Translations under genes and position numbers: made by a program
Part shown: positions 1-38,108 of the stretch, one piece after another
Layout of the letters: each line of letters starts with the position of its first letter
How positions within the stretch are numbered: the stretch's first letter is position 1
Notes under the pieces: generated by a model
What the model was told of the DNA's origin: nothing
What the model saw: only the letters and a program-made list of their open reading frames with translations
The model's database searches: none
Assembly (NCBI RefSeq): GCF_025460835.1
Contig: NZ_JAMXAY010000045.1
Span: 1 to 38,108, forward strand
Direction of reading: 5' to 3'
Source: Parapedobacter soli
Lineage (GTDB): Bacteria; Bacteroidota; Bacteroidia; Sphingobacteriales; Sphingobacteriaceae
DNA: 38,108 nucleotides

Positions 1-74
1 ACTTCAAAAAAGAAATATTGGGCTTTTTAAGGGTTGACTAGTTAGTACTTAGTAGTTAGTGAATATGATGGGCT

Positions 75-728
75 TTACTCGGCCCATCGTGCAACGGCTT
101 TGATGGTCCTGATCGGCCGCCGCTTGCGGTAAACGCCTTCGCGGTCTGGGCCGGCACGGATTGGGTTTGCTGGGTGATCCTTGGCAATGGCTCCGCCGGT
201 TGGTGGGCCGGTATTGCCCTCTACCGTGATGCAGTATTTCCCGTCCCACCCATCCACAAACCCCACATGGGCAATGCGCCTGAGGTTGGTGTAGTAAATA
301 CCGAAGACATCTCCCACGCGGGGAACCGACTGGCCACCGTTCACAGGCCATGGGTCGCCCGCATGCCAGATGGTCCGGCTGGCTGGGAACAGCGCCGGGC
401 TCCATGCATTGCGCGGCGCGGCATATCCCGCTTGCCCATGGCACCAGCTCACAAAGGCAGCGCACCAGGCATAGCCCTCATCCAGTCCGCAGTAGCGGAG
501 GTACTCCCCCACCCGGCGGCCGTCGTTGTTGCCTGTGGCTTCCAGTATGCCGATCTCGGCGGTATAGGTTTCTTTTAGCCGTTTGCTGTGCGCACTTCGG
601 TCTTGGCTAAGGGCAAATGGCAAACCGCTACCCGCGAAAGGCAAACCTAAAAGACTGCCACCAAACAGCACACAAAGGCATACAGCAGCCCGAAGAAGAT
701 AACGAGGTAAAAGGTGATCTTTTGCCAT
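75..728 (-). CDS. CHAP-domain amidase / peptidoglycan hydrolase-like protein
   Basis: A 217-residue protein that probably cleaves peptidoglycan amide bonds. The ATG at 728 is preferred because the residues upstream in this frame are Arg/Ala-rich and are the shadow of the overlapping membrane gene. Residues about 10-35 form a hydrophobic signal or anchor. The CHAP/NlpC-type core follows, with catalytic Cys in YAWCAAFVSW (C89), His in RIAHVGF (H154) and an acidic or amide residue in VEGNTG (E170/N172). Its first 82 bp overlap the end of the membrane-protein gene on the same strand, which suggests translational coupling. The pair resembles a holin plus endolysin, or a secretion-associated lysin, from a mobile element. 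The domain call is firm; the biological role is inference. Confidence 0.8.
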   Translation of the reverse strand: MAKDHLLPRYLLRAAVCLCVLFGGSLLGLPFAGSGLPFALSQDRSAHSKRLKETYTAEIGILEATGNNDGRRVGEYLRYCGLDEGYAWCAAFVSWCHGQAGYAAPRNAWSPALFPASRTIWHAGDPWPVNGGQSVPRVGDVFGIYYTNLRRIAHVGFVDGWDGKYCITVEGNTGPPTGGAIAKDHPANPIRAGPDREGVYRKRRPIRTIKAVARWAE

Positions 729-1075
729 GGTGATAAGGATTTGAAATTGTGTGAAAAATGGTTCCGTTGGTAACCCCGCATCACGGGCCAGAGCAGCCCG
801 ATGAGCCAGCGCGATACGGCGAGGAAGGCAGCAAGCGCCACCACAGCCAGTAGCACGAGGCTCAGCGCGCCGACATCCACCACGGCGGCGGTGGGGTCCG
901 CCAGCCGCAGTACCGACCCTACCCGTGCGAACAGCAAGAACAGGCCCATCAGCACCACGGTCGTACCGAGCCAGCGCCAGATGGGCCACGCCCAGGGCGA
1001 TGACCAATGCAGGTTGTTGGGTAAGATGGTGGGGGGCTCCACCCCCATCCATCCGGCAATCGTCGTTGTTTTCAT
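647..1075 (-). CDS. Small multi-pass membrane protein (holin-like position)
   Basis: A 142-residue protein of no family I can name. I chose the ATG at 1075 (MKTTTIAG) over the one 45 bp upstream, because the upstream residues look non-coding and would run into the GGACA-motif region. Hydrophobic segments lie at about 33-52, 64-98 and 119-142, the last at the very C-terminus, so three or four membrane spans are likely. The gene overlaps the CHAP amidase start by 82 bp. A small membrane protein overlapping a peptidoglycan hydrolase suggests a holin-type or export role, but nothing in the protein proves it. Confidence 0.65.
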   Translation of the reverse strand: MKTTTIAGWMGVEPPTILPNNLHWSSPWAWPIWRWLGTTVVLMGLFLLFARVGSVLRLADPTAAVVDVGALSLVLLAVVALAAFLAVSRWLIGLLWPVMRGYQRNHFSHNFKSLSPWQKITFYLVIFFGLLYAFVCCLVAVF

Positions 1076-1112
1076 AACCGTACTCCTTTCGTTTTGGGCA
1101 AACGTAGGGTAC

Positions 1113-1217
1113 CGGGACACTACGGGAAGAAAAATGTCCGACGGTTGTCCACCGGTTGTCCGGCTAAAGCGGGTTTACGGGCGATAGGGGCAGGGGGGAA
1201 TGTCCGGCGGTGGACAT
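1113..1217. promoter_or_regulatory. Cluster of TGTCC/GGACA motifs on an 11-bp phase
   Basis: TGTCC occurs on the + strand at 1135-1139, 1146-1150, 1157-1161 and 1201-1205. The starts are 11, 11 and 44 bp apart, all multiples of 11. GGACA in the opposite orientation occurs at 1115-1119 and 1212-1216. The outer right pair forms an inverted repeat, ATGTCC (1200-1205) with GGACAT (1212-1217). The 12-mer ATGTCCGRCGGT appears at 1134 and 1200. The cluster lies between the HTH gene stop and the membrane-protein start, as expected of an operator or iteron array upstream of the membrane/CHAP pair. The binding protein is unknown; the adjacent HTH protein is a candidate. Confidence 0.5.
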
Positions 1218-1224
1218 CCGTTCG

Positions 1225-1569
1225 CTATCGTTTGAAGCCACCCTTGGGGAATCCATGCAGCTTCTCAAAAAGCGCTTCCAGGTCGGCTTTCGCATAGCGG
1301 ATATGGTTTTGCTCATCGTACGAAAATGGCAGCTTGCCACCTATCCGATACCGGTAGACCTGCTTTTCGCTCCGTTCCAGAAAATCGGCAGCAGCAGGCT
1401 GGCTGTAATACGTATGCTTTTCGGCTGTCTTGTCGCTTAGCTTAGGCACAGCCTGAGCTAATGGTACTTCATGTTGGCAATGTAAGCATCGGTTCGGCCT
1501 ATTGGCCAGCTGCCGCACTAGTTCTTCAATCCGCAGTGCACACTGCAAGAGTTGGTCATGCTTATTCAT
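1225..1569 (-). CDS. Excisionase/MerR-like helix-turn-helix protein
   Basis: A 114-residue protein. An N-terminal helical part (about 1-28) is followed by a lone CLHC pair (residues 28-31). A C-terminal winged-helix module (about 53-105) has the pattern YYSQPAAADFL...VYRYR..GKLPF...IRYAKADLEALF. This is the Bacteroidetes excisionase-like HTH_17 pattern, in which the tyrosine/arginine recognition helix is followed by a beta wing and a final helix. Proteins of this type usually accompany integrative elements. It lies just upstream of the GGACA cluster and the membrane/CHAP pair, so it may regulate them or act as a recombination directionality factor. The HTH call is good; the role is inferred. 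Confidence 0.75.
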   Translation of the reverse strand: MNKHDQLLQCALRIEELVRQLANRPNRCLHCQHEVPLAQAVPKLSDKTAEKHTYYSQPAAADFLERSEKQVYRYRIGGKLPFSYDEQNHIRYAKADLEALFEKLHGFPKGGFKR

Positions 1570-1803
1570 GGTAGCACGTTGTGTTTGTGGTAAAAATTGG
1601 TTTTATACAAGCTACTGTCAGCTGTTAACCCTCGGGCGGGTGGCTATCCAAGCGTTTCAGCATATTCAATAGGCATTGTTTGACACGTTTCTCGGCACCC
1701 GCATGGCACAAGCTGTACCCTTCTTAAGGCTATCGAAAGATAACTGCCGGTGTGCATGGGTACCCGCGCATGGACTAAGGTAGCGGAAAATCGTTGATTA
1801 CCG

Positions 1804-2370
1804 TTATGTCCTTATGCCCAGTGCCTTTTCCACCCGGTAACGATATTTATTACCAACGGGAAGCCGCCCTTTATCCGTGTCATTTTCCCATCTCTTATTC
1901 GCGCCTGGCGCCAATATCACCCACCAATGCTTCGCCTCATCGCCCAACCGGGGTCTGTAATCGCCGATTGCCGTCTTGCAAACCAGATATTGCCGTTGTA
2001 TACGGATAAATTCAGCCGGATCGAGTTGTATCTGTACATCCCTCAATAATTGCCGGACCAACAACTGCGAGCCATCGATAAAAAACAACCGACAGTTCTT
2101 TCCCTCCGAACGGGCATATACGAGATCATTCACTTGAATACCTTTGTAAGCGTCGGTATCGGAATTTCGATACTCCTCCATTGAGTTGGTCTCATCAGGT
2201 GCCAGCGACATAAATAGCATTGACTGGTATGCCTTGTTGCACGCAATGTTTTCCAATCGCTCAAGTTGCCTCCGTACCCTGTCGAATTCGGGCCTGCGTT
2301 TCACCAATTCGATGAGCACGTCCAATGCCGGGCACGCATCATCTACGATTACAATTTTTCTTTTTTTCAT
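1804..2370 (-). CDS. LytTR-domain transcriptional regulator with atypical N-terminus
   Basis: A 188-residue protein. Residues about 95-180 fit a LytTR DNA-binding domain: a strand set around IQVNDLVYARSEGKN, then the diagnostic stretch DPAEFIRIQRQYLVCK, then the closing strands. The first 12 residues (KRKIVIVDD) resemble the opening of a response-regulator receiver. However, no receiver of normal length follows: only about 80 mostly helical residues separate the start from LytTR, with no recognisable phospho-acceptor or conserved Lys. It is therefore probably not controlled by phosphorylation. No histidine kinase is adjacent. The LytTR call is fairly secure; the target is unknown. Confidence 0.72.
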   Translation of the reverse strand: MKKRKIVIVDDACPALDVLIELVKRRPEFDRVRRQLERLENIACNKAYQSMLFMSLAPDETNSMEEYRNSDTDAYKGIQVNDLVYARSEGKNCRLFFIDGSQLLVRQLLRDVQIQLDPAEFIRIQRQYLVCKTAIGDYRPRLGDEAKHWWVILAPGANKRWENDTDKGRLPVGNKYRYRVEKALGIRT

Positions 2371-2468
2371 GGTTTATTTATATGATCTGTTAACGGTTAA
2401 TACTGCTTCATACCATCCGTCACCGGTGTCGTGAGTTTCCAGCCGCGCGCGGTCACCGTACAGCAACC

Positions 2469-2803
2469 TCAGGCGTCTTCACCGCGTCGCCCACGTTGCA
2501 GTTCGCGTAAAATACCGGCAATCTCCCGATCACGCTTCAGTGCCATAGCATACGGGATATCCAGTATGTTGGTTTGCTCATGAAGGGCCATCTGCCCCAT
2601 AAGCCACCGGAGTTCCAGTTGATGTTTCTCTTCCAATAGTTTCCGTTTCCGGCGTTCGTCTTTGCGGATGCGATAAATCGCAGCCAGCAGCCCTGCTTCG
2701 ACCATCGAATGGAACCAGCGGGTACAGCTTCGGCCAGTTTATCGGCGATGCCTTGCATCACCTCGGTACGGTTAACCAATGCTAGCAATTGCGTAATTTC
2801 CAT
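2469..2803 (-). pseudogene. Small helical protein gene, possibly frameshifted
   Basis: Two overlapping leftward frames cover this stretch. One opens at ATG 2803 (MEITQLLALVNRTEV...) and reads sensibly to about 2703, where it passes into Cys/Trp-rich, unlikely sequence. The other opens at ATG 2705 and gives a highly charged helix (IRKDERRKRKLLEEKHQ) ending at 2469. Joining them near 2703-2708 gives one coherent protein of about 110 residues with two helical parts, which suggests a small indel or sequencing error. Two overlapping genes (2469-2705 and 2537-2803) are the alternative. I do not recognise the family. Confidence 0.35.
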
Positions 2804-3307
2804 TTTACGTAATCAGTTAATTATTAAACAAATTGCCGGGTTACAGGCCTGACGACCCAGCGTTTACGGTATAATCACACAACAAACATCTGTCACACGT
2901 TCCAATCGTCAAAGTGAAAAGAACCAAATTGCATTCTGGCGGAATAAATAGTACGAATAGCGGAATGAAAATCTGATGTTAAGTGACATGTACCAGTAAG
3001 AACACGCTATAAGCAGCATATTCCATTGAAATTGCCCCAGTGGTTCCATCGTATTTACCTCGCGGATTTTTATGATGGTCAACAGCCCAATCAACCCTTA
3101 TCGAGCGATTGCCGAAATGAAAAAGCCACCCTATACGGATGGCCATTATTCATTATCTATTTGAAAATAACAGGAAGTTCAGCAAAGATTCTTCGGTATG
3201 CCCAAGCCCGGTGTAAAACGACCGGCCACGCGAGGCCGCCTGGGTTGGCGGGTGACCGGCGAAATATGCTCCACTAACCTGCTACGAAGCCTGACTTAGT
3301 GATTACC
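2804..3307. other. Intergenic stretch with no supported gene
   Basis: About 500 bp between the small helical gene and the sugar porter. Only short open frames occur here: a 61-codon leftward one at 2909-3094 and an 83-codon rightward one at 3026-3277. Neither shows a recognisable domain, a convincing start or normal composition. Base composition turns AT-rich compared with 75-1230. It may be the edge of the accessory segment, but I see no integrase, attachment-site repeat or tRNA. Confidence 0.5.
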
Positions 3308-4633
3308 TTATTTAATGCCGAGCTCCTGCTGTATTTGTTCCAGGCTCTTGCCTTTTGTCTCGGGCATTACGCGCCAGATGAACAAAAAGGACAGCAGCAT
3401 CATCACGGCATAAAACACAAACGCATAGAAACCTCCCAGTGGACTGCCCTCGACGATGATCGGAAACAACCAGGATATGACCGCCGCCATAACCCAGTGT
3501 GTGGAACTGCCTAGCGAACTTCCCTGCGAACGCACCCTATTCGGAAAAATCTCGGCGATGAATACCCAAATCACCGCTCCTTGCGAAAAGGCGAAGAAAG
3601 CGATGAAGCCGACCAAATATACCAGGACATACGGATTGGCCACATCCGGCCGACTAAAAGCAACCGCCGTAAGCACCAAAAATACCACCATGCCCAAAGC
3701 GCCGATAAGCAACAAGCGCTTGCGGCCGAATCGGTCGATCACCGACATGGCCAGGATGGTGAAAAGGAAATTCGCCAGCCCGATGTACACCGATTGCTGA
3801 AATGCATCCGCACGTTCAAAACCAGCCATTTCAAAAATACGGGGTGCATAATATAAAATCGCATTGATGCCCGACAGTTGATTGAACATGGCCAATAACA
3901 TTGCATAAGCAATCGGTTTGTTGTACTTCCCATTGAAGAGGCTTTCCGTCTTTGCGCCCGCATCGCTAGCCGCAGCTACATCGTTGGCCTTCCGCTCCGC
4001 ATCGGGTTCTCCCAACCGCAAAAACACGTGCGCGGCTTCAACCACCCGGCCTTTGCTGGCCAACCAACGGGGGCTTTCGGGAATCAACCAAAGCAAACCG
4101 TAAAACACCACTGCCGGCACTGCCATGATGCCCAGCATATACCGCCACGATTCCTCGCCGCCCACTCCAGATAGCAAGTAGTTGGTGAGGTAAGCAACAA
4201 GGATCCCCGCTACGATATTCAGCTGGAACATCCCGGCCAGGCGACCGCGCGCAGATGCCGGTGAAATTTCCGAAATATACATGGGGCCTGCCACTGAAGA
4301 TGCGCCCACGGCGATCCCTCCCAAAAAGCGGAAAAAAACAAAGCCCTCCCATAGGGTCGTTACGGCACAACCGACCGCCGAAAGGAAATAGAAAACGGCT
4401 ATGGCAAAAAGTACTTTCCGGCGACCATATCGTTGTGCGGGCCTACCGATTACCAGCGCCCCTAACACCGTCCCAATGAGACTGGACGCCACCGTGAACC
4501 CCAGCCAGAACGAATCCAGCGACCAAAGCTGTTGTATGGTCTGCTCGGCCCCCGAAATCACGGAAACCTCGAAACCGAAGAGGAAACCTCCCAATGCCGC
4601 GATGAGCGCAATACGTATAGGATAATTATTCAT
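3308..4633 (-). CDS. Sugar porter family MFS transporter
   Basis: A 441-residue, 12-span inner-membrane symporter of the sugar porter family (XylE/GalP/GLUT type). The family marks are all present: RYGRRK after span 2 (68-73), PESPRW at the end of span 6 (185-190), NQLSGIN in span 7 (251-257, where many relatives have QQLSGIN), DRFGRKR after span 8, and PETKG near the C-terminus (424-428). Length is typical. It probably imports a monosaccharide with H+; the substrate cannot be told from sequence. It lies alone, with the GH95 remnant just upstream on the same strand, so it may once have belonged to a sugar-use cluster. Confidence 0.93.
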   Translation of the reverse strand: MNNYPIRIALIAALGGFLFGFEVSVISGAEQTIQQLWSLDSFWLGFTVASSLIGTVLGALVIGRPAQRYGRRKVLFAIAVFYFLSAVGCAVTTLWEGFVFFRFLGGIAVGASSVAGPMYISEISPASARGRLAGMFQLNIVAGILVAYLTNYLLSGVGGEESWRYMLGIMAVPAVVFYGLLWLIPESPRWLASKGRVVEAAHVFLRLGEPDAERKANDVAAASDAGAKTESLFNGKYNKPIAYAMLLAMFNQLSGINAILYYAPRIFEMAGFERADAFQQSVYIGLANFLFTILAMSVIDRFGRKRLLLIGALGMVVFLVLTAVAFSRPDVANPYVLVYLVGFIAFFAFSQGAVIWVFIAEIFPNRVRSQGSSLGSSTHWVMAAVISWLFPIIVEGSPLGGFYAFVFYAVMMLLSFLFIWRVMPETKGKSLEQIQQELGIK

Positions 4634-4682
4634 AACCTAAGCTGTCTAGCAATATTGTGATGTGTATCAAACACCGGCTTTT

Positions 4683-4919
4683 CTACTGCGTTTCACCGCC
4701 AAGCTCCCATCCAGCTGCAAGGCCTCGCCCTTTTTCTGACACAATACGTGCTCCCGTGAGCCTTCCGCCTTTCCATGAAAGGTCGATGACAAATCCACCC
4801 CGGGCACGCAGTCCGTTGACCGATCCTTCCGCAAAAGCCGTAGGCAGCGAAGGTAGTAAACGTATTTCAAACTCATTGTCGTTTAGTGGAACATGGCTTT
4901 GAAAAGTCTTTCTTTCCAC
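4683..4919 (-). pseudogene. C-terminal remnant of a GH95-type alpha-L-fucosidase
   Basis: A 78-codon leftward frame whose body (from about FQSH onward) matches, from memory, the C-terminal end of glycoside hydrolase family 95 enzymes. The typical order QSH...LLPSLP.AF..GSV.GLRARGGF..DLSWK.G.L.GARI is all here. Intact GH95 enzymes are roughly 750-850 residues, so only about the last tenth remains, and no catalytic domain lies upstream. The first few codons (MERKT) probably come from the junction, so this is unlikely to be a functional protein. It suggests deletion of a fucoside-degrading gene next to the sugar porter and the oxidoreductase. Confidence 0.65.
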
Positions 4920-5132
4920 TGCGATTGCTTATTTAAGTTTATAATATCGCTATCACTCAGACAACGTGTTTAATTGTAAAGATAAGATGACTTATTAAAA
5001 TAATCACCTCCACATCGATACCGAGACGGCCCCGTAGCTGGTTGACACCATCGAGTCGGGTAAAAATCGCGTCACCGATTGATAGGTATCCGGAAATGAA
5101 ACCATCGGAGTGCAGGCGAAAAAAATAATCTG

Positions 5133-5140
5133 TACTTTTG
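5133..5140 (+). promoter_or_regulatory. Bacteroidetes -7 element TACTTTTG before the YczE-family gene
   Basis: An exact match to TAnnTTTG only 7 bp before the ATG at 5148. In Bacteroidetes, transcription begins about 6-7 bases after this element, so the mRNA would have almost no leader. A good -33 TTG at the usual distance is not seen. Confidence 0.5.
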
Positions 5141-5147
5141 CCCACCT

Positions 5148-5819
5148 ATGCAAACCCTTCTCGGAAACGACAGCCTGCGCAATTGGCTGATTCGCTACAG
5201 CTTTTATTTTTCAGGGTTGGTGTGTTTCGCACTGGGCGTCGCCATCACCGTAAAGATGCAGCACCTGGGCCTCCATCCCTGGGACGTGCTGAGCATTGCA
5301 CTTTTTGACCGTTTCGGATTCTCTATCGGCACCTGGACAGTCATCATCGGCTTTATACTGATTATAATCTCCTTAGTTGTCAGTCGGAAGTATGTCAATA
5401 TCGGCACTTTTCTGAACGCCCTCCTCATCGGACCGATCATGGATTTCTTCCTTTGGCTGGATATCCTACCCGCTCCCAGCCATACCTGGATGGACTACCT
5501 GTGGTTGTTGGCGGGTATCGTCACCGTGGGTACCGGAGGTGGTCTGTATGTGTCGGGCGGCATCGGTGCGGGGCCGCGCGACGGCTTTATGCTTTCCATG
5601 TCGGAACGGACCGGCCTTTCTGTCAGCAAAGCACGCATAGCGGTGGAATGTGCTGTGCTACTCATCGGTTACCTGCTCGGTGGGCCCGTATTCCTCATCA
5701 CCTTTCTTTACACGTTCATCATGAGCCCTATTTTCCAGCTTTCGCTGAAGGTCTTTACTAGACTTAAGAACGAGCTGTGCGCCCCGCTTCCGGAGGGTTA
5801 TGAAAACATCAGATCGTGA
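5148..5819 (+). CDS. YczE/YyaS/YitT-family membrane protein
   Basis: A 223-residue integral membrane protein with about five hydrophobic spans (roughly 14-35, 60-78, 85-103, 116-138 and 167-195). It carries the family signature around a glycine-rich loop, GGGLYVSGGIGAGPRDGFML, and an early HPWDVLSIAL segment. This matches YczE-type proteins (DUF6198-like), a family of unknown biochemical role; the Bacillus member affects surfactin production. The start at 5148 is the first ATG after an excellent -7 promoter element. It is convergent with the oxidoreductase at 5831-7234, with an 11-bp gap. The family call is confident; the function is unknown. Confidence 0.82.
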   Translation: MQTLLGNDSLRNWLIRYSFYFSGLVCFALGVAITVKMQHLGLHPWDVLSIALFDRFGFSIGTWTVIIGFILIIISLVVSRKYVNIGTFLNALLIGPIMDFFLWLDILPAPSHTWMDYLWLLAGIVTVGTGGGLYVSGGIGAGPRDGFMLSMSERTGLSVSKARIAVECAVLLIGYLLGGPVFLITFLYTFIMSPIFQLSLKVFTRLKNELCAPLPEGYENIRS

Positions 5820-5830
5820 TTACCCGCTAC

Positions 5831-7234
5831 TCATGAGCCTCGTTTAGCCAAAGGTACCAGGTCTGTTAACGACGCTATTTTTATCGGTGCTTTGGATGCA
5901 ATGCTCTTCACCGCAGCGATCCCGATTAAGATAGACATCACGCCATCACGCACCCCAGCAGTATGACCATAAGGATCGGGGGCAGACGTATCTTTAAACA
6001 GTCTTTCATGAAGGCGCCTGTCGCCCCCTCCATGCCCGCTCCGTTCACTGGCTACCTGTATCATTTTATAGTCCTCCCAATTTTTATACAGTATCAGCGG
6101 CTCATGGATTATGTTATCTTGCCCGATTTGGCTCATCTCCGCGGCATGCAAGCTCTCCTGATCCAGGTCTTCATTTTTCATCCAAGGGATATCCAACCAG
6201 GCCTCTATCCGACCCTTCTGCCCATTGAACGCAATACGCCAGCCTTCAAAAGGAGAGTATGTAGTTAACGAATAATTAACCACCGCATTGTTGGCATATT
6301 TTATCTGTGCAGACATCTTATCATAGATATCTATTTCAGGCCGGTATACACAGCCATCACGGATATAGCCATCGTGATCTTCATTGGCCACATATAGTTT
6401 CATGGAATGTGCGTCTTTGGTAATATCCCAATAGTAGCTACAGTCAGCTTTATGGGCGCAACTGCGACAACTTTTCCCACGGAAGGGCCCGCTGCTACCG
6501 TAATGTTCCAGTGCACCGTAAGCAAATACTTCCTCGGGTTCAGCATCCAGCCACCAATTCAGCAAATCGAAATGATGGGTGGCTTTATGTACCCAAAGCG
6601 ATCCGCCACTATTCATTAACCCATGCCAACGCCGGAAATAAGAAGCACCGTGGTGTATATTCAGGTACCAGTTGAAATCCACCGACGTGATTTCGCCGAT
6701 CTCATTATTTTGAAGCAGTTCCTTGATCTTCGTCATGTAAGGGCTCCATCGGTAGTTGAATCCTACAATCAACTTCTTTCCCGACTCGCGCTCAGCATCC
6801 AGGATTGCCTGGGCCTTCACTTCGTCGGTAGTCAATGGTTTTTCAGTAAGCACATCACAGCCGGCTGCAAGTCCTTTTATGATAAACTCGTGGTGGGTTG
6901 AATCTTTCGTGCATACAATGATCAGATCGGGCTTCGTCCGTTGGACCATCTCATCGAAATCGACGAACACCGGGCAATTCACCTTCATATACTCCTTTGC
7001 ATATTTCAGTCTGCCAGGGTTGATATCGCTCAATCCTACAAACTCCAGCAAATCGGGGTAGTCTTCCACCAATCGTCGGCCCCAAAATGAGATTCCACGC
7101 ACTCCGGTGCCGACCAGCGTTATTCTCAACTTACGCCCCACACCAAAGGCGTTGGTGGGCAAAGGAACCGCACTACCCGCTGCCAGCATACCAACGGCCA
7201 TAAGAAACGAACGTCTAGAAAAATTCATTGTCAT
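5831..7234 (-). CDS. Tat-exported Gfo/Idh/MocA family oxidoreductase
   Basis: A 467-residue NAD(P)-dependent sugar or inositol-type oxidoreductase. A twin-arginine signal (SRRSFL, residues 6-11, then a hydrophobic stretch to about 22) predicts export in folded form with cofactor. The Rossmann motif VGTGVRG is at 41-47 and the family motif EKPLT at 131-135. The C-terminal half has a Cys cluster (CRSCAHKADC) seen in some exported members. The first codons allow a start at 7234 or at the second Met at 7228. The substrate is unknown; exported relatives often act on glycosides or oligosaccharides. Nearby are a sugar porter and a GH95 remnant, which fits carbohydrate breakdown. Confidence 0.9.
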   Translation of the reverse strand: MTMNFSRRSFLMAVGMLAAGSAVPLPTNAFGVGRKLRITLVGTGVRGISFWGRRLVEDYPDLLEFVGLSDINPGRLKYAKEYMKVNCPVFVDFDEMVQRTKPDLIIVCTKDSTHHEFIIKGLAAGCDVLTEKPLTTDEVKAQAILDAERESGKKLIVGFNYRWSPYMTKIKELLQNNEIGEITSVDFNWYLNIHHGASYFRRWHGLMNSGGSLWVHKATHHFDLLNWWLDAEPEEVFAYGALEHYGSSGPFRGKSCRSCAHKADCSYYWDITKDAHSMKLYVANEDHDGYIRDGCVYRPEIDIYDKMSAQIKYANNAVVNYSLTTYSPFEGWRIAFNGQKGRIEAWLDIPWMKNEDLDQESLHAAEMSQIGQDNIIHEPLILYKNWEDYKMIQVASERSGHGGGDRRLHERLFKDTSAPDPYGHTAGVRDGVMSILIGIAAVKSIASKAPIKIASLTDLVPLAKRGS

Positions 7235-7304
7235 AGTTGTTTAGTTATTCTGTATAATAGTTGCTATTTATCCCATAGAATCTTCGTCAAATGACAGGAG
7301 CTGC

Positions 7305-7500
7305 CTATCTCCAACAATGATAAGGCAAATCGACATTAGCGCACAACTTTTCCGCTGTTAAATCATCGCAATCGATACCGGAAGCATTTGCACGGCGAGC
7401 TATCTTCTCCTGCATAAGCGGGCTCACCTTAAACCCCTTCCGCACCCGTACTGTACGGATGCACGTTGGTTATCTCGATATCCCCGAATTGGGTGAGCGT
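7305..7500 (-). pseudogene. Degraded C-terminal gene remnant, family not recognised
   Basis: Read leftward by hand, two short frames join into a plausible protein tail. From 7500, TLTQFGDIEITNVHPYSTGAEGV meets an in-frame TAA within GTTTAAGGTG. Removing one T restores KVSPLMQEKIARRANASG and the frame continues to ...DLPYHCWR and a TAG at 7305-7307. No start is present and a stop lies just upstream at about 7501-7503. This looks like a decayed gene end broken by at least one 1-base insertion. I cannot name the family. Confidence 0.35.
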
Positions 7501-7645
7501 TTATTCACTTTTATCTGTTCTCAGCGGTGTTCATGAGCTTGCTGCGCTGCGGTTTTTTTCCTCTCGTGTCATAGTTACTCTGGTTATGCATATGTAGAAT
7601 GAATGCTCTCATGAATCACAGCAAAAAAAAGCTAAACGCGACAAT

Positions 7646-7661
7646 TTGGAATGCACTCCAA
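7646..7661. promoter_or_regulatory. Inverted repeat TTGGA-N6-TCCAA, candidate operator of aldB
   Basis: TTGGA (7646-7650) and TCCAA (7657-7661) form a 5+5 inverted repeat, with partial symmetry extending to flanking AAT/ATT bases. A related pair, TTGGA (7744-7748) and TCCA (7752-7755), lies closer to the gene. Repeated half-sites upstream of a single regulated gene are typical of operators. The cognate regulator is not known. Confidence 0.4.
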
Positions 7662-7768
7662 TTTATAAAACGACTGTCATTTTCCCGTAGTAGGAGAACA
7701 TAAAAGCCCGTATAACGTTGATTAATAAAATATTATTATTAAATTGGAAAATCCAGACAGCAAATGGT

Positions 7769-7790
7769 GCCCACCCACAGGAGGGTCGGC
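7769..7790 (+). promoter_or_regulatory. Leader hairpin upstream of aldB
   Basis: GCC-c-ACCC pairs with GGGT-c-GGC around the loop ACAGGA, 34 bp before the aldB start codon. No run of T follows, so it is not a standard terminator. It could stabilise the mRNA leader or be a protein-binding site. Confidence 0.35.
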
Positions 7791-7824
7791 AAAATTATAA
7801 TCGTAAACATAAAAAATAATAATC

Positions 7825-9336
7825 ATGGGTACAACAACATCCGTGGCCTGGCCACAATTCAAAGAAAAGTATGACAATTACATCAACGGGAAATGGACGC
7901 CGCCCGTCCAGGGAAAGTACTTTGACAACATCTCCCCGCTCACCGGCAAGGTATTTACAAAGGCTGCCCACTCTACGGCAGAAGATCTGACGCTGGCCGT
8001 TGATGCTGCTCACGAAGCATTCAAAACTTGGGGAAAAACATCTGCTACCGAAAGAAGTATCATCCTAAACAAAATCGCAGACCGGATAGAAGAAAACTTG
8101 GAATACATCGCTGCGGTTGAAACCATCGACAATGGCAAAGCGATTCGCGAAACGCTCAATGCGGACATTCCATTGGCTATCGACCATTTCCGCTATTTCG
8201 CAGGTGTTATCCGTGCTGAGGAAGGGTCATTGAGCGAGCTCGACCAAAACACGGTATCACTTATCGTCAACGAGCCCATTGGCGTGGTGGCTCAAATTAT
8301 CCCGTGGAATTTCCCGATTTTGATGGCTGTTTGGAAATTGGCCCCTGCCCTTGCTTCAGGCTGTACCATCATCCTCAAACCGGCTGAAAGTACGCCCACC
8401 TCTATCTTAGTACTGATGGAGCTTATCGAAGACCTGTTGCCTGCCGGCGTGCTCAATATTGTGAACGGATTTGGTGCAGAACTGGGAAGGCCCTTGGTAA
8501 CCAACCCGAAAGTGGCTAAGGCTGCATTTACGGGATCGACCGCTACCGGGCGCATGGTGATGCAATATGCCACCGAAAACATCATCCCCGTAACGTTGGA
8601 ACTAGGGGGCAAGTCACCCAACGTTTTCTTCAATTCCGTAATGGATGCAGACGACGACTTCCTCGATAAAGCGATTGAAGGGGCTGTGATGTTTGCGCTC
8701 AACCAGGGCGAAATCTGTACGTGCCCATCGCGGTTGCTCATCCAAGAGGATATCTATGATAAGTTCATCGCCCGGGTCATCGAAAGAGTAGAAGCTATAA
8801 AAATGGGTAACCCGCTCGACAAAACGGTTATGATGGGTGCCCAGGCATCTAAAATCCAATTCGACAAAATTTCTTCCTACCTGAAACTAGGAAAAGAAGA
8901 AGGAGCTGAGGTGCTTACGGGCGGCGAGCCTAAAAAAATGGAGGGTGACCTGGAAAATGGGTATTACATCCAGCCCACCCTGTTCAAGGGACACAACAAA
9001 ATGCGCATCTTCCAGGAAGAAATATTCGGCCCCGTACTGGCAGTTACGACATTCAAAACCGTTGAAGAAGCGATTGAAATTGCCAACGATACGCTTTACG
9101 GTTTGGGAGCCGGTGTTTGGACACGCGATGCGCACGAACTATATCGCGTACCGAGAGCCATTCAGGCCGGCCGCGTTTGGGTAAATCAATATCACTCATA
9201 CCCCGCCGGCGCACCGTTTGGAGGGTACAAACAATCCGGGTTCGGAAGGGAAAACCACAAAATGATGCTGGCCCACTACCGCCAGACTAAAAACATGCTG
9301 ATTTCTTACGACAAAAAGAAGGTAGGCTTCTTTTAG
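7825..9336 (+). CDS. aldB: AldB-type NAD(P)-dependent aldehyde dehydrogenase
   Basis: A 503-residue cytosolic enzyme that oxidises aldehydes (acetaldehyde and related) to acids. It closely follows the E. coli AldB pattern through its whole length. The catalytic residues are the nucleophile Cys298 in [11 protein letters not shown], the general base Glu259 in LELGGKSP, and the oxyanion Asn162 in IIPWNFP. The C-terminal [15 protein letters not shown] motif is intact. The start is fixed by the ATG at 7825 after an AT-rich leader. A strong terminator follows at once, and then DUF779, the usual neighbour of this ALDH subgroup. Upstream inverted repeats suggest regulated expression. A role in alcohol/aldehyde detoxification or use is likely. 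Confidence 0.95.
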
Positions 9337-9347
9337 CCTTGCCCACG

Positions 9348-9381
9348 AAAAAGAGCAGCCCTGACGGGCCTGCTCTTTTTC
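9348..9381 (+). terminator. Rho-independent terminator of aldB
   Basis: AAAAAGAGCAG (9348-9358) pairs perfectly with CTGCTCTTTTT (9370-9380). Inner CCC/GGG pairs close a TGAC loop, and the stem ends in a T-run. It lies 12 bp after the aldB stop and before the DUF779 gene. Confidence 0.9.
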
Positions 9382-9415
9382 TTACATTTCGTAATGGACA
9401 AAAAAACAGGTAATT

Positions 9416-9790
9416 ATGATAACTCGCATAGACAGCACCCAAGCAGCCAAAGATTTGATCAAAGAGCTCAAGGAGAAACACGGTGAGCTGATGTTTTATC
9501 AAGCCGGTGGTTGTTGCGAGGGCACGCAACCGCAATGTTTTGAAAAAGGCGGATTCTATTTGCGCATGAATGATGTATGCATCGGTGAAGTAGAAGGCTG
9601 TGAATTCTGGGTAGACAAGGACCTATTCGAATACTGGAAACATTCCCATTTCACACTCGATGTCACCGATGGGTTCGGTGCAGGCGGATTCTCGCTCGAA
9701 ACACCCCTCGGAAAGACTTTTCAGATACAATACCGCTTGTTTACCACTGAGGAATTAGAAGATTTAGCTCCGGTGAAATTGGCTTACTAA
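9416..9790 (+). CDS. DUF779 family protein, aldehyde dehydrogenase partner
   Basis: A 124-residue protein of the DUF779 family, which is commonly encoded next to AldB/ExaC-type aldehyde dehydrogenases. Conserved features are visible: FYQAGGCCEGTQPQC (Cys33, 34 and 41), further Cys55 and Cys62, FWVDKDLFEYWKH, and the glycine-rich DVTDGFGAGGFSLE. The Cys/His content suggests metal binding, but this is not shown. It starts 34 bp beyond the aldB terminator, so it depends on read-through or its own promoter; a near-match TACATTTC lies at 9383-9390. The biochemical role is unknown. Confidence 0.9.
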   Translation: MITRIDSTQAAKDLIKELKEKHGELMFYQAGGCCEGTQPQCFEKGGFYLRMNDVCIGEVEGCEFWVDKDLFEYWKHSHFTLDVTDGFGAGGFSLETPLGKTFQIQYRLFTTEELEDLAPVKLAY

Positions 9791-9813
9791 AAGGCTAATC
9801 CCGCGGAAAAATC

Positions 9814-9821
9814 TATATTTG
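9814..9821 (+). promoter_or_regulatory. -7 element TATATTTG before the hybrid kinase
   Basis: An exact TAnnTTTG match 37 bp upstream of the kinase start at 9859 and 23 bp after the DUF779 stop, suggesting the kinase has its own promoter. No clear -33 TTG is seen. Confidence 0.45.
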
Positions 9822-9858
9822 TCTGATTAACTGTAATACAGACCTCATGGACTGAATT

Positions 9859-12168
9859 ATGCGGGAAATGCTCCAACATGCGCCAATAGGTGCCCTATTG
9901 GCAGATTGTGAAGGCAAATGTCTATTTGCCAATCAGGCTTGTTGCACAATTTTTGGGATTACCGATTACGACATGAAGGGTTTCGGGTGGGCTGAGCACC
10001 TCCCCACGGCAGATCGAGAGCGAATCATGACCCTACTACCGCAGTTTGTAGCGGACAGCAAACCGCAAAGCCAATGTAAGATTTCCATCTTACATCCGCA
10101 TCACGGCACACGTCATTATAATGTCGCACTACGCCGCATTGCCGAGCCGCAAAACGCGGCTTATCAGATCGCGATGTACTTCCAGCGTGTGTTGCGCAAT
10201 CAAGAATCGCTAGACCGCATCAACTCGATCATGTCGCTGATTGAGGATATTATTTTTGAGATAGACGGCAACCAGGTGTTCAAAAACGTATGGATATCTG
10301 ACGAATCGACGCTCTTTATGCCAAAGGAACATTTCCTGGGTAAGGCCATCGCAGACGTTTTCGACAATGCACATGCCCAATTTACTACTCCGGTGGCCCA
10401 GGCCATCCGTTCGGGGAAGCAAACCACCTCCAAATACCGGCACTTGGATGCAACGATTGAAAAATGGTACCGGCTGAAGGTTGTACCGATTGAAATGTGG
10501 GGTACGCCCGAGAACCAGCGATTGGCGATCACCATCCGGGAAATCACCGAAGAGGTCCACCGGGAGCAGGCGCTGCAAGAAGTCCAAACCAATATTGAAC
10601 GGGGAAACGAATTACTGAACATAAGCCAACAGCTTAGCCATACAGGGGGGTGGGAATATGATTTGATATCTGGTGAAGTATTATGGACAGACCAGATTTA
10701 TGTAATCTTTGGTCTTCCGCCCGAAGCCCGCTACGCTAATTTTGAGGAAAACCTCAACCTTTTTACAGAAGCAGGACGTGCAGTAGTGGTTCAATCGCTC
10801 GAAAAATGCAAAATGGATCTACAACCCTATACCATGGAGCTTGAGGTAAATACCCCTCAGGATGAATTCAAATGGGTACGGGTGCGGGCGGTCCCTGTGG
10901 TAGCTAACAACCATGTTATCAAATTGCGCGGTGCATTAATGGATATCACCAAAGAGAAGCTGGAGGCTATCGAATTGCTGAAAGCCAAGGAAATGGCAGA
11001 ACGTGCAGCTCAAATCAAATCGGATTTCCTTTCGGTGATGAGCCACGAAATCCGAACGCCATTGGTGGGCATCATCGGCTTAAGCAACCACTTGAAACGA
11101 GCCCATTCGCCTGAACAGCGTGAAACGATAAACAATTTATTGTTTTCTTCGGAGCATCTGCTCCGACTTGTCAACGACGTGCTCGATTTCAACAAAATGG
11201 AAAGCGGGCAACTGCGGCTTATCCAGGCGGAGGTCAACCTGTTGGAACTGATTGAAAACATCAAGAACCAATTTCAAGCCATGGCCGAGGCGAAAGGCAT
11301 CAAGGTAGTGGCACGGATCGATACCTCCGTTCCACCTAGAGTGATGGGCGACCCGACACGCTTGAGCCAGATCCTTTACAACCTGGTGAGTAACGCGGTG
11401 AAACATACAAATGAAGGGTCGGTTATCGTTGGTGTGCTCGAATTATCGCGCACAGACAATAGTACTACGCTGCATTTCTCGGTAAAAGATACCGGTTCCG
11501 GAATCCCGGAAGCTTTCCATGAGGAGATTTTCAAAGATTTCAGGCAGCTAGCCCAAATACCCAATCAGCAATACACAGGTTTTGGATTGGGCCTCACCAT
11601 TACCAAGCGGCTCATTGAACTACACGGCAGCGAAATCGTGCTCAACAGCTCTCCTGGCAGCGGGGCGGAATTCTGCTTTGACCTTCGCTTTGCGCTCCCA
11701 TCGGCGACAACTCTTCCCAGCCCTACCACATCCGATATGGTTTACCGAGCGGAACTCCAAGACATGCGTGTACTGCTGGTAGAAGACAACCCCATCAGCA
11801 CTACGGTTATCAAAAAACAGTTGGAAGAGCTGGGTATCGTTGTCGACTGTGCCGTAGACGGGGAAGAAGCCCTCCGCTATTTGGCGGGAGCACCCTATTC
11901 AGTGGCACTGGTTGATTTACACATGCCCAAGATAGATGGCTACGTACTTTCAGATATCATCTGCCGGGAATACCCCGACACCCAAATTATCATCCTTACC
12001 GCAGACATCATGGCTGAGACACGACTGAAGCTGGCTAAGTTGAATATCCTCGACGTTTTGAACAAACCGTTCAGGCCCACAGACCTGGCGGCATCACTAG
12101 CTAAGGTAACTCCTACCCCTCCGCAGAAAAACGGAAACTTTCGACGAACATCGCCAGACCAAACCTAA
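9859..12168 (+). CDS. Hybrid histidine kinase with three PAS domains and a receiver
   Basis: A 769-residue sensor without a membrane span, so probably cytosolic. The order is PAS (about 1-115), PAS (about 118-240), PAS with PAC-like end (about 255-375), HisKA with phospho-His396 in MSHEIRTPL, and HATPase. The HATPase has an N box LYNLVSNAVKHT, a G1 box DTGSGIP and a G2 box GFGLGLTI. A C-terminal receiver (about 635-755) has an acidic pair in LLVEDN, phospho-Asp686 in ALVDLHMP and conserved Lys in LNKPF. No DNA-binding output is attached and no partner regulator is adjacent, so phosphate must pass to an unlinked protein. It lies after aldB-DUF779; a link to aldehyde sensing is only a guess. 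Confidence 0.93.
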   Translation: MREMLQHAPIGALLADCEGKCLFANQACCTIFGITDYDMKGFGWAEHLPTADRERIMTLLPQFVADSKPQSQCKISILHPHHGTRHYNVALRRIAEPQNAAYQIAMYFQRVLRNQESLDRINSIMSLIEDIIFEIDGNQVFKNVWISDESTLFMPKEHFLGKAIADVFDNAHAQFTTPVAQAIRSGKQTTSKYRHLDATIEKWYRLKVVPIEMWGTPENQRLAITIREITEEVHREQALQEVQTNIERGNELLNISQQLSHTGGWEYDLISGEVLWTDQIYVIFGLPPEARYANFEENLNLFTEAGRAVVVQSLEKCKMDLQPYTMELEVNTPQDEFKWVRVRAVPVVANNHVIKLRGALMDITKEKLEAIELLKAKEMAERAAQIKSDFLSVMSHEIRTPLVGIIGLSNHLKRAHSPEQRETINNLLFSSEHLLRLVNDVLDFNKMESGQLRLIQAEVNLLELIENIKNQFQAMAEAKGIKVVARIDTSVPPRVMGDPTRLSQILYNLVSNAVKHTNEGSVIVGVLELSRTDNSTTLHFSVKDTGSGIPEAFHEEIFKDFRQLAQIPNQQYTGFGLGLTITKRLIELHGSEIVLNSSPGSGAEFCFDLRFALPSATTLPSPTTSDMVYRAELQDMRVLLVEDNPISTTVIKKQLEELGIVVDCAVDGEEALRYLAGAPYSVALVDLHMPKIDGYVLSDIICREYPDTQIIILTADIMAETRLKLAKLNILDVLNKPFRPTDLAASLAKVTPTPPQKNGNFRRTSPDQT

Positions 12169-12265
12169 CTGAGCTCCATAGCCGTATCGAAGAAAGGAAA
12201 AGCAAATATCCATACCATGCTCGCCTATATCGGCCAATCAAAACCAAAAACTTCCAATTTTAATG

Positions 12266-12273
12266 TACCTTTG
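12266..12273 (+). promoter_or_regulatory. -7 element TACCTTTG before the second oxidoreductase
   Basis: An exact TAnnTTTG match 38 bp before the ATG at 12312, in an otherwise empty 140-bp gap after the kinase. The -33 region is weak. Confidence 0.5.
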
Positions 12274-12311
12274 AAAGGTGCTTTTACACATAACCAAGTA
12301 TAAATAGCAAT

Positions 12312-13717
12312 ATGAAGCAAAAAGAATATTCGCGCAAAGAGTTCGTAAAGGGAATGGCGATTGCTGCGGCCGGATTTATGATTGTGCCCCGCCACGTGCT
12401 GGGTGGAAAAGGTTTTTTAGCGCCCAGCGATAAAGTGACAGTAGGTATAATCGGTGCAGGCGGCAAAGGCAGGCAAAACGCCGCTGAATTATTGAAATTA
12501 CCAGACGTACAAATCACTGCGATTGCAGACCCGGCAAAATACTGGAATCTAAAAGATTTCTATTACAGGTCTATTGCCGGTCGCGAACCGGTGAAGGAAA
12601 TGATTGAAAATCATTATAAGTCGGCAAATAGCAGCTTTAAAATCAAAGCGTACACCGACTTCAGGGATATGCTTGCCAAAGAACGGTCGCTGGATGCCGT
12701 ATTGTGCTCCACCCCCGATAACACGCACGCGTATGTTGCCATAAAAGCTATGCGGGCGGGTAAACACGTGTATTGCGAGAAACCGCTCACGCACAACATC
12801 TGGGAGGCACGAAAAGTAAGGGATGTAGCACAGGAGACCGGTTTAGCGACACAGATGGGGAACTCCTTGCATAGTGGAGATGGCGTAAGGCAAACCGTTG
12901 AGTACCTACGCGATGGTGCCATCGGTAAAGTGAAAGAAGCACACACCTGGGTGCCGGCCTCACGGTGGAACCCGGGGCTAAAAGGGCTGCCCACGGGGCC
13001 CACTACGGATGAGCAAGCGATAGGATGGGACCTCTGGCTGGGGCCCACGCCCTATATGCCCTGCCACAAAGAGTACACACCCGTAGCATGGCGGGATTTT
13101 TGGGCACTCGGCTGCGGCGCGCTGGGCGACTTCGGCTGCCACGACCTCGATCCTTCAACATGGGCATTTGACCTGCATGCGCCCGACAGTGTTGAAGTGC
13201 AGCCTGCCGGATACAGTGATGCCGATATCGCCCCCATGGGGAGATCGGCTACTACCATTTCGTGAAGAAAGGCAACCAACCCGAATTCAAGCAAGTCTGG
13301 TATTCAGGAGGGCTACGCCCCACGAGACCGGATGAACTGCCAGAAGGGATGGAATTGCCTAGCCGTGGCTCCCTATTTATCGGGAAAAAAGGTATTATCG
13401 TAACCGGAGCCGGTGGTTCCAACCCACAGATCTTCCCAGAAAAGCGACGTGCGAAATACAACCCGCCAACCCCCAGTATCCCCCGGTCCAAGGGGCACTT
13501 CCGGGACTGGATCGACGCCATTAAGGGAGGCCCGGCCGCGAGCTCTAATTTTGAATACGGGGCCCGTCTCACCGAGATAACGCTGCTCGGGGTACTATCA
13601 CTCCGACTGGGTGGAAAGAAGATTTATTGGGATAGTGAAAATATGCGGGCGAGGGGCTTGCCCGAAGCCGACAAATACCTGCGGGAGCCGGTTAGGCCGG
13701 GCTGGGAAATGACTTAG
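12312..13717 (+). pseudogene. Exported Gfo/Idh/MocA oxidoreductase split by a one-base frameshift
   Basis: Two frames together encode one protein of about 468 residues. Part one (12312-13265) has a Tat-like signal (SRKEFVKG, then a hydrophobic run to about 26), the Rossmann motif GIIGAGGKG (45-53) and EKPLT. It then derails into MGRSATTIS and a stop. Part two continues in the frame EIGYYHF...KQVWYSGGLRP to 13717. Adding one C to the C5 run at 13231-13235 restores GCC CCC CAT GGG GAG, which reads IAPHGEIGYYHF as expected for the family. The break may be a real inactivating deletion, phase variation, or a homopolymer sequencing error. If intact, it would be an exported sugar-type dehydrogenase like the one at 5831-7234. 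Confidence 0.85.
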
Positions 13718-13823
13718 TGTAATCCGGCATAGGAAGACGGTACCGCGAAGAACCGATGCGCTAATGAACGCCGAACCCGGTCTTACTTGCTGCCAAACTG
13801 TCATTCTTTCAAAATATTATTTT

Positions 13824-13831
13824 TAACTTTG
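13824..13831 (+). promoter_or_regulatory. -7 element TAACTTTG before miaB
   Basis: An exact TAnnTTTG match 19 bp before the miaB ATG at 13851, which leaves a leader of roughly 12 bases. The -33 box is poor. Confidence 0.5.
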
Positions 13832-13850
13832 TCGTTTCTAATAAACGATA

Positions 13851-15287
13851 ATGTTTGAGATACCTACAAATACAAAACAGCACGATGAGGCACGGCAAGG
13901 GGAAGCGCTGTTGCTGGAGAAAGATCCGAAAAAAGCCGATGGCCGGAAGCTATATATCGAGAGCTACGGTTGCCAGATGAATTTTTCTGACAGTGAGATC
14001 GTAGCTTCCATATTACTCGATAAGGGCTTTGAGACCACGCGGGACTACCGGGAAGCCGACGTGGTATTCATCAATACATGCTCCATCCGCGAAAATGCGG
14101 AACAGCGGGTGCGCAACCGGCTGAAGGAGTTTGAAGCGGCCAAGACCAAGAACCCCGGAATGGTGGTCGGTGTACTCGGATGTATGGCCGAACGGCTGAA
14201 GTCCAAGTTCCTCGAAGAGGAAAAACTCGTAGACGTGGTAGTAGGACCCGATGCCTACCGTGACTTGCCCAACCTCATCGAACAGGTGGACGACGGATCG
14301 CGGGCGGTTAACGTGCTACTCTCCCGCGAGGAAACCTATGCAGACATCAGCCCGGTGCGCCTCAACTCTAATGGGGTAACCGCATTTATATCCATTATGC
14401 GGGGCTGCGACAATATGTGCTCATTTTGTGTGGTGCCTTTCACCCGTGGACGGGAGCGAAGCCGTGATCCGCAATCAATCATAAAAGAGGCACAGGATCT
14501 TTTTGATTCCGGCTACCGGGAAGTGACACTGCTGGGCCAGAATGTAGACTCCTATAAATACTCAGAACCCGTAGCTGAGGGACAACAGCCGGCGCCAGCG
14601 GTTACCTTCGCCAACCTGCTGGAAATGGTAGCCCGTGTAAGCCCCCTGCTACGCGTGCGCTTTTCTACATCGCACCCTAAAGACATCACCGATGATGTCC
14701 TTTACACAATGGCCAAATACGAAAACATCTGTAAGTACATCCACCTGCCCGTCCAATCGGGCAATTCGCGGGTACTCAAACTCATGAACCGGACTTACGA
14801 CCGCGAATGGTATATGGAACGGGTAAATGCTATCCGGAAAATTATTCCCGAATGTGGGATTTCGACAGACATCATTACCGGCTTTTGCAGCGAAACGGAA
14901 GAAGAGCATGGCGATACGCTTGCGATGATGGATTACGTGAAATATGATTTTGCATACATGTTCGCCTATTCAGAACGGCCGGGCACACTCGCTGCCAAAC
15001 GGTACGCCGATGATGTGCCCGAAGAAGTGAAAAAAAGGCGCCTCACCGAAGTGGTGGACCGCCAACGCCAGCACAGCCTGGAACGCCTGCAAACGTATGT
15101 TGGAAAAACCCATAAGGTTCTTATAGAAGGGCTGTCAAAACGTTCTGATCAAGACTACTGCGGACGCAACGACCAGAATACAATGGTAGTATTCCCAATT
15201 GACGCACGATACAAAGTAGGCGATTACGTAACGGTCTTCGCCGATCGCTGTACATCGGCAACGCTCATTGGAACGGTTGTGGACTAG
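13851..15287 (+). CDS. miaB: tRNA-2-methylthio-N6-dimethylallyladenosine synthase
   Basis: A 478-residue radical-SAM methylthiotransferase that adds the 2-methylthio group to i6A37 in tRNAs reading UNN codons. The N-terminal UPF0004 domain has the three auxiliary-cluster cysteines C41 (ESYGCQMN), C77 ([10 protein letters not shown]) and C111 (LGCMAER). The radical-SAM motif CxxxCxxC is at C186, C190 and C193 ([10 protein letters not shown]). The C-terminal TRAM domain covers about 410-475. About 30 extra residues precede the UPF0004 domain, a common length in Bacteroidetes. It has its own promoter and heads the run leading to the sigma-54 activator and lptE. Confidence 0.97.
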
Positions 15288-15410
15288 CTTTAGCTATAAG
15301 TCATAAATCGATAGGTGGTTAAACTTAAATCCAAACGTTTAATCTCGAAAAAGGTTAAACTACATACAAGAGTCTACGTACTACATACTGTGGATTAAGT
15401 ACTAAAAGGA

Positions 15411-16664
15411 ATGGACATTCAGGACATAAAAAATAGGTTTGGGATTATCGGCAATTCGCCGTTGTTAAACCGCGCCATAGATGTGGCGCGGCAGGTGGCA
15501 CCTACCGATATCTCGGTATTGATTACCGGCGAGAGTGGTAGCGGGAAAGAGGTATTTTCACATATCATCCACCAACTCAGTGCACGTAAACATGGGCCAT
15601 TCATCGCGGTCAACTGTGGGGCCATACCCGAAGGAACGATAGACTCGGAGCTGTTTGGACACGAAAAGGGCTCTTTTACGGGCGCACTTGAAGCCCGGAA
15701 AGGGTATTTTGAGGTGGTAAACAGCGGCACCATCTTTTTGGATGAAGTGGGTGAGCTTCCCGTGGGCACACAAGCCCGGCTGCTCCGTGTGCTGGAAAGC
15801 GGTGAGTATATCCGAGTAGGTTCATCAAAGGTGCAGAAAACCAACGTACGTGTGATTGCTGCTACCAACGTGGATATTTATGAAGCCGTACAAAAAGGCA
15901 AGTTCCGGGAAGACCTCTACTACAGGCTCAATACGGTACCGTTGCGGATTCCACCCCTGCGCGACCGCAAGGAAGATATCCACTTGCTTTTCCGAAAATT
16001 CGTAGCAGACTTTACCGATAAATACCGGAGCCCGAACGTGCAGCTCACCGAAGACGCACAGGAATTGCTTATAAACTACCCTTGGCCGGGCAACGTAAGG
16101 CAGCTGAAAAATATAGCTGAGCAAATTGCTGTATTGGAAAAAGAGCGGCTGGTAGATGCGAAAACACTCCAACAGTACCTTCCATACGACAACAGCAGTA
16201 ACCTTCCGGTACACGTGGGGTCAGCAAAGGGCTCAGATGATTTCTCGGAGCGCGACCTGCTCTACAAGGTGCTCTTCGATATGAAAAAAGACATGGTCGA
16301 ATTGAAAAAGCTGGTAGTGGAGATTATCCAAAATGGGGTTAATTCACGAATCGTGGAAGACAACTCACCATACATAAACAAGCTGTACCGAGAAATAGAC
16401 GGTCCCTCCACCGAACAGCTGCCTGCACCGCCGACATTGACAATCCACCAGCCGTCGCCGAGTACATCCGGCAACGATTTCCAATTCCATACCCAAGAAG
16501 CGGAAGAGGTGGAGGAAGAGTCGCTTTCGTTGGTAGAACGTGAGTCTGACCTGATTAAAAAAGCGCTGAAGAAACACAAGGGCAAACGAAAATCAGCAGC
16601 ACAGGAGCTGGGGATCTCCGAACGGACATTATACCGTAAAATCAAGGATTTGAACTTGAATTGA
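15411..16664 (+). CDS. Sigma-54-dependent transcriptional activator (AAA+ and Fis-type HTH)
   Basis: A 417-residue enhancer-binding protein that would open RNA polymerase-sigma-54 complexes by ATP hydrolysis. The AAA+ domain starts almost at residue 1: Walker A GESGSGKE (40-47), the sigma-54 contact loop GSFTGA (87-92; GAFTGA in most family members), Walker B GTIFLDEVG (106-114), and the arginine-finger region FREDLYYRLN. The Fis-type HTH is at about 376-415 (KSAAQELGISERTLYRKI). There is no receiver, GAF or PAS domain, so control must come through expression, partner proteins or the acidic linker (about 300-370). It lies 7 bp upstream of lptE and is probably co-transcribed with it, as in related genomes. 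Confidence 0.93.
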   Translation: MDIQDIKNRFGIIGNSPLLNRAIDVARQVAPTDISVLITGESGSGKEVFSHIIHQLSARKHGPFIAVNCGAIPEGTIDSELFGHEKGSFTGALEARKGYFEVVNSGTIFLDEVGELPVGTQARLLRVLESGEYIRVGSSKVQKTNVRVIAATNVDIYEAVQKGKFREDLYYRLNTVPLRIPPLRDRKEDIHLLFRKFVADFTDKYRSPNVQLTEDAQELLINYPWPGNVRQLKNIAEQIAVLEKERLVDAKTLQQYLPYDNSSNLPVHVGSAKGSDDFSERDLLYKVLFDMKKDMVELKKLVVEIIQNGVNSRIVEDNSPYINKLYREIDGPSTEQLPAPPTLTIHQPSPSTSGNDFQFHTQEAEEVEEESLSLVERESDLIKKALKKHKGKRKSAAQELGISERTLYRKIKDLNLN

Positions 16665-16671
16665 TACAGCT

Positions 16672-17193
16672 ATGACCATGGCAAAAACAAGTAAATATTT
16701 ACTGCTGCTCCTTGCTACCGTATCAGTACACAGCTGTGGTATTAAATACGGTTTTACCGGTGGTTCGATACCCGAAGGGATGAAAACCTACACCGTGGAG
16801 TTTTTTGAGAATACGGCCCCGATTGTAAGCCCTACGCTTAGCCAAACGTTCACGGAGGCATTAAAAGAACGTATACGTAGCCAATCGAGCCTAAGCCAGG
16901 TAACCACCGATGGTGATGCAATCTTTGAGGGGCGCATCACTGGGTACAGTATCGCGCCGGCGGCAGTAGAGGCAGGTACCGACCGGGCCGCACTCAACCG
17001 GCTTTCGATCACAGTCAACGTGAAATATACAAACACGATCAAACCCGAAGATAATTTCGAGCAACTGTTTACCCGATTCAAAGATTTCTCATCGGCAGGC
17101 GGCTCAATACCGGCACAAGAAGAGGCGCTCATCCGAGATATTAACCAGATGCTCACGGAAGACATCTATAACCGGGCATTTGCTAATTGGTAG
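16672..17193 (+). CDS. lptE: LPS-assembly lipoprotein LptE
   Basis: A 173-residue outer-membrane lipoprotein that plugs the LptD barrel and helps place lipopolysaccharide in the outer leaflet. A lipoprotein signal ends at Cys22 (SVHSC). The mature part begins CGIKYGFTGGSIPEGMKT, followed by VEFFENTAPIVSPTLSQTFTEALKERI, the pattern of Bacteroidetes LptE. The C-terminus has the typical amphipathic helix (LIRDINQMLTEDIYNRAFANW). The start may be the first ATG at 16672 or the ATG two codons on (16678). It lies between the sigma-54 activator (7 bp) and the TPR protein (20 bp). Confidence 0.9.
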   Translation: MTMAKTSKYLLLLLATVSVHSCGIKYGFTGGSIPEGMKTYTVEFFENTAPIVSPTLSQTFTEALKERIRSQSSLSQVTTDGDAIFEGRITGYSIAPAAVEAGTDRAALNRLSITVNVKYTNTIKPEDNFEQLFTRFKDFSSAGGSIPAQEEALIRDINQMLTEDIYNRAFANW

Positions 17194-17213
17194 GATGATT
17201 TGAAGATTTTTTA

Positions 17214-18158
17214 GTGGAAAACTTAGATTATAAAGAATTATACCATACGACACTGGCCGATCCCATGGCTGTTGAAGACGATACGCTCTCGACACTGATC
17301 GGCCGCTTTCCGTATGCGCAATCATTACGTATTGCACAGGCTCGCAAAAGATATCAGGAGAGCAGCCCAGGCAATGGGCAAAATACGTTGCTAATTACTA
17401 CCCTCCCCCATTGGCTACATGGATTTGTTGCTGAAAAAGGGTTCCCTATCGGGAATCTAGGTAACTCCTCCACCGCCGTACCCGAAATAGAGACAGCCCA
17501 GACAATCGAAATAGAAACGGTGATCCCGCACATCGATGACTCCGGGCTGGTGGAACACCCGGTGGGTACAGACTATTTTACCTACGAGGAAAAGTCGATA
17601 CCCGAGGTGGTTGAAACACCGGAGGAAAAGGTCAGCCTGTATAACGATGACCACTTACCGTACAGTTTCCTATGGTGGCTCAACAAAACGCGCATGGAAC
17701 ATGCCGACACCTATCGTCCCTATGTGCCCCAGTCCGAACAGGCGATCTACCCCGCCGACGCGACAAACGAACTTGACGAACAGCATGTACTGGACCAACA
17801 GATTCGGGAAAACATCTTCCACCTCCAGTCACCGGAAGAGAAACTGAGCACCAGCGGGCCAGCCGAAACCATTCCTTTTCAGATTCCCAAAAAGACCGAT
17901 CCGATTATCGAACGATTTATACGGGAAGAACCTCAAATCAAACCACCACCGGCCGACAAGATCAATCTGGAAAACAAAGCACGTAAAAGTGCCGAAGACC
18001 AGTTGACCTTGGTCACCGAGACATTGGCAAATATTTATGTCGAGCAGGGGCTATATCCGAAGGCTATCGCCATCTATAAAAAATTAAGTTTGAAATATCC
18101 CGAAAAAAGTACGTACTTTGCCGCTCGAATTACGGAATTGACGAATAAATTACCCTAG
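17214..18158 (+). CDS. TPR-containing protein conserved between lptE and secG
   Basis: A 314-residue protein that begins at a GTG 20 bp after lptE. The N-terminal 60 residues form a helical segment (DYKELYHTTL...DTLSTLIGRFPYAQSLRIAQARKRY). The middle (about 75-255) is acidic and proline-rich and probably disordered. The end (about 262-312) forms one or two TPR-like helix pairs (TETLANIYVEQGLYPKAIAIYKKLSLKYPEKSTYFAARI). No signal peptide is seen, so it is probably cytosolic and may bridge proteins. I recall similar proteins at this locus in other Bacteroidetes, but no function is known to me. Confidence 0.8.
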   Translation: MENLDYKELYHTTLADPMAVEDDTLSTLIGRFPYAQSLRIAQARKRYQESSPGNGQNTLLITTLPHWLHGFVAEKGFPIGNLGNSSTAVPEIETAQTIEIETVIPHIDDSGLVEHPVGTDYFTYEEKSIPEVVETPEEKVSLYNDDHLPYSFLWWLNKTRMEHADTYRPYVPQSEQAIYPADATNELDEQHVLDQQIRENIFHLQSPEEKLSTSGPAETIPFQIPKKTDPIIERFIREEPQIKPPPADKINLENKARKSAEDQLTLVTETLANIYVEQGLYPKAIAIYKKLSLKYPEKSTYFAARITELTNKLP

Positions 18159-18170
18159 CGGAATAGAACA

Positions 18171-18509
18171 ATGCAAACATTACTGATTATATTGATTATG
18201 CTGGCCAGCGTACTGCTGTCTTTCCTGGTACTGATCCAAGAGCCGAAAGGCGGTGGATTGGCCTCCGGTTTTTCCGGGGGGACCAACTTGATGGGTGTGA
18301 AGCGTACCGGCGACATACTAGAAAAAGGCAGTTGGGGCTTGGCTATTGCCATTATGGTCTTTTCGATGATTGTAAACGTAATGAGCCCTTCGACAAGCGC
18401 AGGGGGAAGCGGACTGACGGAACAGATTACGCCGACGAACCCAACCACCGCACCGATCCCGCCGGTCACGACTCCGGAAACGACACCCGGAGCCGATACC
18501 GCACAGTAA
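18171..18509 (+). CDS. secG: Preprotein translocase subunit SecG
   Basis: A 112-residue membrane protein of the SecYEG channel. Two hydrophobic spans (about 3-20 and 50-70) flank the conserved cytosolic loop LIQEPKGGGLASGFSGGTNLMG. After the second span comes a Thr/Pro-rich tail that varies between species. It lies 12 bp after the TPR gene, is last in the lptE operon, and is followed by a strong terminator. Confidence 0.95.
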   Translation: MQTLLIILIMLASVLLSFLVLIQEPKGGGLASGFSGGTNLMGVKRTGDILEKGSWGLAIAIMVFSMIVNVMSPSTSAGGSGLTEQITPTNPTTAPIPPVTTPETTPGADTAQ

Positions 18510-18516
18510 GATATCC

Positions 18517-18549
18517 AAAGGCCACTCGCAAACGGGGTGGCCTTTTTTC
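18517..18549 (+). terminator. Terminator after secG
   Basis: AAAGGCCAC (18517-18525) pairs with GTGGCCTTT (18537-18545) and continues into a T-run. It lies 8 bp after the secG stop and closes the operon before groES. Confidence 0.9.
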
Positions 18550-18735
18550 TTTTGCCTTACTGCCATCCACACTGACATCCTGACACAACACCCCGGCACA
18601 CCTTCGCAATGTCGGCACCAAAAATGAAAAAATGGCAAGGAAATCCCGTTTAAACCGACTTGGCATAGTTGATGACGTACGTGGCGAGGAAGAATTAAAA
18701 AATATATTAACAATTACATATTAACTAAAATCATT

Positions 18736-19011
18736 ATGGCGTTAAGTATTAGACCTATCGGAGACAGAGTGGTGGTTGAGGCTGCCCCTGCAGAGGAGAA
18801 AACCGCATCAGGTATCTACATTCCAGATACCGCTAAAGAAAAGCCCCAACGGGGAACCGTGGTGGCCGTTGGTGCCGGAAAAACGGATGAACCGTTGACC
18901 GTTAAGGTAGGAGATCAAGTGCTGTACGGCAAATATGCTGGCACCGAAATCAACTATGAAGGAAAAGAATACTTGATCATGAAGGAATCTGATATCTACG
19001 CAATCGTTTAA
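18736..19011 (+). CDS. groES: Co-chaperonin GroES
   Basis: A 91-residue Hsp10 subunit that forms the heptameric lid of GroEL. It has the usual beginning [11 protein letters not shown], the mobile loop ([18 protein letters not shown]), the [10 protein letters not shown] turn and the end [13 protein letters not shown]. The start follows an AT-rich leader. No CIRCE inverted repeat (TTAGCACTC-N9-GAGTGCTAA) and no clear TAnnTTTG element were seen upstream, so the heat-shock control element is not identified. groEL follows after 136 bp. Confidence 0.97.
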
Positions 19012-19147
19012 GATTAGTAATTATCGGAAGTTCTTATTTTCCACCGTGAGTGTTTAATTAGTAATGGTTTATTGAAAATCGCAATGTAGGATATAACGGT
19101 TCAACCGTCGTTCTGCTTTGTGTTAAAAATCTGAAATCAATTAAAAA

Positions 19148-20788
19148 ATGTCGAAACAAGTTAAGTATAATGTCGAAGCACGTGACGCCCTCAAAAGAGG
19201 CGTAGACACGTTGGCAAACGCAGTAAAAGTAACATTGGGGCCACGCGGCCGGAATGTCATCATTGAGAAGAAATTTGGTTCCCCGTCTATCACAAAAGAC
19301 GGTGTTACTGTAGCAAAAGAAATCGAACTGAAGGATGCCTTGGAAAACATGGGCGCCCAGATGGTAAAGGAAGTGGCTTCCAAAACAGCAGACCAGGCTG
19401 GCGACGGAACTACGACCGCTACGGTATTAGCACAGGCCATTATTGCTCCGGGCTTGAAGAGCGTTGCTGCAGGCGCTAACCCCATGGATGTGAAGCGCGG
19501 TATAGACAAAGCCGTTGGCACAGTAGTTGGCAGCCTCCAAAACCAGTCGCAGACGGTTGGCGAAGACAACAACAAAATCAAGCAGGTAGCTAGCATCTCG
19601 GCAAACAACGACGAAGTAATCGGCGCGCTGATTGCTGAAGCTATGGAAAAAGTGGGCAAAGACGGTGTAATCACCGTAGAAGAAGCAAAGGGTACTGAGA
19701 CTGAAGTGAAAACCGTAGAAGGGATGCAATTTGACCGCGGTTACCTGTCGCCCTACTTCGTGACCAATACCGACAAAATGGAAGCCGAATTGGAAAATCC
19801 ATATATTCTGATTTACGACAAGAAAATCAGCAATATGAAAGAACTGCTTCCTATCTTAGAAAAACAAGTACAAACCGGCAAGCCGCTATTGATCATCGCT
19901 GAAGACCTTGATGGCGAAGCGCTGGCTACCTTGGTAGTAAATAAAATCCGTGGCTCACTGAAAGTAGCGGCTGTAAAAGCTCCTGGTTTCGGCGATCGCC
20001 GCAAGGCTATGCTGGAAGACATTGCCATCCTTACCGGTGGTACTGTTATCTCTGAAGAAAGAGGATTCAAATTGGAAAATGCCGAGCTTGACTACTTGGG
20101 CCAGGCTGAGAAAGTGGTTGTAGACAAAGACAACACCACTATCATCAACGGATCCGGCAATTCAGACGACATCAAAGGCCGCGTAAGCCAAATCAAAGCA
20201 CAGATCGAAACGACCACATCAGACTACGATCGCGAGAAATTGCAGGAACGTCTGGCTAAATTGGCCGGTGGTGTAGCCGTATTGTATGTGGGTGCCGCTA
20301 CGGAGGTCGAAATGAAAGAGAAAAAAGACCGCGTGGATGACGCATTACATGCTACCCGGGCAGCCGTTGAAGAAGGTATCGTAGCCGGTGGTGGCGTGGC
20401 ACTGATTCGCGCAAGTGAAGCACTGAAAGACCTGAAAGGCGACAATGAAGATGAAAATATAGGGATCGATATCATCAAGCGCGCTATCGAAGAACCGCTA
20501 CGCCAAATCTGCAACAATGCTGCTGTAGAAGGCGCCGTAGTGGTACAAAAGGTACGGGAAGGCAAAGATGACTTTGGTTACAACGCGCGCACCGGAGCTT
20601 ACGAAAACCTCATCGGAGCCGGTGTGATTGACCCTACGAAAGTTACTCGCATTGCCTTGGAAAATGCGGCTTCTATCGCTTCTATGCTATTGACCACCGA
20701 AGTGGTATTAGCAGACGAGCCTGAAGATGACAAGGGTGCTGGTGCTGGTGCTCCTCCAATGGGTGGCGGCATGGGCGGGATGATGTAA
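19148..20788 (+). CDS. groEL: Chaperonin GroEL
   Basis: A 546-residue Hsp60 ATPase that folds proteins inside its double ring. The equatorial ATP site carries [13 protein letters not shown] and [11 protein letters not shown]. The apical domain and signature [18 protein letters not shown] are intact. The C-terminus ends in the Gly-Met tail GGGMGGMM. Length is standard. It is the second gene of the groES-groEL pair and is followed by two hairpins. A 177-codon antisense frame over its start is a codon-bias shadow. Confidence 0.98.
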
Positions 20789-20796
20789 TTATCATC

Positions 20797-20876
20797 ACTC
20801 CCATCATAGCGTGGGAGTCCATCATATACACAGAAGGCGGCACATTCACTAAACAGATGTGCCGCCTTTATTTTTT
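20797..20876 (+). terminator. Hairpin plus strong terminator after groEL
   Basis: A first small hairpin, ACTCCCA/TGGGAGT, lies at 20797-20818. The main terminator is AAGGCGGCACAT (20834-20845) paired with ATGTGCCGCCTT (20857-20868) and followed by TATTTTTT. It separates groEL from the convergent MazG-like gene. Confidence 0.92.
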
Positions 20877-20900
20877 ACCTGCTTTTATATATAGTAGGAA

Positions 20901-21227
20901 CTACTGGATCTTTTCGTTATTGCGGTGCCGGTCTGCATCGCGTATTTGTTTCTTCTCCAGGTTTTTCATCAAGGCTTCCGTGAGGTCGACCCCCGTCTGG
21001 TTGGCCAGACAAATCAACACGAAAAGGACATCGGCCATCTCATCGGCCAAATTTACGGCCTCATCCGATTTCTTAAATGACTGTTCACCGTACTGGCGGG
21101 CCATGACGCGCGCTACCTCACCCACCTCTTCCATCAAAATCGCTGTGTTTGTGAGTTCATTGAAATAACGTACGCCTGTGGTATTTATCCAATGGTCTAT
21201 GATTTCTTGAGCTTCTTTGATTGTCAT
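20901..21227 (-). CDS. MazG-like nucleotide pyrophosphohydrolase
   Basis: A 108-residue all-alpha NTP pyrophosphohydrolase of the MazG/YpjD class, which hydrolyses (often aberrant) NTPs to NMP and PPi. The Mg-binding pattern is clear: EExxE at 33-37 (LMEEVGEVARV), then ExxD at 63-66 (LADEMADVLFVL). It is a single-domain form. It lies 44 bp downstream of dtd on the same strand, and the gap holds a short direct repeat. Housecleaning of nucleotides beside a D-aminoacyl-tRNA proofreader suggests a small quality-control unit. Confidence 0.9.
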   Translation of the reverse strand: MTIKEAQEIIDHWINTTGVRYFNELTNTAILMEEVGEVARVMARQYGEQSFKKSDEAVNLADEMADVLFVLICLANQTGVDLTEALMKNLEKKQIRDADRHRNNEKIQ

Positions 21228-21242
21228 GGTCGTAAGTATTTA

Positions 21243-21266
21243 GTCTCATATCACACGTCTCATATC
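21243..21266. repeat. Short direct repeat GTCTCATATC, 14-bp period
   Basis: GTCTCATATC occurs at 21243-21252 and 21257-21266 in the dtd/MazG intergenic gap. Only two units are present. Similar short runs (TAGT-rich at 38-60, TACGTACTACATACT-like at about 15370-15390) occur in other gaps of the window. Confidence 0.5.
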
Positions 21267-21271
21267 TCCAT

Positions 21272-21730
21272 TCAATGATTATCCTTGTCTTTGGTATCCA
21301 TGACAATGGTCACCGGTCCATCATTAACGAGTGACACCTGCATGTCTGCACCAAAAATACCGACAGCTATTTCTTTTCCCAACTGATTGGATAGTTCGGC
21401 AATCATCGCCTTATACAGCGGAGCGGCGTGAGCAGGCTTTGCTGCGCGGATAAAGGACGGGCGATTGCCCTTTTTAGTCTGTGCAAATAGCGTGAACTGT
21501 GAGATCAACAGAATATTTCCCCCAACATCATGCAGCGACCTGTTCATTAATGCATTTTCATCACCAAATACACGGAGATTGGCAATTTTCTGAGCCAGCC
21601 ACCGAATATCGTTCTCGTCATCGCTATCTTCAATACCCAACAGTACCAAAAACCCCTGTCCAATAGCACCGACAACCTGCTGTTCAACGGTGCACGATGC
21701 TTCCGATACACGCTGGATAACGGCCCGCAC
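21272..21730 (-). CDS. dtd: D-aminoacyl-tRNA deacylase
   Basis: A 152-residue homodimeric proofreading enzyme that removes D-amino acids (and glycine from tRNA-Ala) from mischarged tRNA. The two family motifs are present: SQFTLFA (77-83) and the cross-subunit Gly-cisPro motif NDGPVT (136-141). It begins at a GTG that shares one base with the TAG of the upstream dehydrogenase (TAGTG), which points to translational coupling. The last residues (DTKDKDNH) are variable. Confidence 0.96.
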   Translation of the reverse strand: MRAVIQRVSEASCTVEQQVVGAIGQGFLVLLGIEDSDDENDIRWLAQKIANLRVFGDENALMNRSLHDVGGNILLISQFTLFAQTKKGNRPSFIRAAKPAHAAPLYKAMIAELSNQLGKEIAVGIFGADMQVSLVNDGPVTIVMDTKDKDNH

Positions 21731-22968
21731 TATTTTTTGGCTATACGGTAGAGCCTGCCGCCATCTGTAACGGCATACAAGGCCCCATCTTTACCTTGAT
21801 GTACATCGCGGAAGCGCTGTCCTTCTTCTTCCAACAGCCGCTCTTCGCCGACAACCTTATTATCCCTGATGACCAATCGGGCAATATGCGTGCTGCTTAG
21901 GCCGGCGACGAAAAGATTATTCTCCCACTCGGGGATTGAATTACCCGCAAAAAAAGTCATCCCACCCGGCGAAAGCACGGGGTCCCAATAATAAACCGGC
22001 TGTTCCATACCCTCCTGCTGCTGGATTGCATCGCCTACTTTATTGCCATTATACTCAATACCATAGGTAATTATGGGCCAGCCGTAGTTTTTTCCGGGTT
22101 GGATGCGGTTTATTTCATCTCCACCGCGGGGTCCAAACTCGCCCTCCCAAAGGTCGCCTGTGACGGGATGGAAAGCTAATCCCTGTACATTACGGTGGCC
22201 ATAGGAGTAAATCTCGGGGCGGGCATCGCTCCGCCCTTCAAAAGGATTTCTTGGCGCTGGCTTTCCTTCCGGCGTAATGCGCAAGACTTTACCCAATGCG
22301 GAGTTGAGGTCTTGCGCCTGTGGCCTCGTCACAATATCGGAGCGTTCACCGGTGCTCACAAAGATATTTCCCGTTTTATCAAATAGAATACGCGAGCCAT
22401 AGTGCAAATTGCTTTTATGTGCCGGCGTGGCCTGGTATATCACCTGGGCATTTTCGATTGTTTTTTCATCGTCGGCCAGCCGGCCTTTGGCTACCGCCGT
22501 CAATGTACCCCCGGGGGTATCTTGTGAAAAAGACCAATATACCATACGGTTGTTTTCGAAATCCGGATCAATGGTGACACCCAACAGTCCGCCCTGGCCT
22601 TCGGAATTAACGGGTGGGAGCCCCGTGATGGCCTCGCTTAGATCGCCTGCTTGTGTGGCAATGCGGAATGTACCTTCCTTCTGGGAAATCAACAACCTAC
22701 CGTCGGGAAGGTTGGCAATACCCCACGGCCGGTTGAGCCCTTCGGCCAATACCCTTACATCAAAAGGCGTAAAGGTCTTCATTCCTGCCACCCGGGTCTG
22801 CCCTTCAAAAGCAGGCGCATAGTCTGTATTGGCTTCCTTAGTTTCTACCGGTGCATACGTAGAGTCACTCGGTGTAGTAGTGGTCTCTTTAGATACCGAA
22901 GAATCGCATGATGAAATTGCCAACGATAATACCGCAATAGCTGCGATTGATTTGGATGTATGTCGCAT
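21730..22968 (-). CDS. PQQ-dependent sugar dehydrogenase-like lipoprotein (GSDH/sorbosone dehydrogenase fold)
   Basis: A 412-residue exported six-bladed beta-propeller. The ATG at 22968 is chosen because it yields a clean lipoprotein signal ending at Cys21 (LSLAISSC). The frame stays open about 40 codons further upstream, but that would bury the signal. After a Ser/Thr-rich linker comes the soluble glucose dehydrogenase pattern: LNRPWGIANLPDGRLLISQKEG, GQGGLLGVTIDPDF, YGHRNVQGLAFHP, EFGPRGGDEIN and NYGWPIITYG. It would oxidise aldoses with PQQ if the cofactor is available; many Bacteroidetes homologues are uncharacterised. It lies 106 bp after the TonB receptor and is coupled to dtd. Confidence 0.88.
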   Translation of the reverse strand: MRHTSKSIAAIAVLSLAISSCDSSVSKETTTTPSDSTYAPVETKEANTDYAPAFEGQTRVAGMKTFTPFDVRVLAEGLNRPWGIANLPDGRLLISQKEGTFRIATQAGDLSEAITGLPPVNSEGQGGLLGVTIDPDFENNRMVYWSFSQDTPGGTLTAVAKGRLADDEKTIENAQVIYQATPAHKSNLHYGSRILFDKTGNIFVSTGERSDIVTRPQAQDLNSALGKVLRITPEGKPAPRNPFEGRSDARPEIYSYGHRNVQGLAFHPVTGDLWEGEFGPRGGDEINRIQPGKNYGWPIITYGIEYNGNKVGDAIQQQEGMEQPVYYWDPVLSPGGMTFFAGNSIPEWENNLFVAGLSSTHIARLVIRDNKVVGEERLLEEEGQRFRDVHQGKDGALYAVTDGGRLYRIAKK

Positions 22969-23074
22969 AACAATATTTTTGTTTGAAAGTAACGACATTT
23001 TCCGCACAATATCAATGCCAGTAGTCGCTTTTTTGGTTCTTCCGTTATTTGCCATAAGCTCCCGGTAGCGATTG

Positions 23075-25546
23075 CTAAAACTTAACATTCAATCCGAGCA
23101 AGAAATTGGCTGTAGCCTGTGGATAATAGAAATTGTAGTCTACACGATCCGTTTCAGATAGATAGTAACCCCAGGTGTATCCACTCGATGCATATTTCTC
23201 ATTAAATATATTATTGACCAACAGCGTAACACCGACATTTTTCAATTTCCAGAGCGGTGTGTGATAGGCTACCCGAACATGGTTTATGAAAAAACCATCG
23301 ATACTCCGGTCGGAATTGCCGGTATTGTCTAGATACTGTCTGGAAACGTACTTGCTAAGTAACGCTAGCTCGAACGGCTTCCACGGTTTAAAGCTCAATT
23401 CATTGGAAACTACCCAATCGGGAGAAAATGAGATATTGGTGGTGGGGAGGAAATTCTCCACATCGCCTACGATCTCAGTGAAGTTCTTGATCTTATTCCG
23501 ACTATATGCCACCGTTGCACCCCACGCAAACCATGCATTAGGCGCCCAGCGTCCATCAAACTCCAAACCGACACGGTAACTATCGTCGACATTTGTCCTT
23601 AAGGTACTACCCACGTCATTGAGTTGGCCGGTTAGCACCAACTGGTTTTTATATAACATCGCGTAACCATTGAGCCCGATGTTGAAGTGCTGCGACCGGA
23701 CGCGGTAACCGGCCTCGATGTCATGCAGCTGTTCGGGTTTGGGGGTCTGTTCGATGGGCCAATCGGTAAAGTCACTCCGGACCGGTTCCTTATTGGCCAC
23801 AGCGTAGGATGCATACAGGTTGCTGGCCGCAGACAACTGGTAGGTAATCCCGACTTTTGGGTTGAAGAAATTGAACAATGCATCTTGAGTAAGATCACGC
23901 AGGTCGTGATCGATACCGGTGATTGCATAATCAATCCGCCGGTATTGCACATCTGCAAACAGCGAGAACTTATCCAATCGGTATGATGCCTTCAAATAAG
24001 TATTTAAGTCCGCTTTGGTAGCATCGCCATTGTAATACCGATAAGCGGTGCCGAACCCACCATCGGTATGCAGTGGGTATCCCCCTGCGGTAAACAAAGG
24101 GTATTCAGACCACACGATATCGCCGTAATGCCCACCTTCGTAGCGGTTGTACGCACCACCCCAAGTCAGTTCAAGTCCGTCGGTGTTTTTGTACACGAAA
24201 GAATAGGTCATTCCATAAAAATGGTTGTCTAGCCACCGCTGACGAACCAAATCGGTTTCCGTGATGGCCTGTCCATTCACGACGATGGGCGACAGGCCAT
24301 AGTCGATATACTCATCTTGATTTCGGAATTGTTCATAGTACCCTTTGCCCCGGGTGTAATGCAGTGCGGTATTCAGTGTAAGCCTGTCGGCAATTGCCGA
24401 TGAAAACAGTAACTGGTAATGCGTCTGCTGATAGTTGTCGGTTTCGTTATCATAGAGGTACTTATTATACCGCCGATCGGAATTGAGTAAGTTTTCAGTT
24501 TCTTCGGTTGTCAGGCCGTCGTCTGCTGCATAGGCTTCCATCGCCGCCACGTCTCCGGTAAGTCTCGATTCGGGTGTACCGTACCACGCCTGGTAAGTTT
24601 TCTCTTTGCCACCGAATACATTGGCACGAAGCAGGCTGTTTGCGCCATGCCATGCACCGGAGAGGTAGAAGGATTGGAGATTAGACGTGGCGCGGTCGAT
24701 ATAACCATCGCTACTGATACGCGATAAGCGCCCGTCGAAGCTGAAATTGCCATCGATAAGGCCGGTGCCGAGCCGGATGGTATTTTTCAATGAACGGTAT
24801 GACCCGATAGACTGGTCGAGTTCGGCGTAAGCCTCTTCATTGAGTGTATTGGTTTGGATGTTGAGGCTGGCACCGAATGCACCGGCGCCATTGGTAGAGG
24901 TGCCTACACCACGTTGGATCTGGATATTATCCACCGAAGAGGCAAAATCGGGCAGGTTGATAAAAAAGGAGCCCAAGCTTTCTGCGTCATTGAGTGGAAT
25001 GCCGTTGACAGTCACATTGGTGCGTTGCGCATCGCTACCGCGGATACGCATACTGGTATATCCGATACCGGCACCGGCATCCGATGAAATAACCACACCC
25101 GGTGTTTGGTCGAGTAGGAACGGGATATCCTGTCCTACATTACTTTTGGCAATATCGGCCTTGCTAATATTCTTATAGGTGGTCGCTGTATTTTCGGTGG
25201 CGCGTGTTGCCTGGACAACCACCTCATCGGTCAACAACGTTGTGCGATGCAATAGTATGTCGACCTGTTGATTACCGGTGAGTGTAAAGTGCTTCTGTTG
25301 TGTTTGGTAACCCAAATAGCTCACGGTGATGGTGTAATTGCCCTCTTTAATATTACGGATAATTACCATTCCTCCGGCATCAGACTTCCCTTGGTAGATT
25401 GTTCCGTGGAGATGTATCGACGCGCCGGGCAATGGCCGGCGGCTTTCTGCTTCTACGACAGTGACGGTGACGGTGTGTTGTGCTATGGCGACAGCCATAG
25501 CAACATACATGAAAAACGCAATCCCTGCGATTGATTTTTTAATCAT
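23075..25546 (-). CDS. TonB-dependent outer-membrane receptor, predicted thiamin transporter
   Basis: An 823-residue outer-membrane transporter powered by TonB. It has a signal peptide (about 1-22), a carboxypeptidase-regulatory-like domain (about 26-110, with ISYLGYQ-type end), a plug (about 125-230, with MRIRGSDAQRTNVTVNGIPLNDAES) and a 22-strand barrel ending in aromatic LGLNVKF. It lies directly behind a TPP riboswitch. In Bacteroidetes, TPP-controlled receptors of this type were predicted to import thiamin (OMR1 class). The substrate therefore follows from regulation rather than from the protein itself. The usual pnuT and thiamin pyrophosphokinase partners are not in the window. Confidence 0.92.
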   Translation of the reverse strand: MIKKSIAGIAFFMYVAMAVAIAQHTVTVTVVEAESRRPLPGASIHLHGTIYQGKSDAGGMVIIRNIKEGNYTITVSYLGYQTQQKHFTLTGNQQVDILLHRTTLLTDEVVVQATRATENTATTYKNISKADIAKSNVGQDIPFLLDQTPGVVISSDAGAGIGYTSMRIRGSDAQRTNVTVNGIPLNDAESLGSFFINLPDFASSVDNIQIQRGVGTSTNGAGAFGASLNIQTNTLNEEAYAELDQSIGSYRSLKNTIRLGTGLIDGNFSFDGRLSRISSDGYIDRATSNLQSFYLSGAWHGANSLLRANVFGGKEKTYQAWYGTPESRLTGDVAAMEAYAADDGLTTEETENLLNSDRRYNKYLYDNETDNYQQTHYQLLFSSAIADRLTLNTALHYTRGKGYYEQFRNQDEYIDYGLSPIVVNGQAITETDLVRQRWLDNHFYGMTYSFVYKNTDGLELTWGGAYNRYEGGHYGDIVWSEYPLFTAGGYPLHTDGGFGTAYRYYNGDATKADLNTYLKASYRLDKFSLFADVQYRRIDYAITGIDHDLRDLTQDALFNFFNPKVGITYQLSAASNLYASYAVANKEPVRSDFTDWPIEQTPKPEQLHDIEAGYRVRSQHFNIGLNGYAMLYKNQLVLTGQLNDVGSTLRTNVDDSYRVGLEFDGRWAPNAWFAWGATVAYSRNKIKNFTEIVGDVENFLPTTNISFSPDWVVSNELSFKPWKPFELALLSKYVSRQYLDNTGNSDRSIDGFFINHVRVAYHTPLWKLKNVGVTLLVNNIFNEKYASSGYTWGYYLSETDRVDYNFYYPQATANFLLGLNVKF

Positions 25547-25616
25547 TTTGATAATTTGTAATTTTAGTTAAACACAACCGCTATAAGGGGTTCATAGCAG
25601 CGTAATTATTTAACTT

Positions 25617-25720
25617 ACCTCCCTACGCCGGCATTATCCGGATCAGGTGCTCCCGATACATCGGGATGGGTATGATCTCAGCCTTTATTTGTGTTTGTTG
25701 GTACAAACAAGGCACCCCTA
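25617..25720 (-). ncRNA. TPP (THI-element) riboswitch
   Basis: On the minus strand the conserved parts appear in order. GGGGTGCC opens P1/P2, and a variable P3-side arm follows. The pyrimidine-sensing CTGAGATCATACCC comes next, then a P4/P5 arm with CCTGATCC and GGATAATGCCGGCGTAGGGA. This matches the TPP aptamer that binds thiamin pyrophosphate. It lies 70 bp upstream of the TonB receptor start. The expression platform is not obvious, so either termination or blocked translation initiation could be the mechanism. Confidence 0.95.
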
Positions 25721-25730
25721 AATGATAGTG

Positions 25731-25738
25731 CGAAGATA
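25731..25738 (-). promoter_or_regulatory. -7-like element TATCTTCG before the TPP riboswitch
   Basis: One mismatch to TAnnTTTG, placed so that transcription would begin just before the aptamer at 25720. The -33 element is not clear. Confidence 0.4.
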
Positions 25739-25841
25739 AGCATTTTTCTGGCAATTAATGTGGCGGGCCCGGCTAATTTTTTGCGGCAATCCAAACAATT
25801 TACCGATATTCGTATTCAGCTAGTATAAAACAAATATCATT

Positions 25842-26201
25842 ATGCGCTTTATCATTGACGTACTACTCACAGGGCTGGCTATTTTTCTAGCAGCCCTGAT
25901 CCTCCCCGATTCAGCGGTGACCATTGCCGGATTCGGCTGGGCGATTATCGCCGGACTCATCATTGCTCTTGTGAATGCTACGTTGGGTACCGTACTCCGT
26001 ATATTCACCCTACCCCTCAACCTGCTTACATTAGGGCTTATTTCATTCATCATTTCGGTATTGATGGTGCAGCTTACCAGCTATTTCATGGGCAGTAAGT
26101 TCGAGGTGTCAAATTTCTGGTGGGCGGCGGTATTTGCAATTATCGTAGCGCTGATACAGCTGTTATTGAACAGCCTTTTCGGCACAAATAGAAGGGATTA
26201 A
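25842..26201 (+). CDS. YvlD/phage-holin-4_2 family membrane protein
   Basis: A 119-residue membrane protein with four hydrophobic spans (about 4-22, 28-48, 55-78 and 90-112). It has the family marks ADSVTIAGF-like loop and the TLPLNLLTLGLISFIIS segment. The Pfam family (Phage_holin_4_2, formerly DUF360) is named after holins, but the chromosomal YvlD-type members are ordinary envelope proteins of unknown function. It stands alone, convergent with the AraC gene 34 bp away. Confidence 0.88.
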   Translation: MRFIIDVLLTGLAIFLAALILPDSAVTIAGFGWAIIAGLIIALVNATLGTVLRIFTLPLNLLTLGLISFIISVLMVQLTSYFMGSKFEVSNFWWAAVFAIIVALIQLLLNSLFGTNRRD

Positions 26202-26235
26202 CCTCCGCGGTAGCTGCCGGGACGGCTACGAGGCT

Positions 26236-27102
26236 TCAACCCATACTTTTCCGGAAGGCCTCCGGGGTGGTGTGGGTATATTTCTTAAAAAACTTGCTGA
26301 AATACGAATTGTCTTTGAAGTTGAGCATATCGGCTATGGCAGCTATGGAGCGCTCTGGATTTACCAAGAGCCGCTTTGCTTCCAATATCACTCGGTCGCG
26401 TATCACCGCTCCCGCCGATTGCCCGAGTAACTCCGAGGATACGGCATTGAGGTAATTAGGTGTGACATGGAGTAATGCCGCGTAGTCTTTCGGCAAGCGG
26501 AGGTCCGCATAATGTTTTTCTACGAGTTTCCTAAAGTTGCGGAGTAACACCGCATTATGTGAAAGCGGGGTGGGCTTTGCAGGCTCCTGCAAGGTTGCCA
26601 GATCTAAGAACAACTTGAGGGCTAGCACACGGAGCTTGTCGAGGTTGAGCACCGTGGCCGACGGTGTGAGCGTGATCATTTCCTTGAATAGATCAACCAC
26701 GCCGGCACGCATGTTTTCGGGAATCGCCAAAACTGACTGCCGGGCTTGCCCCTGGAAAAAAGGGAATTCGTCAATGTAGTCGGAGCGAAGCAGAAAAGGA
26801 TGGAAGAATGACGGCGAGAAATTGAGGACGTAGCCATCCACCTCACCATTGAAATCCCACCGATGCACCTGACCCGGCACCATGGCGTAAAGTTGGAAGG
26901 GCTGCACTTCAAAACGATCGAAATCAATGGTATGATAGCCCGCCCCTGTTGTGAAGTATACCAAGTGATAGAAACTATGCCGGTGGGCTTTATGAAGCTT
27001 TTGGTGCTGGCCGACATAGGGCGCAAAAGGACCCACCAATATATCAGATTGGAAATCAGCCAATCCTGTAATATCGTATACCGGGTAGCCCTGACGAGTC
27101 AT
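26236..27102 (-). CDS. AraC family transcriptional regulator
   Basis: A 288-residue regulator. An N-terminal cupin (about 10-150: HRHSFYHLVYFTTGAGYHTIDF, then LYAMVPGQVHRW) senses a small ligand. A C-terminal double HTH (about 185-288) ends in AIADMLNFKDNSYFSKFFKKYTHTTPEAFRK. The frame is open upstream to a TTG at 27138, which would overlap the DUF983 stop. The ATG at 27102 (MTRQGYP) is the better start and lies 22 bp after that stop, so the two genes are probably co-transcribed. The ligand and targets are unknown. Confidence 0.92.
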   Translation of the reverse strand: MTRQGYPVYDITGLADFQSDILVGPFAPYVGQHQKLHKAHRHSFYHLVYFTTGAGYHTIDFDRFEVQPFQLYAMVPGQVHRWDFNGEVDGYVLNFSPSFFHPFLLRSDYIDEFPFFQGQARQSVLAIPENMRAGVVDLFKEMITLTPSATVLNLDKLRVLALKLFLDLATLQEPAKPTPLSHNAVLLRNFRKLVEKHYADLRLPKDYAALLHVTPNYLNAVSSELLGQSAGAVIRDRVILEAKRLLVNPERSIAAIADMLNFKDNSYFSKFFKKYTHTTPEAFRKSMG

Positions 27103-27124
27103 GGGCCGTAAGTATAGTGATTTT

Positions 27125-27550
27125 TTATGGTTTTTCAACCAAAGTCCGCTCTTGTTGCGGCTGGTATTCCATACCGGGGGTAAGCCAATACATCAAAATG
27201 ACCCGTGAATAGCGATAGTTGATCGGTGAGAGCAAGATCACGGTACCGATAGTCGCAATAAGATACGGCCAGGGGCCCTCCATGTAGCCTGTAATAATAT
27301 AAAAACCAACACAAGCTGCGATCATTTCGGCCATTGCCAGGGCATAACTCACAAACATAGCAACGTAGAAATAGCCCGGCTCCCGCTCGAAACGTAATCC
27401 GCATGAGGGGCATGTCTCATTCATCTTCTGTGCCTTCAATGCATAGGTTTTACCGATAAACATTTTTCCGTCCCTACATCTCGGACACCTGGCTTGCAAA
27501 GCTGCTTTGATTTGGGATGGTGCTTCTTCTTTTTCTATCTTGTTTTCCAC
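27125..27550 (-). CDS. DUF983 family membrane protein with zinc ribbon
   Basis: A 141-residue protein. An N-terminal double CPxC ribbon (CPRCRDGKMF, then CPSCGLRFEREPGYFYVAMF) is followed by two membrane spans (about 65-90 and 95-118), the DUF983 layout. The open frame reaches a TTG at 27577. That codon lies inside a perfect -7 promoter element (27575-27582), so transcription would begin after it. The GTG at 27550 is therefore the likely start. Members are sometimes linked to cytochrome oxidase assembly loci, but no such genes are nearby here, so the function is open. Confidence 0.82.
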   Translation of the reverse strand: MENKIEKEEAPSQIKAALQARCPRCRDGKMFIGKTYALKAQKMNETCPSCGLRFEREPGYFYVAMFVSYALAMAEMIAACVGFYIITGYMEGPWPYLIATIGTVILLSPINYRYSRVILMYWLTPGMEYQPQQERTLVEKP

Positions 27551-27574
27551 GTTAACTACCTCTTCTTTTTCCTG

Positions 27575-27582
27575 CAAAGGTA
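27575..27582 (-). promoter_or_regulatory. -7 element TACCTTTG for the DUF983-AraC pair
   Basis: An exact TAnnTTTG match on the minus strand, 25 bp before the GTG at 27550. It excludes the longer TTG start. No clear -33 TTG lies at the usual 19-bp spacing. Confidence 0.55.
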
Positions 27583-27683
27583 CGGGAAGTCACGCAATCC
27601 GACTGGTAACATACCCATGAGTTATGGTACTTTTTACCGAATTAGTGTGAATGGTACACGGTTAGGGAGTACCGCCCATCGTA

Positions 27684-27908
27684 TCACGGGTTACTTTTGC
27701 TTCGGAGGGGAGCAAGAAGGTATTCCAACCCATTCAGCTTGATTTCATGCATGGTAGCCAATAACATGCCGAGACTGCCTTTGGGAAACCCTTTTTGATG
27801 AAACCATACCAAGTAGGCTTCCGGGAGGTTACAAATCAGTGTACCTTTATACTTACCAAAAGGCATTTGGGTGGTTACTAAGCGCTGCATGGTTTCTTCG
27901 GGAGTCAT
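27684..27908 (-). CDS. DUF3820 family small protein
   Basis: A 74-residue protein with the DUF3820 pattern MPFGKYKGTLICNLPEAYLVWFHQKGFPKGSLGMLL followed by EIKLNGLEYLL. The family is annotated as putative quorum-sensing-regulated virulence factor, and the FGKYKG start also resembles a motif beside exonuclease-like domains. The function is unproven. It is the last gene of the surface-glycan operon, 9 bp after the glycosyltransferase, though its role there is not evident and it may simply be carried along. Confidence 0.85.
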   Translation of the reverse strand: MTPEETMQRLVTTQMPFGKYKGTLICNLPEAYLVWFHQKGFPKGSLGMLLATMHEIKLNGLEYLLAPLRSKSNP

Positions 27909-27917
27909 AGTTCACAA

Positions 27918-28679
27918 TTAGTCGTTGGTCTTGCCATATCGTATGTAATAGGTGACCAACCTGAATGCAATAACGAGGTGGTTGATGACATTCGGCAGGA
28001 AACCATAATGTCTATTGAAAATCCTGAAGCGTTCCTTCAAACTCTGCCAATGCCGTTGTTTCGACATCCCTCCTACCAAATATTTAGCTACGATACGTTT
28101 TGTATTTACAATTTTGGTGGCCGCGTTTGCGGCGCGGATCACCCAATCGATATCTGCGCTTAGCTGATAGCGCAAATCATACGGCTGGGCAAGGCTACGC
28201 CGTATGTAGATTGCTTGGTGGCTGATATTCATGCCATAGCGGAAGCTTTTCCAATTGAATTGTTCGGGGATTGCGTGCCGCCGTAAACCAAGCGATTGCC
28301 AGTTGGCATCGAACATTTCCGTTTCACCATAGTAAATATCTGCGTCGTGGGCCGTAGCAAACACCTGTGCAACCGTATCGGATGAATAAATTTCATCACC
28401 TGAATTCATAAACAGCACGTAATCGCCCGTTGCGATTGCCAACCCTTTGTTCATCGCGTCATATATGCCTTTGTCGGGTTCACTTATCAGCCGGGTGATT
28501 TGGCCGCCGTATCGGTTAATGACGTCAAGCGTACCGTCGGTAGACCCACCGTCGATAACGATATACTCGATATACCGATACGTTTGGTTGATGACTGATA
28601 AAAGGGTGCGTTCGATGCCTTCTATGTTGTTATAAACAACGGTAATAACGGTGAGCACAGGTGACGGTATTTTATCCAT
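27918..28679 (-). CDS. Family 2 glycosyltransferase (WcaE-like)
   Basis: A 253-residue inverting GT-A enzyme, probably adding one sugar to a lipid-linked or surface glycan on the cytosolic side. It has the N-terminal VITVVYNN, nucleotide-binding DGGSTDGT (43-50), EPDKGIYDAMNKG (67-79) and the metal-site region FMNSGDE. The EPDKGIYDAMNKG stretch is typical of colanic-acid-type GT2 enzymes. It lies 6 bp after the methyltransferase and 9 bp before DUF3820. Donor and acceptor cannot be told. Confidence 0.92.
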   Translation of the reverse strand: MDKIPSPVLTVITVVYNNIEGIERTLLSVINQTYRYIEYIVIDGGSTDGTLDVINRYGGQITRLISEPDKGIYDAMNKGLAIATGDYVLFMNSGDEIYSSDTVAQVFATAHDADIYYGETEMFDANWQSLGLRRHAIPEQFNWKSFRYGMNISHQAIYIRRSLAQPYDLRYQLSADIDWVIRAANAATKIVNTKRIVAKYLVGGMSKQRHWQSLKERFRIFNRHYGFLPNVINHLVIAFRLVTYYIRYGKTND

Positions 28680-28685
28680 TATCCC

Positions 28686-29432
28686 TCAAATATCAGTATG
28701 GCTTAACGGCTTTTGCAAGACCATCACGTTATTATGGAAAAAATTCTTGTTCTTAGGTAAAATGGCAGAAAACAACAATCCGCAAAGGGTGATGGGGGTA
28801 ACAAATAACGGTGTGAGCGCGATTCGAATCACTTTATGCTGCGGAAAAATATGTTGATATATGTAGGCTGCCCACATTTGAAAGATAGTACTTACATAAT
28901 CGGTTGTCTTTTTTTCTTCCACCACCACGAATCCCTTTTCTTGAAAGATATGTTTTAAGCCGAAAGAGGTGTAGCGCGCAAAATCATACGGGATTTCATG
29001 TTCATCCCAAACAAAGGGCACCGTTATTAGCATGTGCCCCCCGGGCTTAAGCACCCGGTATAATTCGTCGAGAATCTGGGAGAGGTTAAAGACATGCTCA
29101 AATACTTCGCTCGAAAAGATACTGTCGAACGATTCATCACCGAAGGGCAGCGTTTCCCCATCGTAGTAGACATCGATCTGTTCGTGACGATGGTCGTGCC
29201 CGCTGATTTTGATGTCTGTGCCCACGTATTCTGACACGGAGAACAGTGCTTTATAAGGTTTACTGCCACACCCAAAATCAAGCATTTTACCCGCCATGCG
29301 ACTGCGAAACTGATATACAGCCCGGTACAACCCCCGACGGATAATAAAGAACGGATTGAAAAACAGCCCAAAAAGGGTGGGTTGAAATAAGGATTCGTTA
29401 TATAGTTGCTTCAGCTTCGCTACCGCTGCCAT
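28686..29432 (-). CDS. Class I SAM-dependent methyltransferase
   Basis: A 248-residue methyltransferase with motif I MLDFGCGSKPY (about 50-60), an acidic loop GTDI, the family central part FDSIFSSEVFEHV and post-motif LKPGGHMLITVPFVWDEHEIPYDFARYT. The last phrase recurs in methyltransferases of polysaccharide clusters (Methyltransf_11 type). It probably methylates a sugar or carrier intermediate. Its ATG lies 2 bp after the stop of the pyruvyltransferase-like gene. A C-terminal hydrophobic segment (about 205-228) may associate it with the membrane. Confidence 0.9.
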   Translation of the reverse strand: MAAVAKLKQLYNESLFQPTLFGLFFNPFFIIRRGLYRAVYQFRSRMAGKMLDFGCGSKPYKALFSVSEYVGTDIKISGHDHRHEQIDVYYDGETLPFGDESFDSIFSSEVFEHVFNLSQILDELYRVLKPGGHMLITVPFVWDEHEIPYDFARYTSFGLKHIFQEKGFVVVEEKKTTDYVSTIFQMWAAYIYQHIFPQHKVIRIALTPLFVTPITLCGLLFSAILPKNKNFFHNNVMVLQKPLSHTDI

Positions 29433-29434
29433 TA

Positions 29435-30385
29435 TTATTGTGATTTGAATTGTGTTTTCCAGCGTTGTATCGCATCGGTATCAAGATACAATTTAACGCT
29501 CATTTCCTCGTGTATTTTCTCCTCCAGCAAATCGATGCGCTGGCGTTCAAGCACATTCAGCCCGATATCATTCCGCATTTCAAGGGCTCGGTTATCGATA
29601 CCGATGATAATAGCCTTACGTTTCTTTTGCAGTGCTCGGATACCGGCATGTAAGCGTGTACCTACGTATTCACAGGCTTCTTTCTCTAAGAACGCATCGA
29701 ATGCAGACAATTTCGGCGCGACATACCGGACGTCGGAGGTCAGACTCTCGATATATGCCCGGTCCTTCGATCCCTGTACCCATACGTACACCGCTTGGTA
29801 ATGTGTTTTTAAAATCTCAAACATCCGCCGATCCAGGTCGGGGTCGCGTTTATAATCAGTGATAGTGGTAATTACCGTATCACGTTTTTTAGGGTTGATT
29901 TGCGAGCAATGCGGTTCATCCAGATTCCACACCGTTGGGCAACCGGTATTGACCACATTCTTGATTCCCATTTCACCGAGCTTCCGGAGGGTATAATTAT
30001 CCCTCACTGCGTGGATATACCGCTTGGAAAACAATGATTTATACATCATCCTCGAGTATGCCGAAACCGGTCTATCCTGGTATTGCCACCACCCTACTCC
30101 AAGCAATACGACCTTATGCCACAAAACAAACAAGTCTTTGACACCCACTTTCCATTGGCTTTTCCAAAGGGTATTATTCTTCAATAGATTGGTCCCGCCC
30201 ACGATACCCGTATCGTACTTGCGGAGCTTGTAAATATCCTTTGGATGGATGGAAAAATGGGTAGGCACATTGATCACGAAATCGTCCCCGAACAGCTCGT
30301 CTGAAATTTGGTCGACGGCCTCCATAATGATGTGATCACCGAGATTGGTGCTACCTATTGACGTATCGAAAATAATTTTTGGCAT
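29435..30385 (-). CDS. Polysaccharide pyruvyl transferase family protein
   Basis: A 316-residue protein of the PS_pyruv_trans family, whose members ketalise pyruvate onto surface-glycan sugars using PEP. It has the opening IIFDTSIGSTNLGDHIIMEA, the glycine-rich GIVGGTNLL and the later CPTVWNL, with the C-terminal GTRLHAGIRAL typical of the fold (a GT-B-like architecture). Family membership is good; catalytic activity is not shown, since the family is broad. It lies 14 bp after the flippase. Confidence 0.87.
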   Translation of the reverse strand: MPKIIFDTSIGSTNLGDHIIMEAVDQISDELFGDDFVINVPTHFSIHPKDIYKLRKYDTGIVGGTNLLKNNTLWKSQWKVGVKDLFVLWHKVVLLGVGWWQYQDRPVSAYSRMMYKSLFSKRYIHAVRDNYTLRKLGEMGIKNVVNTGCPTVWNLDEPHCSQINPKKRDTVITTITDYKRDPDLDRRMFEILKTHYQAVYVWVQGSKDRAYIESLTSDVRYVAPKLSAFDAFLEKEACEYVGTRLHAGIRALQKKRKAIIIGIDNRALEMRNDIGLNVLERQRIDLLEEKIHEEMSVKLYLDTDAIQRWKTQFKSQ

Positions 30386-30399
30386 GTTTTTGCTTCAAC

Positions 30400-31740
30400 T
30401 TATCGTTTAACTAACCGCCGGATGGTGGGAATAAAAAATAGTGCTTCGAGCATCAGCCATCCCTGTGCCCTTGTTTTGGGTACGAAAATAATAAATAGCG
30501 CGGTACTCGCGTAAGTAACCAATGTGGCATAAGCAGCACCAATCATGCCATATTCGGGAATCCACCAGCTGTTCAGTGCGACGTTAATCACTGCACCGGA
30601 TACCGCCCGTGCCAACGAAATACGGGTATAGCCTTCTGCAAGCAGGTATTGGCCTGTAGCCACATAAAGGAACATAAACACGCCCGCCCAAATATGTACC
30701 GTGAGCACCGGCGCACCGGCGGCATATTCGGCCGAATAAAACATACGGTAAATAAAAGGTGCCACCAATGTGGTGACCACTGCTATGGCGGTACTTATTA
30801 CTGTCATCAGCTCATACAGGTGCTGCAACCGTCGCCGGTAACGTGCAGGGTCATCCCGGCGGGCATTCATAATAGCCGGGAAAAGCGCCGTGACGATTGC
30901 CATCGGAATAAAATACCAACCCTCGCTCAACTTCACCACGGTATCGTATACCCCGAACACAGCTTTGCCCAAATAAGCATCAAGCATCAACTGGTCGATT
31001 TTCATATATAAAATAACTGCAACAGAAGAAAAAGCAAGAGGCCATGAGTAATGGAGCAGGTGCTTGGCCATGCTGCGGTCAAAACGCCAGTTAATCACGC
31101 GATTGCCCCGTAACTCGTAATAACACAGGTATCCAGCTGCCAGAAAAACTGCATCGAGCAAGAGCGCCCAGACGAACCAGCCTACGGAAGCCTGCCAAAA
31201 GACAAGTGCTAGCTTTAAAAGCGCCGAAAGCAGGTTGGCCCCCACTTGGATAAACATAATATAGCGGCCCTGTACCCTGGCCTGAAAAAAACAGTCAATG
31301 ATATTTACCGACTGGAAAAGGCAAACAAACGACACGATAACGATATACTGGAACGGTGCCGCCGGTGGCCCTGGGGTATAATAACAGATCAATAGATAAG
31401 TTAAATAAATCAGTGGGAGTGCAATGATAGATGCTACTAGCCGCAGTCGGAATGCGGTACCCAGTATCGTGTTTTCCTTTCCGGGTTGCTGCAACAGCTG
31501 GCGGGTCACAAAACTATCCATGCCAAGCGCGCAAGCTGCGGCAAAGAAAGACACCAATACCAGCGGATAATTCAATTCACCATTCAGGCTGCTACCCAAA
31601 TAATTGGGGATAATAATGGCAGTCACCACCATTTTGATGAAAATCGTACCCACGCGGGCCACCATCAGCCACCCAGCATTCTTGAAATACTTATTAAACG
31701 CTTCTGGATCGAAACCGGGTAATGATGGGATCTTCATCAA
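30400..31740 (-). CDS. Oligosaccharide flippase (Wzx/MurJ-like MATE fold)
   Basis: A 446-residue protein with 12-14 hydrophobic spans of the polysaccharide biosynthesis (Polysacc_synt) family, which flips lipid-linked sugars across the inner membrane. Near the N-terminus comes NAGWLMVARVGTIFIKMVVTAIIIPNYLGS, and MKIDQLMLDAYLG lies in the middle, as in this family. It lies 9 bp after the DeoR gene and heads the biosynthetic genes. No Wzy-type polymerase is visible, so the glycan may be short or the polymerase may lie elsewhere. Confidence 0.92.
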   Translation of the reverse strand: MMKIPSLPGFDPEAFNKYFKNAGWLMVARVGTIFIKMVVTAIIIPNYLGSSLNGELNYPLVLVSFFAAACALGMDSFVTRQLLQQPGKENTILGTAFRLRLVASIIALPLIYLTYLLICYYTPGPPAAPFQYIVIVSFVCLFQSVNIIDCFFQARVQGRYIMFIQVGANLLSALLKLALVFWQASVGWFVWALLLDAVFLAAGYLCYYELRGNRVINWRFDRSMAKHLLHYSWPLAFSSVAVILYMKIDQLMLDAYLGKAVFGVYDTVVKLSEGWYFIPMAIVTALFPAIMNARRDDPARYRRRLQHLYELMTVISTAIAVVTTLVAPFIYRMFYSAEYAAGAPVLTVHIWAGVFMFLYVATGQYLLAEGYTRISLARAVSGAVINVALNSWWIPEYGMIGAAYATLVTYASTALFIIFVPKTRAQGWLMLEALFFIPTIRRLVKR

Positions 31741-31749
31741 ACTGGCCGG

Positions 31750-32493
31750 CTAGACGACTTCCACCACCTTGCTGAAACCTGCCAAGCTAGCATGTGTCGG
31801 CTCGAGATCTGTTACTAAATAGGAAATGGCGTTGAGGCTGCACACCTTCATTTTCTGTACAGAATTGAGTTTTTCCGCGATGCTCAGGATAGCTGTTTTA
31901 CTGGAGCACCGGATCATCGCCTTTTTAATCTGCACGACTTCCCAATCGGAATCGGTGACACCGTCTTCTACTGAAAGGCTATTCGTACCCAACAAACATA
32001 GGTCGACACGGATCTCAGAAAGTTGGTTGATTACTTGCGACCCGATACTGATATTGGTATTTCGCGAAAGCTTACCGCCGATAAGGATAACATCGGCGTT
32101 GGTACGCTCGGCCAATTCGAGTGCCACCAATGGGCTAATGGTGAAAAATGTACACTGGAGGCTCTCCGGCACAATCCGGGCCAACTCAAGCATGGTGGTT
32201 CCACCCCCGGCAAGCACGGTCATCCCATTCTGGAGCAACTTAATCGCCTTGCTTGCGATTTGCTTCTTCGAATCGCGAGCATACACATTGTTCTCCTTAA
32301 ACGGGTATTGGAACGACTTGGATAGTGCTCCGCCATACACCTTCAACACCTTCCCATTTTCGGCCAATTCATTTAAGTCACGCCTGATGGTATCTTCCGA
32401 AACACTGAGCTGGACGCTGAGGTCTGACGAGAGTACCTTGTTATGCAAATTGATCTGATGAATGATAAAAGCCTGCCGTTCTTCCTTCAACAT
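31750..32493 (-). CDS. DeoR/GlpR family transcriptional regulator
   Basis: A 247-residue repressor-type protein. The N-terminal DeoR HTH (about 1-55: SVSEDTIRRDLNELAENGKVLKVYGGAL) is followed by a sugar-phosphate sensor of the ISOCOT fold (about 75-235, GGGTTMLELAR phosphate loop). It faces nagA across a 104-bp divergent gap and is 9 bp upstream of the flippase, so it is both the neighbour of nagA and the first gene of the glycan operon. GlcNAc-6-phosphate or GlcN-6-phosphate is a reasonable inducer guess, not proven. A TATCTTTA -7-like element lies at 32519-32526 on the minus strand. Confidence 0.9.
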   Translation of the reverse strand: MLKEERQAFIIHQINLHNKVLSSDLSVQLSVSEDTIRRDLNELAENGKVLKVYGGALSKSFQYPFKENNVYARDSKKQIASKAIKLLQNGMTVLAGGGTTMLELARIVPESLQCTFFTISPLVALELAERTNADVILIGGKLSRNTNISIGSQVINQLSEIRVDLCLLGTNSLSVEDGVTDSDWEVVQIKKAMIRCSSKTAILSIAEKLNSVQKMKVCSLNAISYLVTDLEPTHASLAGFSKVVEVV

Positions 32494-32597
32494 GGTATAA
32501 GCGGTTTATTTAAAGGGGTAAAGATAGAATATTTTAAAGAAATTTGTATTATTACCCCGATAAAGCAGGATAGTGACCAAAAGAGCAGATAAGACTA

Positions 32598-33710
32598 ATG
32601 GCTGAAACACCTATTGCAATCACTAACGGGACCATATTCGCTGATGACCGGTTGATCGATGGTCATGCCGTATTGCTATCGGGGCCTCGGATCACAGGTG
32701 TAATCCCCGTAGCTGACATTCCGGCACAGGCGGAAGTGGTGGATGCTTTGGGTGGCTATGTGGTGCCTGGCTTTGTGGATTTACAACTATACGGCGGGGG
32801 AAGTCGATTATTTTCCGCGGATCCGACAGCATCGGCATTGGATGAAATCGCAACAGCTTTGGTGAAATCGGGTACCACGAGTTTCATGATTACCATAGCC
32901 ACCAATCCGATGGACGTGGTAAACAAGGCGCTGGACACCTTGCGGGGCTACCAGCACCCTGCGCTGCTCGGGTTGCATCTGGAGGGGCCTTACCTCAATC
33001 CTGAAAAACGGGGGGCACACCCCACGGCCTTTATACAAGAACCGGAAAAATCAGCCATCAGTTCATTATTGGACCGTGCGGGCACGAGCCTACGGATGAT
33101 GACCATCGCACCCGAGCGGTTTGACGACGACACAATCGAGTTATTATTAAACCACGGCCTGATCTTATCAGCAGGCCATAGTAACGCTACGTTTGGTGAG
33201 GCCATGCATGGGTTCGGAAAGGGAATACAGGCAGTTACCCATTTTTTCAATGCGATGTCTCCATTCCACCACCGCGATCCCGGATTACCCGGAGCAACTT
33301 TCCAATCGGAGACTGCTAAGGCGAGTATTATCGTCGACGGCATACACGTGGATTACCAAACGGTAGCTATAAGCAAGCGACTATTGGCCGATCGGCTGTT
33401 TTTGATTACGGATGCCGTGGCACCCGCGGATACCGGCACGTATACCCATATATTTACTGGCGACCGCTACACCCTGCCAGACGGCACGCTATCAGGATCA
33501 GCACTCACCATGATGCAAGCTGTGGCCAACTGCGTGCGCCAAGTCGGGATTCCATTGGAGGAGGCGCTGCGTATGGCCACCTCCTATCCGGCAGCACTCA
33601 TCGGTGCTGATGACCTAGGGCAAATAGCGCCGGGGGCCACTGCCAATTTAGCCGTTTTCGACAGTAACTACACCGTGCGTAACGTATTCCTTGGAGGAAT
33701 CCCCCAATGA
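32598..33710 (+). CDS. nagA: N-acetylglucosamine-6-phosphate deacetylase
   Basis: A 370-residue metal-dependent amidohydrolase that converts GlcNAc-6-P to GlcN-6-P and acetate. Metal and catalytic residues are present: Glu129 in [15 protein letters not shown], His194 in SAGHSNA, His215 in [12 protein letters not shown], and the catalytic Asp272 in LITDA. The DGIH substrate motif is at 247-250. Its TGA overlaps the dctA ATG (ATGA), so the two are coupled. No nagB, PTS or GlcNAc kinase is nearby, so flux to fructose-6-P must use unlinked genes. Confidence 0.95.
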
Positions 33711-34960
33711 AGATAAAAAAGCTTTTCAACCTACTCTATTTCCAGGTAGTCGTCGCCATCATTATCGGTATCCTGATCGGTCATTTCTATCCAGCCCTGG
33801 GAGTACAACTGAAGCCACTGGGCGACGGGTTCATCAAGCTGATAAAGATGGTGATCGCACCATTGATTTTCTGCAGTATCGTGTTGGGTATCGCGGGGAT
33901 GGAAGACGTGAAGAAAATCGGTAAGGTCGGCGTAAAGGCATTACTTTATTTCCAGCTCTCTACCATGGCTGCTATGCTGCTTGGTGTAATGGTAATCAAT
34001 TTGGTTAAGCCAGGAGAGGGAATGCATGTAGACCCTAAAACCCTTGACACCAAAGAAGTATCATCATACATCACACAAGGCGAACACCAAGAAGGCATCA
34101 AGGATTTCTTACTGGACATCATTCCCGAAAATGTTTTCGGTGCGCTTGCATCCGGCAACCTGTTGCAGGTGCTTTTCTTCGCCGTGCTATTTGGGTATGG
34201 TCTGTCGAAAATCGGCAATCGTGCGGAACCTGTGATCCGCGTGATGCAATCTTTTCTAGACGGCCTATTTGCTGTGATTAAGATGATCATGAAAGTGGCC
34301 CCCATCGGGGCCATGGGAGCTATGGGTTTTACCATCGGGAAATATGGTGTCAGTTCACTTTCATCGCTGGGAATGCTGATGCTGTGTTTTTATGTCACAT
34401 GTTTGCTTTACATCTTCGTAGCTGTAGGGCTATTCCTGAAATATTATGGCATCAGCATATTTAAAATGCTGCGCTACATCAAAGAAGAGCTGCTGGTAGT
34501 ACTCGGCACATCATCTTCAGAATCGGTCCTCCCTGTCATCATGCAGAAACTGGAACGGATGGGTTGCTCGAAGCCGGTGGTGGGCCTCACCATACCCACG
34601 GGATACTCATTCAACCTCGATGGCACGACCATATACCTCACGATGGCTGCCATTTTTCTCTCACAGGCCTTGGATATGCCGATGAACCTAATGGAACAGT
34701 TATTTTTACTGTTTGTACTCACCATCACCTCCAATGGTGCGGCGGGAGTAACAGGAAGCGGCTTCATCATCCTCGCCGCGACGCTGCCCATTGTGGGTCA
34801 CATGCCTGTTGAATCGGTAGCCCTGATTTTCGGCATCGACCGGTTTATGAGCGAGGCCCGCGCACTGACAAATGTAATTGGCAATACGGCAGCGACATTG
34901 GTGGTGGCACGTTGGGAAAACGAACTGGATATGGACCAGCTGAAGTCCGAGCTAGGGTGA
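33707..34960 (+). CDS. dctA: C4-dicarboxylate/H+ symporter DctA
   Basis: A 417-residue inner-membrane transporter of the DAACS/SLC1 fold, importing succinate, fumarate or malate. The reentrant-loop motif [10 protein letters not shown], the span-7 region [17 protein letters not shown], the [17 protein letters not shown] hairpin and [19 protein letters not shown] match DctA closely. SSSES and [10 protein letters not shown] favour DctA over the glutamate-type GltP branch. It is translationally coupled to nagA by ATGA. Its stop faces the xseB stop with 1 bp between, with no room for a terminator. Confidence 0.9.
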
Positions 34961-34961
34961 C

Positions 34962-35189
34962 CTATCCGCTTCCGTCCGCAGGTGTATCGGATTCGTCCGA
35001 CAGGCTAGCCAATATATCATTTACTTCGGTCTCTGTCGCCGTCAACTTGGCTTTACATACGTTGATTAGGAGCGTAGCGCGTCTCACCTTCTCCGAAAGC
35101 TCATCGACCGATATTTCCCCCTGTTCGATTTCAGACACAATGGCCTGCAGCTCTTCAAAGGCATCGGTATAGGTGTATTGATTATCCAT
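34962..35189 (-). CDS. xseB: Exodeoxyribonuclease VII small subunit
   Basis: A 75-residue helical subunit that joins XseA to form the single-strand DNA exonuclease VII. It has the conserved pattern YTDAFEELQAIVSEIEQGEISVDELSEKVRRATLLI. The start overlaps the end of xseA by 8 bp, the usual coupled arrangement. It is convergent with dctA, the two stops being 1 bp apart. Confidence 0.95.
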   Translation of the reverse strand: MDNQYTYTDAFEELQAIVSEIEQGEISVDELSEKVRRATLLINVCKAKLTATETEVNDILASLSDESDTPADGSG

Positions 35190-36507
35190 TGTCCACTGGT
35201 TTTAGTTTATCGATTTTACTGGTCATGCTGCCCCAGGCCAAAACCGTTTCCACCACGTCACCTTCCTTTACGGATTCTACGGTCTTCAATGCCTTTCCAT
35301 TGAAGCGAGTAATACTGTAGCCGCGTTGGAGTATCTGCTGGGGATCTAATAGGCGTACTGTCTTTTCGGCAGACACCAGATCTGCCTGTATATCTTTGAG
35401 CCGCGTGCGTGTGGTAACGTTGAGGGTTTGCGTCCAATGCTGCACTTGCTGCCGGCCGTGCCTCAAAGAAGCAGTGCCAATCATGCCCAACCTCACAGTG
35501 CTATACTCAAGTGCTTTCTGTTGGCGGCTCACTAGGTGGATACTATTTAGGCGAAAGTAACGGACCGTATCATTGAGGGTACTGCGCTCCTGCGACAGTA
35601 ATTGCATGGCCTTTTGCGCAATGGTTTCTTGGGCTCGGTTTATAGGCCCAGCAAATTGATGGAACCGCTGGATCAGGAAGTCGGCCAGTTCGCTGGGCGT
35701 GATGGCATTTTGATACGCTACCATTTCGCTGACAGTCTCATTCGTAGAATGGCCGATACCGGTAAGTACGGGTATTGGGAATTTGGCAATACTAGCAGCC
35801 AACAAATAATTATTGTAGCTTGACAAACCAACGTCACCACCGCCACCACGGATGATAGCCGCCACGTCATATTCATGCCGCTGTTGCATGATATTTTCCA
35901 ACTGCCCGATAATAGCCGGCACCGACTTATCGCCTTGAAGCAACGCTGGAAAAAGCGTTTGCTCGAAACGATAACCCCAAGGATTATGTTGCAAAATTTT
36001 CAGGAAATCAGCATACCCTTTACTGCTTTCGACAGATATGACCGCTAGCCGTTTTGGCACCAAAGGGAATGACAGAGACTTATTAGCTCCAAAGATCCCC
36101 TCCCTTTTCAGCCGATTGATACTCTCCATTTTTTCCCGCTGTAGTTCGCCGAGGGTATGCACGGGATCGATGTCCAAAATACGCAAGGTGAGGCCGTAGC
36201 GCGGATCGTACGATACGGTGGCTTGGAACAAAATGGTGATCCCATTTTTCAGGGGCTCCTTGGTGGTTTCGATAAATTGGCGATTGATGCGCTCATAGTC
36301 GGGTCTCCAAAGAACAGACCGCATTTCGGCAACAACCTGCCCCTCCCGCTTCTCAACCAACTCCGGATAACAATGCCCTGAATGGGAATAATGGTTGAGT
36401 TTATTCATTTCCGCTTTTACCCAATACACGCTTTTATAGCGATTGGCAATAGTTTTTTGAACACTACGGGCGACCTCTAAGAGGGAAAAGACTGTCTTGT
36501 CTGACAT
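35182..36507 (-). CDS. xseA: Exodeoxyribonuclease VII large subunit
   Basis: A 441-residue nuclease subunit that degrades single-stranded DNA from both ends. The N-terminal OB fold (about 10-100) includes YWVKAEMNKLNHYSHSGHCYPELVEK. The catalytic domain shows PKRLAVISVESSKGYADFL, then AAIIRGGGGDVGLSSYNN and TGIGHSTNETVSEMVAYQ. The start is set at 36507 (MSDKTVFSLLEVARS): earlier ATGs at 36525 and 36519 lie within or at the promoter -7 element (36523-36530) and before the expected transcript start. It is divergent from def and coupled to xseB. Confidence 0.95.
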   Translation of the reverse strand: MSDKTVFSLLEVARSVQKTIANRYKSVYWVKAEMNKLNHYSHSGHCYPELVEKREGQVVAEMRSVLWRPDYERINRQFIETTKEPLKNGITILFQATVSYDPRYGLTLRILDIDPVHTLGELQREKMESINRLKREGIFGANKSLSFPLVPKRLAVISVESSKGYADFLKILQHNPWGYRFEQTLFPALLQGDKSVPAIIGQLENIMQQRHEYDVAAIIRGGGGDVGLSSYNNYLLAASIAKFPIPVLTGIGHSTNETVSEMVAYQNAITPSELADFLIQRFHQFAGPINRAQETIAQKAMQLLSQERSTLNDTVRYFRLNSIHLVSRQQKALEYSTVRLGMIGTASLRHGRQQVQHWTQTLNVTTRTRLKDIQADLVSAEKTVRLLDPQQILQRGYSITRFNGKALKTVESVKEGDVVETVLAWGSMTSKIDKLKPVDNG

Positions 36508-36522
36508 TTTCTCAGGCATAAC

Positions 36523-36530
36523 CAAAGATA
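36523..36530 (-). promoter_or_regulatory. -7 element TATCTTTG for xseAB
   Basis: An exact TAnnTTTG match on the minus strand, 15 bp before the ATG at 36507. It overlaps the longest possible xseA start, which supports the shorter one. Confidence 0.55.
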
Positions 36531-36550
36531 AGCTTTTTCTATAAAATCAT

Positions 36551-36558
36551 TACCTTTG
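36551..36558 (+). promoter_or_regulatory. -7 element TACCTTTG for def
   Basis: An exact TAnnTTTG match on the + strand. It leaves a leader of about 85 bases before def at 36650. It lies 20 bp from the xseA promoter element, so the two divergent promoters share upstream DNA. Confidence 0.5.
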
Positions 36559-36649
36559 TATCGCGAAACCTGCAGCATCATATATTCTGCAATTGGATGG
36601 CGGAAAGCAGGTCATGTAGGACTGTTATAGTGAAACGAATTATTTTTTG

Positions 36650-37219
36650 ATGAAATTACCCATTATCTCATACGGCGACCCCATCCTGAAACGAAAAGGC
36701 GAAACAATCGGGAAAGACTATCCGGACTTACAGCAATTGATAGCCGATATGTTTGAAACCATGTACGGTGCCCATGGTGTAGGGTTGGCCGCGCCGCAGA
36801 TTGGCCGCTCCATACGTCTCTTCATTGTTGACGCCAGTCCTTACGAAGAAGACGAACCAGGACTCAAAGATTTCAAGAAAGTCTTCATCAATGCCGAGAT
36901 GCTGGACGAAGATGGCGAAAAATGGCTGTTCAGCGAGGGGTGCCTCAGTATTCCCGATATCAGGGAAGATATAAGCCGGTACCCTACAATCCGTATCCGC
37001 TATGTTGATGAAAATTGGGTAGAACACGAAGATGAGTTTGGCGGGTTGGTTGCCCGAATCATCCAACATGAATATGACCATATTGAAGGCAAACTCTTTA
37101 CAGATAAGCTGAGTCCTCTTCGCAAGGCGATGATTAAAAGTAAGCTGGATGCGATATCAAGGGGGCAGGTTGATGTGGATTACAAAATGAAATTCCCTTC
37201 ATTAAAACGGAAACGGTAG
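36650..37219 (+). CDS. def: Peptide deformylase
   Basis: A 189-residue Fe2+ (or Ni/Zn) enzyme that removes the formyl group from nascent proteins. The three motifs are complete: GVGLAAPQIG (43-52), EGCLSIPD with metal Cys98, and QHEYDHIEG with His140, Glu141 and His144. I start it at the ATG 36650 rather than the TTG one codon earlier. It has its own promoter, is divergent from xseA, and is convergent with the TRIC-channel gene (11 bp). Confidence 0.97.
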   Translation: MKLPIISYGDPILKRKGETIGKDYPDLQQLIADMFETMYGAHGVGLAAPQIGRSIRLFIVDASPYEEDEPGLKDFKKVFINAEMLDEDGEKWLFSEGCLSIPDIREDISRYPTIRIRYVDENWVEHEDEFGGLVARIIQHEYDHIEGKLFTDKLSPLRKAMIKSKLDAISRGQVDVDYKMKFPSLKRKR

Positions 37220-37230
37220 CCAAAACGCAC

Positions 37231-37833
37231 TCAGCCCCCAACGATTGGTAACACTAAACGGTATCGTACCGCGACGACACGGATTACAACAACCGTGATT
37301 ACACTTAATGAGGCATTGAGATTATAGCTTACGCCGAATGAGTCGAGCGTAGCAAACAAAATGGCACCCAATAGACATGCGGTAGCGTAAATTTCCCGCC
37401 GGAAAATCAATGGGGTCTCATTCAATAACGTATCGCGTGTGACGCCTCCCATCACAGCGGAGAACATACCTAACACCACTGCGGCAATGGCACTGCTATC
37501 GTATGCCAATGATTTCTGCACACCTACTACCGTAAAGAATCCAATGCCCAAGGCATCAAACAAAAACAGGGTACGCGACAAGCGGCGCAACACGCCCTGC
37601 GACAGGACGGCAATAAGAACTCCTGTCAGTATTGCCAAGAGGTAATTTCCATCATCTACCCATACTGGCCGTAGATCGAGGAAAATATCCCGGAGGCTCC
37701 CGCCCCCTATCGCGGTGACAAAACCGGTAAATACCGCTCCGAACAAATCGATGTTTTGCCGCATCGCGGCCATTGCTCCGGAAATAGCAAATACCATGGT
37801 CCCCAACAGATCTATATAATAAAGGAGTTCCAA
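37231..37833 (-). CDS. TRIC/UPF0126 family cation channel-like membrane protein
   Basis: A 200-residue inner-membrane protein with seven hydrophobic spans, built of two repeated halves as in bacterial TRIC channels (YicG, UPF0126). Each half has the glycine-rich phrase: FVTAIGGGSLRDIFLD in the first and FSAVMGGVTRDTLLN in the second. These match the conserved GGGxxRD and GGxxRD motifs. It opens with a TTG codon (MELLYYIDLLG); no better ATG lies upstream in frame. It is probably a cation (K+/Na+) channel; physiology unknown. Confidence 0.9.
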   Translation of the reverse strand: MELLYYIDLLGTMVFAISGAMAAMRQNIDLFGAVFTGFVTAIGGGSLRDIFLDLRPVWVDDGNYLLAILTGVLIAVLSQGVLRRLSRTLFLFDALGIGFFTVVGVQKSLAYDSSAIAAVVLGMFSAVMGGVTRDTLLNETPLIFRREIYATACLLGAILFATLDSFGVSYNLNASLSVITVVVIRVVAVRYRLVLPIVGG

Positions 37834-37983
37834 TGCTGTTGATTTTTGATCCGGCGGTAAAAATACAACTATTCCTGGTCAGTTACCGCTGTAGGTTTTG
37901 ATAATACCAAAGAGTCTGTTTATTTTTTCTCACTGATTCATAACACATAACGAAAATTAGCAAACAATATTCGTTAGCAGCTG

Positions 37984-38013
37984 TTGCAAATAACGGATAA
38001 TGGTGTACCTTTG
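37984..38013 (+). promoter_or_regulatory. Full Bacteroidetes promoter, possibly for an rRNA operon
   Basis: The best promoter of the window: -33 TTG (37984-37986), a 19-bp spacer, and -7 TACCTTTG (38006-38013). The transcript would run off the right edge. The leader (GTTTGTTCATTGAGGG..., then a CCCCG/CGGGG hairpin) has no early coding frame and loosely resembles the TTCTTTGA-type leaders of Bacteroidetes rRNA operons. The gene it serves is outside the window. Confidence 0.6.
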
Positions 38014-38108
38014 CAACCCGCTTCTGAGGGGGCGTTTGTTCATTGAGGGTTTCATTTTCATCTTTCCTTTCCCCGGTTGCGGGGTATGGGTTGCGGTTGC
38101 AGGGATGG

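Follow-up and report, generated by a model that had tools for sequence, protein, structure and literature searches.

When a TPP riboswitch stands in front of a TonB-dependent receptor gene that is not followed by the usual thiamin genes, does its control stop at the receptor, and by what means would it act? The question is raised by a stretch of Parapedobacter DNA of 38,108 nucleotides (Parapedobacter soli, contig NZ_JAMXAY010000045.1, positions 1 to 38,108; here, the window), in which the receptor is followed on the same strand by a dehydrogenase gene, dtd and a MazG-like gene (Table 1). The original prediction had left control of the receptor only and control reaching the later genes side by side. 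The reading favoured here, and a likely one, is that the riboswitch would act on the receptor gene only, with less of the outer-membrane thiamin receptor being made at high TPP; that dehydrogenase, dtd and mazG would form an independent unit; and that the leader is of a transporter type, with an extra helix in J2/4 and a C-rich hairpin loop mimicking part of P2. The gene arrangement itself is ordinary; the leader is less so.

Table 1. Features of the receptor locus in window coordinates, with the basis for each
Feature	Position	Strand	Basis
MazG-like pyrophosphohydrolase	20901..21227	-	PF03819 above cut-off
dtd, D-aminoacyl-tRNA deacylase	21272..21730	-	TIGR00256 above cut-off
GSDH-family (glucose/sorbosone dehydrogenase-like) gene	21730..22968	-	PF07995, 430.7 bits; lipoprotein-like start by eye
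Promoter-like element TTG-N21-TACTTTC before dehydrogenase	22985..23015	-	1.7% of 300 gap-region shuffles match
TonB-dependent receptor, OMthi-like	23075..25546	-	Pfam Plug, TonB_dep_Rec_b-barrel, CarbopepD_reg_2; orthologues behind TPP aptamers
Outer stem AGUUAAAU / GUUUAACU enclosing C-loop hairpin	25566..25615	-	RNAalifold, 8 pairs, mostly invariant
C-loop hairpin, loop ACCCC, candidate expression platform	25577..25601	-	RNAalifold, covariation
TPP aptamer (predicted)	25602..25729	-	cmscan RF00059, 48.3 bits, E 1.2e-8, full length 1-105
Extra hairpin in J2/4, between P2 3' strand ACCC and P4	25651..25666	-	RNAalifold covariation
P2 5' strand AGGGGU	25714..25719	-	Sequence; P2 in RNAalifold consensus; duplex energies
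-7-like promoter element TATCTTCG	25731..25738	-	Sequence, just upstream of aptamer

The aptamer and its extra helix

The predicted TPP aptamer before the receptor proved to be real, though its 48.3 bits fall below the RF00059 gathering score of 54.3: cmscan at the gathering threshold gave no match in the whole window, and the element was found with an E-value threshold. We attribute the low score to the J2/4 insert, which is absent from the model. The conserved core, CTGAGA ... ACCTGATCCGGATAATGCCGGCGTAGGGA (25620-25681, minus strand), is intact, with most columns invariant among 11 aligned leaders. A TPP aptamer lies upstream of the receptor orthologue at all 51 loci inspected, made up of the window and 50 neighbourhoods (L064 and L075 assigned by hand, the receptor reading frame of L064 being broken up), and pnuT or thiE lies next to the receptor or aptamer in some relatives. 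On the basis of core sequence and context, the window element is a divergent member of the TPP aptamer family, predicted to bind TPP; the segment originally delimited, ending at 25720, omits its first 9 bases. The element just upstream of it resembles the -7 part of the Bacteroidota promoter consensus, and several Parapedobacter relatives have, by eye, TTTG or TTG-N18-20-TANNTTTG at the matching position.

Each of the 7 consensus pairs of the J2/4 helix is changed on both sides in at least one sequence of the 11 leaders. The larger leader set took in 103 of 104 TPP places (the one in G031 was left out), to which were added 20 regions, 18 of the same class plus G116 and G124, 12 of the 20 being receptor leaders. 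J2/4 was measurable in 92 of the 103, including, within the family, 35 of 35 receptor leaders and 31 of 39 others, and inserts of at least 15 nt between P2 and P4 occur in 33 of those 35 receptor leaders as against none of the 31 other TPP leaders measured. Outside the Sphingobacteriaceae-like group, a long J2/4 was also recorded in 15 of 33 receptor leaders, some of these being misread cores. The insert is also a likely reason that many such elements score under the Rfam cut-off and escape routine annotation. An optional P3a helix is described for RF00059 aptamers in the part of Barrick and Breaker (2007; PMC2258182) drawn on here; the window aptamer shares the conserved core and P2-P5 with that family, and differs from its P3a-bearing members in that the extra helix lies in J2/4, 3' of the P2 3' strand, and not at the P3a position.

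A hairpin loop complementary to P2

Behind the aptamer lies a second hairpin, with a C-rich loop that could base-pair with the P2 5' strand; it is proposed as a candidate expression platform. Nine of its 10 consensus pairs are changed on both sides in at least one sequence of the 11 leaders, and the C-run of the loop is conserved while the stem varies freely. As a bare duplex with the P2 5' strand, the C-loop was the stronger partner in 9 of 9 hand-picked leaders. A search for complementarity to this strand that did not use the hairpin gave weak results leader by leader, many of them not significant against dinucleotide-preserving shuffles, and was replaced by hairpin tests. The first of these used a score threshold of 18, fixed in advance; its covariation count is biased, because hairpin selection there made use of complementarity.

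With thresholds of 12 and 15, set after the earlier results, the hairpin was found in 43 of 63 receptor leaders (5.0 expected from shuffles) and in 3 of 56 other TPP leaders (3.3 expected). The same thresholds, reused for a named-genome set that shares at least 3 leaders with the 63 and in which 8 of 80 loci had no recognisable core, gave 39 of 72 receptor leaders, again with 5.0 expected. By score, the hairpin is absent from 20 of 63 and 33 of 72 receptor leaders, including all 5 Dyadobacter loci, where the search pattern probably misplaced the aptamer end; among pnuT leaders, only 1 of 4 has it at the same score. When hairpins were picked without regard to complementarity (stem score at least 9; one of the 63 receptor leaders, L084, missing), one position at the loop flank was paired in 28 of 36 genera, against 20.1 expected, a value reached by 0.00055 of permutations. 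This covariation was not reproduced in the named-genome set, where the position is nearly invariant (11 of 17 genera paired, 10.0 expected, p 0.35). A seven-base pairing of the 5' leader with the start codon, seen in a fold of the window, was dropped, being shorter or broken by eye in G001, G003 and G005.

One possibility for the action of the leader is that the loop, as a copy of the P2 3' strand, pairs with the P2 5' strand, and that this pairing and the binding of TPP are mutually exclusive and together form the switch; the model leaves unspecified how loop pairing would translate into ON or OFF. The window has no U-tract after the hairpin, which disfavours termination, and control would be exerted through translation or RNA stability. 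Both extra RNA parts, the J2/4 helix and the C-loop hairpin, are found mainly in transporter-type switches of this bacterial group, and may explain how the switch functions.

Somewhat less than an even chance is given to the alternative that the C-loop hairpin is an ordinary part of the leader, only incidentally complementary to P2, the usual switching of P1 being in control. This is somewhat supported by the position expected for a P1 3' strand, which would share bases with the hairpin's outer stem (by eye; P1 is absent from the RNAalifold consensus), by the presence of CCTAAAG, a complement of the own 5' strand, in 8 of the 48 other TPP leaders, most of them upstream of thiS-like genes, and by the loop-flank covariation that did not replicate. 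An incidental complementarity is harder to reconcile with a C-run that stays constant despite free variation of the stem and with enrichment of the hairpin in receptor leaders and not in other TPP leaders, and the missing U-tract in the window also speaks against this alternative.

A broader form of the P2-exchange reading, tentative and on balance doubtful, is that the leaders of Bacteroidia thiamin receptors constitute a distinct TPP riboswitch, with a four-way-junction aptamer (the J2/4 helix, in Sphingobacteriaceae) and a P2-mimicking loop, acting by exchange of P2 partners without a Shine-Dalgarno sequence or U-tract terminator: with TPP bound, P2 would be closed, and without it the P2 5' strand would be captured by the loop. 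In AdoCbl riboswitches, to go by the same part of PMC2258182, a C-rich loop takes part in a pseudoknot whose other strand lies outside the core. The Parapedobacter leader, as proposed here, would have in common with them a C-rich hairpin loop and a pairing across domains as regulatory contact; unlike theirs, its loop follows the aptamer, and the proposed partner is a strand of P2 within that aptamer, a pairing that would preclude P2.

The excerpts of Costliow and Degnan (2017; PMC5613172) used here describe the function of TPP riboswitches in Bacteroidetes as uncertain, and report no significant thiamin-dependent change in B. thetaiotaomicron transporter transcripts. A hairpin in transporter leaders that is able to swap with P2 would offer a definite, mutable target for the question of how these riboswitches act. 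Among the literature matches listed, as far as their titles and the starts of their abstracts go and with preprints outside the scope, no paper dealt with either of the two elements, C-loop hairpin and J2/4 helix, in TPP riboswitches of Bacteroidota. A 2019 preprint by Costliow, Degnan and Vanderpool is, by its title, said to address control of transcription or translation by Bacteroides TPP riboswitches, and may already cover the same hairpin.

The receptor and its substrate

The receptor matches PF07715 (plug) and PF00593 (beta-barrel), both over their cut-offs; no relative of solved structure was found by sequence at E 0.001. It would, by its context, import thiamin. In the Bacteroides OMthi-pnuT-tnr3 system, as presented in the excerpts of PMC5613172, a TPP riboswitch likewise stands before a TonB-dependent receptor, and split operons retain or duplicate their riboswitches. 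On that partial account, the Parapedobacter locus differs in having unrelated genes behind the receptor, as well as in the placing of pnuT and in the lack of a thiamin pyrophosphokinase (TPK) match by PF04263. The expectation that the typical pnuT and TPK genes are absent from the locus was borne out for the run of receptor, dehydrogenase, dtd and mazG. The sole PnuT of the genome is encoded on a different contig, with no TPP aptamer found before its operon. The search by PF04263 gave a match in 12 of 14 control genomes, exceeding the cut-off in 6, and this genome may therefore still encode a divergent TPK. ThiC was not found either, in a search positive for 13 of 14 controls, and imported thiamin or a precursor is therefore probably needed.

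Could the substrate be something other than thiamin, such as HMP, the pyrimidine precursor, or a phosphate of thiamin? The ThiC and TPK results would fit such a substrate, as would the TPP aptamer that also precedes an operon with a ThiE-like gene (the genome has 2 TPP matches, the window aptamer included) and the PafA-type phosphatases (a cluster of 11, one member tested) near the receptor in relatives. The idea is nevertheless unlikely: PnuT adjoins the receptor in some relatives, and in B. thetaiotaomicron a receptor with a TPP riboswitch supports the use of thiamin (PMC5613172, in excerpt), orthology to that receptor, BT2390, being an assumption.

The genes behind the receptor

If thiamin import is the role of the receptor, do the genes behind it share its control? 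Seen from the sequence, control by thiamin of these genes appears unlikely by design, and all three probably lie outside the thiamin system; we know of no connection of the dehydrogenase, dtd or mazG with thiamin. The original prediction had pointed to 22969-23074 as the place to look for a promoter or terminator, and the former has a counterpart there. In all 8 Parapedobacter genomes having the dehydrogenase, TTG-N21-TANNTT(T/C) precedes it at constant spacing, the window's match, TACTTTC, being imperfect; a ninth genome (G008) has neither the dehydrogenase nor the element. A strong terminator-like stem, with 4 of 14 pairs changed on both sides, occurs in the gap between receptor and dehydrogenase in 5 of 9 Parapedobacter genomes. 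Compared with shuffles, T-tract terminator gaps of relatives gave z -3.26 (L039) and -1.78 (L041), and 0.87 in L040, no better than shuffles. No recognisable terminator was found in the window's own gap, and read-through into the dehydrogenase is accordingly possible in this species; the best terminator-like match of the gap region was discounted, as it is located within the dehydrogenase coding sequence.

Receptor and dtd are neighbours in all 9 Parapedobacter genomes, with the dehydrogenase in between in 8. More widely, 22 of the 33 genomes having both genes have dtd next to mazG; the receptor is alongside in 10 of the 22, and in the other 12, 3 of them lacking a clear receptor orthologue, the pair is apart from it. 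Outside Parapedobacter, 12 of the 13 genomes with adjacent dtd and mazG show the pair separate from the receptor. That all four genes form one TPP-controlled operon, with read-through from the riboswitch promoter passing thiamin status to dehydrogenase, dtd and mazG, is consistent with their shared strand, their conserved order in the genus, the window's gap and the receptor-dtd-mazG arrangement of a genome of another genus (G023), but is made quite unlikely by the promoter-like elements, the terminator-like stems and the separate dtd-mazG pairs, all of which favour control of the receptor only.

The three later genes were themselves correctly named in the original prediction, with one qualification: the label of PQQ-type for the dehydrogenase holds at family level only, since its score against TIGR03606 is 109 bits and the cut-off 434.

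The probable thiamin receptor and its neighbors

The window's aptamer falls below the routine Rfam threshold and was recovered only by an E-value search, with its core sequences intact. This match, together with an upstream TPP aptamer at 51 of 51 receptor loci (the window plus 50 extracted neighborhoods of clear orthologs from a search of 60 genomes, that on G007:C3 encoding a receptor 77% identical to the window's), bears out the original prediction of a TPP aptamer before a thiamin-type receptor.

Features with coordinates
Feature	Sequence	Position	Strand	Remarks
TPP aptamer	window	25602-25729	minus	Rfam E-value search: 48.3 bits, E 1.2e-8, full length
TonB-dependent receptor	window	23075-25546	minus	starts 55 bases past aptamer end
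Receptor-dehydrogenase gap	window	22969-23074		
GSDH-family dehydrogenase, then dtd, then MazG-like gene	window		minus	dehydrogenase start at 22968 lipoprotein-like (by eye), in agreement with the gap; frame open upstream to 23088
TPP aptamer and SAM methyltransferase locus	L003	9551-12149		
188-residue protein	L045	11977-12543		

Among nine Parapedobacter genomes, the genes run receptor, dehydrogenase (present in eight), dtd and mazG (both present in all nine). Other genera of the family often carry, behind the receptor, combinations of PnuT, an acyl-CoA-dehydrogenase-like protein, PafA phosphatase and ThiE, as well as a 188-residue protein and (by eye) an acetyltransferase-like protein. From these gene orders, the window's arrangement is therefore genus-specific except for G023, with pnuT and its partner gene elsewhere.

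A promoter-like pattern, TTG-N21-TANNTT(T/C), precedes the dehydrogenase wherever Parapedobacter has that gene (eight genomes), the spacing being 21 bases each time; shuffled gaps matched the pattern (18-22 base spacing allowed) at rates from 1.7% for the window up to 19%. Five of the nine gaps (G003-G007) contain a strong stem with a T-rich tail, equaled by 0 of 100 shuffles and with both sides changed in 4 of 14 pairs over the five sequences, and that of G002 a weak one (equaled by 3 of 100); none was found in the gaps of the window, G001 or G008. The stem lies within the best fold of two gaps (L039, L041), and those of L040 and the window fold no better than shuffles. Finally, of the 33 genomes with both dtd and mazG, 22 have the two side by side on the same strand, and the receptor adjoins them in ten, the nine Parapedobacter and G023. 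Because of the promoter-like element, the terminator-like stems and the adjacency of dtd and mazG apart from the receptor, we conclude from sequence comparison that dehydrogenase, dtd and mazG probably form a separate unit, with some chance of read-through in the window's species. Of the two readings proposed earlier, control of the receptor only is thus favored over thiamin control extending to the neighbors; a promoter-like element lies in the window's gap, and no terminator was found there. The locus itself is unremarkable, a thiamin-type receptor gene behind a TPP riboswitch and next to probably unrelated genes; its leader is a transporter-type variant worth testing.

A transporter-type leader

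The RNAalifold consensus of 11 leaders (nine Parapedobacter, G023 and G026) comprises P2, P3, P4 and P5, with an additional helix of 7 pairs inserted in J2/4 (the stretch from P2 to P4), and then an 8-pair stem around a 10-pair hairpin with loop ACCCC. Both sides are changed in at least one sequence for 19 of the 47 pairs; gaps at the last hairpin reflect the G023 row, which ended before it. The optional P3a helix of Barrick and Breaker (PMC2258182) occupies a different position. Taking a spacing of 15 or more from the P2 3' strand to P4 as the insert, we found it within the family in 33/35 receptor leaders, 4/4 pnuT leaders and 0/31 measurable other TPP leaders, and outside it in 7/16 receptor leaders, a count that includes misread cores (at least L078 and L081); among receptor leaders of named genomes, it occurs in 39/39 Sphingobacteriaceae-like and 15/33 others, misreadings included. 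The inserts of L045, L052, L054, L062 and L063 are imperfect palindromes of some 80-100 bases, and repeats of the AAAAGGT type can be seen by eye in several of them. They look as though the aptamer had taken in a small palindromic element.

C-loop hairpins in TPP leaders, observed (expected); hairpins have CCC in the loop, 5' sequence is ignored in the two stem-score columns, expectations are from dinucleotide shuffles, and all counts overstate the evidence because related genera are not independent
Leader	Stem score at least 12	Stem score at least 15	Hairpin plus complementarity to P2 5' strand
Receptor	43/63 (5.0)	23 (1.5)	46/63 (6.1)
pnuT	1/4 (0.3)		2/4 (0.3)
Other (before thiS, thiM, other genes)	3/56 (3.3)	0 (0.9)	4/56 (4.2)

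The hairpin was likewise found in 39/72 of the named-genome set (5.0 expected), and hairpin plus complementarity, weighted by genus, in 33.4/48 (5.2 expected). Of 36 genera, 28 allow the base before GGGG in P2 to pair with the base after the loop's C-run, against 20.1 expected, with T-A and C-G cases besides A-T; in the named set, however, 11 of 17 genera do so, against 10.0 expected. Calculated as isolated duplexes, loop plus P2 5' strand is more stable than the two P2 strands together in nine of nine picked leaders (window, -10.7 versus -7.2 kcal/mol).

Shine-Dalgarno sequences are little used by Bacteroidota. Loop and P2 3' strand are predicted to be rivals for one set of bases, those of the P2 5' strand; as TPP can bind only when P2 is formed, its binding should set the C-rich loop free. 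That the switch works by such P2 exchange is a possibility that we consider less likely than not. Control after transcription is favored, since the window has no U-tract behind the hairpin and B. thetaiotaomicron transporter transcripts did not change significantly with thiamin (PMC5613172). An RNA-seq survey whose data included Bacteroides names 6 of 57 TPP riboswitches as transcriptionally active, none of the six from Bacteroides (PMC12121620).

Thiamin genes elsewhere

The genome that holds the window (5.17 Mb in 177 contigs, completeness 99.99%) contains one further TPP match, on contig C97, followed by a methyltransferase, an AIR-synthase-like protein (HypE- or ThiL-like by NCBIfam, scores well under cut-offs) and a ThiE-like protein. 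ThiC was not found, by a search positive in 13 of 14 controls. The sole PnuT-family gene is on C145, between malate:quinone-oxidoreductase-like (by eye) and acyl-CoA-dehydrogenase-like genes with no TPP match upstream, and PF04263 detected no thiamin pyrophosphokinase (TPK) genome-wide; the predicted absence of pnuT and TPK from the receptor locus thus holds. In G001, G023, G020 and G009, pnuT has its own aptamer within about 160 bases.

TPP aptamers precede SAM methyltransferases at L003, where a family search identified the enzyme, and at L113, L115, L126 and L175, where it was named by eye; AIR-synthase-like (HypE/ThiL-like) and ThiE-like genes follow in L003. The ThiC search, which among genomes with this element covered G000, G001 and G004, found the gene in none of them; in G007, neither ThiC nor the element was found. 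These loci are possibly a so far unrecognized thiamin salvage route. Many genomes of the family have a 188-residue protein (cluster of 13) among their receptor-ThiE genes; one of these proteins gave no Pfam match and two no NCBIfam match near cut-off. This protein group is a candidate for the missing TPK.

Lone and possibly tandem aptamers

A lone TPP aptamer occurs in seven of nine Parapedobacter (L124, L131, L132, L139, L140, L141, L143; neighborhoods L258-L261); none was found in the window's genome or G008. It faces the end of a gcvP-like gene (by eye) that runs toward it, and behind it comes a strong terminator-like hairpin flanked by T-runs on the two strands. Where the flanks were read, in four of the seven, the aptamer also diverges from a gene for a small membrane protein, and the 3 kb behind it contain no same-strand ORF of 90 residues. 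The element appears to be a free-standing RNA, some 140 bases long, that binds TPP. In three other genera (L262, L263, L264), the next gene behind an aptamer is on the opposite strand; the neighbors all differ, and L263 has a same-strand gene about 800 bases further. In G116 (L174), two same-strand TPP matches are separated by about 340 bases and may form a tandem.
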